From: Luteimonas colneyensis
GTDB lineage: Bacteria; Pseudomonadota; Gammaproteobacteria; Xanthomonadales; Xanthomonadaceae
Assembly: GCF_014836665.1 (NCBI RefSeq)
Contig: NZ_JACSQJ010000003.1
Span: 1-64,000 of the forward strand
Direction of reading: 5' to 3'
DNA: 64,000 bases
A program made the translations under genes and the position numbers. Under the pieces are notes generated by a model. That model searched no databases and was not told the origin of the DNA. It saw nothing but the letters and a program-made list of their open reading frames with translations. The first letter of the stretch is position 1. Each line of letters opens with the position of its first letter. Positions 1-64,000 of the stretch are shown piece after piece.

Positions 1-275
1 AGTGGGCCATGGATGGCCCACGCCCCGGCTTCAGACACGGACGTCTGCGGCCGGGCGGAGCACTCCCCCCGCCAGCCACCTCCCGCGGCGCGCACCTCCC
101 CGGCGCGGACCCAACACGACCCGCTGCGCCAGCACAGCCCCCAGTCCCGGCACGCGCCTCCACCAACACCGGCGTCAAGCACCCATGCACGTCCGGGAAC
201 CACGCGCCCCCCCCCCGGAGCAATGCGCCGCGACCCAGCGGCTACCATATGGCAGCCCCAACAGAGGATCCCCAC
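1..275. other. Upstream region of kbl, no gene recognised
   Basis: No protein family was recognised in any frame here; open frames look like GC-rich shadows. A perfect 9-bp inverted repeat with a 2-nt spacer lies at 2-10 and 13-21 (GTGGGCCAT and its complement). It may be the end of a terminator or operator whose other half is outside the window. No convincing promoter hexamers were seen before kbl. Confidence 0.4.
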
Positions 276-1481
276 ATGAGCAGCAGCCCCGCGACCACCA
301 GGCGTTATGCCGAAGAACTCGACACCATCCGCGAGGCCGGCCTGTTCAAAGCCGAACGCATCATCACCAGCCCGCAGTCGGCCGAGATCGAACTGGCCGA
401 CGGCCGCACGGTGCTGAACTTCTGCGCCAACAACTACCTCGGCCTCGCCGACCATCCGGACATCATCGCCGCCGCGCGCGACGCGCTGGACACCCACGGC
501 TTCGGCATGGCCTCGGTGCGCTTCATCTGCGGCACCCAGGACCTGCACAAGGAACTGGAGCGCACGATCGCCGACTTCTTCGGCAAGGAGGACACGATCC
601 TCTATGCCGCCTGCTTCGACGCCAATGGCGGCCTGTTCGAGCCGCTGCTGGGCGAGGAGGACGCGATCATCTCCGACGCCCTCAACCACGCCTCGATCAT
701 CGACGGCGTACGCCTGTGCAAGGCGAAGCGCTACCGCTACGCCAACTGCGACATGGCGGACCTGGAGAAACAGCTGCAGCAGGCGAAGGCCGACGGCGCG
801 CGCACGATCATGATCACCACCGACGGCGTGTTCTCGATGGACGGCTTCATCGCGCCGCTCGACGAGATCACAGCGCTGGCGTCGAGGTACGGCGCCCTGG
901 TGCACATCGACGAGTGCCACGCCACCGGCTTCATCGGCGCCACCGGCCGCGGCTCGGCCGAGGTGAAGGGCGTGCTGGAGAAGATCGACATCATCACCGG
1001 CACGCTCGGCAAAGCGATGGGCGGCGCGCTGGGCGGTTTCACCACCGCCAGGGCGGAGGTGATCGAGCTGCTGCGCCAGCGCTCCCGGCCCTACCTGTTC
1101 TCGAACTCGCTGCCGCCGCACGTGGTGGCCGCGGGCACCAAGGCCTTCCAGATGCTGGATGCCGCCGGTGACCTGCGCGAGCGGCTGGCGGAAAACACCG
1201 CCTACTTCCGCGAGCGCATGACCGCCGCCGGCTTCGACATCAAGCCCGGCGTGCACCCCATCAGCCCGGTGATGCTGTACGACGCACCGCTGGCGCAGCG
1301 CTTCGCCGAGCGCCTGCTCGAGGAAGGCATCTACGCGATCGGCTTCTTCTTCCCGGTGGTGCCCAAGGGCCAGGCGCGCATCCGCACGCAACTGTCGGCG
1401 GCGCATACGCGCGAGCACCTGGACCGGGCGATCGACGCGTTCACCCGCATCGGCCACGAACTGGGCGTGCTGAAGGCCTGA
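276..1481 (+). CDS. kbl: Glycine C-acetyltransferase (2-amino-3-ketobutyrate CoA ligase)
   Basis: PLP enzyme that cleaves 2-amino-3-ketobutyrate with CoA to glycine and acetyl-CoA, the second step of threonine breakdown by threonine dehydrogenase. The 401-residue product matches the family length (about 398). Family segments are visible: [14 protein letters not shown] near the N-terminus, [23 protein letters not shown], and [11 protein letters not shown] carrying the PLP lysine. The ATG at 276 is preceded by a GAGGA ribosome site; the open frame runs further upstream, but that part does not resemble the family. The usual partner tdh is not in the window and could lie to the left. Confidence 0.95.
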
Positions 1482-1517
1482 CCGGTCGCCCCGCGCCGGC
1501 TCCGCACGGGCCGGCCC

Positions 1518-2273
1518 TCAGGCCGCGGCGGGCGTCGACGGCGGCAGCAGGGCCGCGAGTTCCGCCGCATCCAGCGGGCGCCATTTGCCCTTGGGCAGGT
1601 CGCCAAGCGCCACCGGGCCGATCCCCACCCGCACCAGCCGCAGCACGCCGAAGCCGGAGGCCGCCATCAGGCGGCGGATGTGGCGGTTGCGGCCTTCGTG
1701 CAGCACGACTTCAAGCCAGGCATTCCGCCCGCCCTCGCGCAGGATGCGCACCGAGCCCACCGACAGGTGCTCGCCATCGCAGCGGAAGCCTCGCACCATC
1801 GCTTCCAGCTGCGCCGGTGCCGGGCGGCCGTCGATCTGCACGTGGTAGGTCTTGTCCGGGCCGGTCCCCGGGTCGGTGATGGTGGCCGCCCAGGCGGGGT
1901 CGTTGGTGAACAGCAGCAGGCCTTCGCTGGCCTGGTCCAGGCGCCCCACCGGCGCGATCCAACCGAGTCCGGCGCCGTCGAAGCAGCGGTACACGGTGTC
2001 GCGGCCACGCTCGTCGCTGGCCGTGGTGACCAGTCCGCGCGGCTTGTTGAGCACGAGGTAGAGCGGCGCGGGACCGGCCGCGTCGACGCCGTCGACCGTG
2101 ATGCGGGCGGCAGCGGCGTCGACCGGATGCTCGGGGTCGCGCACCACGCGCCCGTCGACCGTCACCCTGCCTGCGCGGATCCTGCGTTCGGCTTCGGTGC
2201 GCGAACAGATGCCGCGCTTGGACAGCGCGCGCGCCAGCCCGTGCCGGGCCCCCGGGCGCGCGCCCGGCCTCAG
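1518..2273 (-). CDS. RluB/RsuA-family 23S rRNA pseudouridine synthase, non-ATG start
   Basis: Isomerises uridine to pseudouridine in rRNA. The catalytic domain shows LNKPRGLVTT, the active-site motif GRLDQASEGLLLF and EGRNRHIRRL. An N-terminal S4 RNA-binding domain (ARALSKRGICSRTEAERRI, then AGRVTVDGRVV) is encoded upstream of the first in-frame GTG at 2165, and no ATG or GTG opens it. A CTG at 2273 would give a CTGA overlap with the stop of the preceding gene and a 251-residue protein; CTG at 2237 is the alternative. The rRNA site cannot be assigned from sequence, so no symbol is given. Confidence 0.8.
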   Translation of the reverse strand: MRPGARPGARHGLARALSKRGICSRTEAERRIRAGRVTVDGRVVRDPEHPVDAAAARITVDGVDAAGPAPLYLVLNKPRGLVTTASDERGRDTVYRCFDGAGLGWIAPVGRLDQASEGLLLFTNDPAWAATITDPGTGPDKTYHVQIDGRPAPAQLEAMVRGFRCDGEHLSVGSVRILREGGRNAWLEVVLHEGRNRHIRRLMAASGFGVLRLVRVGIGPVALGDLPKGKWRPLDAAELAALLPPSTPAAA

Positions 2274-2806
2274 CGGGGCTCGCCGTCGTCGGTGGCGGGA
2301 ACGGGCGTCCCTTCTGCGGGCGCCGGCTCGCCGTCGGTGCCCGCGGGCGCGGCCGGCACGGCGGCCGGTGCACTGCCACGGGCGACGCGCACGCCGCGCG
2401 CCTTCATCCAGGCGTCGAACTCGTCGGCGGTCATGCGACGGCCGTTCTGGTTCATGTCGAAGCGCCAGGGCGTGTTGTCGAACTCGGTCTGCGGCTTGTA
2501 GGCGCCGGGATCGTTCGGATTGGCGACGCTCGCCGGGGTCGCGATGGCGACGTTGCGGCAGCTTTCGATGCGCCGGCGCAGCAGCACCTCGTCGACCGTC
2601 TGCGACTCGTCATAGGCATGGCCAAGGACGCCGCTGTTGGCACCCAGCATGTAGGACGGCGCCACCAACTCGGTCGCCAGCGGGGCGAGCACGCTGACCC
2701 GCGTCCCGGCGCCGGCGGTCGGCAGGTTGCCGCAATCGACCGCGGCCATCGCGAAGCCGGGGGCCGCCAGGCCGGTCGCCACCACCAACCACGCTGCACG
2801 CTTCAT
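2270..2806 (-). CDS. Secreted or periplasmic protein of unknown function
   Basis: About 178 residues starting MKRAAWLVVATGLAAPGFAMA, a clear Sec signal peptide, so the mature protein is probably periplasmic. The middle contains RRRIESCRNVAIATPAS and FDNTPWRFDMNQNGRRMTADEFDAWM; the last 30 residues are rich in Ala, Pro, Gly and Glu and look disordered. One Cys follows the signal region (VDCGN) and one lies mid-protein, so a disulfide is possible. No domain was recognised. A GTG at 2830 is an alternative start but would put charged residues before the signal peptide. It is followed directly by the pseudouridine synthase. Confidence 0.6.
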   Translation of the reverse strand: MKRAAWLVVATGLAAPGFAMAAVDCGNLPTAGAGTRVSVLAPLATELVAPSYMLGANSGVLGHAYDESQTVDEVLLRRRIESCRNVAIATPASVANPNDPGAYKPQTEFDNTPWRFDMNQNGRRMTADEFDAWMKARGVRVARGSAPAAVPAAPAGTDGEPAPAEGTPVPATDDGEPR

Positions 2807-2859
2807 GTCGTCGATCCACTTCTTCTGCACAGGGCGGCGAGTGTAGCAGGCCGCAAACG

Positions 2860-2890
2860 CACGAAGCCCGGCGCGAGGCCGGGCTTCGTG
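2860..2890 (-). terminator. Stem-loop after first ompA-like gene
   Basis: A perfect 13-bp stem (2860-2872 with 2878-2890) and a 5-nt loop lie just past the stop of the gene at 2913-4004. The following bases on the minus strand are only moderately T-rich (GCGTTTGC), so efficiency is uncertain. Confidence 0.65.
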
Positions 2891-2899
2891 GGTATTACA

Positions 2900-3478
2900 G
2901 GTGCCGACGTCCTCAGTTCTGGACGTTCAGCTCCGTGCGGCGGTTGCGCGCGCGGCCGTCCGGGTTGTCCGAACCGTCGTCGTTGGTGTTCGGCGCGATC
3001 GGGCGGCTCTCGCCGTAACCGTTCGGGCCCACCAGGCGCGAAGCGTCGATGCCGTTGCCGGTCAGGTAGTCGTACACCGCCGTCGCGCGGCGCTCCGACA
3101 GCGACTGGTTGTAGGCGTCGGTGCCCTTCGAGTCGGTGTGGCCAGCCACCTCGACCTTCAGCTCCGGGTAACGCTTCAGGATCTCGATCGCTTCGTTCAG
3201 GATCGACACCGCGTCAGGACGCAGGGTCGACTTGTCGAAGTCGAAGTTGACGCCCTTCAGGTCGATCGACACCGGCACCGGGCAGCCGTCCGGACCAATG
3301 GTCTGGCCAGCCTGCGAACCCGGGCACTTGTCGTCGCAGTCGTTCACGCCGTCGCCGTCGCTGTCCATGTCGGCGCAGCTCGGGGCCACCGGTGCCGGCG
3401 CCACCGGGGCGGTCGGCTCCGGACCCAGCGGGATCACCACGCCGACCGAGGCCAGGACGTCGCCGAACCAGTCTTCGC
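2900..3478. repeat. Near-identical duplicated segment, copy 1
   Basis: This 579-bp stretch matches 4176-4754 with one substitution within the coding part (3402 versus 4678, a silent change in a Val codon). It covers the linker, the calcium-type repeat and the C-terminal OmpA domain of the first gene, plus a few bases beyond the stop. Confidence 0.9.
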
Positions 3479-4004
3479 TGGCGGCATTGACGCTGGTGTC
3501 GTCGAAGTCGGCACGGTAGGCCAGCTCGCTGCGCAGCTTCACGCGGCTGCCCATGTCACCCTGGACGCCGAAGCCAATCTTGGCTGCGAAGTTGCCGTCC
3601 TCGCGCTCGCCGGGCGAGTTCGGGCTCGGGAACGCGTCGTACTCTTCCTCGGAGCGCTGGTAGCCCACGCCCATCAGCAGGTAGGGGTTCCAGCTGCGGC
3701 CCTCGGCCAGGAAGTGGCGGCGCAGGTCGAACGAGACGCCATACTGGCTCCAGTTCAGGTCCTGGTTGGCGTCATGGTTGGGATTCTGGTAGTTCAGCTC
3801 GGCATCGACCGACCACTCCGGGGCGATGAACTTGCCGATACCCAGGCCCACGAACGGCGCGTCGTTGGTGCCACGGTCGTTGTCCTGGATGTTGAAGCCG
3901 GCGCTGCCGGTCAGGTACCAGCGATCGTCGAACTCCTGGGCGGCGGCGGCCTGCGAGAACGCAAGTCCGGCCAGCAAGGCAGTGCTCAGCACGCGGATCT
4001 TCAT
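2913..4004 (-). CDS. OmpA-family outer membrane protein, copy 1
   Basis: 363 residues. A signal peptide ending in AAAAQ is followed by an eight-strand-type beta-barrel region (WYLTGSAGFNIQDNDRG to about residue 190), a Pro/Ala linker, a thrombospondin-3-like repeat DSDGDGVNDCDDKCPG, and a C-terminal OmpA domain. That domain has VNFDFDKSTLRPDA, VEVAGHTDSKG, LSERRATAVYDYL and NRRTELNV, the signature that binds peptidoglycan diaminopimelate. It probably anchors the outer membrane to the wall. Strong ribosome site TTAGGAG. A candidate -10 (TATGAT, minus strand 4102-4097) lies upstream. It is a paralogue of the next gene. Confidence 0.93.
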   Translation of the reverse strand: MKIRVLSTALLAGLAFSQAAAAQEFDDRWYLTGSAGFNIQDNDRGTNDAPFVGLGIGKFIAPEWSVDAELNYQNPNHDANQDLNWSQYGVSFDLRRHFLAEGRSWNPYLLMGVGYQRSEEEYDAFPSPNSPGEREDGNFAAKIGFGVQGDMGSRVKLRSELAYRADFDDTSVNAASEDWFGDVLASVGVVIPLGPEPTAPVAPAPVAPSCADMDSDGDGVNDCDDKCPGSQAGQTIGPDGCPVPVSIDLKGVNFDFDKSTLRPDAVSILNEAIEILKRYPELKVEVAGHTDSKGTDAYNQSLSERRATAVYDYLTGNGIDASRLVGPNGYGESRPIAPNTNDDGSDNPDGRARNRRTELNVQN

Positions 4005-4137
4005 TGATTACTCCTAAGGTCAATCAGGAATGAAAAGGGGGGGCGGCGGGAGCATCAAGGCAGGCCATAGGCCCGCCCCTGCCAGTCGCGCCGGCAATCA
4101 TACACATTCAGGTAGATGTTAACCATCCATTAAATAG

Positions 4138-4166
4138 CACGAGACCCGGCGTTGCCGGGCCTCGTG
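4138..4166 (-). terminator. Terminator after second ompA-like gene
   Basis: A 13-bp stem (4138-4150 with 4154-4166, one G-U pair) and a 3-nt loop lie just past the stop at 4189, followed on the minus strand by the T/A-rich CTATTTAATG. It is homologous to the stem-loop at 2860-2890, so the duplication included the terminator. Confidence 0.7.
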
Positions 4167-4175
4167 GGTACTGCA

Positions 4176-4754
4176 GGTGCCGACGTCCTCAGTTCTGGAC
4201 GTTCAGCTCCGTGCGGCGGTTGCGCGCGCGGCCGTCCGGGTTGTCCGAACCGTCGTCGTTGGTGTTCGGCGCGATCGGGCGGCTCTCGCCGTAACCGTTC
4301 GGGCCCACCAGGCGCGAAGCGTCGATGCCGTTGCCGGTCAGGTAGTCGTACACCGCCGTCGCGCGGCGCTCCGACAGCGACTGGTTGTAGGCGTCGGTGC
4401 CCTTCGAGTCGGTGTGGCCAGCCACCTCGACCTTCAGCTCCGGGTAACGCTTCAGGATCTCGATCGCTTCGTTCAGGATCGACACCGCGTCAGGACGCAG
4501 GGTCGACTTGTCGAAGTCGAAGTTGACGCCCTTCAGGTCGATCGACACCGGCACCGGGCAGCCGTCCGGACCAATGGTCTGGCCAGCCTGCGAACCCGGG
4601 CACTTGTCGTCGCAGTCGTTCACGCCGTCGCCGTCGCTGTCCATGTCGGCGCAGCTCGGGGCCACCGGTGCCGGCGCGACCGGGGCGGTCGGCTCCGGAC
4701 CCAGCGGGATCACCACGCCGACCGAGGCCAGGACGTCGCCGAACCAGTCTTCGC
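4176..4754. repeat. Near-identical duplicated segment, copy 2
   Basis: Partner of 2900-3478 at a constant offset of 1276 bp. The abrupt fall in identity at 4755, where the barrel-coding half begins, points to recent gene conversion rather than one simple recent duplication. Confidence 0.9.
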
Positions 4755-5316
4755 CGTCATTGCGCTCCGGCGGCGGATCGTCGTTCATGAGCTGGGCGCG
4801 GGTGTCGTCGAGGGCCACGGCGCGATAGGCGAGCTCGGCACGGAGACGCACGCGGCCGGTGTTGCCCTGCACGCCCACGCCGAACTTGCCGGCGACCGCA
4901 CCCTCTTCCTCCTGGAACGGGGAATCGGGGTTCGGGAAGTTGTCGAGCTCGATCTCTTCGCGCTGGTAGCCCAGGCCCATCAGCAGGTAGGGATTCCAGT
5001 TGCGGCCTTCCGCGATGAAGTGGCGGCGGGCGTCGAAGGAGATGCCGTACTGGCTCCAGTTGAGATCCTGGTTCGCATCCCAGTTGGGGTTCTGGTAATT
5101 GAGCTCGGCATCCACCGACCAGTTCGGCGAAACGAACTTGCCGATACCCAGGCCCAGGAACGGCGCGTCGTTGGTGCCACGGTCGTTGTCCTGGATGTTG
5201 AAGCCGGCGCTGCCGGTGAGGTACCAGCGGTCGTCGTATTCCTGGGCGGCGGCGCCGTGGGCAGCGCCCAGACCGGCCAGCAGCATGGCTGCGCACAGCA
5301 GCTTCTTGTTCATCAT
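4189..5316 (-). CDS. OmpA-family outer membrane protein, copy 2
   Basis: 375 residues with the same layout as copy 1: signal peptide (MMNKKLLCAAMLLAGLG to AAAQ), barrel domain, Pro/Ala linker, DSDGDGVNDCDDKCPG repeat and OmpA peptidoglycan-binding domain. The barrel half has diverged from copy 1 and carries an extra loop of about ten residues (NDDPPPERNDGED), probably an exposed or periplasmic loop. The linker and C-terminal half are identical in protein sequence. The ribosome site AAGGAG precedes ATG. Order on the strand is copy 2 then copy 1, each with its own stem-loop, so they may be transcribed separately. Confidence 0.93.
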   Translation of the reverse strand: MMNKKLLCAAMLLAGLGAAHGAAAQEYDDRWYLTGSAGFNIQDNDRGTNDAPFLGLGIGKFVSPNWSVDAELNYQNPNWDANQDLNWSQYGISFDARRHFIAEGRNWNPYLLMGLGYQREEIELDNFPNPDSPFQEEEGAVAGKFGVGVQGNTGRVRLRAELAYRAVALDDTRAQLMNDDPPPERNDGEDWFGDVLASVGVVIPLGPEPTAPVAPAPVAPSCADMDSDGDGVNDCDDKCPGSQAGQTIGPDGCPVPVSIDLKGVNFDFDKSTLRPDAVSILNEAIEILKRYPELKVEVAGHTDSKGTDAYNQSLSERRATAVYDYLTGNGIDASRLVGPNGYGESRPIAPNTNDDGSDNPDGRARNRRTELNVQN

Positions 5317-5782
5317 GTTGTTGCTCCTTGGGTGGTGGACGGTGCCGAGCGATGCCGAAGCCGCCTGAAACTGTGGATGGACACGGTCATGGGCACGACC
5401 GGATCGCGGCCGAAGGTTAGGTTCAAACGCGTGAAGACGGCGTTAACGTTGACCTAACAAATATCGTGCCGGGCCGACCGCCGACGGGCCGGGGCAAATC
5501 GACGACCGGCCCTTGACCGATGTCATGCGCGAAGATCCCTGAACCCCTGTTCAGCCGGCGTTTCGAAACCGGGCAGTAACGTGCGCCAACTTTTTTCTCC
5601 GCCGCGACTTCGGCGGAACCGGCACGACCCGTCGTTCTGCGGGCTTCGCGCCCGGGCAGCAAGCGCGCCAGAGAGTGCCGCCGCCCTCCCCAACACGCCA
5701 GGCCGTCCCGCGACGCGGTGGCACGGGTTCCATTGGAGCCCGGCCCTGCTGCGCGAACGGCGCAACGGAGCAAGGAGCCGTC
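5317..5782. other. Divergent intergenic region
   Basis: 466 bp between the divergently transcribed ompA copy 2 and the SleB-type hydrolase. The segment next to ompA (about 5390-5475) is less GC-rich than its surroundings and holds an inverted repeat (listed separately) and GTTAAC-type palindromes, suggesting promoter DNA. Long frames crossing 5500-5780 have no recognisable protein similarity. AAGGAG at 5772 is the ribosome site of the hydrolase. Confidence 0.5.
5416..5458 (-). promoter_or_regulatory. Inverted repeat upstream of ompA copy 2
   Basis: GTTAGGTTCAA (5416-5426) is matched by TTGACCTAAC (5449-5458), its complement with one base missing, with a 22-bp centre. The repeat lies about 100-140 bp upstream of the ompA copy 2 start in the least GC-rich part of the gap. 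It has the form of a dimeric regulator site; the regulator is unknown. Confidence 0.35.
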
Positions 5783-6238
5783 ATGAAACTCGCCTGGATC
5801 CTGTGGCTGGCATCGATACTGCCCCCGCAGGCTGCAGATTCCCTGTGCCTCAGCACCACGCTGTACCTCGAGGCCCGCGACCAGTCCGTCCTCGGCCAGC
5901 ACGCCGTGGCCGAGGTCGCCCTGCGCCGCACCGACAGCGGCCTGTGGGGCGACTCGGTCTGCGACGTGGTGACCGCGCGCAAGCAGTTCGCGCCGACGAT
6001 CGTGTCGCCACGCACGCGCCTGACCAACACCGAGGCCTGGTCGCAATCGGTCACGATCGCCCTGGAAGCCCAGCGCAACTGGGCGCTGCCGGCCGGCGAG
6101 CGCAAGGAAGTAGTGCCCGGCGCCAGCCACTTCCTGGCGCATGCCATCGCCAGCCCGAGCTGGCGCAACGCCTACCAGGTCGCAACCATCGGCGACCACA
6201 CCTTTCTCCGGGTCCAGAACCTGAAGCCGAAGTCCTGA
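5783..6238 (+). CDS. SleB/CwlJ-type cell wall hydrolase, exported
   Basis: 151 residues. A short hydrophobic N-terminus (MKLAWILWLASILPPQAA) suggests export. The rest matches the Hydrolase_2 (SleB) fold: CLSTTLYLEARDQSVLGQHA corresponds to the family segment with the catalytic Glu in EAR, followed by AEVALRR and a C-terminal part with ASHFLAHAI and DHTFLR. In non-sporulating Gram-negatives such proteins are taken to be peptidoglycan lytic enzymes. Start chosen for AAGGAG placed eight bases upstream. It is at the short end of the family. Confidence 0.8.
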   Translation: MKLAWILWLASILPPQAADSLCLSTTLYLEARDQSVLGQHAVAEVALRRTDSGLWGDSVCDVVTARKQFAPTIVSPRTRLTNTEAWSQSVTIALEAQRNWALPAGERKEVVPGASHFLAHAIASPSWRNAYQVATIGDHTFLRVQNLKPKS

Positions 6239-6320
6239 GGCCCGGTGGCGGTGCTGCGGCGCCTTGAGCGCGCCGCGGGCAGCGCGGATGATGGCGGTTT
6301 CCCCACGCGAGGAGCCGCAG

Positions 6321-6932
6321 ATGAAGCTGTATTCGAAGCCGGGCGCATGCTCGACCGCCGTGCACATGGCGCTGGAGTGGACCGGCGCTCCCTACGAGGT
6401 CGAGATCCTCGATGGCGAATCGATGAAGGCTCCGGCCTTCCTCGCCATCAATCCCGCCGGCGCGGTGCCGGCGCTGGTCGATGGCGACTTCGTGCTGACC
6501 CAGAACGCCGCGATCATGGGCTACATCGCCGACACGAGGCCGCAGGCCGGTCTGGCGGGTGATGGTTCGCCGCGCCAGCGCGCCGAGGCCGCACGCTGGC
6601 TGGCCTTCGTGAACTCCGACCTGCATCCGGCGTTCAAGCCGATCTTCTCCACCGCCCGCTACATCGGCGACGAGGCGCAGCATGACGCGGTCAAGGCGTC
6701 TGCCAGGACGCTGGTGCGCAAGCTCATGGAAACCGCCGACAGGCGCCTGGCCGGGAACGACTGGCTGGCCGGCTTCCGCAGCTTCGCCGATCCCTACTTC
6801 TATATGACGGTGCGCTGGGCCCACGGCACCGGCGTGGACATGTCCGGGCTGGACAACATCGCCTCGTTCAAGGCGCGGATGGAGGCCGACCCGGGCGTGC
6901 GCGCCGCGCTGGAGGCCGAGGGGCTGAAGTAG
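6321..6932 (+). CDS. Glutathione S-transferase, beta-class-like
   Basis: 203 residues. The N-terminal thioredoxin-like domain begins MKLYSKPGACSTAVHMALE, with the Cys typical of bacterial beta-class enzymes at residue 10. NPAGAVPALV holds the cis-Pro of the glutathione site and TQNAAIMGYIA the gamma-glutamyl contact region. The helical C-terminal domain follows (ARWLAFVNSDLHPAFKPIF). It probably conjugates or reduces electrophiles in the cytoplasm; the substrate is unknown. ATG at 6321 is preceded by GAGGAG and starts exactly at the domain. Confidence 0.9.
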   Translation: MKLYSKPGACSTAVHMALEWTGAPYEVEILDGESMKAPAFLAINPAGAVPALVDGDFVLTQNAAIMGYIADTRPQAGLAGDGSPRQRAEAARWLAFVNSDLHPAFKPIFSTARYIGDEAQHDAVKASARTLVRKLMETADRRLAGNDWLAGFRSFADPYFYMTVRWAHGTGVDMSGLDNIASFKARMEADPGVRAALEAEGLK

Positions 6933-6983
6933 GCGGCCGGCTGGAACCAATCGCCGCCATGGCGGCTCCATGCTGAAACAGGA

Positions 6984-7008
6984 AAACGGCGCCCTCGGGG
7001 CGCCGTTT
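6984..7008. terminator. Bidirectional terminator between GST and prpC
   Basis: A perfect 10-bp stem, AAACGGCGCC (6984-6993) and GGCGCCGTTT (6999-7008), with a 5-nt loop. The A-run on the left and T-run on the right allow it to work on both strands, as expected between convergent genes. Confidence 0.85.
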
Positions 7009-7031
7009 CGTTTCCAGCCTGGCCTGGCGTC

Positions 7032-8186
7032 TCAGCGGCGATCGGCCATCGGCACCCAGTCGCGGTTCTCGGGACCGGTGTAGTTCGCGCTCGGACGGAT
7101 GATCTTGCCGTCGATTCGCTGCTCGATCACGTGCGCGCTCCAGCCGCTGGTGCGCGCGATCACGAACAGCGGGGTGAACATCGCCGTCGGCACGCCCATC
7201 ATGTGGTAGCTCACCGCGCTGAACCAGTCGAGGTTCGGGAACATCTTCTTGATGTCCCACATCACCGACTCCAGGCGCTCGGCGATGGCGTACATGCGGG
7301 TGTCGCCCTGCTCTTCCGACAGCTCCTTCGCCACGTCCTTGATGATGCCGTTGCGCGGATCGCCCACGGTGTACACCGGGTGGCCGAAGCCGATCACCAC
7401 TTCCTTGCGGCCGACGCGCTCGCGGATGTCGGCCTCGGCCTCGTCAGGCGTGTCGTAGCGCTTCTGCACCTCGAAGGCGACCTCGTTGGCGCCGCCGTGC
7501 TTCGGTCCGCGCAGCGCACCGATGGCGCCGGCGATGCACGAATACATGTCGCTGCCGGTGCCGGCGATGACGCGCGAGGTGAAGGTGGAGGCGTTGAACT
7601 CGTGCTCGGCATACAGGTTGAGCGAAGTGTGCATCGCGCGCACCCAGCTTTCCGGCGGCGGCTCGCCGTGCAGCAGGTGCAGGAAGTGGCCGCCGATCGA
7701 ATCGTCGTCGGTCTCGACGTCGATGACCCGGCCGTTGTGGCTGAAGTGGTACCAGTACAGCAGCATCGAGCCGAGCGACGCCATCAGCTTGTCGGCGATG
7801 TCGCGCGCGCCCGGATGGTTGTGGTCGTCCTTCTCCGGCGCGATGCAGCCCAGCACGGACACGCCGGTACGCATCACGTCCATCGGATGCGCCGAAGGCG
7901 GCAGCTCCTCCAGCGCGGCCTTGACCGCTGCCGGGATCCCGCGCAGCGACTTCAGCTTCGCCTTGTAGCGCGCCAGCTCCGGCTTCGACGGCAGCTTGCC
8001 GTGCACCAGCAGGTAGGCGACCTCCTCGAATTCCGCCGTGGTCGCGAACTGGGTGATGTCATAGCCGCGGTAGTGCAGATCGTTGCCGCTGCGGCCGACG
8101 CTGCAGAGCGCGGTGTTGCCGGCGGCGGTGCCGGACAGGGCCACCGACTTCTTCGGCTTCGGCAGGGTGCTCGTGGGTTCGCTCAT
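7032..8186 (-). CDS. prpC: 2-Methylcitrate synthase
   Basis: 384 residues. Condenses propionyl-CoA with oxaloacetate in the methylcitrate cycle. The citrate synthase triad region is visible: His in [12 protein letters not shown], His in [14 protein letters not shown], and the Asp-containing C-terminal part leading to [13 protein letters not shown]. The short length (type I citrate synthases are about 430) and the neighbours prpB and prpE favour methylcitrate synthase. ATG at 8186 is preceded by ACGGAG; a GTG at 8204 is an alternative start. Last gene of a prpE-prpB-prpC order. Confidence 0.92.
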
Positions 8187-8282
8187 CGAATGCTCCGTAG
8201 ACACTGGGATTGGTGGCGCGCACCGGGCGCATGGCGTTGCCCGGGGCGGGCGGCTCGCCGCGCCGCCCGGGGCCGCCGGGGG

Positions 8283-9164
8283 TCAGTCCTTCGAGAACAG
8301 CGCGTCGAGCTTGTCCTCGTACGCGTGGTAGCCGAGGAAGTCGTAGAGCTCGGCGCGCGTCTGCAGGGTGTCGACGATGTTCTTCTGCGTGCCTTCGCGG
8401 CGAACGGTCTCGTAGAAGTTCAGCGCGGCCTTGTTCATGGCCCGGTACGCGCCGCAGCAGTAGAGCGCGATGTCGACCCCGGCCGAACGCAGCTCGTCGG
8501 TGGTGAAGAAGGGGGTGGAACCGAACTCGGTGAGGTTGGCCAGGATCGGCACCTTCACCGCGTCCTTGAACTTCCTGTAGTCCTCGAGGGTGTTCATGGC
8601 CTCGGGAAAAATCATGTCGGCGCCGGCCTCGACGTAGGCCACGGCGCGCTCGATCGCGGAATCGATGCCCTCGACGGCGGCGGCGTCGGTGCGCGCCATG
8701 ATCACGAAGCCGTCGCCCATGCGACCGTCGACGGCGGCCTTGACCCGGTCGACCATCTCGCCCTTCGACACCACTTCCTTGTTGGGACGGTGGCCGCAGC
8801 GCTTCTGGCCGACCTGGTCCTCCATGTGCACCGCGGCGACGCCGGCGCGCTCGAAGCTGCGGATGGTGCGCGCGATGTTGAACGCCCCGCCCCAGCCGGT
8901 ATCGATGTCGACCAGCAGCGGCAGCCCGGTGGCCTCGACGATGCGGCGGGCGTCGATCAGCACGTCCTCCATGGTCGAGATGCCGAGGTCGGGCATGCCC
9001 AGCGAGTTCGCGGCCACGCCGCCACCCGACAGGTACAGCGCCCTGTAGCCGGTGCGCTTGGCCATCAGGCCGGCATAGGCGGTGATGGCGCCCATCACCT
9101 GCAGCGGGGATTCTTCGGCGACGGCGGCGCGGAAGCGCGCGCCGGCGGAAACATGCTCGGACAT
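8283..9164 (-). CDS. prpB: 2-Methylisocitrate lyase
   Basis: 293 residues, the normal PrpB length. Splits 2-methylisocitrate into pyruvate and succinate. The ICL/PEPM signature is complete: [42 protein letters not shown] with the catalytic Cys, and [11 protein letters not shown]. It lies 96 bp upstream of prpC and 81 bp downstream of prpE on the same strand, so co-transcription is likely. The dehydratase/isomerase of the cycle (PrpD, or AcnD with PrpF) is not in the window. Confidence 0.96.
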
Positions 9165-9245
9165 GGGGATTTCTGCGGTTGGGGAACCGCGCCATTCTAG
9201 CGGAGCAGGCGGGCACGCCGGACTCGCCGACGCTGCGCGCGACCC

Positions 9246-11135
9246 TCAGCTGCCGGCGTCGGCCCCCCGCTCGAGCGCGCTGCTGATCTCGCCCAGCGCA
9301 CCGGGATCGTCCAGCGTGGACAGGTCGCCCGGGTCGCGGTGTTCGGCCAGGGCCTGGATCGAGCGCCGCAGCAGCTTGCCCGAGCGCGTCTTGGGCAGTG
9401 CGCCCACCACGTAGATCCGCGCCGGACGCGCGATCGCACCCAGCTGCTCGACCACGCGTGCCTGCATCTCGTGCGCCGCCAGCGCCGCGTCGGCCGCCTG
9501 CTTCAGGGTGGCGAACACCACCGGCACCTGCCCTTTCACCTCGTCCTGGACGCCGATCACCGCCACCTCGGCCACGCCCGGATGGCCCGACACCGACTCC
9601 TCGATCTCGCGCGTGCCCAGGCGATGGCCGGCGACGTTGATGACATCGTCGGTCCGTCCGAGGATGAAGGTGTAGCCCTCGGCGTCCCGGATCGCCCAGT
9701 CGAGCGAACTGTAGAGCAGCTCCGTGAAGTGGGAGAAATAGCTGTCGACGAAGCGCTTGTCGTCGCGCCAGACCGTGGTCATGCAGCCCGGCGGCAGCGG
9801 CGGCCGGATCACCAGCACGCCCTTCTCGCCCGGTCGCGCCTCCGCACCGGTGGCTTCGTCGATCACCCGGATGTCGTAGCCAGGGGTCGGCAGGCCCGGC
9901 GAGCCGAACTTCACCGGCTTCATCTCCACGCCGGGCATCAGCGCCAGCACCGGCCAGCCGGTTTCGGTCTGCCAGTAGTTGTCGATGACCGTCTTGCCGA
10001 GCCCCTCGTTGATCCACTGCGCGGTGGGTTCATCCAGTGGCTCGCCGGCGAGGAAGAGGTACTTCAGCGCCGACAGGTCGTACTTCGTCAGCCATTCCGG
10101 ATCCTGCTTCTTCAGCACCCGCACCGCGGTGGGCGAGGAGAACAGCGTGCGCACGCCGTATTTCTCGCAGATCCGCCACCACACCCCCGCGTCCGGCGAG
10201 GTGGGCAGGCCCTCGTACAGGATCGACGTGGCACCCGCGATCAGCGGTCCGTAGACGTTGTAGGAGTGCCCGACCGCCCAGCCGACGTCGGAGGTGCTGA
10301 ACATGGCCTGCCCCGCACGGACGTCGTAGATCGACCACATCGACAGCGCCATCGCCACCGCGTAGCCGCCGGTGTCGCGCTGCACGCCCTTGGGCCTGCC
10401 GGTGGTGCCCGAGGTGTAGAGCAGGTAGCTGGGCTCGTTGGATTCCAGCCACTCCACCGGCACATCCGCAGCCTCGTGGCGCGCGCGCAGGTCGGCGTAG
10501 TCGAGATCGCGGCCCTCGGTGCGCGCGTAGTCCGGGGCCAGGCCGCGGTCGACGATGAGCACGTGCGGCGGCGGTGATTTCGCCTCGGCCAGCGCGGCGT
10601 CCACCAGCGGCTTGTAGGGGATGACCTTGCCGCCGCGGCTGCCGGCATCGGCTGCGATCAGCAGCTTCGGCTCCGCGTCGTCGATGCGCAGCGCCAGGTT
10701 GTGCGCCGCGAAGCCGCCGAACACCACCGAGTGCACCGCACCGATGCGCGCACAGGCGAGCATCGCAAACACCGCTTCGGCGATGTTGGGCATGTAGATG
10801 ACCACGCGGTCGCCGCGGCCCACGCCGAGGGATTTCAGCACCGCGGCGAACACGTTCACCTCGCGATGCAGCGCGCGGTAGTCGAACTCGCGGGTGGTGC
10901 CGGTTTCGGAGGAGATGGCCACCAGTGCCAGCTGGTCGCCGCGATCGGCGAGGTGCCGGTCGACGGCGTTGTGGCACAGGTTGGTCTGCCCGCCGACGAA
11001 CCATTTCCGGAACGGCGGGTTCGAGTCGTCGAGGATGGCATCCGGCTCGCGGTGCCAGTGGATGGCCCGGGCCTGCTCGGCCCAGAACGCTTCGGGCGCT
11101 TCGATCGAGCGCCGGTGGAAGTCTTCGTAACGCAT
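9246..11135 (-). CDS. prpE: Propionyl-CoA synthetase
   Basis: 629 residues, acetyl-CoA synthetase superfamily. Activates propionate with ATP and CoA. The adenylate-forming motif YTSGTTGRPKG, the A5-type NYWQTETGWP and GRTDDVINVAGHRLGT are present, and the C-terminal PKTRSGKLLRR has the Lys used in adenylation and regulated by acetylation in this family. NTCHNAVDRH-like start (NLCHNAVDRHLADRG) matches PrpE. Assignment as PrpE rather than Acs rests on sequence character and prpB/prpC neighbours. First gene of the propionate cluster. Confidence 0.92.
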   Translation of the reverse strand: MRYEDFHRRSIEAPEAFWAEQARAIHWHREPDAILDDSNPPFRKWFVGGQTNLCHNAVDRHLADRGDQLALVAISSETGTTREFDYRALHREVNVFAAVLKSLGVGRGDRVVIYMPNIAEAVFAMLACARIGAVHSVVFGGFAAHNLALRIDDAEPKLLIAADAGSRGGKVIPYKPLVDAALAEAKSPPPHVLIVDRGLAPDYARTEGRDLDYADLRARHEAADVPVEWLESNEPSYLLYTSGTTGRPKGVQRDTGGYAVAMALSMWSIYDVRAGQAMFSTSDVGWAVGHSYNVYGPLIAGATSILYEGLPTSPDAGVWWRICEKYGVRTLFSSPTAVRVLKKQDPEWLTKYDLSALKYLFLAGEPLDEPTAQWINEGLGKTVIDNYWQTETGWPVLALMPGVEMKPVKFGSPGLPTPGYDIRVIDEATGAEARPGEKGVLVIRPPLPPGCMTTVWRDDKRFVDSYFSHFTELLYSSLDWAIRDAEGYTFILGRTDDVINVAGHRLGTREIEESVSGHPGVAEVAVIGVQDEVKGQVPVVFATLKQAADAALAAHEMQARVVEQLGAIARPARIYVVGALPKTRSGKLLRRSIQALAEHRDPGDLSTLDDPGALGEISSALERGADAGS

Positions 11136-11241
11136 GCCAGTCTCCAGCTTTGCAGTGGAGGCTAGTCGGCCGCGGCGGACCGCGCGCTACGACGATGGTC
11201 GAATGCAGGTCCGGGTGGCGGCTCGGGCGGCCCGAACGGAC

Positions 11242-11293
11242 ACGACCGGGCCAGGCCCGGTCGTTCCGGAAGGCGGCGCGGGCGTTCGCCCGC
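11242..11293 (-). terminator. Stem-loops between mdh and prpE
   Basis: Two GC-rich palindromes follow mdh: 11278-11293 (GCGGGC and GCCCGC around GTTC) and 11242-11264 (11-bp complementary arms around one base, so in RNA the innermost pairs must open). Neither is followed by a strong T-run, so termination is plausible but unproven. Confidence 0.45.
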
Positions 11294-11301
11294 CGCCGGG
11301 T

Positions 11302-12288
11302 TCAGCCCAGCAGGTGGGCGACGCCGGCGCGCTCTTCCTCGAGCTCGGCCAGGGTGCGATCCATGGCCGCACGGCTGAAGTCGTCGACTTCCAGGCCCTG
11401 GACGCGGGTGTACTCGCCATTCTCGGTGGTCACCGCGACGCCGTAGATCACACCCTCCGGGATGCCGTAGCTGCCGTCCGACGGCACGCCCATCGTCACC
11501 CACTTGCCGTTCGAGCCCAGCACCCAGTCGCGGATGTGGTCGATGGCGGCGTTGGCGGCCGAGGCGGCCGAGGACAGGCCACGGGCCTCGATGATCGCCG
11601 CGCCGCGCTTGCCGACCTGCGGGATGAACTCGCTGGCGTTCCAGTCGGCGTCGTTGATGCGGTCCTTCAGCGACTCGCCCTTGACCGTGGCGAAGCGGTA
11701 GTCGGGATACATGGTCGGGCTGTGGTTGCCCCAGACCACCAGCTTCTCGATGTCGCCCACGGCCACGCCGGCCTTGTTGGCCAGCTGGCTCAGCGCGCGG
11801 TTGTGGTCCAGGCGCAGCATCGCGGTGAAGTTCGCGGCCTTCAGGTCCGGCGCCGACTTCATCGCGATGTAGGCGTTGGTGTTGGCGGGGTTGCCGACCA
11901 CCAACACCTTGACGTCGCGCGAGGCGACCTTGTTCAGCGCCGCGCCCTGGGCGGTGAAGATCTTGGCGTTCTCCAGCAGCAGGTCCTTGCGCTCCATGCC
12001 CGGGCCGCGCGGACGCGCGCCGACCAGCAGCGCGATGTCGGCGTCCTTGAAGGCCACCTCCGGGTCATCCGTGCCGACCATGCCGGCCAGCAGCGGGAAG
12101 GCGCAGTCCTCGAGCTCCATCATCACGCCCTTGAGCGCGGCCTGGGCCTTCTCCATCGGCAGCTCGAGCAGCTGCAGGATGACGGGCTGGTCCTTGCCCA
12201 GCATTTCGCCGGAGGCGATGCGGAACAGGAGGGCGTAACCGATCTGGCCGGCGGCGCCGGTGACAGCAACTCGGACGGGGGTCTTCAT
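11302..12288 (-). CDS. mdh: Malate dehydrogenase
   Basis: 328 residues. NAD-dependent oxidation of malate to oxaloacetate in the TCA cycle. The N-terminal Rossmann motif is [21 protein letters not shown]; substrate and catalytic segments are [37 protein letters not shown] and the catalytic His in [12 protein letters not shown]. This is the cytosolic-type MDH group of about 328 residues common in Xanthomonas and Burkholderia. ATG at 12288 starts at the domain; the frame is open further upstream but without similarity. It supplies oxaloacetate, the co-substrate of the neighbouring PrpC. Confidence 0.96.
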
Positions 12289-12393
12289 GTGGGGTGGCTC
12301 CGGATACGTGGGGCTGGAGGAAAATGGAAGGCGCCGCGGCGTCGACGGCAGGCGGCCGGGACCGTCCACGGCACCCGGCCGCCGTGGACGGAC

Positions 12394-13593
12394 TCAGGCC
12401 AGTTCGGCGAAGAATTCCTGGATGCGCGCCAGGCCGGGCGCCAGCTGCGGCGTCGGGCAGGTGTAGCTGATGCGCAGGCCGCGCGGCTCTCCAAAGGCCG
12501 AGCCCGGCACGCAGGCCACGCCCTTGGCTTCGAGCAGCGCGTTGCACAGGTCGACGTCGTTGGCGATGACCTTGCCGCCGTGCGACTTGCCGAAGGCGAC
12601 GCTGATATCGGGGAAGGCATAGAACGCGCCCTGCGGCACCGGGCAGACCACACCGGGGATGGCGTTGAGCGCGGCCACGACCTGGTCGCGCTTGGCCTGG
12701 AACTCGGCGCAGCGCTCCGCGGGCACGTCCTGCGGGCCGGACAGCGCGGCCGCGGCGGCGGCCGAGACCACCTCCGGCAGGCTGGTGATGTGGTTGGAGT
12801 TCATCACCGTCATCGCCTTGGCGACGGACTCGGGGCCCGCCATCAGGCCGACGCGCCAGCCCGGCATGCCGTAGGTCTTGGACAGCGAGTCGACGAAGAT
12901 CACGCGGTCGCGCAGCTCGGGGCGCGCGTGCACGAAGTTGTGGTAGCCCACGCCGTCGAACACCATCATGTTGTAGATGTCGTCGGTGATGATCCAGGTG
13001 TCGGGATGGCGCGCGACGACGTCGGCCAGCGCGGCGATCTCGTCCCTGGTGTAGACCATGCCCGTCGGGTTGGACGGGTTGTTGAACAGGAACACCTTCG
13101 GCTTCTTCGCCAGCGCCGCGTCGAGCTGGGCCGGGGTGAGCTTGTAGTCCTGCTCGGGCGGGCACGGCAGCAGCTGGATGTCGGCGCCGACGATCTCGGC
13201 GATGTCCATGTAGCTGGTCCAGTACGGCGTGGCGAAGGCGAAGCCGTCGCCCTCGTCGAGCAGCGCCTCGGCCAGGTTGTAGAGGATGTGCTTGGCGCCC
13301 ACGCCGGTGGCGCAGTTGGCGCGGGTGTAGCCGTCCAGGCCCAGGCGGCCGAGGTGGCCGATGAAGGCGTCGAGCACCGCGTTCGCGCCACGGTTGTTGC
13401 CGTACTGGCCGGAATCGTGCTCCAGCGCCTCGCGGGCGGCGGCGTAGACGTGCTCGCCCGGCAGGAAGTTGGGGACGCCGATCGAGAAGCTGATGACGTC
13501 GCGGCCTTCGGCCTTCAGGCGCTGGGCGGTTTCGGCCACGACCATGATCGCGCTGGGCTTGGCGCGACCCATCCGCTGGGCAAGCTTGGGCAT
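12394..13593 (-). CDS. Class I/II pyridoxal-phosphate aminotransferase
   Basis: 399 residues, fold type I. Characteristic segments: FSIGVPNFLPGEHVY, NNRGANAVLDA, FNNPSNPTGMVY, the Tyr/Asp pair in TDDIYNMMVFDG, the PLP lysine in SLSKTYGMPGWRVG, and the C-terminal Arg in GLRISY. It belongs to the aspartate/alanine aminotransferase group, but the amino donor cannot be fixed from sequence. It sits 105 bp upstream of mdh on the same strand; an aspartate-oxaloacetate link would fit but is inference. Confidence 0.88.
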   Translation of the reverse strand: MPKLAQRMGRAKPSAIMVVAETAQRLKAEGRDVISFSIGVPNFLPGEHVYAAAREALEHDSGQYGNNRGANAVLDAFIGHLGRLGLDGYTRANCATGVGAKHILYNLAEALLDEGDGFAFATPYWTSYMDIAEIVGADIQLLPCPPEQDYKLTPAQLDAALAKKPKVFLFNNPSNPTGMVYTRDEIAALADVVARHPDTWIITDDIYNMMVFDGVGYHNFVHARPELRDRVIFVDSLSKTYGMPGWRVGLMAGPESVAKAMTVMNSNHITSLPEVVSAAAAAALSGPQDVPAERCAEFQAKRDQVVAALNAIPGVVCPVPQGAFYAFPDISVAFGKSHGGKVIANDVDLCNALLEAKGVACVPGSAFGEPRGLRISYTCPTPQLAPGLARIQEFFAELA

Positions 13594-13686
13594 TGCGGGA
13601 ACCTCTGGAACTGGGGTGTGGGGCGCGGCGCGCGGCGCACGCGGCAGCCGCTTATTCTAGCACCGCGCCCCGCCCCGGCCGGGTCC

Positions 13687-14181
13687 TCAGGCGGACATCA
13701 CCTTGTTCCACTCGGCCACGCGATCGGCCTTCGCGGCCAGCGCGGCCTCGGCGTCACCCTCGATCCTCACCGACTTGATGGCATCGCCCTGCTTGACGGC
13801 GTCCACCACCTCCAGGCCCTCGGTGACCTTGCCGAAGACGGTGTGCTTGCCGTCCAGCCAGTCGGTCTTGATGTGGGTGATGAAGAACTGGCTGCCGTTG
13901 GTGTTGGGGCCGGCGTTGGCCATGGACAGCACGCCGCGCTCGTGGCGGACGCCGTTGTTCGTTTCGTCCTCGAACTTGTAGCCGGGGCCGCCGGTGCCGG
14001 TGCCCTTGGGGCAGCCGCCCTGGATCATGAAGTCCGGGATCACGCGGTGGAAGTTCAGGCCGTCGTAGAAGCCCTTGCGGGCCAGGTTGACGAAGCTGGC
14101 GACCGTCAGCGGGGCCTTGTCGGGGTAGAGCTCGACCTTGATCTGGCCACGGTCGGTGTCGAAAACGGCGTTCAGGGACAT
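13687..14181 (-). CDS. ppiB: Peptidyl-prolyl cis-trans isomerase, cytoplasmic cyclophilin
   Basis: 164 residues. Cyclophilin that isomerises X-Pro bonds. The core is [13 protein letters not shown] with the catalytic Arg, GSQFFITH and [11 protein letters not shown]. No signal peptide, so cytoplasmic. The start at ATG 14181 gives the standard N-terminus ([23 protein letters not shown] in PpiB style); the open frame extends upstream without similarity. It runs divergently from typA. Confidence 0.95.
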
Positions 14182-14278
14182 GTCGGGAATCCTGGTCTGG
14201 GTGGGGGTGCGGGGGCCGGCGGGCCGGAAGCCCCGTCGCGGAACCTGAAGTGGAGCCGGGGGCCCGGCATTGCAACAC

Positions 14279-14308
14279 TTTCTGGCGGGGTGCCACTGCA
14301 AGTATAAT
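14279..14308 (+). promoter_or_regulatory. Candidate sigma-70 promoter of typA
   Basis: A perfect TATAAT lies at 14303-14308. The -35 is weak: TTTCTG at 14279-14284 with an 18-bp spacer is the best fit. It is 66 bp upstream of the typA ATG, between the divergent ppiB and typA starts. Confidence 0.6.
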
Positions 14309-14374
14309 CACCGGCTTCCCTCAACAAGGCCCAGCGCGCCCTGCCCCAAGAAGGCACGAGGTGCGGTTTTCCCG

Positions 14375-16221
<1,847 letters not shown>

Positions 16222-16225
<4 letters not shown>

Positions 16226-16807
16226 GCCGGGCGCTGTTCCCGGGCTGGCGGGCCCGATGCGGCGGGGCGCGAACGCCTCTCCGCACTGGCCGCCAGGCTG
16301 CAGTCAGCGCGCCAGGATGGCGCGCTCCGCCTGCAGCCCCGTCGGCCCGACCAGTGGCACGCGACCCTGTGCTTCATCGGCTACGACGCACTGGACCTCG
16401 CGACGCCCGCCCTGCACGACGCGCTGGCAGGCGTTGCCCGGAGCATTCCTCCGCATGCCTTCACCGTGGAGCGGTTCGCCTACTGGCCGCAATCGGGCGC
16501 GGTGGTGGCGCTGCCGCATGACTGCCCTGCCCTGCAGGCCCTGTGCGACGCCACCCGCGACGCCATCCGGCACTGCGGCATCCGCCCGCTGCAGGTCACC
16601 ACGCAGCCGCACGTCACCCTGGCCTATCTCGACCGCCACCTCCCGGCGCAGCCGTGGCTGGATGCAATCGACTGCGACGTCGGCGCACTGCGCGTCGAGC
16701 GCTTCGAGCTCCTGTTCAATCCCGGTGGACGTTACGACGCGCTTGGGGAATGGGCGCTGACGGGACCCGCGCTCCCGCCCGAACCCGAGCAGGCGCGACT
16801 GTTCTGA
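16222..16807 (+). CDS. 2'-5' RNA ligase (ThpR-like) family protein, apparent frameshift near 5' end
   Basis: The 2H phosphoesterase fold is recognisable: HATLCFIG (His codon at 16358) and PHVTLAYL are the two HxTx motifs. All this is in the frame open from 16226 to the stop at 16807, but that frame has no ATG or GTG before 16466, which lies beyond the first motif. A GTG at 16222, overlapping the typA stop, begins SRALFPGWR in another frame; this resembles the family N-terminus, and removing one G/C near 16250-16256 would join it to PDAAGRERLSALAARLQ. So the gene is frameshifted, or the base is a sequence error, or an unusual start is used. Confidence 0.65.
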
Positions 16808-16909
16808 GCGCGGGCGTGCGCTCGACGCCACGTCTTCAGTGCAACCGGGCCCACACTTCGATCACTGCCCGGATCGCTGCCGCAGCAGCGACGGCGGCAT
16901 CCCGACGGC

Positions 16910-18304
<1,395 letters not shown>

Positions 18305-18338
18305 CGGGACTCGTGGTTGTTGCAGTGCAGCGAGCCCC

Positions 18339-18364
18339 CATCATCCGCGCACCGGCGGATGATG
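18339..18364 (-). terminator. Stem-loop downstream of dsbB
   Basis: A 10-bp stem, CATCATCCGC and GCGGATGATG, with a 6-nt loop lies between the dsbB stop and the DAHP synthase start. No T-run follows on the minus strand, so it may protect the 3' end or end transcription weakly. Confidence 0.4.
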
Positions 18365-18374
18365 GCAATGGTCG

Positions 18375-18893
18375 TCAGCGCTGCCCGCGCCGCCGCGCCC
18401 TGAAGGCCGCGAACAGGAAGAACAGCCCGAGCGCGATGAACCAGACGAGGCTCCACGCCGGCATCGAGAGGCCGAGGAAGCTCCAGTCCACCGCGCTGCA
18501 GTCGCCGGATCCCGTCAGCACCCGGCGGATGACGCCGGTGGTCGACATGGTTTCGCGCATGAACGACAGCGGCGGCAGGCAGCCCGGCACGTCCGGCGGG
18601 TTGAGCTGCAGCCAGACATGGCGTCCCGCGAGCCCCATGCCGACGGCGGCGGCGAGGAAACCGACCACGCCGTACACGCCCCGGGTCCCCGCGGCGCGCG
18701 GCGCGTGCAGGCCGGCGACGAGGAACACCAGGCCCAGCGCCGCGAAGGCCAGGCGCTGGAAGATGCACATCGGGCAGGGTTCGAGCCCCCAGGCAAACTG
18801 CGAATAGATCGCGAATCCGATCAGCGCTGCGCAGGCGGCGAAGCCGGCAAGGCACTGGCTGCGGAAGGTCCAGCGGAACGGATTCAGGGTCAT
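18375..18893 (-). CDS. dsbB: Disulfide bond formation protein B
   Basis: 172 residues, inner membrane quinone reductase that reoxidises DsbA. Four hydrophobic segments are visible. The first periplasmic pair is CPMC at residues 40-43; the second pair is formed by PGCLPP and GSGDCS. The quinone-site Arg lies in FQRLAF. ATG at 18893 was chosen because the protein begins directly before the first membrane segment. It follows rplQ across a terminator, so it should have its own promoter. Confidence 0.94.
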   Translation of the reverse strand: MTLNPFRWTFRSQCLAGFAACAALIGFAIYSQFAWGLEPCPMCIFQRLAFAALGLVFLVAGLHAPRAAGTRGVYGVVGFLAAAVGMGLAGRHVWLQLNPPDVPGCLPPLSFMRETMSTTGVIRRVLTGSGDCSAVDWSFLGLSMPAWSLVWFIALGLFFLFAAFRARRRGQR

Positions 18894-18930
18894 CGGCGGA
18901 CTCGCGCGAAATGGACGCCAAGATAACAAA

Positions 18931-18954
18931 AACCCCGGCGCGAAGGCCGGGGTT
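18931..18954 (-). terminator. Terminator of the alpha operon
   Basis: Perfect 9-bp stem (18931-18939 with 18946-18954), 6-nt loop, followed on the minus strand by TTTTTGTTATC. It sits 26 bp past the rplQ stop; a textbook intrinsic terminator. Confidence 0.92.
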
Positions 18955-18979
18955 CCTGCATGCATTACCGTCGCCGGTC

Positions 18980-19354
18980 TTACTCGGCGGCGGGCTGCGC
19001 CCGGTCGACGAGCTCGACGTAGGCCATCGGCGCGTTGTCGCCGTCGCGGAACCCGCACTTGATGATGCGCAGGTAGCCGCCCGGACGCTCGCGGTAGCGC
19101 GGGCCCAGTTCGACGAACAGCTTGCCCACGGCTTCCTTGTCGCGCAGGCGCGAGAAGGCCAGGCGGCGGTTGGCGACGCCGTCGGTCTTGCCCATGGTGA
19201 TCAGCGGCTCGGCGACGCGGCGAAGCTCCTTGGCCTTCGGGAGCGTGGTCTTGATCAGCTCGTGCTTGAGCAGCGACGCCGCCATGTTGGTGAACATGGC
19301 ATCGCGGTGTGCGCTGGTGCGGCTGAACTTGCGGCCGGATTTCTGGTGGCGCAT
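18980..19354 (-). CDS. rplQ: 50S ribosomal protein L17
   Basis: 124 residues beginning [20 protein letters not shown], the L17 N-terminal signature, with [23 protein letters not shown] following. Last gene of the alpha operon, 25 bp after rpoA and before a strong terminator. The C-terminus is slightly different from E. coli, as usual in this family. Confidence 0.98.
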
Positions 19355-19379
19355 GGTCTTGGTTCCTGTCTGTCTTGTC

Positions 19380-20378
19380 TTAGCCGAGCATGCCGTGCGC
19401 CGAGACGCCGGCCGGCGGCCAGTTCTCGAGCTTCATGCCGAGCGAAAGGCCACGCTGGGCCAGCACTTCCTTGATCTCGGTGAGCGACTTCTTGCCGAGG
19501 TTCGGGGTCTTGAGCAGCTCGACTTCCGTCTTCTGGATCAGGTCGCCGATGTAGTAGATGCTCTCGGCCTTGAGGCAGTTGGCCGAACGCACCGTCAGCT
19601 CCAGGTCGTCGATCGGGCGCAGCAGCACCGGATCCACGCCCGGGGCCTGGGCCTTCTGGGCGCCGCTGTCGCGGCGGGTGAAATCACCGAAGACGCTGAG
19701 CTGGTCGGTGAGGATGTCGGCGGCGGTGCGCACGGCCTCCTCGGCGTCGATCGTGCCGTTGGTCTCGATGTCCAGCACCAGCTTGTCGAGGTCGGTGCGC
19801 TGCTCGACGCGGGCGGCTTCGACTTCGTACGCGACGCGGCGGACGGGCGAGAACGACGCGTCCAGCATCAGGCGACCGATGGCGCGGGTCTCCTCGTCCG
19901 GACGGCGGCGCGCGGCGGCCGGCTGGTAGCCGAAGCCGCGCTCGATCTTCAGGCGCATGTTGATCGACGCATCCTTGGTGAGATGGCAGATCACGTGGTC
20001 GCCGTTCAGCACTTCGACGTTGTGGTCGGTCTTGATGTCGGCGGCGGTGACGACGCCCGGGCCGGACTTGGCCAGGGTCAGCGTCGAGCTGTCGCCGGTG
20101 CCCATGCGGATGGCGACGTCCTTGAGGTTCAACAGCACCTCGAGCACGTCCTCCTGCAGGCCTTCGATCGTGCTGTACTCATGCAGCACGCCGTCGATCT
20201 CGACCTCGGTGATGGCGAAGCCGGGGATGGACGACAGCAGCACGCGGCGCAGGGCATTGCCGAGCGTATGGCCGTAGCCGCGCTCGAGCGGCTCGATCAC
20301 GACCTTGGCGCGGTTGCCGGTGATGCGCTCGATCTGGGGGCCACGCGGGCGCAGGACCTGGTTGGCGGTAACCGTCAT
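19380..20378 (-). CDS. rpoA: RNA polymerase alpha subunit
   Basis: 332 residues. The N-terminal domain ([22 protein letters not shown]) dimerises and nucleates core assembly. The C-terminal domain (from about residue 245: [21 protein letters not shown], then [14 protein letters not shown]) binds UP elements and activators. Translation initiation site and position between rpsD and rplQ are standard for the alpha operon. Confidence 0.99.
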
Positions 20379-20427
20379 GTTTGGTGTCTCCTGGGGCCTG
20401 CCGGCGGGGACCGGCAGACCGGGTGAA

Positions 20428-21063
<636 letters not shown>

Positions 21064-21078
21064 TTCTTATCGCCCCCT

Positions 21079-21468
21079 TTAGACGCGACGCTTCTTCGGC
21101 GGACGGCACCCGTTGTGCGGGATCGGCGTCACGTCGATGATGTTGGTGATCTTGTAGCCCACGTTGTTGAGCGAGCGGACGGCGGACTCACGGCCCGGGC
21201 CCGGGCCCTTGATGCGGACTTCAAGCGACTTCACGCCGTAGTCGAGGGCGGCCTTGCCGGCCTTCTCCGCGGCGACCTGGGCGGCGAACGGGGTGGACTT
21301 GCGCGAACCGCGGAAACCCGCGCCGCCCGAAGTCGCCCACGACAGTGCGTTGCCCTGACGGTCGGTGATCGTGATGATGGTGTTGTTGAACGAAGCGTGG
21401 ACGTGGGCGATGCCGTCGGTGACGACGCGCTTGATCTTCTTCTTCGGCTTGGCTGCCGGCTTGGCCAT
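21079..21468 (-). CDS. rpsK: 30S ribosomal protein S11
   Basis: 129 residues. The N-terminal lysine-rich tail ([12 protein letters not shown]) is followed by [19 protein letters not shown] and the conserved end [13 protein letters not shown]. It lies on the 30S platform. 12 bp separate it from rpsM and 15 bp from rpsD. Confidence 0.99.
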
Positions 21469-21480
21469 GATCTTGTTTCC

Positions 21481-21837
21481 TTATTTCCTGATGGCCTTGC
21501 GCGGACCCTTGCGGGTACGGGCATTGGTCCGGGTGCGCTGGCCGCGCAGCGGGAGGCCGCGGCGATGGCGGAGGCCGCGGTAGCAGGCCAGGTCCATCAG
21601 GCGCTTGATCGCCATGCCGATTTCGCGGCGGAGGTCGCCCTCGACCACGAACTTGCCGACTTCCGAGCGCAGGCGCTCGACTTCCGGCTCCGACAGGTCG
21701 CGGATCTTGGTGTTCGAGGCCACGCCGGCGGCGTCGCAGACGAGCTTCGAACGGGTACGGCCGATGCCGTAGATGCTTTGCAGCCCGACCCAGACGTGCT
21801 TCTGGGCAGGCAGGTTGACACCTGCAATACGCGCCAT
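21481..21837 (-). CDS. rpsM: 30S ribosomal protein S13
   Basis: 118 residues beginning [18 protein letters not shown] and ending with the basic tail [16 protein letters not shown] that reaches the P-site tRNA. First gene of a separate alpha operon with its own promoter; rpmJ, usually between secY and rpsM in enterics, is absent here. Confidence 0.99.
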
Positions 21838-21896
21838 GCGCGGATCTCCAACTGTTTGGGGCGGCCGGACAGGTCATCCGGCGCAGTGAACAAGAA

Positions 21897-21925
21897 ATTG
21901 TATCAGGATCCCGCGTTCCAAGGAA
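21897..21925 (-). promoter_or_regulatory. Candidate promoter of the alpha operon
   Basis: On the minus strand, TTCCTT (21925-21920), a 17-bp spacer and TACAAT (21902-21897). The predicted leader is about 55 nt to the rpsM ATG, short for an S4-type pseudoknot. It lies in the 345-bp gap between secY and rpsM, after the secY terminator; the rest of that gap shows no gene. Confidence 0.6.
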
Positions 21926-22105
21926 GCCCGCGGCCGCCAAAGGCGTCCGACCGGCCCGGCATGGGGAGTGTGCCCATGCTCCGGCGACGGTTCCCGGCTG
22001 GACACGACCCCTCGCGGGGCCCTGCCCGCCCGGCGCTACTCTGGCGCCGGGACTGGCCGGTGAACCACCTGCGTGCGGGACCGCCGCGCAGGTCGCCCAT
22101 CAAAA

Positions 22106-22128
22106 GCCCGGCCGCGGAGCGGTCGGGC
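22106..22128 (-). terminator. Terminator of the spc operon after secY
   Basis: 10-bp stem (22106-22115 with 22119-22128; one mismatch) with a 3-nt loop, followed on the minus strand by TTTTG. 54 bp after the secY stop. It separates spc from alpha transcription. Confidence 0.8.
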
Positions 22129-22182
22129 CATGGATCCGTGGTTGCTCCGGCATTGCCGGGGCCCGGGATCCGTCTTGAATCT

Positions 22183-23520
22183 TCAGCCGCGCGGCAGGCC
22201 GCGCGCGCCACCCTTCAGGTTGGCCTTCTTGAGGAGGCTCTCGTACTGGTGCGACATCAGGTGGGCCTGGATCTGGGAGATGAAATCCATCACCACCACC
22301 ACCACGATCAGCAGCGAGGTGCCGCCGAAGTAGAACGACGCATTCAGTTCGCCGCGCATGAACTCGGGCAGCAGGCAGACCAGCACCAGGTAGGCGGCGC
22401 CGGCCGCGGTGAGCCGCGTCAGCACGCCATCGATGTAGTCGGCCGTGGCCTTGCCCGGCCGGATGCCCGGGATCAGCGCGCCGGACTTCTTCAGGTTGTC
22501 CGCGGTTTCCTGGGAATTGAAGACCAGCGCGGTGTAGAAGAAGGTGAAACCGGCGATCAGGCCCGCGTAAAGCAGGATGTACAGCGGCTCGCCCGGCGAC
22601 AGGGCCTGGCTGACCCGCTGCAGCCAGTTGGCCTGGCCGGCCTGGCTGAACCAGGTGGAAGCCGTGGCCGGGAACATGATGATCGACGAAGCGAAGATCG
22701 CCGGGATCACGCCCGCCATGTTGAGCTTCAGCGGCAGGAACGAGCTCTGGTTCATGTACGCGTTGCGACCACCCTGCCGACGCGCGTAGTTCACCGTGAT
22801 CCGGCGCTGGCCACGCTCGACGAACACCACGAAGTAGGTGAACGCCACCACCAGCAGCGCGATCACGATCACCGCGATCGGGCTCATGTCGCCGTTGCGG
22901 GCCGCTTCGAACGTCGTGATGATCGCGCTCGGCAGCCCGGCCACGATACCGGCGAAGATGATCAGCGACACGCCGTTGCCGACGCCGCGCTCGGTCACCT
23001 GCTCGCCCAGCCACACCAGGAACATGGTGCCGGCGGTGAGCGCCACGATCGCGGTCAGCACGAAGCCCAGGCCCGGCGCGTAGGCCACGCCCTGGCTCTG
23101 CAGCATGGTCGCGATACCGGCGGCCTGGAAGATCGCCAGCGGGATCGCGCCGATGCGCGACCACTGGGTGATCCTGCGGCGGCCGGACTCGCCTTCCTTC
23201 TGGATCGCCTTCAGGCTCGGCACGATCTGCACCAGCAGCTGGATGATGATCGAGGCGGAGATGTAGGGGATCACGTTCAGCGCGAAGACGCTGAAGCGCT
23301 CGAGGGCACCACCGGAGAACATGTTGAACATGTCCACGATGGTGCCGTCGGTCTGCTCCATCAGGCGGAGCATGGCATCGGGGTTGACGCCCGGCACCGG
23401 GATGTAGCACCCGATGCGGTAGACGATCAGCGCCCCGAGGACGAACAGCAGGCGCTGGCGCAGCTCGGTGAACTTGCCGAGCCCCGCCATGCCACCCATT
23501 GCGCCGCCGCTTCGTGCCAT
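22183..23520 (-). CDS. secY: Preprotein translocase subunit SecY
   Basis: 445 residues with ten predicted membrane segments; the channel of the Sec translocase with SecE and SecG. Recognisable parts: [45 protein letters not shown] (plug region) and [21 protein letters not shown]. Last gene of the spc operon, 7 bp after rplO. SecE is encoded at 49973-50356. Confidence 0.99.
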
Positions 23521-23527
23521 GCGCTGC

Positions 23528-23962
23528 TTACTCCTCGACCTTGCCGCCGGCGGCTTCGATCGCCGCGCGGGCGCCGGCCGTGGCCAGCAGGCCCTTGAGC
23601 ACCAGCTTCTTCGAGACGTCGCCCTTCTTCACGATCTTGGCGCGCTTGGCCGTGGCCGGCACCAGCTTCGCGGCGCGCAGGGCGGCGAAGTCGATGTCGC
23701 CTTCCAGGCGGTCGAGCTGGTACAGCATGACCTCGGCGGTGTCCGCGGCCATCCGCGAGCGGAAGCCGACCTTGGGCAGGCGCTTGCGCAGCGGCATCTG
23801 GCCGCCTTCGAAGCCGGCCTTGATCTTGCCCTTGCCCGAGCGGGCGAAGGAACCCTTGTGGCCGCGGCCGGCGGTCTTGCCGAGGCCGGAGCCGATGCCG
23901 CGGCCGACGCGCTTGCGCTCGGTGCGGGCGCCCTCTGCGGGCTGCATGGTGTTGAGCTTCAT
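23528..23962 (-). CDS. rplO: 50S ribosomal protein L15
   Basis: 144 residues. The Gly/Arg-rich N-terminal extension [21 protein letters not shown] threads into the 50S core; [17 protein letters not shown] follows. Four bases separate it from rpmD. Confidence 0.99.
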
Positions 23963-23966
23963 GTGC

Positions 23967-24164
23967 TTATTCCTCGACCCGGACCAGGTAGTGGACCTTG
24001 TTGATCAGGCCGCGGACCTGCGGGCTGTCCTTCAGTTCACGCACGGAGTTGAGCTTGCCCAGGCCCAGGGCCTTGACGGACAGGCGGTGCTTGGCCTGCG
24101 AGCCGCGCAGGCCCTTCACCAGGCGCACCTTGACGGTGCCGGTGCCGGCTTCGTTCTTAGCCAT
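23967..24164 (-). CDS. rpmD: 50S ribosomal protein L30
   Basis: 65 residues. The conserved [27 protein letters not shown] and [12 protein letters not shown]-type C-terminus ([14 protein letters not shown]) identify L30. Its start overlaps the 3' end of rpsE by 8 bp, suggesting coupled translation. Confidence 0.98.
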
Positions 24165-24696
24165 TGAGGATGTCCTCCACCTTCTTGCCGCGCTTGGCCG
24201 CGATGGCGCCAGGCGAATGCATGCCGGCCAGGCCCTTGACGGTGGCGCGGACGAGGTTGATCGGGTTGCGCGAGCCGACGGCCTTCGCCAGCACGTCCTT
24301 CACGCCGACGGCTTCCAGGACGGCGCGCATGGCGCCACCGGCGATCACGCCGGTACCTTCGGACGCGGGCTGCATGAACACGCGGGCGGCGCCATGGCCG
24401 GCCTTCACGGTGTGGTACAGCGTGCCGCCGTTGAGCTCGACGGTCGCCATGTTGCGGCGGGCCTGCTCCATCGACTTCTGGATGGCGACGGGGACCTCGC
24501 GGGCCTTGCCGTAGCCGAAGCCGACCTTGCCGGCGCCGTCGCCGACGACGGTCAGCGCGGTGAAGGTGAACTGGCGGCCACCCTTGACCGTCTTGCTGAC
24601 GCGGTTGACCGCGATCAGCTTCTCGATCATGCCGTCGTCGATTTCCTCGCGGTTGCGGTCGCGGTCACGACCGCGCGGGGCGCGTTCTTCTGCCAT
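24157..24696 (-). CDS. rpsE: 30S ribosomal protein S5
   Basis: 179 residues. The double-stranded RNA-binding domain has [20 protein letters not shown], and the second domain [18 protein letters not shown] and [19 protein letters not shown]. The residues around [11 protein letters not shown], the spectinomycin loop, look wild type. A 170-bp gap with a hairpin separates it from rplR. Confidence 0.99.
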
Positions 24697-24825
24697 TTCG
24701 ATGCTGCCTGTGTTGTTGAGGGATGTACGGCTTGGCGCCGCTTATGGTTGTTGGATGGATCGGTGGACCGCGGTCCCGGGCAGAAGCCGGCAGGCGTCCG
24801 ATGCAGCCCGCATCGGCAGGAGGCG

Positions 24826-24851
24826 AAGGGTGGGGCCTGGGCCCCACCCTT
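24826..24851 (-). repeat. Perfect 12-bp palindromic hairpin between rplR and rpsE
   Basis: AAGGGTGGGGCC (24826-24837) and its complement (24840-24851) with a 2-nt centre. It follows the rplR stop in an unusually wide gap. No T-run follows on the minus strand, so it may be an mRNA-stabilising or pausing hairpin rather than a terminator. Confidence 0.6.
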
Positions 24852-24866
24852 TCAACACATTGACGC

Positions 24867-25220
24867 TTAGAACTGCAGGCCGCCTTCGCGCGCGGCGTCG
24901 GCCAGGGCCTTGATGCGCCCATGATACCTGTAACCGGAGCGGTCGAAGGCAACCGTTTCGATGCCGGCGGCCTTGGCCTTCTCGGCGATCGCGCGGCCGA
25001 CCTTGGCGGCGGCTTCGATGTTGTTGCGGTTCTTCAGGCCATCACCCACGTCGGCCTGGGTGGTGTTGGCGGCCGCCAGCACCTTCGAGCCGTCGGCGGT
25101 GAACACCTGGGCGTACAGGTGCTGGCCGGTGCGCAGCACCGACAGGCGCGGCACGCCGAGTTCGCGGATGTGGGCGCGCGTCGACTTGGCGCGACGCAGG
25201 CGGGCAATCTTCTTCTGCAT
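24867..25220 (-). CDS. rplR: 50S ribosomal protein L18
   Basis: 117 residues. [34 protein letters not shown] and the end [21 protein letters not shown] are characteristic. Binds 5S rRNA with L5. Between rplF (30 bp away) and the hairpin-containing gap before rpsE. Confidence 0.99.
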
Positions 25221-25250
25221 GGTCTTGTTCTCCGAAAGCTGAAGGCCCGC

Positions 25251-25778
25251 TTAGGCCTTCTTGGCTTCCTTGCGGATGATGTTCTCGCCGGCGTACTTGA
25301 CGCCCTTGCCCTTGTACGGCTCCGGCGGACGGTAGCCGCGGATCTTGGCGGCGACCTCGCCGACCTGCTGCTTGTCGGCGCCGCTGACCAGGATCTCGGT
25401 CTGCGTCGGCGTGCTGATGGTGATCCCCGCGGGCGCCTTGAAGAGCACCGGGTGGGAGAAACCGAGCGACAGGTTCAGGTCCTGACCCTGCATTGCGGCA
25501 CGGTAGCCGACGCCGACCAGTTCGAGCTTGCGCTCGAAACCCTGGGAGACGCCGTGGACCATGTTCGCGATGATCGAGCGCATGGTGCCGGTGATCGCCA
25601 CGTCTTCGGTGGTCGCCGGCGACAGGAGGGCCTGGCCGTCTTCCATCTTGAATTCGACGCCGGACGGCATGGCCATGGACAGCGAGCCCTTCGGGCCCTT
25701 GGCGGCGACGACGCCGTCCTGGACCTTGAGTTCCACGCCCTTCGCGAGGGCGATGGGCTTCTTGGCAATTCGGGACAT
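25251..25778 (-). CDS. rplF: 50S ribosomal protein L6
   Basis: 175 residues starting [20 protein letters not shown]. Two homologous RNA-binding domains; the end has [17 protein letters not shown], the L6 signature. The frame is open upstream into rpsH, but ATG at 25778 gives the family N-terminus and has GGAGGCACC just upstream. Confidence 0.99.
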
Positions 25779-25791
25779 TACGGTGCCTCCC

Positions 25792-26187
25792 TTAGGCCAC
25801 GAAGCACAGGACCTCGCCGCCGACGCCCTGCTGGCGCGCCTGCGCATCGGTCATGATGCCCTTCGAGGTGGAGATGATGGCGATACCCAGGCCGTTGAGG
25901 ACCTTGGGCAGTTCGGCCTTGCCGCGGTAATGGCGCAGGCCAGAGCGCGAAACGCGCTGCATGCGCTCGATGACCGGACGGCCTTCGTAGTACTTCAGCT
26001 CGATCTCGAGTTCGGCCTTGGCGCCGTTCTCGGTCACGCGCGCGCCGGAGATGTAGCCCTCGTCCTGCAGCACCTTGGCGATGGCCACCTTGGTCTTGGA
26101 CGACGGCATCTTCACCGTCGGCTTGCCGACGGCCGCCGCATTGCGCATGCGGGTCAGCATATCGGCGATGGGATCAGTCATGCTCAT
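25792..26187 (-). CDS. rpsH: 30S ribosomal protein S8
   Basis: 131 residues starting [17 protein letters not shown]. It binds 16S helix 21; in E. coli it represses the spc operon by binding near rplE. The C-terminal [25 protein letters not shown] is conserved. It lies 84 bp after rpsN. Confidence 0.99.
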
Positions 26188-26239
26188 TGATGTGTACCTT
26201 TGAGTGCACCGATATCCGCGGGATTGCGAATTCGTTGGA

Positions 26240-26259
26240 CCGGGCCCTCGCGGGCCCGG
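26240..26259 (-). repeat. GC hairpin between rpsN and rpsH
   Basis: 8-bp stem CCGGGCCC/GGGCCCGG with a TCGC loop in the rpsN-rpsH gap. No T-run; probably an mRNA processing or stabilising structure. Confidence 0.45.
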
Positions 26260-26271
26260 GTGTTGCCTGGC

Positions 26272-26577
26272 TTACCAGCTCGCCTTGCGCAGGCCGGGAA
26301 CGTCGCCGTTCATCGTCGCCTTGCGCAGCATGTTGCGGCCCAGGCCGAACTTGCTGTACACCGCGCGCGGACGGCCGGTCAGGGCGCAGCGCGTGGTCTG
26401 GCGCGAGGGCGAGGAGTCGCGGGGAAGCTTCTGCAGCTTGACCGCCGCGTCCATCTTCTCCTCGTAGCTCGCCGAGTCGCTGCTGACGATCTTCTTGAGC
26501 GCGTCGCGCTTGGCGGCGAACTTCTTCGCCAGCTTCTCGCGCTTCGCTTCGCGGTTGATCATTGAGGTCTTGGCCAT
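26272..26577 (-). CDS. rpsN: 30S ribosomal protein S14 (zinc-independent type)
   Basis: 101 residues, the long form without the zinc-binding Cys pairs. [19 protein letters not shown] opens the protein; [20 protein letters not shown] and the end [11 protein letters not shown] are conserved. Between rplE and rpsH. Confidence 0.99.
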
Positions 26578-26589
26578 GTCTCTATCCGG

Positions 26590-27132
26590 TCAGTTGCGGA
26601 ACGGGAAGCGGAAGGCCTCGAGCAGGGCGCGGGCTTCCTCGTTGGTCTTGGCGGTCGTGGTGATGGCGATGTCCATGCCACGGAGCGCGTCGACCTGGTC
26701 GAAGTCGATCTCCGGGAAGATGATCTGCTCCTTCACGCCCATGTTGTAGTTGCCACGACCGTCGAACGAACGGCCCGACACGCCGCGGAAGTCGCGGACG
26801 CGCGGCAGGGCCACGTTGACCAGGCGGTCGAAGAACTCGTACATGTGCGCGCGGCGCAGCGTGACCTTGCAGCCGATCGGCCAGCCGTCACGGATCTTGA
26901 ACGAGGCCACGGACACGCGCGACTTGGTGACCAGCGGCTTCTGGCCGGAGATCTTGGCCATGTCGGCGGTCGCGTTCTCGAGCACCTTCTTGTTCGCCGC
27001 GGCCTCGCCCACGCCCATGTTCAGCGTGATCTTGACCAGGCGGGGAACCTGCATCGGATTGGTGTAGCCGAACTGCTCGGTGAGCTTCGGCACCACTTCT
27101 TCCTTGTAGAACTTTTCCAGACGGGTGGTCAT
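26590..27132 (-). CDS. rplE: 50S ribosomal protein L5
   Basis: 180 residues. [36 protein letters not shown] and [19 protein letters not shown] identify L5, the 5S rRNA binder at the central protuberance. ATG at 27132 matches the family start; an upstream GTG is open in frame but without similarity. Confidence 0.99.
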
Positions 27133-27142
27133 TTCACATTCC

Positions 27143-27457
27143 TCAGGCGTCAATCGCCTCACCACTCGAGCGGAACACGCGTACGCGGCGTCCATCCTCG
27201 AGGACCTTGGTTCCGATGCGCTCGCCCTTGCCCGAGGCAGGGTTGAAGTGCATCACGTTCGACGCGTCGATCGGCGCCTCGCGCTCGACCACGCCGCCAG
27301 GCTGGTTCGCCTGGGGATTCGGCTTGGTGTGGCGCTTGATGATGTTCACGTTGGACACGACGACCTTGTCGCCGAGCACGCGGACGACTTCGCCCTGCTT
27401 GCCCTTGTCCTTGCCGGCGGTGACGACGACGCGGTCACCCTTCTTGATGCGGTTCAT
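27143..27457 (-). CDS. rplX: 50S ribosomal protein L24
   Basis: 104 residues. A KOW motif lies at the N-terminus ([21 protein letters not shown]). Assembly initiator of the 50S subunit. 10 bp before rplE and 21 bp after rplN. Confidence 0.99.
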
Positions 27458-27478
27458 GTCTGTTTCCTCTCGGCCTGC

Positions 27479-27847
27479 TCAGAGCACTTCGGGTGCGAGC
27501 GAGACGATCTTCATGAACTTCTCGGAGCGCAGCTCGCGGGTCACGGGCCCGAAGATGCGGGTGCCGATCGGCTCCTGCTTGTTGTTCAGCAGCACGGCGG
27601 CGTTGCCGTCGAAGCGGATCAGCGAACCGTCGGCACGACGCACGCCCTTGCGGGTGCGCACCACGACGGCGTCGTAGACCTCGCCCTTCTTCACCTTGCC
27701 GCGCGGAATGGCGTCCTTGACGGACACCTTGATGATGTCGCCGATGCCGGCGTAACGGCGCTTCGAGCCGCCCAGCACCTTGATGCACATCACTTCCTTG
27801 GCGCCGGAGTTGTCCGCCACCATCAGGTGGCTCTGCATCTGGATCAT
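27479..27847 (-). CDS. rplN: 50S ribosomal protein L14
   Basis: 122 residues starting [20 protein letters not shown]; the end [24 protein letters not shown] is typical. It contacts L19 and forms inter-subunit bridge B8. First gene of the classical spc block here, 12 bp after rpsQ with no terminator between, so S10 and spc probably form one unit. Confidence 0.99.
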
Positions 27848-27859
27848 TTCGGAGCCTCC

Positions 27860-28126
27860 TTATTCAGCGGCGCGGGCGACGATTTCGACGACGCGCCAGT
27901 TCTTGGTCTTGGACATCGGCGCGATCTCCACCACGCGGACGATATCGCCCTCGTTGCAGGAGTTGTCGGCGTCGTGGGCGTGCAGCTTGGTCGAGCGGCG
28001 GATGTACTTGCCGTACAGCTCGTGCTTGACCTGGCGCTCCAGGAGCACCGTCACGGTCTTGTCCATCTTGTTGCTGACGACGCGGCCTTCGACCGTGCGC
28101 AGCTTCTTTTCGGTATTTTCGGTCAT
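27860..28126 (-). CDS. rpsQ: 30S ribosomal protein S17
   Basis: 88 residues. [20 protein letters not shown] and [21 protein letters not shown] are S17 signatures (OB fold, primary 16S binder). 13 bp after rpmC. Confidence 0.99.
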
Positions 28127-28139
28127 GTCTGCCCGGTCC

Positions 28140-28325
28140 TTACTGCTTCGCGCCGAGGAGGGTGTTGACGCGAGCGATCTCGCGGCGAACCCGGCGGGCG
28201 TCGTGGGTCTTGGCGAGCTGGCCGGTCGCCTTCTGCATGCGCAGCGAGAACTGCTCCTTCTGCAGCTCCAGCAGGTGCGCCTTCAGTTCGTCCGAAGACT
28301 TCTGGCGGAGTTCCTTGATGTCCAT
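28140..28325 (-). CDS. rpmC: 50S ribosomal protein L29
   Basis: 61 residues, [20 protein letters not shown] to NTLLGAKQ, two helices forming part of the tunnel-exit platform that binds trigger factor and SRP. The ATG shares its A with the rplP TGA (TGATG), so translation is coupled. Confidence 0.98.
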
Positions 28326-28738
28326 CAGCGCACCGTCCGGGTCACGAAAGTGGTGGTGACCGAGAGCTTGGCGGCCGCCAGGCGGAACGCTTCGCGCGCC
28401 GTCACCTCGTCGACGCCCTCGATCTCGTAGATCATGCGGCCGGGCTGGATCTGGGCCACCCAGTACTCCACGTTGCCCTTGCCCGAGCCCATGCGGACCT
28501 CGATCGGCTTCTTCGAGATCGGCTTGTCGGGGAATACGCGGATCCACATCTTGCCGCCACGCTTGACGTAGCGGCTGATGGCACGACGCGCGGCCTCGAT
28601 CTGGCGGGCGGTCAGCTGGCCGGTGGCGGTGGCCTTCAGGCCGTACTCACCGAAGCTGACGGCGTTCGCGCTCCAGGACAGGCCGTCGTTGCGGCCCTTG
28701 TGCATCTTGCGGTATTTGGTTCGCTTGGGTTGCAGCAT
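28325..28738 (-). CDS. rplP: 50S ribosomal protein L16
   Basis: 137 residues. [20 protein letters not shown] opens it; [20 protein letters not shown] and [14 protein letters not shown] follow, lying near the A site. One-base overlap with rpmC; 3 bp after rpsC. Confidence 0.99.
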
Positions 28739-28741
28739 GAC

Positions 28742-29482
28742 TTAGTCCCTCGCCTCGCGTTCGCGACGCGGGCCACGCGGGCGCTCGCGGTCGCCACGAT
28801 CACCACGCTCGCCGCGCGGAGAATCGTCCTGCTTTTCCTGGCCGACCTGGGCGAAGTCGAAGATCTCGCCCTTGTAGATCCAGGTCTTGATGCCGATGAT
28901 CCCGTAGGTCGTCCTGGCTTCGGCGAAGCCGTAGTCGACGTCGGCGCGGAGGGTGTGCAGCGGCACGCGGCCTTCGCGGTACCACTCCGAACGCGCGATC
29001 TCGGCGCCGTTCAGGCGGCCGGCGACGTTGACCTTGATGCCCAGCGCGCCCAGGCGCATCGCGTTGCCGACGGCGCGCTTCATCGCGCGGCGGAACATGA
29101 TGCGGCGCTCCAGCTGCTGCGCGATCGACTCGGCGACCAGCTGCGCGTCGAGCTCGGGCTTGCGGACCTCGGTGACGTTGATGTGCGCCGGGACGCCCAT
29201 CATCTCGCTGACTTCCTTGCGCAGCTTCTCGATGTCCTCGCCACGCTTGCCGATCACCACGCCCGGACGGGCGGTGTGGATCGTCACGCGCGCCGACTTC
29301 GAGGGGCGCTCGATCATGATGCGGCTGATGCCGGCGGCGGCGAGCTTCTTGCGAAGCATCTCGCGGACCTTCAGGTCCGAAGCCAGGTAACCGGCGTATT
29401 CCTTCTTGCCGGCGTACCACTTCGAGTTCCAGTCCTTGGCGATGCCGAGGCGGATGCCGGTGGGGTGAACTTTGTGACCCAT
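28742..29482 (-). CDS. rpsC: 30S ribosomal protein S3
   Basis: 246 residues starting [20 protein letters not shown]. The KH domain has [20 protein letters not shown]; the C-terminal domain has [14 protein letters not shown]. The charged tail ([19 protein letters not shown]) is longer and more Arg-rich than in E. coli. ATG at 29482 matches the family; a GTG at 29506 is upstream. Confidence 0.99.
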
Positions 29483-29486
29483 ATGC

Positions 29487-29822
29487 TTACTTCCCCTCGC
29501 CGACAACGACGGTGATGTGGCTGGTGCGCTTGAGGATGCGCGTGCCGCGGCCCTTCGCCCGCGCCATGAAGCGCTTCAGCGTGGGGCCTTCGTCGACCAT
29601 GATCGCCTTGACCTTCAACTCGTCGACGTCCGCGCCGAGGTTGTTCTCGGCGTTGGAGGTGGCGGAGTACACGACCTTGTAGATCATGTGCGCGGCCTTC
29701 TTGTCGCTGAACTTCAGCAGGTCGAGGGCACGGGCGGCCGACAGGCCACGGACCTGGTCGGCGACCAGGCGCGCCTTCTGCGGGGAGATGCGCGCGGTGC
29801 GCAGGATTGCCTTCGCTTCCAT
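29487..29822 (-). CDS. rplV: 50S ribosomal protein L22
   Basis: 111 residues from ATG 29822 ([20 protein letters not shown]), chosen because AAGGAG sits six bases upstream; the ATG at 29828 is too close to it. [19 protein letters not shown] holds the long hairpin that lines the exit tunnel and affects macrolide response; it appears full length. Confidence 0.97.
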
Positions 29823-29832
29823 CGTCATCTCC

Positions 29833-30099
29833 TTAACGCGACTTCTTGTCGCCGCCATGACCCTTGAAGGTCCTGGTCAGGGCGAACTCGCCGAGCTTGT
29901 GGCCAACCATGTTCTCGTTGACGAGCACCGGGACGTGGTTGCGGCCGTTGTGCACGGCGATGGTGAAACCCACCATCTCCGGGAGCACCATCGACCGGCG
30001 CGACCAGGTCTTGATCGGCTTCTTGGTGTTGCCCGCCGCTTCCACCTTCTTGATGAGGTGGTGGTCGACGAACGGGCCCTTCTTGAGTGAACGTGCCAT
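29833..30099 (-). CDS. rpsS: 30S ribosomal protein S19
   Basis: 88 residues: [40 protein letters not shown] and [20 protein letters not shown] are the family blocks. Head of the 30S subunit, pairs with S13. 6 bp after rplB and 10 bp before rplV. Confidence 0.99.
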
Positions 30100-30105
30100 G
30101 GTCGA

Positions 30106-30933
30106 TTAGCTCCTGCGGTCGCGCACGATGAACTGCTGCGTCCGCTTGTTGTGGCGGGTCTTGTAACCCTTGGTCGGAACGCCCCAGGGGGTGACCGGGT
30201 GCGGGTTGCCCTGCCCGGCCTTGGCCTCGCCACCGCCGTGCGGATGGTCGACCGGGTTCATGGCCGCGCCGCGGACGGTCGGCTTGATGCCGCGCCAGCG
30301 CTTCGCGCCTGCCTTGCCCAGCTTCTCCAGGTTGTGCTCGGAGTTGCCGACTTCGCCGATGGTCGCGCGGCACTCGGCCGGAACGCGGCGCATCTCGCCC
30401 GAACGCAGGCGCAGGGTGGCGTAGACGCCTTCGCGGGCCACCAGCTGCACGCCGGCGCCGGCGGCGCGGGCGATCTGCGCGCCCTTGCCCGGCTTCATCT
30501 CGATGCAGTGCACCGTGGAGCCGACCGGGATGTTCCGCAGCGGCAGGGTGTTGCCGGCGCGGATCGGGGCGTCGTTGCCCGCGATCACCTGGTCGCCGGC
30601 CTTCAGGCCCTTGGGCGCGATGATGTAGCGGCGCTCACCGTCGATGTACACCAGCAGCGCGATGTGCGCGGTGCGGTTGGGGTCGTACTCGATCCGCTCC
30701 ACGCGCGCCGGGATACCTTCCTTGTCGCGCTTGAAGTCGATGATGCGGTAGTGCTGCTTGTGGCCACCGCCGATGTGGCGGGTGGTGATGCGGCCGTGGT
30801 GGTTGCGGCCACCGGTCTTGCTCTGCTTCTCGACGAGCGGTGCGTAGGGCGCGCCCTTGTGCAGCTCGGGCGAGACCACGCGGACTGCACTGCGGCGGCC
30901 GGCGGAGGTGGGCTTGAAATTCATCAATGGCAT
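30106..30933 (-). CDS. rplB: 50S ribosomal protein L2
   Basis: 275 residues, needed for subunit association and peptidyl transfer. [20 protein letters not shown]-type N-domain, [19 protein letters not shown], and the C-terminal [18 protein letters not shown] with the conserved His near the peptidyl transferase centre. Confidence 0.99.
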
Positions 30934-30943
30934 GGGGGCTTCC

Positions 30944-31246
30944 TCAGGCCTTGGCGTTCATGACGTCGATCGACTGGCCGTCGGCGAGCTTCACGTAGGC
31001 CTTGCGCCAGTCGCCGCGGCGACCCTGGCGGTTGCGGAAGGCCTTGTTCTTGCCCTTCACGTTGACCACGTTCACAGCCTCGACCTTGACGTCGAACAGC
31101 TTCTCGACCGCGTACTTGATGTCGGCCTTGGTGGCATCGGTCGACACTTCGAACGCGTACTGGTTGGACACTTCCTGCAGGCGCGCGGTCTTCTCGGACA
31201 CGCGCGGCGCACGGATGAGTGCATAGAGCTTGGCGTCGTTGATCAT
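30944..31246 (-). CDS. rplW: 50S ribosomal protein L23
   Basis: 100 residues. [15 protein letters not shown] and [22 protein letters not shown] are L23 blocks. It forms the tunnel-exit docking site for trigger factor and SRP. ATG at 31246 overlaps the rplD stop as ATGA with GAGGAG upstream; the GTG at 31255 is less likely. Confidence 0.97.
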
Positions 31247-31848
31247 GCCAGCCACTCCTCGATCTTCTTCATGGCGTCGGCGGTGACCAGCACGCTGTCG
31301 GCGCCGACCAGCGAGACCGGGTCCAGCCCCTGCACGTCGCGGATCTCGACGTAGGGCAGGTTGCGGGCCGACAGGTACAGGTGCTCCGAGGCATCCTCGG
31401 TCACGATCAGCGGACGCTTGCCGAGGTTGAAGCCCTTCAGCTTCTCGACCAGCGCGCTCGTCTTCGTGCCCTCGACGTCGAAGGTCTCGACGACCTGCAG
31501 GCGGTCCTGGCGGACCAGCTCGGACAGGATCGCCATCATCGCCGCGCGGTACATCTTGCGGTTGACCTTCTGCTCGAAGCTGCGCGGCTTGGCCGCGAAG
31601 GTCACGCCGCCGCCGACGAAGATCGGGGCCGTCAGGGCGCCATGACGCGCGCCGCCGCCCTTCTGCTTCTTCGACTTCTTGGTCGTGCCGTTGACTTCCG
31701 AACGCGTCTTCTGCGCCTTGGTACCGGCGCGACCGGCGTTGCGGTACGCGACCACGACCTGGTGGACCAGGTCCCGGTTGAATTCGCGCCCGAACACCAC
31801 GTCGGAAACGGACATCTTGTTGCTGCTACCGGTGATAGAGAGTTCCAT
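31243..31848 (-). CDS. rplD: 50S ribosomal protein L4
   Basis: 201 residues, the same as E. coli L4, from ATG 31848 (MELSIT). The upstream ATG at 31854 lies too close to the AAGGAG. Extended loop [22 protein letters not shown] reaches the tunnel. In enterics L4 represses its own S10 operon by attenuation; an attenuator-like hairpin is present in the leader here at 32948-32980. Confidence 0.97.
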
Positions 31849-31860
31849 CGCCATCTCTCC

Positions 31861-32514
31861 TTATGCCTTGCTCGCGGGACGCACGATCACGTCTCCGCCC
31901 GGCGCGCCCGGAACCGCACCCTTGACGGCGATCAGGCCGCGCTCGGCGTCGACCCGGACCACCTCGAGGTTCTGCGTGCTCTGGCGGACGCCGCCCATGT
32001 GGCCGGCCATCTTCTTGCCCGGGAACACGCGGCCCGGGGTCTGGCGCTGGCCGATCGAACCCGGCGAGCGGTGCGACAGCGAGTTGCCGTGCGTCGCGTC
32101 ACCCATGCTGAAGTTCCAGCGCTTGATCGTGCCCTGGAAACCCTTGCCCTTGGTCACGCCCTCGACGTCGACCATCTGGCCGACCTCGAAGATGTCGGCC
32201 TTGATCTCGCCGCCCACTTCGAAGCCGCCAATCTGGTCGTCGGCAACGCGCAGTTCCCACAGGCCACGACCCGCTTCCACCTTGGCCTTGGCCAGGTGGC
32301 CGGCCTCGGGCTTGTTAACCAGCACGGCGCGCTTGCTGCCGACGGCGACCTGCACGGCGCTGTAGCCGTCGGTCTCGCTGGTCTTCACCTGGGTGATCCG
32401 GTTCGGGGTGGCTTCGATCAGGGTGACCGGGATGGACTGGCCATCTTCGGTGAACACCCGGCTCATGCCGGCCTTGCGACCGACGATTCCCAGCGAATGC
32501 TTCTTCGCAGTCAT
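31861..32514 (-). CDS. rplC: 50S ribosomal protein L3
   Basis: 217 residues. [36 protein letters not shown] and [15 protein letters not shown] identify L3, which approaches the peptidyl transferase centre. PrmB methylates a Gln in the [12 protein letters not shown] loop in E. coli; the Gln is present. 10 bp after rpsJ. Confidence 0.99.
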
Positions 32515-32524
32515 GTCAGTGGCC

Positions 32525-32836
32525 TCAGGTCAGCTTGATCTGGACGTCGACGCCGGCCGCGAGCTCGAGCTTCATCAGCGCGTCCACGGTCTTGTCGTTG
32601 GGGTCGACGATGTCGAGCACGCGCTTGTGCGTGCGGGTTTCGTACTGGTCGCGCGCATCCTTGTCGACGTGCGGCGACGTCAGGATGGTGTAACGCTCGA
32701 TCTTGGTCGGCAGGGGGATCGGGCCGCGCACCTGGGCGCCCGTCCGCTTGGCCGTTTCGACGATCTCGCTGGCCGAACGGTCGATCAGTCGATGATCGAA
32801 CGCCTTCAGCCGGATCCGGATCTTTTGGTCCGCCAT
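32525..32836 (-). CDS. rpsJ: 30S ribosomal protein S10 (NusE)
   Basis: 103 residues. [29 protein letters not shown]-type start (in segments [14 protein letters not shown] and [14 protein letters not shown]) and [15 protein letters not shown]. Also joins NusB in antitermination and NusG in transcription-translation coupling. First gene of the S10 operon; the 474-bp leader to tufA holds a promoter and several RNA structures. Confidence 0.99.
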
Positions 32837-32947
32837 GACGGAATTCCTTCGTTAAAAGAGCGACAGGCCCGCGGCTGGGTGCGCGGAACCCCGTGGATTC
32901 AATGACTGCCGGCGCCCGAAACCCTGCGCACCGGCAACCTTCCCTGC

Positions 32948-32980
32948 AAAAAACGAGGCAGGCCGGTCACCCGGCCCGCC
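32948..32980 (-). terminator. Attenuator-like terminator in the S10 leader
   Basis: 10-bp stem (32957-32966 with 32971-32980, one G-U pair in RNA) and GUGA loop, followed on the minus strand by CTCG... then TTTTTT (32953-32948). It lies 112 nt before rpsJ and well after the promoter, so it must be read through for S10 operon expression: an attenuation site. Confidence 0.8.
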
Positions 32981-33011
32981 CAGACTGAGAAGCGGACGCG
33001 ACGATTCCCCA

Positions 33012-33046
33012 GGTCCGCCATGTCCCGAAGAGCTTCGGGACGGACC
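33012..33046 (-). repeat. Long hairpin in the S10 leader
   Basis: Perfect 9-bp stem (33022-33030 with 33033-33041, 2-nt centre) extended by GGTCC/GGACC (33012-33016 with 33042-33046) across a 5-nt bulge. It lies between the GGA-loop element and the attenuator and could be the alternative structure that controls the attenuator. Confidence 0.6.
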
Positions 33047-33079
33047 GGGGTACTGCCGCGCGACGTGTTCCCTGTCTGG

Positions 33080-33111
33080 CGAAGACGAGGCGCATCCTGC
33101 ACCTCATTTCG
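33080..33111 (-). promoter_or_regulatory. Shared leader hairpin P2 with GGA loop, S10 copy
   Basis: RNA begins CGAAAUGAGGUGC, identical over 13 nt to the copy at 37943-37976. GAGGUGC pairs with GCGCCUC (7 bp, one G-U) around loop AGGAU; CGAA pairs with UUCG outside an AU/GUC internal loop. The GGA in a hairpin loop resembles CsrA/RsmA sites, though a ribosomal protein target is equally possible. Confidence 0.6.
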
Positions 33112-33117
33112 CGGTTC

Positions 33118-33143
33118 CGGCAGAGCCTCGAAAGGATCTGCCG
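33118..33143 (-). promoter_or_regulatory. Leader hairpin P1 with UUCG tetraloop, S10 copy
   Basis: CGGCAGA pairs with UCUGCCG (33118-33124 with 33137-33143), and inside CCU/AGG closes a UUCG tetraloop. It is six nucleotides upstream of P2 on the transcript. The str copy (37985-38006) has the same place and tetraloop type but a different stem sequence. Confidence 0.55.
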
Positions 33144-33155
33144 AAGTGGTCAGCG

Positions 33156-33185
33156 ATTATAGCGGGCTCCCAAGGCAAAGCGCAA
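33156..33185 (-). promoter_or_regulatory. Promoter of the S10 operon
   Basis: On the minus strand, TTGCGC (33185-33180), an 18-bp spacer and a perfect TATAAT (33161-33156). Predicted start near 33149, giving a leader of about 310 nt before rpsJ. It lies just past the tufA 3' structured element. Confidence 0.75.
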
Positions 33186-33200
33186 CACCCCGGAACCAGA

Positions 33201-33304
33201 AAGCCGTCAGCGTGAGCCGATGGCCCCGCTGGCGTGATCCGACCTGCCCTGCAGGCCGGATCAACGGCAGCCCATATCACGGCGGCGGTACGCCGCCGGG
33301 ATAT
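33201..33304 (-). ncRNA. Structured 3' element after tufA
   Basis: Three stem-loops follow the tufA stop: 33274-33304, 33236-33262 and 33203-33234. All have homologues after tufB (50525-50632). End pairs differ in a compensated way (ATATC/GATAT here, GTATC/GATAC there), and the 27-nt block 33201-33227 is 26/27 identical to 50525-50551. No U-run follows, so it is not an ordinary intrinsic terminator. Whether it is a cis 3' UTR element or a separate RNA is unknown. Confidence 0.5.
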
Positions 33305-33310
33305 GCCGTC

Positions 33311-34501
33311 TTACTTGTTGATCTTGGCGACGACGCCCGCGCCGACCGTACGGCCACCCTCGCGGATCGCGAAGCGCAGGCCCTCGTCCATCGCGATCGG
33401 GTTGATCAGCGTCACCACCATCTTCACGTTGTCGCCCGGCATCACCATCTCGACGCCCTCCGGCAGCTCCACGGCGCCGGTGATGTCGGTCGTGCGGAAG
33501 TAGAACTGCGGACGGTAGCCCTTGAAGAACGGCGTGTGGCGGCCGCCCTCGTCCTTCGACAGCACGTACACCTCGGCCTCGAACTCCGTGTGCGGCTTGA
33601 TCGAACCCGGCTTGCACAGCACCTGGCCACGCTCCACGTCGTCACGCTTGGTGCCGCGCAGCAGCAGGCCCGCGTTGTCGCCCGCCTGGCCCTGGTCGAG
33701 CAGCTTGCGGAACATCTCGACGCCGGTCACCGTCGTCTTCTGGGTCGGGCGGATACCGACGATCTCGATTTCCTCGCCCACCTTGATCACGCCGCGCTCG
33801 ATGCGGCCGGTCACCACGGTGCCGCGGCCCGAGATCGAGAACACGTCCTCGACCGGCATCAGGAAGGTCTTGTCGACGTCACGCTCCGGCTCCGGGATCC
33901 AGCTGTCCAGCGCGTCCACCAGCTTGATGATCGCCGGCACGCCGATCTCCGACTGGTCGCCTTCCAGCGCCTTCAGCGCCGAACCGTGGATGATCGGGGT
34001 GTCGTCGCCCGGGAAGTCGTACTTCGACAGCAGCTCGCGCACTTCCATCTCGACGAGCTCCAGCAGCTCGGCGTCGTCCACCATGTCCGCCTTGTTCAGG
34101 AAGACCACGATGTACGGCACGCCGACCTGGCGCGCCAGCAGGATGTGCTCGCGCGTCTGCGGCATCGGGCCGTCGGCCGCCGAGCACACCAGGATCGCGC
34201 CGTCCATCTGCGCCGCACCGGTGATCATGTTCTTGACGTAGTCCGCGTGGCCCGGGCAGTCGACGTGCGCGTAGTGGCGCGTCGGGCTCTCGTATTCCAC
34301 GTGCGAGGTCGAGATCGTGATCCCACGCGCCTTCTCTTCCGGCGCACGGTCGATCGCGTCGTACGCGCTGAACTCGCCGCCGAAACGCTCCGCGCCCACC
34401 TTCGTCAGCGCCGCCGTCAGCGTCGTCTTGCCGTGGTCCACGTGACCGATGGTGCCCACGTTCACGTGGGGCTTGGTGCGCTCGAACTTACCCTTCGCCA
34501 T
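33311..34501 (-). CDS. tufA: Elongation factor Tu, copy in the str operon
   Basis: 396 residues, identical in protein sequence to the gene at 50635-51825. Brings aminoacyl-tRNA to the A site. G motifs [30 protein letters not shown]; switch I ARGITI. Nucleotide differences between copies are few and cluster at the ends (stop TAA here, TAG there), a sign of gene conversion. Last gene of rpsL-rpsG-fusA-tufA, 51 bp after fusA. Confidence 0.99.
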
Positions 34502-34552
34502 GATTGCAGTCTCTTAGAAAGTTGGTTGTCTGGTTGCCGTCGCCGGCGCCGG

Positions 34553-36649
<2,097 letters not shown>

Positions 36650-36749
36650 GGCGGTCTCTCTGTATTTTTGGTCCGTAGGTACGGACGTTCGGAATTGTTC
36701 CGGATGGCCGAATGCCGCCCTGCGGCGGCACCCGGCCAAGCGATCATCT

Positions 36750-36770
36750 GGCCGGCGGCACCCGCCGGCC
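36750..36770 (-). repeat. GC hairpin between rpsG and fusA
   Basis: 9-bp stem GGCCGGCGG/CCGCCGGCC with a 3-nt loop in the rpsG-fusA gap. No U-tract follows, so polymerase probably reads through; it may shape mRNA decay or S7 control. Confidence 0.45.
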
Positions 36771-36778
36771 GGGCACCG

Positions 36779-37246
36779 TTACCAGCGGTAGTGCGCGAAG
36801 GCCTTGTTGGCCTCGGCCATGCGGTGGGTCTCTTCGCGCTTCTTGATCGCGCCACCACGGTTCTCGGAGGCGTCGATCAGCTCGGCGGCCAGCTTGCGCG
36901 GCATGCTGTTCTCGCCGCGCTTGCGGGCGGAGTCGATCAGCCAGCGCATCGCCAGCGCCATGCGGCGGGAAGCGCGCACTTCCACCGGCACCTGGTAGGT
37001 GGCGCCGCCGACGCGGCGGGACTTCACCTCGACCGACGGCGAGATGTTGCCAAGCGCCTTTTCGACGACTTCCAGCGGGTTCGGGTTCTTCTCGCCGATG
37101 ACGTCCATGGCGCCGTACACGATCTTCTCGGCGACGGACTTCTTGCCGCTGTACATGACCATGTTGATGAAGCGCGCGATGGTTTCGCTACCGTGCTTCG
37201 GGTCGGGCAGCACCGAGCGCTGCGGGGTGTTTCCTTTACGCGACAT
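36779..37246 (-). CDS. rpsG: 30S ribosomal protein S7
   Basis: 155 residues. [20 protein letters not shown] opens it; [22 protein letters not shown]-type region ([19 protein letters not shown]) and [15 protein letters not shown] follow. Primary binder of the 16S 3' domain; represses the str operon in E. coli. 50 bp after rpsL. Confidence 0.99.
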
Positions 37247-37296
37247 TGTTCTCGAGCCTTTTCAGTATCTGTTCGAAGGGCGGGAAAGGGACTGGA

Positions 37297-37671
37297 TCAG
37301 CCCTTCGGACGCTTGGCGCCGTACTTGGAACGGGCCTGCTTGCGCTTGGCGACGCCGGCGGCGTCGAGCGAACCACGGACGGTGTGGTAGCGCACACCCG
37401 GCAGGTCCTTGACGCGACCGCCACGGATCAGCACCACCGAGTGCTCCTGCAGGTTGTGGCCTTCGCCACCGATGTAGGAGATGACCTCGTAGCCGTTGGT
37501 CAGGCGCACCTTGGCGACCTTGCGCAGCGCCGAGTTCGGCTTCTTCGGGGTGGTGGTGTACACGCGCGTGCACACGCCGCGACGCTGCGGGCAGTTCTGC
37601 AGCGCAGGCGAATTGCTCTTGTAGGTTTCCGGGCTGCGCGGCTTGCGCACCAGCTGGTTGATCGTTGCCAT
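37297..37671 (-). CDS. rpsL: 30S ribosomal protein S12
   Basis: 124 residues. [40 protein letters not shown] and [15 protein letters not shown]. Both lysines whose mutation causes streptomycin resistance (K43 and K88 type) are present, so the decoding-site sequence is wild type. First gene of the str operon behind a strong promoter. Confidence 0.99.
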
Positions 37672-37789
37672 CGGTGTCGGTCTTCTGCTCCGGGCACGAG
37701 GCCCGCTGTTGGGTATGACGGGCCTGGGCCCGGCTCGGTGGCGGGCCCCGTGGGACCGCGCCGGCCGCACGGTCCAGGTTCCGTGCGCG

Positions 37790-37823
37790 AAAACGAAGGC
37801 AGGCGGAGTCGACCCAGCCTGCC
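37790..37823 (-). terminator. Attenuator-like hairpin in the rpsL leader
   Basis: GGCAGGC/GCCTGCC stem (37798-37804 with 37817-37823), then TTCGTTTTCG on the minus strand. It begins a few nucleotides after the predicted start of transcription. The 3' flank CTGCCTTCGTTTT matches the S10 attenuator (CTGCCTCGTTTT). Weaker than the S10 copy. Confidence 0.5.
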
Positions 37824-37833
37824 AAGACGGAAA

Positions 37834-37863
37834 AGTATAGCCGGCGTCGACGCCCAGCGTCAA
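37834..37863 (-). promoter_or_regulatory. Promoter of the str operon (rpsL)
   Basis: On the minus strand, TTGACG (37863-37858), an 18-bp spacer and TATACT (37839-37834), close to the sigma-70 consensus. Predicted leader about 155 nt to the rpsL ATG. Confidence 0.85.
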
Positions 37864-37942
37864 CGCAGCCAAGGACCCGGCAGGCAGCACCCCGTTCCGG
37901 GGCGCACCTGGGCCATGGTCATCTTTCCCGTCCATCCTGGAC

Positions 37943-37976
37943 CGAACACGAAGCGCCTCCATGGCACCTCATTTCG
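37943..37976 (-). promoter_or_regulatory. Shared hairpin P2 with GGA loop, rpoC-rpsL copy
   Basis: RNA begins CGAAAUGAGGUGC as in the S10 leader. GAGGUGC pairs with GCGCUUC (7 bp with G-U pairs) around loop CAUGGAG, and CGAA pairs with UUCG. It lies 55 bp after rpoC and 80 bp upstream of the rpsL promoter, so it is transcribed either from rpoBC read-through or from a weak promoter just upstream (CTACAC aligned with the S10 TATAAT). Confidence 0.55.
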
Positions 37977-37984
37977 GGATCTGG

Positions 37985-38006
37985 GACGGCCCCCGGAGGG
38001 ACCGTC
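37985..38006 (-). promoter_or_regulatory. Hairpin P1 with UCCG tetraloop after rpoC
   Basis: GACGGUCCC pairs with GGGGCCGUC (one G-U) around a UCCG tetraloop, eight nucleotides before P2. It could act as the rpoC 3' end structure, but its placement equals P1 of the S10 leader. Confidence 0.55.
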
Positions 38007-38030
38007 ACTGACTTGAAGCGTGTAGCGGGC

Positions 38031-42281
<4,251 letters not shown>

Positions 42282-42370
42282 GAGTTTCTCCGGGAACGGG
42301 AATCGAGGACGTGGCTGCGGTGCTTACCGGTGGCGGGCGCGTGGTGCGCGCCCTGCCCCGGGCTGCGTCC

Positions 42371-46528
<4,158 letters not shown>

Positions 46529-46702
46529 GGGGAGCTACCGCCTTTGGCATCTGCGGGCCGCGCGCGGCGCGACCCAGGGGGAATCTGTGAACCGCCAGTT
46601 GGAAACCGCTGGTATTGCCGGCACCAGCACGCCTTCTCCCGCCATTTCCAACTGCCGACTCGGTGTCGGTACTTCTTTCAATCTCTACAACGGCCGAAGG
46701 CC

Positions 46703-46718
46703 GGGGGCTTTCGCCCCC
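46703..46718 (-). terminator. Possible attenuating hairpin between rplL and rpoB
   Basis: GGGGGC/GCCCCC with a 4-nt loop (GAAA on the transcript), followed by a second small hairpin (GGCC-TTC-GGCC). The position equals the partial terminator of E. coli rplL-rpoB that lowers rpoBC expression relative to L7/L12. There is no U-run. Confidence 0.5.
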
Positions 46719-46759
46719 AGCCCCGGTGGTCGCCGATCACGCTGGCGACGCGACAACGC

Positions 46760-47134
46760 TTACTTGACTTCGACCGTGGCGCCGGCCGCTTCCAGGTCCT
46801 TCTTGATCTTCTCGGCGTCTTCCTTCGAAGCGCCTTCCTTGACCAGGCCACCGGCCTCGGTCAGGTCCTTGGCTTCCTTCAGGCCCAGGCCGGTGATCGC
46901 GCGGACCACCTTGATGACCTCGACCTTCTTCTCGCCGGCGGACTTCAGGGTCACGTTGAACTCGGTCTGCTCTTCGGCCGGGCCGGCGGCGGCGGCGGCG
47001 GGGCCAGCGGCCACGGCAACCGGGGCGGCGGCGGACACACCGAACTTCTCTTCCATCGCCTTGACCAGCTCCATCACCTCGACGAGGGTCTTGCTGCTGA
47101 TCGCTTCGATGATCTGCTCGTTGGAAAGGGACAT
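46760..47134 (-). CDS. rplL: 50S ribosomal protein L7/L12
   Basis: 124 residues. N-terminal dimerisation part ([20 protein letters not shown]), an Ala-rich hinge ([18 protein letters not shown]), and the factor-binding C-terminal domain [26 protein letters not shown]. Recruits GTPase factors to the stalk. Confidence 0.99.
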
Positions 47135-47199
47135 CTCGATACCTCTGGTTATCTAATGTTGGAAAACGTCTGTGGTCGGTTGTCGACCGAACTGTTGCC

Positions 47200-47724
47200 T
47201 CAAGCCGCCTTCTGCTGGCCGACCGCGCTCGTGGCGCGGGCGACCTGCGTGGCCGGCTCGGCCAGCACGCGCACCAGCATGGTGGCGGGCTGGACCATGA
47301 CGCTGAGCAGCATCGACAGCGCTTCGTCGCGCGTCGGGAGCGAAGCCAGGACATCCACGTGGGTGCCCGGGTACTTCTGCCCGCCGATCGCCACGAGGCG
47401 CGGCTTCAGCTTGTCGTTCGCCTTGGCGAACTCCTTGATCAGGCGTCCGGCGGCGCCGGGGTCTTCCTTCGAGAAGGCGTACAGCAGGGGACCGGTCAGC
47501 TCGTCCTGGACGATGGCGTAATCGGTGTTCTCCACTGCACGCGAGACCAGCGTGTTCTTCGCGACTTTCAGGTACACGCCTTCGGCGCGCGCCTTCTTGC
47601 GCATGCTGGTCAGCTGCTCGACGGTCAGGCCCACGTACTCCGCGGCAACCAGCGAGTGCGCCGATGCGGCGACCTCGGCCAGTTCGGCAACGACTTCCTT
47701 CTTCTGGTTCAGATTAAGAGCCAT
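47200..47724 (-). CDS. rplJ: 50S ribosomal protein L10
   Basis: 174 residues starting [19 protein letters not shown]. The C-terminal helix binds L7/L12 dimers. GGAGGAG-type ribosome site upstream of ATG 47724. In E. coli L10-L12 represses through the leader; the 349-bp leader here is listed separately. Confidence 0.98.
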
Positions 47725-48073
47725 TGCACTCCTCCGTACTTCGCAATCCGGCCTGGCGCATCCACGCCGGGCCGGTCCTTGTTCGACACCAGTCCCTTGG
47801 TGCCGGGGACGCCGCAAGCGGCATCCCGTTGGTGGCCGTTTTCCGTCTGGATCGATGAAGCGATGATCTTTGGGAGGGTCGGCAACCATCTGCGCAGGCC
47901 CGTCGCCGCTCGCGCGGGTCGAGGATTAAGCGCACCGTGGTGGCAGCAACGGCGATTCCATGCCAGTTCGAGCATCCATGCCCGTCGTCGCTGCCGCGCG
48001 GTGCGCGCCTGCGGTCTTTGACGGCCCCGCCTCCGGCCTTCCGGCCTTTGGCGATGCCCTCAAACTTCCGCTA
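47725..48073 (-). promoter_or_regulatory. rplJ leader region
   Basis: 349 bp between rplA and rplJ without a credible gene. This is where the L10 operator lies in relatives. A duplicated GGCCGGA block (about 48034-48048) can fold into a small hairpin. A weak promoter-like TTGCTG/TAATCC pair occurs near 47930-47955 on the minus strand, but spacing is poor. Regulation by L10 is inferred from family knowledge only. Confidence 0.4.
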
Positions 48074-48772
48074 TTACTTGAACGACAGCGACGACTGGTC
48101 CACGGCGACGCCGGGGCCCATGGTCGAGCTGATCGAGATCTTCTGCAGGTACTGGCCCTTGGCGGTGGCCGGCTTGGCCTTGACCAGGTCGGCCAGCAGC
48201 GCCTGCAGGTTCTCCTTCAGGCGGTCGGACTCGAAGTCCGCCTTGCCGATGGTGCAGTGGATGATGCCGGCCTTGTCGGTGCGGTAGCGGACCTGGCCGC
48301 CCTTGGCGTTCTTGACCGCCTCGCCCGGGTTCGGGGAGACCGTGCCGACCTTCGGGTTCGGCATCAGGCCGCGCGGACCCAGCAGGGTGCCGAGCTTGCC
48401 GACCACGCGCATGGCGTCCGGCGTGGCGATGACCACGTCGTAGTTCAGGTCGCCGGCCTGCATCTTCTCGGCCAGGTCGTCCATGCCGACGGCGTCGGCA
48501 CCGGCGGCCAGGGCCTCCTCGGTCTTGGCGCCGGCCGGGGCGAACACCGCCACGCGCACCGACTTGCCGGTGCCCTGCGGCAGCACGGTCGAGCCGCGGA
48601 CCTGCTGGTCCGACTTCCGGGCGTCGACGCCCAGGCGCACGGCCACGTCGACGGCTTCGACGAACTTGGCCTTGCTGTTGTCCTTGACGATCTTCAGCGC
48701 TTCGTCAATGGCATAGGCCTTGCCCGGAACGGTCGCGGCCTTGATGTTCTTCTGTCGCTTGGTCTGTGCCAT
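48074..48772 (-). CDS. rplA: 50S ribosomal protein L1
   Basis: 232 residues. [34 protein letters not shown] and [12 protein letters not shown] identify L1, the mobile L1 stalk protein and repressor of its own operon in E. coli. 4 bp after rplK, so translation is probably coupled. Confidence 0.99.
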
Positions 48773-48776
48773 GGTC

Positions 48777-49205
48777 TCAGCCCTCCACCGTCAGGCCCAT
48801 CGAACGGGCGGAGCCCTCGATGGTGCGCACCGCTGCTTCAAGGTCGGCCGCCGTCAGGTCGGCGTTCTTGGCCTTGGCGATCTCTTCGACCTGGGCGCGG
48901 GTGACCTTGCCCACCTTCTCGGTGTTCGGACGCTTGGAACCGGACTGCACGCCGGCGGCCTTCTTCAGCAGCACCGCGGCCGGGGTCGACTTGGTGATGA
49001 AGGTGAAGGTACGGTCCGAGTACGCGGTGATGATCACCGGCGTCGGCAGGCCCGGCTCGAGCTTCTGCGTGGCGGCGTTGAACGCCTTGCAGAACTCCAT
49101 GATGTTCAGACCGCGCTGGCCGAGGGCAGGACCCACCGGCGGCGACGGGTTCGCCTGGCCGGCCTTGACCTGCAGCTTGATGTAACCGACTACTTTCTTT
49201 GCCAT
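48777..49205 (-). CDS. rplK: 50S ribosomal protein L11
   Basis: 142 residues starting [41 protein letters not shown] is the thiostrepton/RelA-contact N-domain; the C-domain binds the GTPase-centre rRNA. First gene of its operon. ATG 49205 has GGAGAGGAC upstream. Confidence 0.99.
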
Positions 49206-49345
49206 TGTCCTCTCCGGGTGCGAACGCCTGTCAGGCTCCCCATCGGGCCGGGAATGGACGCGTCCCGGTATCGCGCTGTGACGCGCAAAGGCCGCCAGGG
49301 CGGCGGCCATTGCGTTTTGCCCGGTATCCGGGCAGGAAGCCGCGC

Positions 49346-49375
49346 ACTATAGCAGCTTCCGGGGGGTCCGGCCAA
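49346..49375 (-). promoter_or_regulatory. Promoter of the rplK operon
   Basis: On the minus strand, TTGGCC (49375-49370), an 18-bp spacer and TATAGT (49351-49346). It lies between nusG and rplK; a GGCCGCC/GGCGGCC hairpin with TTT follows in the leader near 49285-49305. Confidence 0.7.
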
Positions 49376-49385
49376 GGGGCCGGGA

Positions 49386-49973
49386 TCAGGCCTTCTCGAC
49401 CTGCCCGAACTCCAGTTCGACCGGGGTCGAGCGGCCGAAAATGAGCACGGCCACGCGCAGGCGGCTCTTCTCGTAGTTGACTTCCTCGACCACGCCGTTG
49501 AAGTCGTTGAAGGGGCCATCGATGACGCGGACCATCTGGCCGGCCTCGAACAGGACCTTCGGGCGGGGCTTCTCGACGCCTTCCTGGACCCGGGCGAGGA
49601 TGGCATCGGCCTCGTCGTCGCGGATCGGCAGCGGCTGGGCGGCGGTGCCGCCGATGAAGCCCATGACCTTGGGGGTTTCCTTGACCAGGTGCCAGCTCTC
49701 GCTGTCGATGCGGGGAATCCCGCCCTCGTCCTGGGTGGCGATCTGGACCAGCACGTAGCCGGGGAAGAACTTGCGCTCGGAGCGGCGCTTCTGGCCCGAA
49801 CGCATCTCGACCACTTCCTCGGTCGGCACCATCACGTCGCCGAACTTCGCCTCCATGCCCATGCGCACGATGCGGTCGCGCAGCGCCTGCGCCACCGACT
49901 TCTCGAAGCCGGAATAGGCATGGACCACGTACCAGCGCTTGACGATCTCGCTTTCCAAACCGGACATCTCCAT
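49386..49973 (-). CDS. nusG: Transcription termination/antitermination factor NusG
   Basis: 195 residues. NGN domain with [19 protein letters not shown] and the C-terminal KOW domain [19 protein letters not shown], which binds S10 or Rho. The ATG at 49973 shares its A with the secE stop (TGATG); the ATG at 49967 is the alternative. Confidence 0.97.
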
Positions 49974-50356
49974 CAGTTGCCGAGCAGCAGGCGGATGGCC
50001 CACTGGATCACCAGGTCGAACCCGGCCAGCATCAGGCTGATGACCATGACCACGATCATCACCACCCAGCTCATGCGCATGGCTTCCTGGCGCGTCGGCC
50101 AGACGACCTTGCGCAGCTCGAAGCGGGATTCCGACAGGAACTCCCGGGTCTGGAAGCCCTTCGCGCTGGTGAGGAAGACCACCAGGGCGGCGGCGGCGCC
50201 ACCGATCACGGCCAGAACGCGCAGCGGCATCGGCCACTGGCCTTCGAACCAGTAGAAGGCGACCAGCCCACCCACCAGCAGCAGCGCCGCGACCACGTAC
50301 CTGGCGATGTCGCCGGCCGAGGCGTGGCTCCTCGAATGTTCAACCCTGCTGTTCAA
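49973..50356 (-). CDS. secE: Preprotein translocase subunit SecE, TTG start
   Basis: 127 residues from TTG 50356 ([20 protein letters not shown]), the length of E. coli SecE. Three membrane segments: residues about 18-37, 44-62 and 98-125. The conserved cytoplasmic amphipathic part is [19 protein letters not shown]. Frames with ATG or GTG starts run into the tRNA-Trp gene, so TTG with GAGG upstream is the best start. Confidence 0.88.
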
Positions 50357-50380
50357 GTGGTTATCGCCCTCGTTGCGGCT

Positions 50381-50456
<76 letters not shown>

Positions 50457-50524
50457 ATGTAAGTTTCTGGTGCCTCTCAGACGCCAACGGCGAGCCGCTC
50501 CCGACTCGCCCCGGCACTTCATGC

Positions 50525-50632
50525 AAGCCGTCGGCGTGAGCCGATGGCCCCGTCGGCGTTATCCGGACCGCCCCAAGGGCGGATCCGGATGAACGGCGAC
50601 CCGTATCACGGCGGCCCTGGCCGCCGGGATAC
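50525..50632 (-). ncRNA. Structured 3' element after tufB
   Basis: Homologue of 33201-33304. Hairpin 1 at 50603-50632 (GTATC...GATAC ends), hairpin 2 at 50561-50590 (ATCCGGA...TCCGGAT), and the conserved block at 50525-50551. Hairpin sequences differ from the tufA copy while pairing is kept. It lies between tufB and tRNA-Trp. Confidence 0.5.
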
Positions 50633-50634
50633 GA

Positions 50635-51825
50635 CTACTTGTTGATCTTGGCGACGACGCCCGCGCCGACCGTACGGCCACCCTCGCGGATCGCGAAGCG
50701 CAGGCCCTCGTCCATCGCGATCGGGTTGATCAGCGTCACCACCATCTTCACGTTGTCGCCCGGCATCACCATCTCGACGCCCTCCGGCAGCTCCACGGCG
50801 CCGGTGATGTCGGTCGTGCGGAAGTAGAACTGCGGACGGTAGCCCTTGAAGAACGGCGTGTGGCGGCCGCCCTCGTCCTTCGACAGCACGTACACCTCGG
50901 CCTCGAACTCCGTGTGCGGCTTGATCGAACCCGGCTTGCACAGCACCTGGCCACGCTCCACGTCGTCACGCTTGGTGCCGCGCAGCAGCAGGCCCGCGTT
51001 GTCGCCCGCCTGGCCCTGGTCGAGCAGCTTGCGGAACATCTCGACGCCGGTCACCGTCGTCTTCTGGGTCGGGCGGATACCGACGATCTCGATTTCCTCG
51101 CCCACCTTGATCACGCCGCGCTCGATGCGGCCGGTCACCACGGTGCCGCGGCCCGAGATCGAGAACACGTCCTCGACCGGCATCAGGAAGGTCTTGTCGA
51201 CGTCACGCTCCGGCTCCGGGATCCAGCTGTCCAGCGCGTCCACCAGCTTGATGATCGCCGGCACGCCGATCTCCGACTGGTCGCCTTCCAGCGCCTTCAG
51301 CGCCGAACCGTGGATGATCGGGGTGTCGTCGCCCGGGAAGTCGTACTTCGACAGCAGCTCGCGCACTTCCATCTCGACGAGCTCCAGCAGCTCGGCGTCG
51401 TCCACCATGTCCGCCTTGTTCAGGAAGACCACGATGTACGGCACGCCGACCTGGCGCGCCAGCAGGATGTGCTCGCGCGTCTGCGGCATCGGGCCGTCGG
51501 CCGCCGAGCACACCAGGATCGCGCCGTCCATCTGCGCCGCACCGGTGATCATGTTCTTGACGTAGTCCGCGTGGCCCGGGCAGTCGACGTGCGCGTAGTG
51601 GCGCGTCGGGCTCTCGTATTCCACGTGCGAGGTCGAGATCGTGATCCCACGCGCCTTCTCTTCCGGCGCACGGTCGATCGCGTCGTACGCGCTGAACTCG
51701 CCGCCGAAACGCTCCGCGCCCACCTTCGTCAGCGCCGCCGTCAGCGTCGTCTTGCCGTGGTCCACGTGACCGATGGTGCCCACGTTCACGTGGGGCTTGG
51801 TGCGCTCGAACTTGCCCTTGGCCAT
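50635..51825 (-). CDS. tufB: Elongation factor Tu, copy in the tRNA-tufB unit
   Basis: 396 residues, the same protein as tufA (33311-34501). Same G motifs ([30 protein letters not shown]). It follows tRNA-Thr by 61 bp and precedes tRNA-Trp, secE and nusG, the classical tufB setting. Start codon context and stop codon differ from tufA; the interior appears identical. Confidence 0.99.
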
Positions 51826-51886
51826 GATTGCGTATCTCGCTGAACTGTTGGAATGAAGGGCCGCGCTTGCCGCTGCGGCCCGAAGA

Positions 51887-51962
51887 TGGTGCTCACGAAT
51901 GGAATCGAACCATCGACCTCCTCCTTACCAAGGAGGTGCTCTACCGACTGAGCTACGTGAGC
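51887..51962 (-). tRNA. tRNA-Thr (anticodon GGT)
   Basis: 76 nt with CCA. Acceptor GCTCACG/CGTGAGC, anticodon loop TTGGTAA, T-loop GGTTCGATTCC. Third tRNA of the Tyr-Gly-Thr set upstream of tufB. Confidence 0.98.
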
Positions 51963-52005
51963 GTGAGTTGTGCCCTGGCGGGGAAGTCTCCAATGATACC
52001 CGCAA

Positions 52006-52079
<74 letters not shown>

Positions 52080-52092
52080 GCAGGGGAAGTAC

Positions 52093-52178
52093 TGGTGGAG
52101 GGAGGTGGATTCGAACCACCGAAGGCGTAAGCCAGCAGATTTACAGTCTGCCCCCGTTGGCCGCTTGGGTATCCCTCC
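52093..52178 (-). tRNA. tRNA-Tyr (anticodon GTA)
   Basis: 86 nt with CCA and a long variable arm, as expected for tRNA-Tyr. Acceptor GGAGGGA/TCCCTCC, anticodon loop CTGTAAA. First gene after the promoter. Confidence 0.98.
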
Positions 52179-52208
52179 AGCGCAAACAAACCGCTGAAAC
52201 AGCCCGTA

Positions 52209-52237
52209 ATTTTGGCGGGCAAAAATCCGTCTGTCAA
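52209..52237 (-). promoter_or_regulatory. Promoter of the tRNA-tufB unit
   Basis: On the minus strand, consensus TTGACA (52237-52232), a 17-bp spacer and CAAAAT (52214-52209), followed by the GC-rich discriminator TACGGGC, typical of stringently controlled stable-RNA promoters. Confidence 0.8.
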
Positions 52238-52297
52238 CGCCTGTGAAGCATTTTCCCGCCAACGCATTCCCGGCGCCGACGGGAGGGCCTGCTGGCC

Positions 52298-53389
52298 TCA
52301 GACGTTGAACCGGAAATGCAGGACGTCGCCCTCCTGCACACGGTACTCCTTGCCCTCCAGGCGCAGCCGTCCGGCCTCGCGGGCGCCGGCCTCGCCCTGG
52401 TAGCGGATGAAGTCGTCGTAGCCGATGGTCTCGGCGCGGATGAAGCCCTTCTCGAAGTCGGTATGGATCACCCCGGCCGCCTGCGGCGCGGTGGACCCGG
52501 CCTTCACCGTCCAGGCGCGGACCTCCTTCACGCCGGCGGTGAAGTAGGTCTGCAGGCCGAGCAGGCGGTAGGCGGCGCGGATGACCCGGTTCAGGCCCGG
52601 CTCCTCCAGGCCCAGGTCCTTCAGGAACTCGTCGCGGTCGGCGTCGTCGAGCTGGCTCAGCTCCTCCTCGATCGCGGCCGAGACCGGCACCACCTCGGCG
52701 CCCTCGCCCGCCGCCCGTGCGCGCACGGCGTCCAGGTGCGGATTGCCCTCGAAACCGTCCTCGAGCACGTTGGCGACGTACATCACCGGCTTGAGCGTCA
52801 GCAGGAACAGGTCGCGGACCGCCGCACGATCGTCCTCAGACAGGCCCAGCGCGCGCGCTGGCGTCCCCGCATCCAGCCCGGCGCGCACCCGCGCCAGCAC
52901 CTCGACCCGCGCCTTCGCGTCCTTGTCGCCGGTCTTGGCCGAGCGCTCGGCGCGCTGGAGCGCCCTGTCCACCGACTCCAGGTCGGCCAGGGCGAGCTCG
53001 GTGTCGATGGTGTCGATGTCGGCGAGCGGATCGACGCGGTTGGCGACGTGGATGACGTCGGGGTGCTCGAAGCAGCGCACCACGTGGGTGATCGCATCGA
53101 CCTCGCGGATATGGGCGAGGAACTTGTTCCCCAGGCCCTCGCCGCTGGCCGCACCCGCCACCAGGCCGGCGATGTCGACGAACTCGACCGCGGTCGGGAT
53201 CACCTTCTGCGGCTTGATGATCTCCGCCAGCGCGTTCAGGCGCGGATCGGGCACCGGCACCACGCCGACGTTGGGCTCGATCGTGCAGAAGGGAAAGTTG
53301 GCAGCGGCGATGCCGGCCTTGGTCAGCGCGTTGAAAAGAGTCGACTTGCCGACGTTCGGCAGGCCGACGATGCCGCAGGTGATGCCCAT
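52298..53389 (-). CDS. ychF: Redox-regulated ATPase/GTPase YchF (OLA1 family)
   Basis: 363 residues. [15 protein letters not shown] is the P-loop; [20 protein letters not shown] the G3 and switch region; the C-terminal TGS domain has [17 protein letters not shown] and [12 protein letters not shown]. Family members bind ATP because of a changed NKxD, here ANVLED-like. Ribosome-associated. 6 bp after pth, the usual pairing. Confidence 0.97.
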
Positions 53390-53395
53390 GGTGTG

Positions 53396-53977
53396 TCAGG
53401 TCCTGTTGGTGTGCAGCCGCGTCATCGCGTCCATGAAGTTGCCCTCCATGGCCAGCGGCAGCACGTCGAGCGCGTCGTCGATGGCGCGGCCGATGAGAAT
53501 GTCGTCGTCCGGCGACGCCCGCCCCAGCACCCAGCCGGTGACCCGGTCCTTGTGCCCGGGGTGGCCGATGCCGATGCGCAGGCGGTGGAAGCGGCCGTGG
53601 CCGAGCAGGCGCATGGTGTCGCGCAGCCCGTTCTGGCCGCCGTGGCCGCCGTCGAACTTGAGCCGGGCGACGCCCGGAGGAAGATCCAGCTCGTCGTGGA
53701 CCAGCAGCGCCTGCTCCGGCTCGATCTTCCAGAAGCGCAGCGCGGCGGCCACCGACTTGCCGCTGAGGTTCATGAAGGTGGCCGGCTTCAGCAGCCAGGC
53801 CTCGTGGCCGGCGACCCGCACCCTCGCGGTCTCGCCGAACAGCTTGCCGTCGACCTTGAAGCGCTCGCCTTCGCGTTCGGCCAGGGCGTCGACAAAGCGG
53901 AACCCGGCGTTGTGCCGGGTCCGCGCGTGTTCCGGGCCGGGATTGCCCAGCCCGACGATGAGGCGGATGCCGTCCAT
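53396..53977 (-). CDS. pth: Peptidyl-tRNA hydrolase
   Basis: 193 residues. Recycles peptidyl-tRNA released from stalled ribosomes. LIVGLGNPGPEHARTRHNAG holds Asn12 and the catalytic His22; FMNLSGKSV and VHDELDLPPG with the catalytic Asp follow. Sits between rplY and ychF. Confidence 0.97.
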   Translation of the reverse strand: MDGIRLIVGLGNPGPEHARTRHNAGFRFVDALAEREGERFKVDGKLFGETARVRVAGHEAWLLKPATFMNLSGKSVAAALRFWKIEPEQALLVHDELDLPPGVARLKFDGGHGGQNGLRDTMRLLGHGRFHRLRIGIGHPGHKDRVTGWVLGRASPDDDILIGRAIDDALDVLPLAMEGNFMDAMTRLHTNRT

Positions 53978-54028
53978 CGCACCGGCGCAGGCCGGCGCTC
54001 CACCAGGGAAGCGCCGGCGCAGCGCGCC

Positions 54029-54679
54029 TTACTTCTCCTCGGCGTCGTCCTGCTTCGCGGCCGGCACGTCGCCAGCCTCCTCGCCGGCCTCGGGCTCGGC
54101 CTCGACGCGCGCGTGGCGGGCCACGGCGACGGCGGGGTTGTGCCCCTCGTCCAGCTTGGTGGCCAGCTCGACGCCCTTGGGCAGCACGACCTCGGACAGG
54201 TGCACGGTGGCACCGACCTCCATCGCCGACAGGTCGACCTCGATCGACTCGGGCAGGTCACCGGGCAGGCAGACGATCTCGACGTCGTTCAGCTCCTGGG
54301 TCAGGACCACGCCCGCGGTCTTGCCGGCGGGCGAGACGTCGGCGTTCACCAGGTGCAGCGGCACGTGGACGCGGATGGCTTCCTTGGCGCTGACGCGCTG
54401 GAAGTCCAGGTGCATGATGACCTGCTTGTACGGATGGCGCTGCATGTCGCGCAGGAGCACGGTCTCGACCTTGCCGTCGACCTCGAGGTCGATGATCGAC
54501 GAGTAGAACCACTCGTGCTGGCTGGCGACCCAGGTCTTCTCCTGGTCGAGCTGGATGCTCTGCGGGGCGACGTCGCCGCCGTAGATGATGGCCGGGACCT
54601 TGCCCGCATGACGCAGGCGGCGGCTCGCACCCTTCCCCTCGTCCTTGCGGCCGGCGGCCGTGATCTTGTGATTGCTCAT
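54029..54679 (-). CDS. rplY: 50S ribosomal protein L25, long CTC form
   Basis: 216 residues: an N-terminal L25 domain (GRKDEGKGASRRLRHAGKVPA) and a second TL5/CTC-type domain (PESIEVDLSAMEVGATVHLS), with an acidic, low-complexity tail ending DDAEEK. Binds 5S rRNA; the long form is linked to stress in other bacteria. Confidence 0.96.
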   Translation of the reverse strand: MSNHKITAAGRKDEGKGASRRLRHAGKVPAIIYGGDVAPQSIQLDQEKTWVASQHEWFYSSIIDLEVDGKVETVLLRDMQRHPYKQVIMHLDFQRVSAKEAIRVHVPLHLVNADVSPAGKTAGVVLTQELNDVEIVCLPGDLPESIEVDLSAMEVGATVHLSEVVLPKGVELATKLDEGHNPAVAVARHARVEAEPEAGEEAGDVPAAKQDDAEEK

Positions 54680-54787
54680 TGTGGGTTGCTCACTTGCTGG
54701 GTTGGCCCGCCTCGCGGCGGAAAGATGGCTCCCCCGCGACCAGGGGAGCCGGAAAAGCGGAAACAGCGGATCGCGGCCCGGGGGCCG

Positions 54788-55750
54788 TCAGTCCACGTAC
54801 AGCGAACTCACCGACTCACCGCCGGCGATGCGGCGGATGGTCTCGGCCAGCAGCTCGGCGACGCTGAGCTGGCGGATGCGGCCGCAGGCGCGGGCCGCGT
54901 CGGAAAGCGGAATGGTATCAGTCACCACCAGCTCGTCGAGCTGGGAGCGGGTGACGTTGTCGATCGCCGCGCCCGACAGCACCGGGTGGGTGCAGTAGGC
55001 GACGACCTTGGTGGCGCCCTGCGCCTTCAGCGCCGCGGCGGCCGCGCACAGGGTGCCGGCGGTGTCGACGATGTCGTCGACCAGCACGCAGGTCTTGCCG
55101 GCCACGTCGCCGATGATGTTCATCACCGTGGCGACATTGGCCTTGGGGCGGCGCTTGTCGATGATCGCGAGGTCGGCGTCGTCCAGCCGCTTGGCGATCG
55201 CGCGGGCGCGGACCACGCCGCCCACGTCGGGGCTGACCACGACCATGTTGTCGGTGCCGTGTGCGCGCCAGATGTCGGCCAGCAGCAGCGGCGAGGCATA
55301 GACGTTGTCCAGCGGGATGTCGAAGAAGCCCTGGATCTGGTCGGCGTGCAGGTCGACGGTCAGCAGGCCGTCGGCGCCGGCGGCGGTGAACATGCGCGCG
55401 GCGAGCTTGGCGGTGATCGGCACGCGCGATGAGCGCATGCGGCGGTCCTGGCGGGCGTAGCCGAAGTACGGCACCACCGCGGTGACGCTGCTGGCCGAGG
55501 CGCGCTTGAGCGCGTCGATCAGGGCCAGCAGCTCCATCAGGTGCTCGGCGGTCGGGGCGCAGGTGGACTGCACCACGAACACGTCCTGGCGGCGCACGTT
55601 TTCCTCGATCTCGACCTGGACCTCGCCGTCGGAGAACGTCGACACCAGCGCCTTGCCGGGACGCACGCCGAGCTCGCGGCAGACCTCGAGCGCAAGCGGA
55701 CGGTTGGCATTGCCGGAGAAGATCAGCAGGTTGCCATCTTCCTTTTTCAC
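54788..55750 (-). CDS. prs: Ribose-phosphate pyrophosphokinase (PRPP synthetase)
   Basis: 320 residues, class I. Makes PRPP from ribose 5-phosphate and ATP for nucleotide, His and Trp synthesis. [20 protein letters not shown] and the PRPP loop [13 protein letters not shown] are present; flexible loop [14 protein letters not shown]-type ([13 protein letters not shown]). GTG start at 55750 with GGAG upstream. It follows tRNA-Gln by 39 bp. Confidence 0.97.
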
Positions 55751-55789
55751 GGGACTACTCCGCTGGACGCTGCAGGACAGGGATGTAAC

Positions 55790-55866
55790 TGGCAGGGGCG
55801 GCAGGATTCGAACCTGCGGATGCCGGGATCAAAACCCGGTGCCTTGGACCTCTTGGCGACGCCCCT
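55790..55866 (-). tRNA. tRNA-Gln (anticodon TTG)
   Basis: 77 nt with CCA. Acceptor AGGGGCG/CGCCCCT, anticodon stem CCGGG/CCCGG around TTTTGAT, T-loop GGTTCGAATCC. Its 5' half overlaps the last codons of ispE on the same strand. Confidence 0.97.
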
Positions 55867-56728
55867 GCGGTGACCAGGCCGCAAGTGCATCCAGCAGCGG
55901 CGAGCGCGGCGCACCGGCGACCACGCGGGCATCGAGCCCTTGCGGCAGCCGGGCGAGCGCGTCCTCGGCGGGCCCGCGCGCGGCGAACTCGACGAAGCAA
56001 CCACTGCCCGTCCCGGTAAGGCGTGGCGTGCCGACGTGCGCAAGCGCCTGGAAGGCCGCCTCGACGGCAGGTTCCAGGCCACGCAGCACCGGCTCGAACA
56101 CGTTGCCGAGCGGAGCACCCGAAGCGAAGTCGGATATTGTCGCGGGCGCGGCATCCCTCGTCAATTCAGGGGCTTGGAACAGGGTCGCGGTGGCCACGTG
56201 GACGCCCGGATCGGCGACCAGGTACCACGCCGGCGCGAGATCCACCGGGAACAGCCGTTCGCCCACGCCTTCGGCCCAGGCGTTGTGGCCGTGGACGAAG
56301 ACGGGCACGTCGGCGCCCAAGCTGGCCCCGATCGCGGCCAGCCGGTCCACGCCGGCCTCCAGCCCCCAGATCGCGTCCAGCGCCCGGAGCACCGTGGCCG
56401 CGTCGGACGAACCGCCGCCGAAGCCGCCACCGGCCGGCGTGCGCTTTTCGACGCGGATATCGACGCCATGACCGACATTGAGCTCCGATCGCAGCATGTC
56501 CGCGGCACGAAGGCTGAGGTCGGCCGCCTCCGGCACCGCCGCGAGATCCGGCCCGTGGCGGACGATGCGACCGTCCGGCCGCAGGCGCAGCCGCACCGTG
56601 TCGCCCCAGTCCAGCATCCGGAACACCGTCTGCAGCTCGTGGTAGCCGTCGGCGCGGCGGCCGGTGATGCGCAGGAACAGGTTGAGCTTGGCCGGCGCGG
56701 GCCAAGCCGACCAGCCAGCCTCGCTCAC
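55829..56728 (-). CDS. ispE: 4-Diphosphocytidyl-2-C-methyl-D-erythritol kinase
   Basis: 299 residues, GHMP kinase of the MEP isoprenoid pathway. [21 protein letters not shown] at the start, the ATP loop [17 protein letters not shown], and [11 protein letters not shown] start at 56728 overlaps the lolB stop (GTGA). The last eleven codons and the stop lie inside tRNA-Gln: the TGA is formed by the last two anticodon bases plus the next A. The C-terminal tail ([14 protein letters not shown]) is thus tRNA-encoded. Confidence 0.94.
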
Positions 56729-57375
56729 GGCTCCGCCCCGCTCCAAGCGTCGACCACGAGGCGGACGCCGGCATCGCCACGGCGGGCGTCGATGCGCAGC
56801 GGCAGCGCGGGCGCGCCGTCGATCGACGGTCGCCACGCGCGGAAATCGATCCCCCAGCCCGCCTGCTCCAGCCGCGCCGGCAGCAGGTCGGCACCGAACT
56901 CCAGGCGTGCCGGGCCGTGCACGGCCTCGTCGGCCGGCAGTCCGCGCAGCCACGCGCTCAGCGCCTCCACCGGCACCTCGAGACCGGTGGCCTCGAACAG
57001 CAGCGCCTGGCCGTCGGGACCGTGGCGGGTGCCGCCTTCCAGGCCCTCGAGGCGCGCCCCGCCACCGTCCACCGCCAGCCGCCAGCTCTGCCGGGTCACC
57101 GGCGCGGCCAGCGCGACCTCGAAGGCCGGCCCGTCCTGGCGCCATTCGATGCGGCCGCTGCCGCCCTTGCCGGCGCGGGTGATCGACGCGCGCCCCTCCA
57201 GCCACCAGGCCGGGACCGCCTGCAGGGCCCCGGCACGGGCCGCCTGCAGCGCCTCGGCACGGGCCTGTGCCGCGGGATCGAGCGCAGGCACGGGCGCAGG
57301 CGCCGGCAGCCGGGTGGCGCAGGCCGCGAGCATGGCCACGCAGGCCAGCGCCATCAGGATCCGCGCCGCCCTCAT
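56725..57375 (-). CDS. lolB: Outer membrane lipoprotein LolB
   Basis: 216 residues. Lipoprotein signal peptide with lipobox LAAC at residues about 17-20 ([19 protein letters not shown]). The LolB body has [25 protein letters not shown] and LSAWLRGLP. It accepts lipoproteins from LolA and inserts them in the outer membrane. ATG overlaps the preceding stop as ATGA. Position before ispE is typical. Confidence 0.92.
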
Positions 57376-59114
57376 GCGCCGATGTCCTCGAGGGCGCGGC
57401 GCAGGGAGCGATTCTCCGGATCGATCGAGCGCGCCTGCTCGAACCACTCCATGGCCTCCTCGCGCCGCCCCAGGCTCCAGAGCACGGTGCCGACGTGGGA
57501 GGCGATCTCGGCGTCCTTCTCCAGCACGAAGGCCCGGCGGAGTTCGACCAGCGCCTCCTCGTCGCGGCCGAGGCGATGCAGCACCCAGCCGTAGCTGTCG
57601 ATGATCGCGGCGTTGGCGGGTTCGGCGATGCGCGCGCGCTCGATCAGCTCCAGCGCCTCCCCGTAGCGGTCGGTGCGGTCGGCCAGGGTGTAGCCGAGCG
57701 CGTTGAGCGCCGCCGTGCTGTCGGGCTCGGCGACCAGGATGCGGCGCAGGTCGGCCTCGGCGCGCGGGATGTCGTCGCGGCGCTCCCACATCAGCGCGCG
57801 CGAGTACAGCAGGGCCGATTCGTCGGGAAACGCGGCCAGGCCGCGGTCCAGCGCGTCGAGTTCCGCGGCGTCGTCGCCGTCGGCCCGGCGCAGTTCGGAC
57901 TCCATCAGATAGGCGTCGCGGCGCAGGCGGTCGTTGGCCGCGGCGTCCTGCTGCAGCGCGCGCAGGGCGGCCCAGGCCTCGTCCTGGCGATCGAGGTCGT
58001 GCAGCACCTTGGTCTCGCGCAGCCGCGCGGTGTCGCGCTGCTCGCCGCCCGGCACGCTGCGGTACCACTCGAGTGCCTCGCCGGGGAGCTCGAGGAATTC
58101 GGCCACCTGGCCCAGCAGCAGCCGGCGCGCCGGGTTCGGGACTTCGGCGCCGGCGGCCAGGCCTTCGTACAGCCCTGCCAGGGCCTGGCGGTCGTCGGCG
58201 TCGGCCAGCAGCGAGGCCCGCAGGGCGACCTGGCCTAGGTCGTCGTCGGACGCGCCCCCGGCCTCCAGCAGCGCGGCTCCCGCCGCAGGGTCGCCCAGCT
58301 CGGCGTAGCCCAGGGCGATGCGCTCGCGAATGCGCGGATTCGCGGGGTCGCCGGCGGCCAGGGCATCAAGCACCTGGCGCGCCTCGGCGCTGCGGCCGGC
58401 GCGATGCAGATGGCTCACGCGCAGCAGGCCCATGGCCGGATCGGCGGGATGCAGTTCGCGCGCGACCTCGTCGATCCGCCCGAACAGCGCGTCGTCGCCC
58501 AGCCCCAGCGCCAGCTGCCCGGCCGCGGCCAGGGCCATCGGCTGGGTGGGCAGCACGTCGCGCTCGAACAGCTCGCCGAGCACCCGCGCCGACAGCTCCG
58601 GATCGCGGCTGCCGGTGCCCAGGACCGCGTAGGCCGCCAGCCAGCCGCGCGCCCCGCCTTCGCGCAGCATCGTTTCCAGCTCGCGCCGGGCCGCGCGGGC
58701 GCGGCCGGTGCGCAGCGCCAGGGTCGCCCTCGCGCCCTGCATGCCGATCGAATCCGGGGCGCGGGCGCTCCACAGCGCCAGCGCCTCCTCCAGCGCGGCG
58801 TCGTCGCGGCCCATGAGCGCGTACTGGGTGGCCCGCGAGGCCAGCGCGGCGTCCCCGGGCGCGGCGCGCGCGGCTTCGAGATACCAGTGGACGGCCTCGT
58901 CCGGGCGCCCGGCGGACACCGCGAACTCGGCGGCCAGCACCTCGCGCAGGGGCTGCCCGGCAGGTGGCTTGCGCGCCGTGGCCGGCGCCGACAGCAGCGC
59001 CAGGCACAGCGCAGCGCCCAGCACGTGCGCGCAGGCGAACGCCGGGCCGGAACGGCCGCCGGAGCGGGTCCGGGACGCGCGGGGCGCGGGCACCGTAAAA
59101 TAAGGCCGTGTCAT
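57372..59114 (-). CDS. Exported tetratricopeptide repeat protein
   Basis: 580 residues. A long basic N-terminus leads to a hydrophobic segment ([17 protein letters not shown]), a likely signal peptide. TPR units fill most of the rest, clearest in [40 protein letters not shown] and [17 protein letters not shown] protein-interaction scaffold, probably periplasmic or outer-membrane associated. Encoded just upstream of lolB with a four-base overlap; TPR-lolB-ispE order is common in relatives. Partner unknown. Confidence 0.85.
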
Positions 59115-59144
59115 GCCAGCACTTTATCGCAAGCACCTGAACAC

Positions 59145-60446
59145 ATGAGCCTCGTCGCCATCGGCCTCAACCACCAGACCGCGCCCGTCGAACTGCGCGA
59201 ACGGGTGGCCTTTGCCAACGACCGGCTGGAGCGCGCGTTGGCCGACCTGCGCGGCCTGCCGGGGGTGCGCGAGGTCGCGCTGCTCTCGACCTGCAATCGC
59301 ACCGAGCTCTACGCCGTCGCCGACGACGGGGGGCGCGCGCTGGTGAACTGGCTGGCGACCCATCCCGAAGACCCGCTGGGCGACGCCGGCTCGCTGCAGG
59401 CCTATCTGTACCGGCACGCCGGCGACGACGCCGCCCGCCACCTGTTCCGCGTCGCCACCGGCCTGGATTCGATGGTGCTGGGCGAGCCGCAGATCCTCGG
59501 CCAGGTGAAGCAGGCCTGGGCGGCCGCGCGCGGCGCCGGCACCCTGGGCGGGCACCTCGACCGCCTGTTCCAGCACGCCTTCGTCACCGCCAAGCGCGCG
59601 CGCACCGAGACCCGCATCGGCAACAGCCCGGTGTCGATGGCCTCGATGGCAGTGCGCCTGGCGCAGGACAGCTTCGCGCGGCCCGAGGACTCGGTCGCGC
59701 TGCTGGTGGGCGCCGGCGAGACCATCGAGCTGGCCGCACGCCATCTCGCCGCCGCGAAGGTGAAGCGCCTGATGGTTGCCAACCGGACGTACCGCCACGC
59801 CGAGGAGTTGGCCCACCGCCACGGCGGCACCGCGCTGCCGTTGGAGGAGCTGCAGCACCACCTGCACCTGGCCGACATCGTGCTGTCGGCCACCGCCAGC
59901 CGCGAGCCGGTGATCCGGCGTGCCGACGTCGAAGCGGCCCTGGACGCGCGCCGCCACCGGCCGATGCTGCTGCTGGACCTGGCCGTGCCGCGCGACATCG
60001 AGCCCGAGGTCGGCGGCCTGCGCGACGCCTACCTGTACACCGTCGACGACCTCGAGCGCGCGGTCGAGGACAACCGCCGCAACCGGCGCGAGGCCGCCGA
60101 CGCCGCGGAATCGATCATCGACCTGCAGCTGGCGCAGTACGCCCGGGTGCAGGCCACCGGCGCCCGCAGCGGCCCGATCCGGCGCCTGCGCGCCCACGGC
60201 GAAGCGGTGAAGGCCGAAGTGCTGGACCGCGCCCGGCAGCAGCTGGCGGCGGGCCAGTCGCCGGAGGCCACGCTGGAGTTCCTGGCACACACGCTCACCA
60301 ACCGCCTGCTGCACCCGCCCACCGCGGCCCTGCGCGACGCCGCGGCCAGCGGCGACACCGCCATGCTCGACGCGATCGCGCGCATGCTGCCGCCCGACGA
60401 CGACGCCCCCGACGACCGACGCGATGCTGCCGACGCTGCGCCGTAA
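59145..60446 (+). CDS. hemA: Glutamyl-tRNA reductase
   Basis: 433 residues. Reduces Glu-tRNA to glutamate semialdehyde, the first committed step of tetrapyrrole synthesis. [20 protein letters not shown] opens it; the nucleophile is Cys50 in [11 protein letters not shown]; the NADPH domain has [18 protein letters not shown]. Only 30 bp separate it from the divergent TPR gene, so its promoter probably lies inside that gene's 5' end. Confidence 0.97.
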
Positions 60447-61512
60447 GCTCGAAGCCCTGGCCGAACGCCGCGACGAGCTCGAGCGCCTGCTCGCCGAGCC
60501 CTCGGTCGCCGCCGACCAGGCCCGCTTCCGCACCCTGTCGCGCGAGTTCGCCGGCCTCGAGCCGCTGGCCGCCACGCTCGCCGACGAGGCCCGCGCCCGC
60601 GCCGACCTCGAGGCCGCCGAAGCCATGCGCGCCGATCCGGAGCTGCGCGAACTGGCCAAGGACGAGGTCGAGGCCGCCAGCGCGCGCCTGGCCGAGCTCG
60701 ACGATGCGCTGATGGCGCTGCTGGTGCCGCGCGACGCCCGCGACGACGGCGGCATCTGGCTCGAGGTCCGCGCCGGCACCGGCGGCGACGAGGCCGCGAT
60801 CTTCGCCGGCGACCTGCTGCGCATGTACACCCGCTACGCCGAGCGCCAGGGCTGGCGGGTGGAGATCGAGTCCGCGAACCCGGGCGAGCACGGCGGCTTC
60901 CGCGAAGCCGTGGCCCGGATCGAGGGCGCGGGCGTCTACGCGCGGCTGAAGTTCGAGTCCGGCACCCACCGCGTGCAGCGCGTGCCCGAGACCGAATCGC
61001 AGGGCCGCATCCACACCTCGGCCGCGACGGTGGCGATCATCCCGGTCGAAGAGGAAGGCGAGCCGATCGAGATCAACCCCGCCGACCTGCGCGTGGACAC
61101 CTTCCGCTCCTCCGGCGCCGGCGGCCAGCACGTCAACAAGACCGACTCGGCGATCCGCATCACCCACTTGCCTTCGGGTGTGGTCGTGGAGTCGCAGACC
61201 GAGCGCAGCCAGCACGCCAACCGCGACAAGGCCATGAAGCGCCTGCGCGCCACGCTCGCCGAGGCCGAGGCCGAGCGCCGCGCCGCCGCCACCGCCGCCA
61301 GCCGCAAGCTGCAGGTCGGCAGCGGCGACCGCAGCCAGCGCATCCGCACCTACAACTACCCGCAGGGCCGGATCACCGACCACCGCGTCGAAGGCCTGAC
61401 CCTCTACGACCTGCCCAACGTGATGGACGGCGCGCTGGACGCGCTGGTGGACCGCCTCGCGCGCGAACACCAGGCCGACGAGCTGGCGCGGCTGTCGGAG
61501 CAGGCGGCGTGA
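60424..61512 (+). CDS. prfA: Peptide chain release factor 1
   Basis: 362 residues. Reads UAA and UAG. The peptidyl-hydrolysis motif GGQ is at residues 233-235, and the codon-recognition PxT motif is PET at 188-190 (PAT in E. coli). Start ATG 60424 overlaps the hemA end by 23 bp, giving coupled expression. hemA-prfA order is conserved in gammaproteobacteria. Confidence 0.98.
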
Positions 61513-61528
61513 TTCCGCGGCCGCGCGC

Positions 61529-63256
61529 ATGACCCTCGCGCGCGACCCCCGCGAGGAGGCGCGCCGCGCGGTCGCCGCGGCCCCCGGCAATGCCATCGCC
61601 TGGATCGTGCTGGCAGATGCCGAACTCGACGCCGGCAACGCGGCCGCGGGCGACGCCGCGGTGCGGCGGGCGCTGGCGCTGGCGCCGGGCCATCCCGAAG
61701 CACTCGCCCGCCTGGGCCGGCTGCAGTGGATGCAGGGCCGGCACCGCGACGCCGCCGACAGCCTGCGCCAGGCCGCGCGCGCAGCGCCTGGCCATCCGGG
61801 CATCGCGCTGTGGCTCGGGCATGTGCTGGAGGACACCGGCGAGGCCGAGGCCGCCGCCGAGGCCTATGCCCGCGCGCACGCGCTGGCTCCCGACGCGGCG
61901 CAGATCGCCGCCCACCTGCTGGCCTGGCGCCGGCGCCTGTGCGATTGGCGCGGCCTCGACGCGCTGTCGGCGCAGGTGCGCGGCGCCGTGGCCCGCGGCG
62001 AGGCGGCCGTGGAGCCCTTCGCCTTCCTCAGCGAGGACGCCGACGCCCTCGAGCAGCTGCGCTGCGCGCGCCTGAGCGCGGTCCAGGTCGCGCGCCGGGC
62101 AAGGGTGCTGCCGCCGCGCACGATCAGCGACGCCGGTCCGCTGCGCATCGGCTTCCTCTCCAACGGCTTCGGCGCCCATCCCACGGGCCTGCTCACGGTG
62201 GCCTGCTTCGAGGCGCTTCGCGCGGAGCCCGGGCTCGAGGTGCACCTGTTCGCGCTCAATCCGGGCGACGGCAGCGCGGTGCGCCAGCGGCTCGAGGCCG
62301 CCACGACCCTGCACGACGTCGCCTCCCTTCCGCATGCGCAGGTGGCGATGCGCATCCGCGACGCCGGCATCGACATCCTCCACGACCTGCGCGGCTGGGG
62401 CGGCGGCGGCGTACCGGCGGTGCTGGCGATGCGCCCGGCGCCGCTGCAGGTGAACTGGCTGGCCTATCCGGGCACGTCCGGGGCGCCGTGGATCGATTAC
62501 GTGCTGGCGGACGGATTCGTGCTGCCGCCGGGGCTGGAGGCGGGCTTTTCGGAAGCCGTGGCGCGCCTGCCGCGCTGCTTCCAGCCCTCCGACACCCGCC
62601 GTGCGCCGGCACCGCCGCCGTCGCGCGAGGCCTGCGGGCTGCCGGACGAGGGCGTGGTCTTCTGCTGCTTCAACAACAGCTACAAGACCAACCCGGCGAG
62701 CTTCGCGCGCGCGATGGCCATCCTGCGCGGCGTGCCCGGCAGCGTGCTGTGGCTGCTGTCGGGTCCCGGCCGCGGCGACGACCGCCTGCGCGCCGCGGCA
62801 TCGTCCGCGGGCGTGGACGCGGCGCGCCTGGTCTTCATGCCCAAGCAGCCGCACGCGGACTACCTCGCGCGCCTGCAGCTGGCCGACCTGTTCCTGGACA
62901 GCAATCCCTACAACGCCCACACCACCGCGTCCGATGCGCTCTGGGCCGGCTGCCCGGTGCTGACGCGCCCGGGCCGCAGCTTCGCCGCGCGCGTGGCGGG
63001 CAGCCTCAACCACCACCTGGGACTGGGCGAACTCAACGTGGCCGATGACGCAGCGTTCGTCGGACTGGCCACCGCGCTGGGCAACGACCCGGCCCGCCTG
63101 CGCGATCTTCGCAGCCGCCTGCACGGGCTTCGCGCATGCTCGGGCCTGTTCGACATGGCCGGCTTCGCGCGCGACTTCGCGGCCATGGCCCGGGCGATGG
63201 CCGCGCGCCACCGCGACGGGCTGCCGCCGGCGTCGATCGAGCTGCACCAGGCCTGA
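61529..63256 (+). CDS. TPR protein with O-GlcNAc transferase (SPINDLY/OGT, GT41) domain
   Basis: 575 residues. Residues about 10-130 form TPRs (AIAWIVLADAELDAGNAAAG, AWIRLGRLQW-like blocks). From about 200 the GT41 catalytic part begins: PLRIGFLSNGFGAHPTGLL, HDLRGWGGGG, VNWLAYPGTSGAPWIDYVLA, and the nucleotide-sugar segment SNPYNAHTTASDALWAGCPV. Resembles the OGT homologue characterised structurally in Xanthomonas. The acceptor protein and sugar in this organism are unknown. 16 bp after prfA. Confidence 0.88.
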   Translation: MTLARDPREEARRAVAAAPGNAIAWIVLADAELDAGNAAAGDAAVRRALALAPGHPEALARLGRLQWMQGRHRDAADSLRQAARAAPGHPGIALWLGHVLEDTGEAEAAAEAYARAHALAPDAAQIAAHLLAWRRRLCDWRGLDALSAQVRGAVARGEAAVEPFAFLSEDADALEQLRCARLSAVQVARRARVLPPRTISDAGPLRIGFLSNGFGAHPTGLLTVACFEALRAEPGLEVHLFALNPGDGSAVRQRLEAATTLHDVASLPHAQVAMRIRDAGIDILHDLRGWGGGGVPAVLAMRPAPLQVNWLAYPGTSGAPWIDYVLADGFVLPPGLEAGFSEAVARLPRCFQPSDTRRAPAPPPSREACGLPDEGVVFCCFNNSYKTNPASFARAMAILRGVPGSVLWLLSGPGRGDDRLRAAASSAGVDAARLVFMPKQPHADYLARLQLADLFLDSNPYNAHTTASDALWAGCPVLTRPGRSFAARVAGSLNHHLGLGELNVADDAAFVGLATALGNDPARLRDLRSRLHGLRACSGLFDMAGFARDFAAMARAMAARHRDGLPPASIELHQA

Positions 63257-63308
63257 CCCGCGGGCGGCACGCGCCGCCCGCCCCGACCCACCCCGCGGGA
63301 GCGCACGG

Positions 63309-64000
63309 ATGAAGACGTTCAAGGGCGAGGAGTACAGGACCGAGCTGCGGCGCATGCAGCACGAGCTGGTGGCGATGGCGCGCTGGGCGCGGCAGCGCGG
63401 CGAACGCATCGCGATCGTGATGGAAGGCCGGGACACCGCCGGCAAGGGCGGCACGATCAAGGCCATCACCGAGCACCTGGACACGCGCCAGTACCGCGTG
63501 GTGGCGCTGCCGAAGCCGAGCGAGCGCGAGCAGGGCGAGTGGTACTTCCAGCGCTATGTGTGCCACCTGCCGGCGGCCGGCGAGATCGTGCTGTTCGACC
63601 GCAGCTGGTACAACCGCGCCGGCGTCGAGAAGGTGATGGGCTTCGCCACCGACGCCCAGGTCGACGCCTTCCTGGCGCAGGCGCCGGTGTTCGAGCGGCT
63701 GCTGGTCGACGACGGCATCCGGCTGTTCAAGTACTGGCTGTGCTGCGACCAGGAACAGCAGGAGGAGCGCTTCGCCGAGCGGCTCGAGGATCCGCTCAAG
63801 GCCTGGAAGCTGTCACCGGTCGACGTCGAGGCCCGGCTGCGCTACGACGACTACACCCGCGCCCGCGAGGACATGCTCGCGGCCACGCACACCGATCATG
63901 CGCCGTGGACGCTGGTGGACTTCAACCACCAGAAGTCGGGGCGGCTGGCGCTGATCCGGCACCTGCTCGACCGGCTTCCGGACGTGACCGTGCCGGCCAG
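63309..64000 (+). CDS. ppk2: Polyphosphate kinase 2 family protein (cut by window end)
   Basis: The first 230 residues are visible; the gene continues beyond the edge. MKTFKGEEYRTELRRMQHEL is followed by the Walker A-like VMEGRDTAGKGGTIK and the Walker B-like LFDRSWYNRAGVEKVMGF, then the lid region CDQEQQEERFAERLEDPLK with WKLSPVD after it. Class I PPK2 enzymes phosphorylate nucleoside diphosphates with polyphosphate; the class cannot be fixed from a partial sequence. ATG at 63309 lies 52 bp after the OGT-like gene. Confidence 0.93.
   Translation, partial: MKTFKGEEYRTELRRMQHELVAMARWARQRGERIAIVMEGRDTAGKGGTIKAITEHLDTRQYRVVALPKPSEREQGEWYFQRYVCHLPAAGEIVLFDRSWYNRAGVEKVMGFATDAQVDAFLAQAPVFERLLVDDGIRLFKYWLCCDQEQQEERFAERLEDPLKAWKLSPVDVEARLRYDDYTRAREDMLAATHTDHAPWTLVDFNHQKSGRLALIRHLLDRLPDVTVPA

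Follow-up and report, generated by a model that had tools for sequence, protein, structure and literature searches.

In the window (the whole 64,000-nucleotide stretch of DNA analysed here), the gap between tuf and rpsJ, the gene of ribosomal protein S10 (NusE), holds a promoter, a structured leader, a terminator and a Shine-Dalgarno sequence (Table 1). This arrangement raises the question of whether the terminator works as an attenuator of the S10 operon, and which part of the leader could control it. The 334-nt leader as a whole folds with z = -3.9. Named rpsJ loci nearest to the window belong chiefly to Luteimonas, Lysobacter and Stenotrophomonas, and the leader DNA has a match in 56 of the 101 genomes searched, the window's own genome counted. 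Comparisons were made on 97 leaders, distinct over the last 330 nt and with at least 320 nt of sequence each; many are close relatives and not independent cases, so that the counts given below overstate independence. A survey of Rfam with window positions 32400-33500 gave no hit that reached its gathering score (the best scored 20.6 bits where the gathering score is 106), and in the loci of ten relatives this score was reached by tRNAs only. The Xanthomonas sRNAs sX12 and sX14 were discarded as an identity for the leader, as their matches in the window are weak (20.6 and 14.5 bits) and they are not listed for the ten relatives.

Table 1. Features of the S10 and str leader regions in the window.
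Feature	Position	Strand	Sequence or location	Basis
tuf end	33311	minus		
Distal S10 promoter	33156..33185	minus	-35 TTGCGC 33185-33180, 18-nt spacer, -10 TATAAT 33161-33156	
P2-P3 pair	33112-33062	minus	upstream of P4 and terminator	
P2 hairpin	33079..33112	minus	GCGAA-AT-GAGGTGC-AGGAT-GCGCCTC-GTC-TTCGC; loop GGA 33097-33095	
P3 small hairpin	33062..33076	minus	second GGA 33071-33069, 26 nt after the first	
P4 long hairpin	33012..33046	minus	not general among relatives	sequence, fold
Intrinsic terminator (attenuator by position)	32948..32981	minus		sequence, pattern scan, fold, conservation, covariation
BoxA-like element	32851..32861	minus	GCTCTTTTAAC; just before the rpsJ Shine-Dalgarno, within 25 nt of the ATG	
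Shine-Dalgarno of rpsJ	32845..32849	minus	AAGGA	sequence
rpsJ (ribosomal protein S10 = NusE)	32525..32836	minus	ATG 32836	
Second P2-P3	37930..37977	minus	between rpoC (stop 38033-38031) and rpsL (ATG 37671)	
rpsL promoter	37834..37863	minus	TTGACG, 18 nt, TATACT; downstream of the second P2-P3	
Terminator-like hairpin, rpsL leader	37789..37823	minus	GGCAGGC...GCCTGCC, TTCGTTTTC	

The terminator stem (32981-32956) reads GGGCGGGCCGG-GTGA-CCGGCCTGCCT, with GTGA as the loop, and is followed by CG and then by six T at 32953-32948. This is the structure described in the original prediction as a 10-bp stem with six U between the S10 promoter and rpsJ; the stem has 11 pairs if the basal G-U is counted and 10 without it, and the distance from the T-run to the rpsJ ATG, given there as 112 nt, is 111 nt by recount. 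Folded alone, the hairpin has -24.9 kcal/mol, a value equalled by none of 200 shuffles. Terminator-like sites are not rare in a 2.5-kb scan (two found against 1.3 expected), and the case for the terminator therefore rests on its conservation. A hairpin of -13 kcal/mol or better with at least four T in seven nucleotides, placed 45-210 nt before rpsJ, is present in 91 of the 97 distinct leaders, versus 4 of 194 dinucleotide shuffles. Leader L007, with its terminator at -228, falls outside this range and was scored as a miss, and L076 passes by means of a different hairpin. Furthermore, in an alignment of 35 terminator hairpins picked for diversity (27 from S10 and 8 from str leaders), 10 of the 11 pairs change on both sides, and the covariation score was reached by none of 500 shuffles. 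These comparisons support a real and conserved intrinsic terminator, and the proposal of an attenuator between the S10 promoter and rpsJ is borne out as far as position goes. The terminator probably also functions as an attenuator; it may be constitutive and act as a constant throttle, or a protein, for instance NusA or L4, may modulate it.

The promoter that the proposal took for granted is likewise in place (TTGCGC-18-TATAAT), with a predicted transcription start near 33149. It is missing from the listing produced by the promoter scan because its -35 box matches at just three of six positions. Promoters were counted on the 90 leaders that have both P2 (see below) and a terminator, 89 of which extend far enough to include a distal promoter. 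In 76/89 leaders (shuffles: 42/445) P2 is preceded by a counterpart site that matches at 8 or more of 12 positions, and in 68 of those 76 this site ends 38-46 nt before P2. A second promoter-like site (at least 9 of 12 matches) stands directly before the terminator stem in 33 of the 90 S10 leaders, compared with a single one among 450 shuffles. It consists of a TTGAC-type box, N17/18 and a TATACT-type box, as in the rpsL leader (examples are L052, L013 and L015), and its transcripts would reach the terminator within about 45 nt. The window's own S10 leader has the distal promoter only, with no second promoter-like site before the terminator. With either arrangement of promoters, RNA polymerase has to cross the terminator to reach rpsJ, which supports attenuation by position.

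A terminator in this place could also serve mainly to end the upstream fusA-tuf unit, its position downstream of a promoter being incidental. No T-tailed hairpin was seen by eye between tuf and the distal promoter, and the str copy similarly stands behind rpoC, as would be expected under such a role. We nevertheless regard it as quite unlikely, since P2 and the terminator have the promoter-like site upstream of them in those 76 of 89 leaders, and since in seven leaders (L043, L047, L048, L055, L058, L062 and L066) no more than 57-70 nt separate the end of the terminator from rpsJ, leaving little room for a later promoter.

Control of read-through had been tentatively ascribed to the long hairpin at 33012-33046 (P4). 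The hairpin is present in the sequence, but its proposed role was not upheld: only 25 of 90 leaders have its core (CCGAA, loop, TTCGG) in the stretch from P2 to the terminator, 33 of the 90 have a promoter-like site just before the terminator, and the predicted leader fold accommodates the terminator and the upstream hairpins together. No antiterminator was found in the S10 leader. The one alternative pairing examined, between CCAGAC (after P2) and GUCUGG (at the terminator base), occurs in the minimum-energy fold; it was rejected because it shows no covariation, the variants CCGGAC or CCCGAC still facing GTCTG in the rows seen.

A more interesting object than the terminator is the P2-P3 hairpin pair, which the original prediction overlooked, as it did the second copy and the BoxA-like site described below, and which is, by sequence comparison, strongly conserved in S10 leaders. 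A search in which the first letters of the lower stem were fixed and the loop was left free found P2 in 93 of the 97 leaders and missed it in L063, L067, L072 and L076. GGA is in the P2 loop in 92 of these 93 matches, and the exception (L110) is a spurious upstream match, with the true P2 elsewhere. Another GGA follows P2 within 14 nt in 91/93 matches and is in the loop of a small hairpin in 89/93; L082 has lost it. The distance between the two GGA is 19-27 nt, and exactly 26 nt in 58 of 91 leaders. When no letters were fixed, some hairpin was found in all 97 leaders, with GGA in the loop or adjoining arms in 80, part of which are other hairpins. A stricter P2 search retrieved 54 hairpins, 53 of them with GGA in the loop by reading.

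Covariation was assessed on 53 of 84 distinct S10 sequences, picked for diversity. The score of P2 and P3 together was above all 500 shuffles, while pair types, one of five measures, were reached by 258/500. P3 pairs in only 75% of the alignment cells, with register shifts in part of the sequences. When str copies were added (15 str and 15 S10 sequences, again picked for diversity), all five measures for P2 were above all 500 shuffles, and in this set P2 hardly varies in its lower stem and internal loop. The window's S10 copy of P2-P3 folds poorly on its own (z -0.9, equalled by 30/200 shuffles) and its best fold lacks P3, whose stem is here of 3 bp only and is absent from minimum-energy folds, that of the whole leader included.

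Two search models were used, R1 built from S10 leaders only and R2 from S10 and str copies. The match of R1 at P2 of the window's S10 leader is due to construction, the window row being part of the model. R1 independently finds a second copy, which lies between rpoC and rpsL; its E-value is 1.1e-6 when the window is searched and 5.2e-5 for the genome. In this str copy P2 reads CCGAA-AT-GAGGTGC-CATGGAG-GCGCTTC-GTG-TTCGG and P3 GTCC-AGGAT-GGAC, and both form on folding (z -3.6). The pair lies upstream of the rpsL promoter, and thus belongs to RNA coming from rpoC. The terminator-like hairpin of the rpsL leader reaches a z of only -1.7 when folded alone, with 12/200 shuffles as good. Str copies were read at 15 distinct places, L161 being left out as it coincides with L151. 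In 14 of them P2-P3 is followed by a T-tailed hairpin of -13 kcal/mol or better, which in one of the 14 (L164) is a different hairpin. All 15 have one GGA in the loop of P2 and another beyond it, 19-25 nt apart, with variable loop length and stem letters.

Of 121 genomes of the order searched with R1, 48 have a match. Reading of 53 loci disclosed rpsJ or rpsL adjoining the match in 46, a number that includes the window itself and one doubled place; the other seven are weak matches. Among 369 sampled genomes of the class, searched with stricter filters, R1 matched six, and the five strong matches all come from the window's order, as do all strong matches of R2 in the same sample. R2 detected two strong copies in six of 40 genomes of the order (G000, G468, G071, G080, G088 and G095), and the rpsJ copy only in several genomes of the window's own family (e.g. 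G112, G265 and G374). In families f2, f3 and f5 the single strong copies that were read (six genomes) are all before rpsL. The double occurrence of P2-P3, before rpsJ and rpsL, is therefore common, although not universal. The weak model matches L127, L165, L166, L169, L170 and L171 were judged to be due to chance, as was a match at 6961-7013 of the window, which corresponds to a terminator behind a citrate-synthase-like ORF. In one genome (L168, 1446-1505, minus strand), a hairpin resembling the upper part of P2, ATGAGGCGCAGGACGCGCTTCGTGTT, followed by a terminator-like hairpin, is placed behind a metallopeptidase-like ORF.

Attenuators in rpsL leaders, Xanthomonas included, were predicted earlier (PMC2965389), and the window, which comes from the same family, agrees with that work in that rpsL is preceded by a terminator. 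The rpsL section of that paper mentions neither P2-P3 nor the copy in the S10 leader. Literature searches of open papers listed no element similar to P2-P3.

Both copies occupy gaps between co-directional operons, and the str pair precedes the rpsL promoter. This placement would suit a processing signal (for RNase III or RNase E) or a 3'-end element of rpoC and tuf transcripts that operates without any dedicated regulator. Such a function alone is unlikely to account for P2-P3, as it leaves unexplained the GGA that persists in a loop of varying length and again in the next hairpin.

The repeated GGA points instead to RsmA (CsrA) as a candidate ligand. Like the dual sites of CsrA/RsmA leaders and the hairpins of CsrB type, P2-P3 presents one GGA in a loop and another 19-27 nt further on. 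An A stands one or two letters before GGA in P2 of 87/92 S10 and 15/15 str copies, and in P3 of 68/91 S10 and 13/15 str copies; in 23/91 S10 P3 sites this preferred A is missing. The P2 motif CAGGA(T/A/C)G, found in 77/92 S10 and only 6/15 str copies, corresponds to the CAGGA(U/A/C)G-type repeat of CsrB, a CsrA-binding RNA (PMC7652899). P3 of the str copy L128 reads ATACACGGATGT, which is one letter off the CsrA SELEX consensus RUACARGGAUGU (PMC7652899). The window's genome has one CsrA gene (E = 4.7e-25).

Other features are less easily reconciled with this ligand. The long stem of P2, with its nearly invariant internal loop and lower stem, exceeds what a CsrA site needs, and very stable hairpins may disfavour CsrA (PMC7652899). 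P2-P3 also differs from CsrA/RsmA sites in standing before ribosomal-protein genes, and the RsmA site is putative. Xanthomonas RsmA binds the long leaders of hrpG and hrpD and makes them more stable, while two other leaders bearing GGA are not bound (PMC3937308); RsmU in which all four GGA were changed did not lose RsmA binding (PMC7694677). GGA alone is accordingly no proof of an RsmA site. Our estimates for RsmA and for the overall model were lowered because of the RsmU result and the poor folding of the S10 copy alone. We tentatively favour RsmA as the ligand of P2-P3, with a probability that stays somewhat short of even. One regulator may act on both S10 and str through this pair.

A serious rival is a dedicated site for one ribosomal protein or assembly factor (S7, S12, S10 or L4) that would control str and S10 in place of RsmA; we consider it a real possibility, with a chance of about one in three. 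The company that P2-P3 keeps speaks for it, as rpsJ or rpsL stands beside the match in 46/53 loci, the other seven being weak, and the one or two copies in genomes with strong matches, at rpsJ and/or rpsL, fit a dedicated ligand too. The near-invariant lower stem and internal loop of P2 suggest recognition beyond GGA, and leaders that bind ribosomal proteins are of a well-known kind (PMC10931766). On the other side, no mimicry of rRNA is visible at the sensitivity of the model (R2 had no strong match in the genome's own rRNA operon, the best at 6.5 bits and E = 1.1), and P3 keeps its GGA while stem and loop vary, in our judgement unusual for a ribosomal-protein site. A 23S stretch, GCGAAAAGAA, was rejected as a source of mimicry, since it is common to P2 of a few relatives only. 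L4 alone is a less likely ligand, because P2-P3 also stands before rpsL.

If RsmA is indeed what P2-P3 binds, ribosomal-protein operons would be direct targets of a global post-transcriptional regulator, and the Rsm network would be tied to growth capacity in a group of soil- and plant-associated bacteria. With another ligand, too, a covarying RNA that has no match in Rfam at gathering score would join two ribosomal-protein operons in one genome. According to PMC2704228, each of these operons in E. coli has its own ribosomal protein, with S7 controlling str and L4 controlling S10.

The last element of the S10 leader is the BoxA-like sequence GCTCTTTTAAC, which is situated less than 50 nt from the start of a gene for a Nus factor. 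The motif GYTCTTT is found in the last 45 nt of 98/103 distinct rpsJ upstream regions; the control regions gave 0/44 for rplC, 0/56 for rplD, 0/27 for rplW and 0/15 for rpsL (0/142 together). The longer pattern GYTCTTTNAAC occurs once in the window's genome, at rpsJ, and the reversed control pattern also occurs once. No exact match to the published consensus GYTCTTTAANA was found in this genome; GCTCTTTTAAC agrees with it over the first seven letters and departs from it at two positions further on. BoxA-like sites of the rRNA operon in the same genome, GATCTTTGACA before 16S and GTTCTTTGAAA before 23S, depart from the consensus too.

NusB/E acting at BoxA represses suhB (Baniulyte et al., PMC5725501), and the same paper predicted BoxA sites before rpsJ in three gammaproteobacterial genera. 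The rpsJ site resembles this Nus-factor autoregulation in having a BoxA-like sequence just before the Shine-Dalgarno of a Nus-factor gene. It is distinguished from the published BoxA by its departure from GYTCTTTAANA and by its combination with an attenuator and P2-P3. By analogy with suhB, feedback of S10 (NusE) on rpsJ through this site has slightly better than an even chance. Because the site precedes the gene of the BoxA-binding protein itself (98/103), the predicted NusE autoregulation would be easy to test. The departure from the consensus speaks against such feedback, as does the presence of GYTCTTT, in the form GTTCTTT, just before the tuf Shine-Dalgarno in 8/53 distinct upstream regions (L070, L075, L076, L078, L082, L137, L145 and L150). 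The tuf motif may represent another target of BoxA type or else a pyrimidine-rich translation element.

In E. coli, L4 together with NusA stabilises a paused polymerase at the terminator of the S10 leader. The window's leader has in common with that system a terminator with a T-run between promoter and rpsJ and the failure to find an antiterminator (PMC10931766), and its terminator stem is conserved. By eye, however, it lacks hairpins like those of the E. coli leader and has P2-P3 and the BoxA-like site instead; the E. coli leader, compared in the same way, has neither P2-P3 nor GYTCTTT, and among the 369 sampled genomes of the class P2-P3 is strong in the window's order only. Control of the E. 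coli type thus has a low probability here. A mechanism distinct from it, as the original prediction allowed, is plausible because the leader carries a hairpin pair that recurs before rpsL, together with a BoxA-like site.

The model that we put forward, at a little under even probability and on the basis of sequence comparisons, combines a throttled S10 leader, an RsmA-type hairpin pair and BoxA feedback by S10 (NusE). Transcription would start near 33149, and part of the polymerases would terminate at 32953-32948 and release a leader RNA about 200 nt long, while the remaining ones would read into rpsJ. Most likely, an RsmA dimer would bridge the two GGA hairpins, about 26 nt apart, and change the stability or processing of the transcript, as with the hrpG and hrpD leaders of Xanthomonas. 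Through the P2-P3 copy behind rpoC, RsmA would also control transcripts that run into the str region; this copy precedes the rpsL promoter and so probably acts on RNA from upstream, and not by terminator switching. At the end of the S10 leader, NusB-S10 (NusE) would bind BoxA by the rpsJ Shine-Dalgarno and, as in the suhB case of E. coli, repress translation when free S10 is in excess.

A further idea is that the S10 leader RNA and its rpoC-side counterpart titrate RsmA and so report ribosome synthesis to the Rsm network, while str and S10 would be direct targets of RsmA in some members of the Xanthomonas/Lysobacter order. It derives from the two GGA hairpins and the terminator that both RNAs carry, in the manner of a sponge of the RsmY/RsmZ type, and we hold it to be improbable. 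For Xanthomonas no rsmB homologue was known (PMC3937308), and RsmU, the only sponge met in the papers surveyed, derives from another mRNA (PMC7694677). RsmU of Xanthomonas campestris is comparable to the window's leader in its GGA motifs and its bacterial family; it is an RsmA-binding RNA cleaved from an mRNA (PMC7694677). It differs in being derived from the 3'-UTR of XC1332 (comEA) and, per that paper, in being limited to Xanthomonas; neither rpsJ nor the word 'ribosomal' occurs in its main text. Structured RNAs before the same genes are also reported from other lineages, namely the rpsJ motif of Peptostreptococcaceae (PMC11109978) and the rpsL motif of Pelagibacter (PMC2704228), which were compared with P2-P3 on their published text.

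In addition, the region behind tuf (33300-33201, minus strand) is repeated at 50628-50525 on the same strand with 78% identity, which may indicate a second tuf copy in the window.
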